DNA from: Actinomycetes bacterium
Lineage (GTDB): Bacteria; Actinomycetota; Acidimicrobiia; Acidimicrobiales; Acidimicrobiaceae
Assembly: GCA_021790855.1 (NCBI GenBank)
Contig: JAJYFP010000037.1
Location: forward strand, 1 to 6,615
DNA: 6,615 bases
Direction of reading: 5' to 3'
In this document: piece after piece, positions 1 through 6,615 of the stretch
Numbering within the stretch: the first letter of the stretch is position 1
Layout of the letters: every line of letters starts with the position of its first letter
The notes under the pieces: model-generated
What the model saw: only the letters and a program-made list of their open reading frames with translations
Databases searched by the model: none
Told to the model about the DNA's origin: nothing
Made by a program: the position numbers and the translations under genes

Positions 1-918
1 CGCATTCAGGTAAGCAGTGATCACATCACCAAGAGCGACGTGCGCACGTTTTTCATCTGGCACAACAGCTCTCTGCGGTCCATTTACGTAAAAGGATGCA
101 GGATCTTGGATAAAGTATTCGTACAAAGAACCGTCTCCAATCGGTCCAATATCCACCGACTTGGACGATCCAACAGTCACCTCCTGCAACGAGGACGTCA
201 CTCTGCCAACCCCTTGAGTTAGGACTTCATGATTACCGTTACAACCCAACCAAGGCATCTTCAGGCCTTCGCTCACTATAGAACTCATGGCGTTTTTCAA
301 GATGCCCTCAACTTGAGGAAAGCCATAGTCGTCCTTGTACATATCCTTTCCAGCTTCAGGTTGCCAGTACTCATATGACTCAAAACTTTGATCTGCAACA
401 AACTCCATCGCATCCGAACCTGACGGAAGGTCGACAGTGCCCCCACCTAGGAGTGTCGATACCCATGAAAACTCATTGGTTTGAGCGTTATCAATTAGAT
501 CGCCCGTGGTAAGAACTACGTCCACCTCTCTTCCAGAGAGTTCAGAGTTCGGAAGTCTGTTTAGAGTTTGAACAAGTTCATAGACCATAGAGTAGATAAG
601 AAACTCCTGCGGGCGGTATCCGGGAACGAGTCCGTCAAAACGCGGGTCGCCAGCGTAACGATTTAGATATTCAAATCTTGAAGGCGACTTTACGTCAGCC
701 AACTGAAAATCGGTCACGTGAACCAAGCGGACTAAAGACTCAAGCGCTCCTTGATCATAGTCACCACTATAGAGTTCACCTCTATGAACTACACCTTCCC
801 CAGCCGATGCCCTAAGGGATCTGAAGTCCCGTTTAAAACCAGGTGATAACGGATCACCAACCTCTATCGACTCCTTCGAAGTAAGTGGGTTTAAGGACTC
901 ACTGCTTCTTCTTTCCAA
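1..918 (-). CDS. PPA1498-type metallophosphoesterase, N-terminal part (runs off the left edge)
   Basis: This open reading frame covers 306 codons from a TTG start at 918-916 to the window edge, with no stop. The calcineurin-like phosphoesterase motifs are visible in order: VHVTDFQLAD (about residues 66-75, the D-x-H position reading D-x-Q), TTGDLIDN (137-144) and GNHE (228-231). These residues would bind the two-metal centre that hydrolyses a phosphoester. The phrases TDFQLADVKSP and RPQE resemble the actinobacterial family TIGR03767 (PPA1498 family), whose substrate I do not know. Members are usually considerably longer, so the C-terminal half is off-window. I see no signal peptide at the N terminus; it begins with a polar stretch. 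TTG is chosen because an in-frame TAG lies three codons upstream and AGGAGG lies 9 nt upstream. The first in-frame ATG comes only after the first metal motif. The gene diverges from the patatin gene across a highly structured intergenic region. Confidence 0.85.
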   Translation of the reverse strand, partial: MERRSSESLNPLTSKESIEVGDPLSPGFKRDFRSLRASAGEGVVHRGELYSGDYDQGALESLVRLVHVTDFQLADVKSPSRFEYLNRYAGDPRFDGLVPGYRPQEFLIYSMVYELVQTLNRLPNSELSGREVDVVLTTGDLIDNAQTNEFSWVSTLLGGGTVDLPSGSDAMEFVADQSFESYEYWQPEAGKDMYKDDYGFPQVEGILKNAMSSIVSEGLKMPWLGCNGNHEVLTQGVGRVTSSLQEVTVGSSKSVDIGPIGDGSLYEYFIQDPASFYVNGPQRAVVPDEKRAHVALGDVITAYLNA

Positions 919-927
919 ATGGAACTA

Positions 928-933
928 CCTCCT
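928..933 (-). promoter_or_regulatory. Shine-Dalgarno AGGAGG of the metallophosphoesterase gene
   Basis: On the minus strand AGGAGG stands 9 nt before TTG at 918. It is a strong ribosome-binding site and decides the non-ATG start. It lies 7 nt from the base of the 940-958 hairpin, so that structure could affect access to it. Confidence 0.7.
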
Positions 934-939
934 CAGTGG

Positions 940-958
940 ATCTATCACAGATATAGAT
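940..958. repeat. Hairpin beside the metallophosphoesterase ribosome-binding site
   Basis: ATCTAT (940-945) is complementary to ATAGAT (953-958), giving a 6-bp stem with a 7-nt loop. Its outer bases 956-958 are also the first three bases of the 956-963 arm of the neighbouring three-way junction. The two structures therefore compete for the same bases. The arrangement sits 7 nt upstream of AGGAGG on the minus strand. The short AT-rich stem alone would be weak. Confidence 0.5.
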
Positions 959-1015
959 TATGCTCCGCCAAACTAGGGGGCGCTAGTTTGGCGGCCGAAT
1001 ACTCGGTGCATAATC
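956..1015. other. Compact three-way-junction structure (candidate structured RNA or DNA element)
   Basis: Sixty consecutive bases fold almost completely. The closing stem is GATTATGC (956-963) with GCATAATC (1008-1015), 8 bp. Inside it are a 12-bp perfect hairpin, CCGCCAAACTAG (965-976) with CTAGTTTGGCGG (983-994) and loop GGGGCG, and directly next to it a 4-bp hairpin, CCGA (995-998) with TCGG (1003-1006) and loop ATAC. Only T964 and T1007 are unpaired outside the loops, so 24 base pairs form from 60 bases. Either strand can fold. On the minus strand the element would lie in the 5' leader of the metallophosphoesterase, ending 38 nt before its start codon, and the large loop would be C-rich (CGCCCC). 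No U-tract follows on either strand, so a simple terminator is unlikely. I do not recognise the family. Confidence 0.6.
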
Positions 1016-1017
1016 CC

Positions 1018-1041
1018 GGTTCCAAATCTAGATTTGGAACC
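1018..1041. repeat. 24-nt perfect palindrome
   Basis: GGTTCCAAATCT (1018-1029) is followed immediately by its exact reverse complement AGATTTGGAACC (1030-1041), with no spacer. It lies between the three-way junction and the next hairpin. A dyad of this length with no loop fits a dimeric regulator's binding site better than an RNA hairpin, although as RNA it could form about 10 bp around a small loop. The regulator is unknown. Confidence 0.65.
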
Positions 1042-1047
1042 ATTTAA

Positions 1048-1071
1048 CCGAAGTTAGGGGCACAACTTCGG
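1048..1071. repeat. Third intergenic hairpin, with a C-rich/G-rich loop
   Basis: CCGAAGTT (1048-1055) pairs with AACTTCGG (1064-1071) around the loop AGGGGCAC. An alternative pairing adds TAAC (1045-1048) with GTTA (1074-1077) across a 3-nt bulge. The loop resembles that of the large hairpin at 965-994. On the minus strand the two read GTGCCCCTA and GCGCCCCCTA, while the stems differ in sequence but keep their pairing. That suggests related structures. Confidence 0.55.
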
Positions 1072-1266
1072 CTGTTAGATACGTTTTAGATGCAGAACAT
1101 TCCAAAACGCCAAAGAGGACGTTAACTCCAGAAGTCAATTAGACAAACTGTCTACCAACGCGAAACGTATGACAAAGTGACCAGCTTCTCAGCGACCACA
1201 AAAAACTATGATATGAGTAAAGGAGTCCATATAGATATCCGATGCAGTGTGTGAGAGGCAAGGCGC

Positions 1267-2298
1267 ATGAAAAGATTCAAGTTCATTCGCACTAACAAAT
1301 CACGGAACCTTAGCGAGGATTGCTCAGAGCCTGGTAAAGCTCCAAAGACTACCTTCGTCCTTGGCGGCGGAGGAGGAAAAGGGGCTTGTCAGGTAGGTAT
1401 GCTCATCGCGCTAATAGAGAAAGGCATCCAAGCGGACGAGGTAATTGGAGTGTCTGTCGGAGCGCTCAATGGAGCCGTGTACGCGAGCCAACCCTCATTA
1501 GATGGTCTTAGGGGTCTTGAAAGTCTTTGGAGTTCTCTCGACAAAGATACAATTATGCCAAAGCGCAAGCTAGGTACCACTTGGAGATATGCACAAAGAG
1601 GAGAGTCTGTTTATCCGGGTGAAGGGTTACGAAAGCTTATCGATTCCCATTTGGACATAGACGACATTGCGGATACAACCATCCCACTTGAAGTGCTCGC
1701 CGCCGACTACACCACAGGCGAAGAGATTTGGTTCGCCTCGGGGCGTCCCCGAGACGTGCTTTATGCCTCAGCGGCAATCCCCGGCGTATTTCCTCCGGTT
1801 CGCTTAGACAATCGATTACTCGTTGATGGAGGAGTAGTAAATGACACACCAATAGACCGAGCGGTAAAAAACGGAGCTACACACATATACATGCTCTTAT
1901 GTGGAACAGCGTTTGCTCATTTACCTGATCCGCAGCGTCCTTTAGAAGCGTTGATTCGATCTGGCACACATACCAAGTCAGCACACTTTCGTAGTCAAGT
2001 CCAGCACCTTCCAAAAGACGTCACGATTACCGTACTTGACTGTCCTGAGGCATCTGGAGTAGAGTCGCTCGACTTCTCGAAAAAAGCTCTGCTTCTTTCC
2101 GCTGGATATCAGCGAACCTTAAGCATCTTAGAAGGCAAAGATTCGGCGTCGTTTGAACCTCCGCCAAGCGAAGCCCATATCAACAAAACTACACAACATA
2201 GTACCGCCGAGCACACGACAAGAGTCAAGGTTGACCGTTGGAGATTTAGATCCGCTTCAAAGATGATCGACTCAAAAACTGTGCCACATCACACGTAG
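1267..2298 (+). CDS. Patatin-like phospholipase (RssA-type serine hydrolase)
   Basis: This 343-residue protein has the full patatin fold signature. The oxyanion-hole loop is LGGGGGKGACQVGM (32-45). The nucleophile elbow is GVSVG (61-65) with Ser63. The partner aspartate is Asp187 in LLVDGG (184-189), completing a Ser-Asp dyad. A conserved SAAIPGVFPPV segment precedes it (168-178). The family hydrolyses acyl esters of phospholipids or other lipids, and the substrate here is unknown. No signal peptide or membrane segment is evident, so it is probably cytoplasmic or membrane-associated. The patatin core seems to end near residue 290, leaving about 50 polar residues rich in His, Thr, Ser and Lys with no recognisable domain. 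ATG 1267 is supported by GAGAGG 8 nt upstream and an in-frame TGA at 1252. The gene stands alone on the plus strand, divergent from the metallophosphoesterase and convergent with the hydrolase. Confidence 0.93.
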   Translation: MKRFKFIRTNKSRNLSEDCSEPGKAPKTTFVLGGGGGKGACQVGMLIALIEKGIQADEVIGVSVGALNGAVYASQPSLDGLRGLESLWSSLDKDTIMPKRKLGTTWRYAQRGESVYPGEGLRKLIDSHLDIDDIADTTIPLEVLAADYTTGEEIWFASGRPRDVLYASAAIPGVFPPVRLDNRLLVDGGVVNDTPIDRAVKNGATHIYMLLCGTAFAHLPDPQRPLEALIRSGTHTKSAHFRSQVQHLPKDVTITVLDCPEASGVESLDFSKKALLLSAGYQRTLSILEGKDSASFEPPPSEAHINKTTQHSTAEHTTRVKVDRWRFRSASKMIDSKTVPHHT

Positions 2299-2344
2299 TA
2301 AGGAGAGTAAAAACCAAGACTCACGCAAACTGCCTGGAATTTCA

Positions 2345-2399
2345 AGACAAAGTTATACCCAAACTCAGTACTTCAGAACAAGTCTGTATCACTTTGTCT
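2345..2399. terminator. Stem-loop between convergent genes, possible bidirectional terminator
   Basis: AGACAAAGTTATAC (2345-2358) pairs with GTATCACTTTGTCT (2386-2399). The stem is 9 bp, one T/C mismatch, then 4 bp, around a 27-nt loop that can itself form ACTT/AAGT (2370-2373/2380-2383). It lies 47 nt past the patatin stop and about 100 nt past the hydrolase stop, so it could end transcripts from both sides. It lacks a proper U-tract and is not GC-rich, so the terminator role is inferred from position. The rest of the 202-bp interval (2299-2500) holds only a weak GAGTT/AACTC hairpin at 2442-2457. Confidence 0.4.
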
Positions 2400-2500
2400 A
2401 TATTAGGTCAATAGGATCCCAACAGGTAGGTATAGTCTGACGAGTTATTCAAAACTCCTACAAGGACATAGCCTCAAGTCGCCACCGAAATACTCAATGT

Positions 2501-3478
2501 TTAATAATTTTTAGAGAATCGTGCTTCTACCAAAACCTCACCAAGAAGATGACCTGCACGCTCAACAGCCTTACGTGCCTCTTCGACAAGCCCTTCCATT
2601 GAGAAAAACCCATGAATCATTGTGTCGTATCTCCAAAGATTGACCTTATTACCAGCGTCTTCGAGTGCTTGCGCTAGAGCAACGCCTTGGTCTCTCAGTG
2701 GATCATATCCAGCCACTACGATCAATGTCTTCGGCATATTTGAAAGGTCGTTTGCTAATAAGATGGAGAACCTCGGGTCCAACAGATCGTTCTCGTCTCG
2801 CAGATATAACTCACCAAACCATCGCATATCCTTGGCGGTAAGGAAGTAACCTTCACTGTTTTCCTCATACGAAGGAAAGTTTTCCTGATGGAGGCCGTCG
2901 GTTACGGGGTATGCCAAAAGAGCAAAGTCTACCTCTTCAGCTTCGCCTCGAGCAAGATATGAAACAACTGCTGCCAGGTTACCGCCCGCAGAGTCACCCG
3001 CAACAGCAAGCGGCACCTTGGACAACAAGTGGTTGGGGCAAAGATTTGATCTGTTATGAGACGCATACGCAAGAGCTTCATAAGCATCTTCAACCGCTGC
3101 GGGAAACTTATTTTCAGGTGCCAACGCGTACTCAACTGACACGACTACAGACTTTGAATGCTTGGCTAATGATCTTGCCAGTTGATCGTGGGACTCTATA
3201 CTGCCAAGAACAAAGCCGCCTCCGTGATAAAACACCGTAACCCCTACACATTCGCTAGGAGCGACAGGCCAGTAAATCCGAATCGGGATCTCTCGGAATT
3301 TTCCCTTTATAGTGCGGTCATCGACCCTATCAAGTGGTGTGTTATCTTTAGGTTGCAGCCGTGCCATCAGTTCTATGCTCGCTCTAGCTGACTCAACCCC
3401 TACTGACGATAGATCGGTGTTACCCAAGACTTGCAAGGAAGCTAATAGAGATACCAGCTGGCTGTCGAGTTTTGACAT
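2501..3478 (-). CDS. Alpha/beta hydrolase, hormone-sensitive-lipase family esterase (Aes/LipH-like)
   Basis: This 325-residue protein carries all hallmarks of the HSL (class IV) esterases. The oxyanion motif HGGGF is at 85-89, and the nucleophile motif is GDSAGG (161-166) with Ser163. The acid is probably Asp259 in GYDPLRD, and the catalytic histidine is His289 in MIHGF. It would hydrolyse short-chain carboxylic esters in the cytoplasm; no signal peptide is visible. The first 60 or so residues match the usual helical cap, and the length is normal for the family. ATG 3478 is favoured because an in-frame TAG lies two codons upstream and AAAGGA lies 11 nt upstream, a slightly long spacing. It is the last of four co-directional genes, 89 bp after the aldo/keto reductase, so it may be read through from the lar genes or have its own promoter. 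Its natural substrate cannot be told. Confidence 0.93.
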   Translation of the reverse strand: MSKLDSQLVSLLASLQVLGNTDLSSVGVESARASIELMARLQPKDNTPLDRVDDRTIKGKFREIPIRIYWPVAPSECVGVTVFYHGGGFVLGSIESHDQLARSLAKHSKSVVVSVEYALAPENKFPAAVEDAYEALAYASHNRSNLCPNHLLSKVPLAVAGDSAGGNLAAVVSYLARGEAEEVDFALLAYPVTDGLHQENFPSYEENSEGYFLTAKDMRWFGELYLRDENDLLDPRFSILLANDLSNMPKTLIVVAGYDPLRDQGVALAQALEDAGNKVNLWRYDTMIHGFFSMEGLVEEARKAVERAGHLLGEVLVEARFSKNY

Positions 3479-3493
3479 CTTCTAGTTCGTCCT

Positions 3494-3541
3494 TTCACTC
3501 TTCGTTAACTTCTGCCTTTCCACAAGAAATCATAGAGTGAA
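3494..3541. promoter_or_regulatory. Possible promoter/operator region of the esterase gene
   Basis: In the 89-bp gap before the esterase, an 8-bp inverted repeat TTCACTCT (3494-3501) / AGAGTGAA (3534-3541) frames a minus-strand TATGAT at 3534-3529. TATGAT could serve as a -10 element, but no good -35 lies at the right distance. An 8-bp repeat with a 32-nt gap can arise by chance, so this is tentative. Confidence 0.2.
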
Positions 3542-3548
3542 GATGCCT

Positions 3549-3562
3549 GCGAAGGGTTTCGC
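3549..3562 (-). terminator. Short hairpin just past the aldo/keto reductase stop
   Basis: GCGAA/TTCGC form a 5-bp stem with a 4-nt loop, 5 nt after the TAG stop of the aldo/keto reductase. It might pause or weakly terminate transcripts before the esterase. No U-tract follows, so it may equally be an incidental structure. Confidence 0.25.
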
Positions 3563-3567
3563 CACAT

Positions 3568-4500
3568 CTACTCATACTGCGTTAACAGTTCTCGCAACTC
3601 TACGGTATCACGTTCAGACAGCGTATGTTTTTGGGTAGCGACGTTCGATTTAATCTGTGCTTTGGAAGTTGCACCTGCTATCACCGAAGAGACTTCTGCC
3701 GTGGATAGCAAAAATACGAAGGCTAAGTCCAACAGTGTCATATCTCTTTGTTCGGCGAAACGCTCAAGTGCCTCAATCAGGTCAAAGTTCGCTTGATCCA
3801 CAACCTCTGGTCGACTTGAAAGACGAGTTCCGGCAGGAAGCTGCTCGCCTCTTTTGAACTTGCCCGTTAGTAACCCAGAGGCGAGAGGAAAGAACGGTAG
3901 AAATCCCACATAAAACTCTCTACAAGCGGGTAGTACCTCTCTCTCAACGTCACGTTCTAGTAGTGAATACAGGTTTTGAGCCGAAATAAACCTAGATCCA
4001 CCTAACTCTTTTGCCAAGAGATCCGCCTGCGCTATCTGCCACCCTGAAAGGTTCGAGGAGCCAATATAAAGAACCTTCCCATCTCGAACTAGATCGTTTA
4101 AAGCGGCAATAGTCTCATCGATCGGAGTATGCGGATCTGGTCTGTGCAACTGGTAAAGGTCTATGTAATCAGTCTGGAGACGACGCAACGAGGCTTCAAC
4201 TGCGCGTTTTATATATCTTCGGGATCCTAACGCAACATCGCCAGTTCCCATATCCATGCCAAACTTCGTCGCCAACACCACTTCGTCGCGTCTACCTTTT
4301 AGGATCTCCCCCATAAAGGTCTCAGATACGCCCCTATTTCCATAGATATCCGCCGTGTCGAAGAGATTAATTCCAGTGTCCAGTGCCTCAAAGATTACGT
4401 CGCGAGAACTGTCCATATTGCAACGCGTTCCAAAGTTATTACAGCCTAAGCCAACTTCAGATACCGTTAGGCCCGATCGACCAAGCTGCCTAAATCTCAT
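3568..4500 (-). CDS. Aldo/keto reductase
   Basis: This is an NAD(P)H-dependent oxidoreductase of the aldo/keto reductase (TIM-barrel) superfamily, 310 residues from the preferred start. Numbered from the upstream ATG at 4506, the catalytic tetrad is Asp50, Tyr55 (DTADIYG), Lys81 (ATKFG) and His121 (YQLHRPD). The segments RLGRSGLTVSEVGLG (8-22), GSSNLSGWQ (149-157), QNLYSLLER (177-185) and PLASGLLTGK (207-216) and the cofactor-binding GATSKAQIKSN (278-288) all match the group close to AKR11/12 and YdhF/YhdN-like enzymes. The substrate is unknown. ATG 4500 is preferred because AGAGAGG stands 6 nt before it. The ATG at 4506 would abut that site with no spacer, although many callers would choose it. 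The chosen start overlaps the end of larC by 11 nt, indicating translational coupling and a likely shared transcript with larB and larC. Confidence 0.93.
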   Translation of the reverse strand: MRFRQLGRSGLTVSEVGLGCNNFGTRCNMDSSRDVIFEALDTGINLFDTADIYGNRGVSETFMGEILKGRRDEVVLATKFGMDMGTGDVALGSRRYIKRAVEASLRRLQTDYIDLYQLHRPDPHTPIDETIAALNDLVRDGKVLYIGSSNLSGWQIAQADLLAKELGGSRFISAQNLYSLLERDVEREVLPACREFYVGFLPFFPLASGLLTGKFKRGEQLPAGTRLSSRPEVVDQANFDLIEALERFAEQRDMTLLDLAFVFLLSTAEVSSVIAGATSKAQIKSNVATQKHTLSERDTVELRELLTQYE

Positions 4501-5680
4501 CTCCATCCTCTCTTTTATCTCTAAAGCCAGCCGTTGCCCTGCTTACTATCTCTGAGATCGAAACGGACAGCGTCTTTGCTGCTGTCACTGCATCATCAAA
4601 CTCTACTTTATGACCAAGTCGTGTATATTTCACCTTTACGGTTACGTCTTTAGCTACCTCAATTAGCTCGAAGCCGTGAGGTACAACGTCTCTAGTCACA
4701 GGAACTATCCTCAACCCCGGAGAGCGAGTAACTACGTGAAGACACTCTACTAAAGTAGCAAGGCAGGATACTTTTGTTAGAACTGTAATCTCATATCCCG
4801 GTCTCGACTTCTTCCCCACAACCGGTGTAATCCAAGCGTCCAAAGCTCCTTGCGAGATCGTCTCCTCGACAATAAGTCCAAGCTCCTCTCCAGATAAGTC
4901 GTCGACGTGAACTCCAAGCATGTAGATCTCCTCTCGAACGCCTTCAACTCCTGTATCTTGGAGTAGATAAGCACTGAGTACTCCGGAGACACCTGCTCTA
5001 ACCCTGTGACCAGCACCGTATCCAACACCAACTAGGCTACCGTTTCCTTCACCATAGCGATAGAGTCCAGCTTCACTAAGGATTGCAAGCACGACAGCTG
5101 CAGTAGGTGTGAGGTACTCAAAGGAGTCATCAGTTAAAGTAACCGGCACTGTCGTCCTCTGCAAGAGTTCCGCAACTACGGGAACTGGGTTCGGATATCG
5201 TCCATGAGAGATCTCAATCTGTGAACATCCAAGATGCAACTTAGAACTCGTCATCTCCTGGATGTTTAGTCCATCCAGCAAGCTCAACACCCCTACAACA
5301 TCGACAAAGGTATCGGCAGATCCGAGTTCATGAAGATGCGCATCTTCATGAACTCCATGAATCTTTGCTTCAGCCTCACCTAAGAGATCAAACGCTCTGT
5401 GCGCAAGTTCTTTCACTAGCGAGGTCCCAGAGCTGAGCCGAGTGAGAGCGTCAACCATCTGTTCAAGTGTCATCCTCCGATCGCCACCTGCAATGCTAAC
5501 CTTGGTAGCGGAGAGTGAAGAGCGCTGAACTGACTCAAAAATAACCTTGACATCTACGATCGATGCCACTAATGCTAAAATCTTCTCTGGCTCACTTTGA
5601 TCGACAAAAAGGCCCGACAAGGCAGCAATCAACATATCCCCCGCAGCTCCGTTCGAGAGATCGAGGTGGAGTTTTCTCAA
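4490..5680 (-). CDS. larC: LarC, nickel-pincer cofactor biosynthesis protein (nickel insertion, single-frame form)
   Basis: This 396-residue protein matches LarC (DUF111), the cyclometallase that inserts nickel into the pyridinium dithiodicarboxylate nucleotide in a CTP-dependent step. The N-terminal LDLSNGAAGDM (6-16) corresponds to the family's LDxFSGxSGDM. HLHELGSADTFVD (115-127) matches the HFHEVGAxDxxxD motif. NPVPVVAELL (164-173), TPTAAV (191-196) and GYGAGHR (220-226) follow. The C-terminal LarC2 part begins around VHVDDLSGEELG (257-268) and continues through GALDAWITPVVGKKSRPG (278-295). Both halves lie in one frame, unlike Lactiplantibacillus plantarum, where a programmed frameshift joins larC1 and larC2. 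The start is TTG at 5680, overlapping the larB stop as TTGA, with GAGG 7 nt upstream. That region can fold into a start-occluding hairpin (separate entry). Codons 109-119 form a 32-nt perfect palindrome. The three residues of the second His-rich cluster usually seen before HFHE are mostly absent here (HEDAHLHE). Confidence 0.93.
   Translation of the reverse strand: MRKLHLDLSNGAAGDMLIAALSGLFVDQSEPEKILALVASIVDVKVIFESVQRSSLSATKVSIAGGDRRMTLEQMVDALTRLSSGTSLVKELAHRAFDLLGEAEAKIHGVHEDAHLHELGSADTFVDVVGVLSLLDGLNIQEMTSSKLHLGCSQIEISHGRYPNPVPVVAELLQRTTVPVTLTDDSFEYLTPTAAVVLAILSEAGLYRYGEGNGSLVGVGYGAGHRVRAGVSGVLSAYLLQDTGVEGVREEIYMLGVHVDDLSGEELGLIVEETISQGALDAWITPVVGKKSRPGYEITVLTKVSCLATLVECLHVVTRSPGLRIVPVTRDVVPHGFELIEVAKDVTVKVKYTRLGHKVEFDDAVTAAKTLSVSISEIVSRATAGFRDKREDGDEI
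5324..5355. repeat. 32-nt perfect palindrome inside larC
   Basis: GAGTTCATGAAGATGC (5324-5339) is followed without spacer by its exact reverse complement GCATCTTCATGAACTC (5340-5355). It encodes LarC residues 109-119 (G-V-H-E-D-A-H-L-H-E-L), which include the conserved HxHE motif. Compared with what I recall of the family there is no inserted sequence, so the symmetry occupies ordinary coding positions. Confidence 0.9.
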
Positions 5681-5694
5681 GAAAGCGCCTCGAT
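5660..5694 (-). promoter_or_regulatory. Hairpin enclosing the larC ribosome-binding site and TTG start
   Basis: Read on the minus strand, ATCGAGG (5694-5688) pairs with CCTCGAT (5666-5660), 7 bp. Inside it TTTC and GAAA can pair around the tetraloop TTGA, which is exactly the larC start codon overlapping the larB stop. The larC Shine-Dalgarno GAGG is in the outer stem. Ribosomes finishing larB would melt it, so the structure would tie larC translation to that of larB. This is inferred from base pairing only. Confidence 0.4.
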
Positions 5695-6417
5695 AATGGG
5701 ACTCGAACTTACTCTACTCGCCACCCTAAATGCTGCACATGCTGCTCCAAAACCGTTGTCTATACCCATCACAGAAACTCCTTGAGCACACGAAGCTGTC
5801 ATCGCTAAAAGTGCAGTCAAACCATCGAAGGAAGACCCGTATCCTGCCGAAGTAGGAACTGCAACTATCGGTTGCGGAAGGAGACCACCAACTACCGAGG
5901 CTAACGCACCCTCCATTCCAGCTACCACGACCACCACGTCAAAGTCATAGAGCTCAGGAAGTATCTCTAAGATACGGTCAACGTGTGCAACCCCCACGTC
6001 CGCATAGACCTTAGCGTTAATACCAAGAGCAAAAAGCGTGCCTTTACATTCATATGCTACCCTCAAGTCAGAGGTCCCCGCGGTAAGGATGACTACCTCT
6101 GAAGGGATCGGCGTGGGCTCGCCTATTACAACTGCTCTATAGCTTGCCTCAGATCTCAGATCAGGAAAGACATTGATGCTATCCGCTTCAACATCGTCAA
6201 TCGCTTTGATCTCATTAACCACGTCATCTGTACAGCGTGTAACAATAACAGGGTCACCACTACTCAAGAGGTGGTGACGAACGATCGCCACCACCTCTTG
6301 AGTAGTCTTTGACTGTGCATAGATTGCTTCGGGCATACCCAGCCGTTGTTTGCGGGCTAGATCAACCCTCGCCACTACATCCCGACTTGTACTAATAGAA
6401 AGACCTTCGTAGTTCAT
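5677..6417 (-). CDS. larB: LarB, nickel-pincer cofactor biosynthesis protein (NaAD carboxylase/hydrolase)
   Basis: This 246-residue protein, the usual length, matches LarB. The enzyme carboxylates C5 of the pyridinium ring of nicotinic acid adenine dinucleotide and hydrolyses the phosphoanhydride, the first step of NPN cofactor synthesis. The N-terminal segment ARVDLARKQRLGMPEAIYA (16-34) is the typical LarB lead-in. The C-terminal half is PurE/AIR-carboxylase-like: LTAGTSDLRVA (111-121), DVGVAHVDRI (140-149), VVAGMEGALASVVGGL (164-179), VPTSAGYGSSFDGL (187-200) and IDNGFGA (219-225). Cys210 in MTASCAQGV sits where, as I recall, LarB has the cysteine that bonds covalently to the pyridinium ring. 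ATG 6417 gives a full-length family N terminus, but its ribosome-binding site is poor: AGAGAG directly abuts the ATG, and AGG is about 9 nt away beside a small hairpin. It is the first gene of the larB-larC-aldo/keto reductase cluster. It contains an 18-bp perfect inverted repeat. Confidence 0.94.
   Translation of the reverse strand: MNYEGLSISTSRDVVARVDLARKQRLGMPEAIYAQSKTTQEVVAIVRHHLLSSGDPVIVTRCTDDVVNEIKAIDDVEADSINVFPDLRSEASYRAVVIGEPTPIPSEVVILTAGTSDLRVAYECKGTLFALGINAKVYADVGVAHVDRILEILPELYDFDVVVVVAGMEGALASVVGGLLPQPIVAVPTSAGYGSSFDGLTALLAMTASCAQGVSVMGIDNGFGAACAAFRVASRVSSSPIIEALS
6259..6306. repeat. 18-bp perfect inverted repeat inside larB
   Basis: ACTACTCAAGAGGTGGTG (6259-6276) is the exact reverse complement of CACCACCTCTTGAGTAGT (6289-6306). 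The 12-nt spacer can add CGA/TCG pairs (6278-6280/6285-6287) after one A/C mismatch, leaving a 4-nt loop. On the coding strand the arms are exactly six codons each, in frame: residues T38-V43 (TTQEVV) and H48-S53 (HHLLSS). The surrounding protein aligns with LarB without an obvious insertion. Confidence 0.92.
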
Positions 6418-6615
6418 CTCTCTAGCCTAGTTGCAGGCTCTTTCTATCAAATACTTGCTGACGTAACATTCACGACGGGCATCTTATAGTTCTAAGCGTT
6501 CGCAACTTAGCCAATAGGTCCAACGCACTTTCAGCTTCTTTAAGTCACAAAATTCCGTCAAGAGTCGTCACGGGCTTCGAATTCGAGAATTTTAGGTCTA
6601 GGATCACTAGTGTGA
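6418..6615 (-). other. Upstream region of larB, no gene seen
   Basis: These 198 bases precede larB and should hold its promoter. On the minus strand a TTGACG (6562-6557) could be a -35, but no good -10 follows at 16-18 nt. TATAAG near 6487 is a possible -10 without a clear -35. A 5-bp hairpin AGCCT/AGGCT with a 6-nt loop (6424-6439) ends 6 nt before the larB ATG, and CTAAG/CTTAG (6492-6496/6506-6510) forms another small one. TCGAATTCGA and CACTAGTG are short palindromes near the edge. Nothing here resembles a tRNA or known riboswitch, and no edge-crossing gene could be supported. Confidence 0.4.

Follow-up and report, generated by a model that had tools for sequence, protein, structure and literature searches.

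A probable structured 5′ leader with repeated C-rich loops upstream of a metallophosphoesterase gene in an uncultured actinobacterial clade

In the window (the whole 6,615-nt stretch of DNA that was analysed), the minus-strand metallophosphoesterase gene is preceded by three adjacent modules at 956-1073: a hairpin (A), a palindromic hairpin (B) and a three-way junction (3WJ). We favour, with moderate confidence, the reading that they give the phosphoesterase mRNA a structured 5′ leader, whose C-rich loops would dock a partner acting in trans. Since related species retain this shape although much of the sequence differs, the leader is probably an undescribed, narrowly distributed cis-acting RNA element controlling this gene. 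The leader itself is well supported, whereas the partner and the direction of control are what we infer from it.

Architecture and gene context

Read along the minus strand, module A (1046-1073) is predicted to fold into an 11-bp hairpin with loop UGCCCC; module B (1018-1041) is a perfect 24-base palindrome, GGTTCCAAATCTAGATTTGGAACC, forming a 10-bp hairpin; and the 3′-most module, C, is the 3WJ (956-1015), for which folding, the covariance models (R1) and compensatory changes all speak. Spacers are short, 4 nt between A and B and 2 nt between B and the 3WJ. Within the junction, the 8-bp closing stem P1 (1008-1015 with 956-963) encloses the 4-bp hairpin P2 (1003-1006 with 995-998) and P3, a perfect 12-bp hairpin (983-994 with 965-976) with loop CGCCCC at 977-982. 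The loop motif of hairpin A is the same as that of P3, and hairpin A also weakly matches positions 25-48 of model R1 (16.2 bits, E 0.038).

A preliminary description of this DNA had drawn the 60-nt junction with an 8-bp closing stem, a 12-bp perfect hairpin and an abutting 4-bp hairpin. Folding confirmed that structure, including the two lone unpaired bases outside the loops, which lie at positions 964 and 1007. The fold had also been called unexpected by chance, and on neither strand did any of 200 shuffles fold as well: the minus strand of 956-1015 gives -31.9 kcal/mol (z -7.4) and the plus strand -32.3 kcal/mol (z -6.0). The 126-nt stretch 953-1078 reaches -61.3 kcal/mol (z -8.3), again with 0/200 shuffles as good.

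The gene itself (1-918, minus strand) is TIGR03767-like and starts with TTG at 918, so that its 5′ 306 codons lie in the window. From the 3′ end of the leader, which is that of the 3WJ, to this start codon there are 37 nt; the preliminary description placed the junction correctly before the phosphoesterase start, with the spacing one too long at 38 nt. A conserved GGAGGT lies between the two, within a Shine-Dalgarno-like GAGGAGGT (927-934, minus strand) whose AGGAGGTAG is invariant in four genus members, and the ribosome-binding site is thus outside the stable hairpins and downstream of them. The element had been described as lacking a terminator U-tract, and a terminator-like site was indeed not found in 900-1280. 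The full-length phosphoesterases of three relatives (G022, G023 and G030) are calcineurin-like (PF00149) and closest to TIGR03767, with scores of 282-295 bits that fall under the cut-off of 330.75. For a TIGR03767 enzyme of Cutibacterium, one study hypothesises a part in scavenging organic phosphate (PMC9723661).

On the other side of the leader, a divergent gene for a patatin-like phospholipase (1267-2298, plus strand) is a neighbour in 4/4 genus members. In G030, the 3.8-kb locus that contains the copy gave no match to it and has an Abhydrolase_3 gene upstream instead, and we therefore assign the RNA to the phosphoesterase. The window genome is a 1.5-Mb assembly of 157 contigs, 76.7% complete. 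In the own assembly as searched, the contig ends at window position 786 (window 1-785 lying outside it), and it therefore carries 44 phosphoesterase codons, against 306 in the window.

Conservation, strand and distribution

The search of related genomes for the 3WJ fold found copies in G022, G023, G024 and G030. With BLAST and patterns, the 3WJ was located directly upstream of the orthologous metallophosphoesterase in all four genomes of the genus set (the window genome, G022, G023 and G024) and in G030, which belongs to another genus and is the only sampled genome of that genus. All five known copies have the same sense and a similar place before the gene, 35-46 nt from 3WJ to start codon (taking as the G030 start an assumed ATG after GGGGAGAGG). 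Model R1, built from the four genus copies alone with G030 excluded, scored the G030 copy at 38.8 bits (E 1e-8).

Across this sample of five sequences, four of them from one genus, 98.3% of the cells in the 3WJ stems are paired and 5/24 pairs show double changes, a result equalled by 0/500 shuffles. All five double-changed pairs are in P3, as are both unpaired cells. P1 and P2 have one-side changes only and zero double changes; the case for their pairing is made by these changes and by invariant sequence. For the entire leader in the four genus sequences, 96.1% of cells are paired and double changes occur in 12/45 pairs (4 in A, 5 in B and 3 in P3); shuffles average 4.0 and slid controls give 0-3. 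Support is lowest for hairpin B, with 85% of cells paired in a sequence-driven alignment; the other three members of the genus are predicted to form a hairpin there, from an imperfect palindrome. Preservation of the stems by compensatory change had been set beforehand as the test of the fold: such changes were found in A, B and P3, while variation in P1 and P2 is too slight for a verdict.

The closing stem GRTTATGC/GCATAATC is unchanged while the stems of A, B and P3 vary; P3 reads CCGCCAAACTAG in three copies, CCGCCAGAGGAG in G024 and CGCCGCACCG in G030. Despite these changing stems, YGCCCC is at the loop of A in 4/4 copies (the G024 loop having seven bases) and at that of P3 in 5/5 (the G030 fold pairing its last C). 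A hairpin A with GCCCC was not seen in G030, where the P2 loop is CCCCCA. The second C-rich loop of that genome thus lies in the junction and not in a separate hairpin, which may, on a more tentative reading, mean that selection acts on the number of C-rich loops and not on their address.

Wobble pairs carry the strand signal. Predicted hairpins hold 20 G-U pairs when read on the minus strand and 2 on the plus strand, and the minus-strand fold is better in 11/13 hairpin or junction sequences, with one tie and one slightly better on the plus strand. The tie and the exception both belong to the window's own copy, whose 3WJ and hairpin B have zero G-U pairs and are uninformative on strand, so the signal comes from the window's hairpin A and from the relatives. 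With nearly all G-U pairs in the minus-strand reading, the predicted folds point to an RNA of the same sense as the phosphoesterase message as most likely the selected molecule.

The own assembly, 76.7% complete, has the element at one place (74/74 candidates scored), and a BLAST search with 146 bases gave three matches there, all at that single place. Among 42 family genomes, R1 found the four genus members and two matches at E 0.44-0.48, and a pattern search returned 23 rows: four hold the element, and inspection by eye removed the remaining 19. Model R2, run on 38 family genomes, found the own copy and G030, then six matches at E 0.2-0.9. In 397 order genomes, nine R1 matches had E<=0.05, two of the genus and seven others (E 0.005-0.05) that we take as chance; a stricter pattern on the same genomes returned G024 and one match in which no junction could be seen by eye. 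In 296 class genomes, R2 gave two of the genus and G578 (E 0.006), whose sequence does not fold into the junction. Seven stretches from viral_contigs fit a loose pattern, and the best (R2 16.7 bits, E 0.05) was likewise taken as chance. No convincing copy outside the genus and G030 was therefore found in the family, order and class samples, by searches that can miss copies: candidates scored per genome numbered 13 (R1, order), 18 (R2, class), 130 (R1, family) and at most 144 (R2, family), and given this partial scoring, and an R1 family search that missed the G030 copy, absence elsewhere is not proven.

The gene is more widespread than the leader, with a phosphoesterase match in 26/42 family genomes and 58/397 order genomes. 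R2 found no copy in 20 phosphoesterase loci of other family genera (G030 serving as control; L058, a broken match of G006, omitted), which implies that the gene does not need the leader. Nor did it find one in 20 order-level loci (12 + 8), a set that omits nine loci belonging to G024 or to genes already in the family set, further matches being without a locus. The best R2 score over both sets, in which some loci have little upstream sequence, was 15.8 bits (E 0.06).

Several other repeats were noted along the way. G022 (L033:1313-1428) carries a second copy of hairpin B together with the junction's 5′ half, as a direct duplication with a period of 57; coverage of the public counterpart contig, L059, is only 1.7, so the duplication may be an assembly artefact. 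The most stable 60-nt minus-strand fold found in the window (in steps of 5) is a near-perfect 22-nt inverted repeat at 6259-6306, inside a larB-like (AIRC domain) frame, kept in G022 (-34.8 kcal/mol) and lost in G023. A perfect 32-base palindrome at 5324-5355, over a histidine-rich stretch of a larC-like (Ni_insertion) frame, is kept in neither. A 67-bp element, GTTATGCGAAGY...ACTTCGCATAA, occurs at seven places (L078, L082, L091, L093, L094, L098 and L100) in four genomes of other family genera, and adjacent reading frames in L078, L082 and L093 match domains of group II intron reverse transcriptases or of transposases; we took the element as unrelated to the leader.

Known RNAs and rival explanations

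The Rfam scan proposed in the preliminary description was run over 4227 families; the window had no match at E<=5 and the loci of the four relatives none at E<=10. Three matches on 171 bases (E 2.6-7.5) were taken as chance and belong to families other than mini-ykkC/guanidine-II. Judged by titles, no publication found names this element, and none concerns leader RNAs in this uncultured actinobacterial clade. Like mini-ykkC/guanidine-II, the leader has two adjacent hairpins sharing one conserved loop; that loop is ACGR in mini-ykkC/guanidine-II and YGCCCC here. GCATAA resembles a dif arm, an idea abandoned because a second arm was lacking.

The nearest likeness in design is to 6C RNA. Its loops are runs of about six C, a type not seen here, where the motif is YGCCCC in both A and P3. 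The 6C model (RF01066) matched 0/42 family genomes at E<=0.01, with a sensitivity that is modest, as the model rang in 1/14 known genomes and in 0 over the cut-off. The leader further differs from 6C RNA by its three-way junction and its third hairpin, and in preceding one gene without a terminator-like site. Still, 6C RNA (B11 in mycobacteria) is likewise an actinobacterial RNA whose hairpins display C-rich loops, as two studies describe (PMC10470900, PMC9569102). By model or loop our leader is not a 6C member, yet by analogy it may work like one.

A free-standing small RNA, transcribed in the same direction and using its C-rich loops on targets in trans as 6C/B11 does, was among the options first offered for this locus. 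Two C-rich loops would suit it, repression by B11 having been tested via that RNA's pair of C-rich loops and a G tract of the target leader (PMC10470900). We nevertheless hold it to be improbable, given the failure to find a terminator-like site in 900-1280, the spacing of 35-46 nt from the start codon across five genomes and the silence of the 6C model. The same list had included a DNA-level element, and an operator palindrome, REP or MITE would account for the perfect palindrome of module B and for junction ends inverted over 8 bp; REP/MITE hairpins are also compact inverted repeats within an intergenic gap. The wobble asymmetry (20:2 to one strand) largely refutes this reading. The element has a single place in its own assembly and a fixed position, selection appears to be in the RNA sense, and the relatives keep the hairpin and not the perfect palindrome. 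We give it very little credence. The third option, a cis-acting leader, is the one supported, by the orthologous position in five genomes, the compensatory changes and the mRNA-sense G-U bias.

A leader could nonetheless act without docking anything. Very stable consecutive hairpins upstream of the ribosome-binding site, at or near the 5′ end, might passively prolong the life of the message without any partner. Such a stabiliser needs no fixed letters, yet YGCCCC and the closing stem are kept while other stems change, and we regard it as unlikely, if the least so of these rivals. Somewhat less credible is a metabolite riboswitch, with the junction serving as an aptamer of a hitherto undescribed class. 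A compact junction with a closing helix that is sequence-fixed across two genera, and no Rfam family to claim it, would be in keeping with that, but the junction strands of the genus copies are 0-1 nt and thus leave little room for a pocket; a riboswitch is also at odds with an element seen before one gene only and with no terminator-like site.

Proposed mechanism and meaning

For the partner-docking leader that we prefer, transcription would start just beyond about 1073; no sigma-70-like promoter was found for it. The fixed parts are the twice-shown loop motif and the closing helix, and we therefore read hairpins A and P3 as rigid presenters of the C-rich loop YGCCCC, and the 3WJ with its sequence-fixed P1 as a frame that would set their geometry. 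With C-rich loops placed in cis on the mRNA, natural partners, by analogy, would be a G-rich RNA or an RNA-binding protein, whose docking on the leader might alter translation or lifetime of the phosphoesterase message, in a direction at which we can only guess. Neither the leader nor the early part of the coding region showed a G-rich partner shared by all five. Pairing of a loop with the Shine-Dalgarno sequence was considered and set aside, being possible in G030 (CUCCCC/GGGGAG) and, by eye, missing in the genus members. More tentatively, and with doubt outweighing belief, the leader could represent a new class of leader RNA, with repeated C-rich loops, one of them in a three-way junction, that senses an RNA or protein partner on behalf of the phosphoesterase.

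The leader adds a covariation-supported RNA motif, without an Rfam family match, in an uncultured actinobacterial clade. If its loops are docking sites, it would be a cis version of a design known from trans-acting actinobacterial small RNAs, and would connect a regulatory input with a phosphoesterase family that has received little study.
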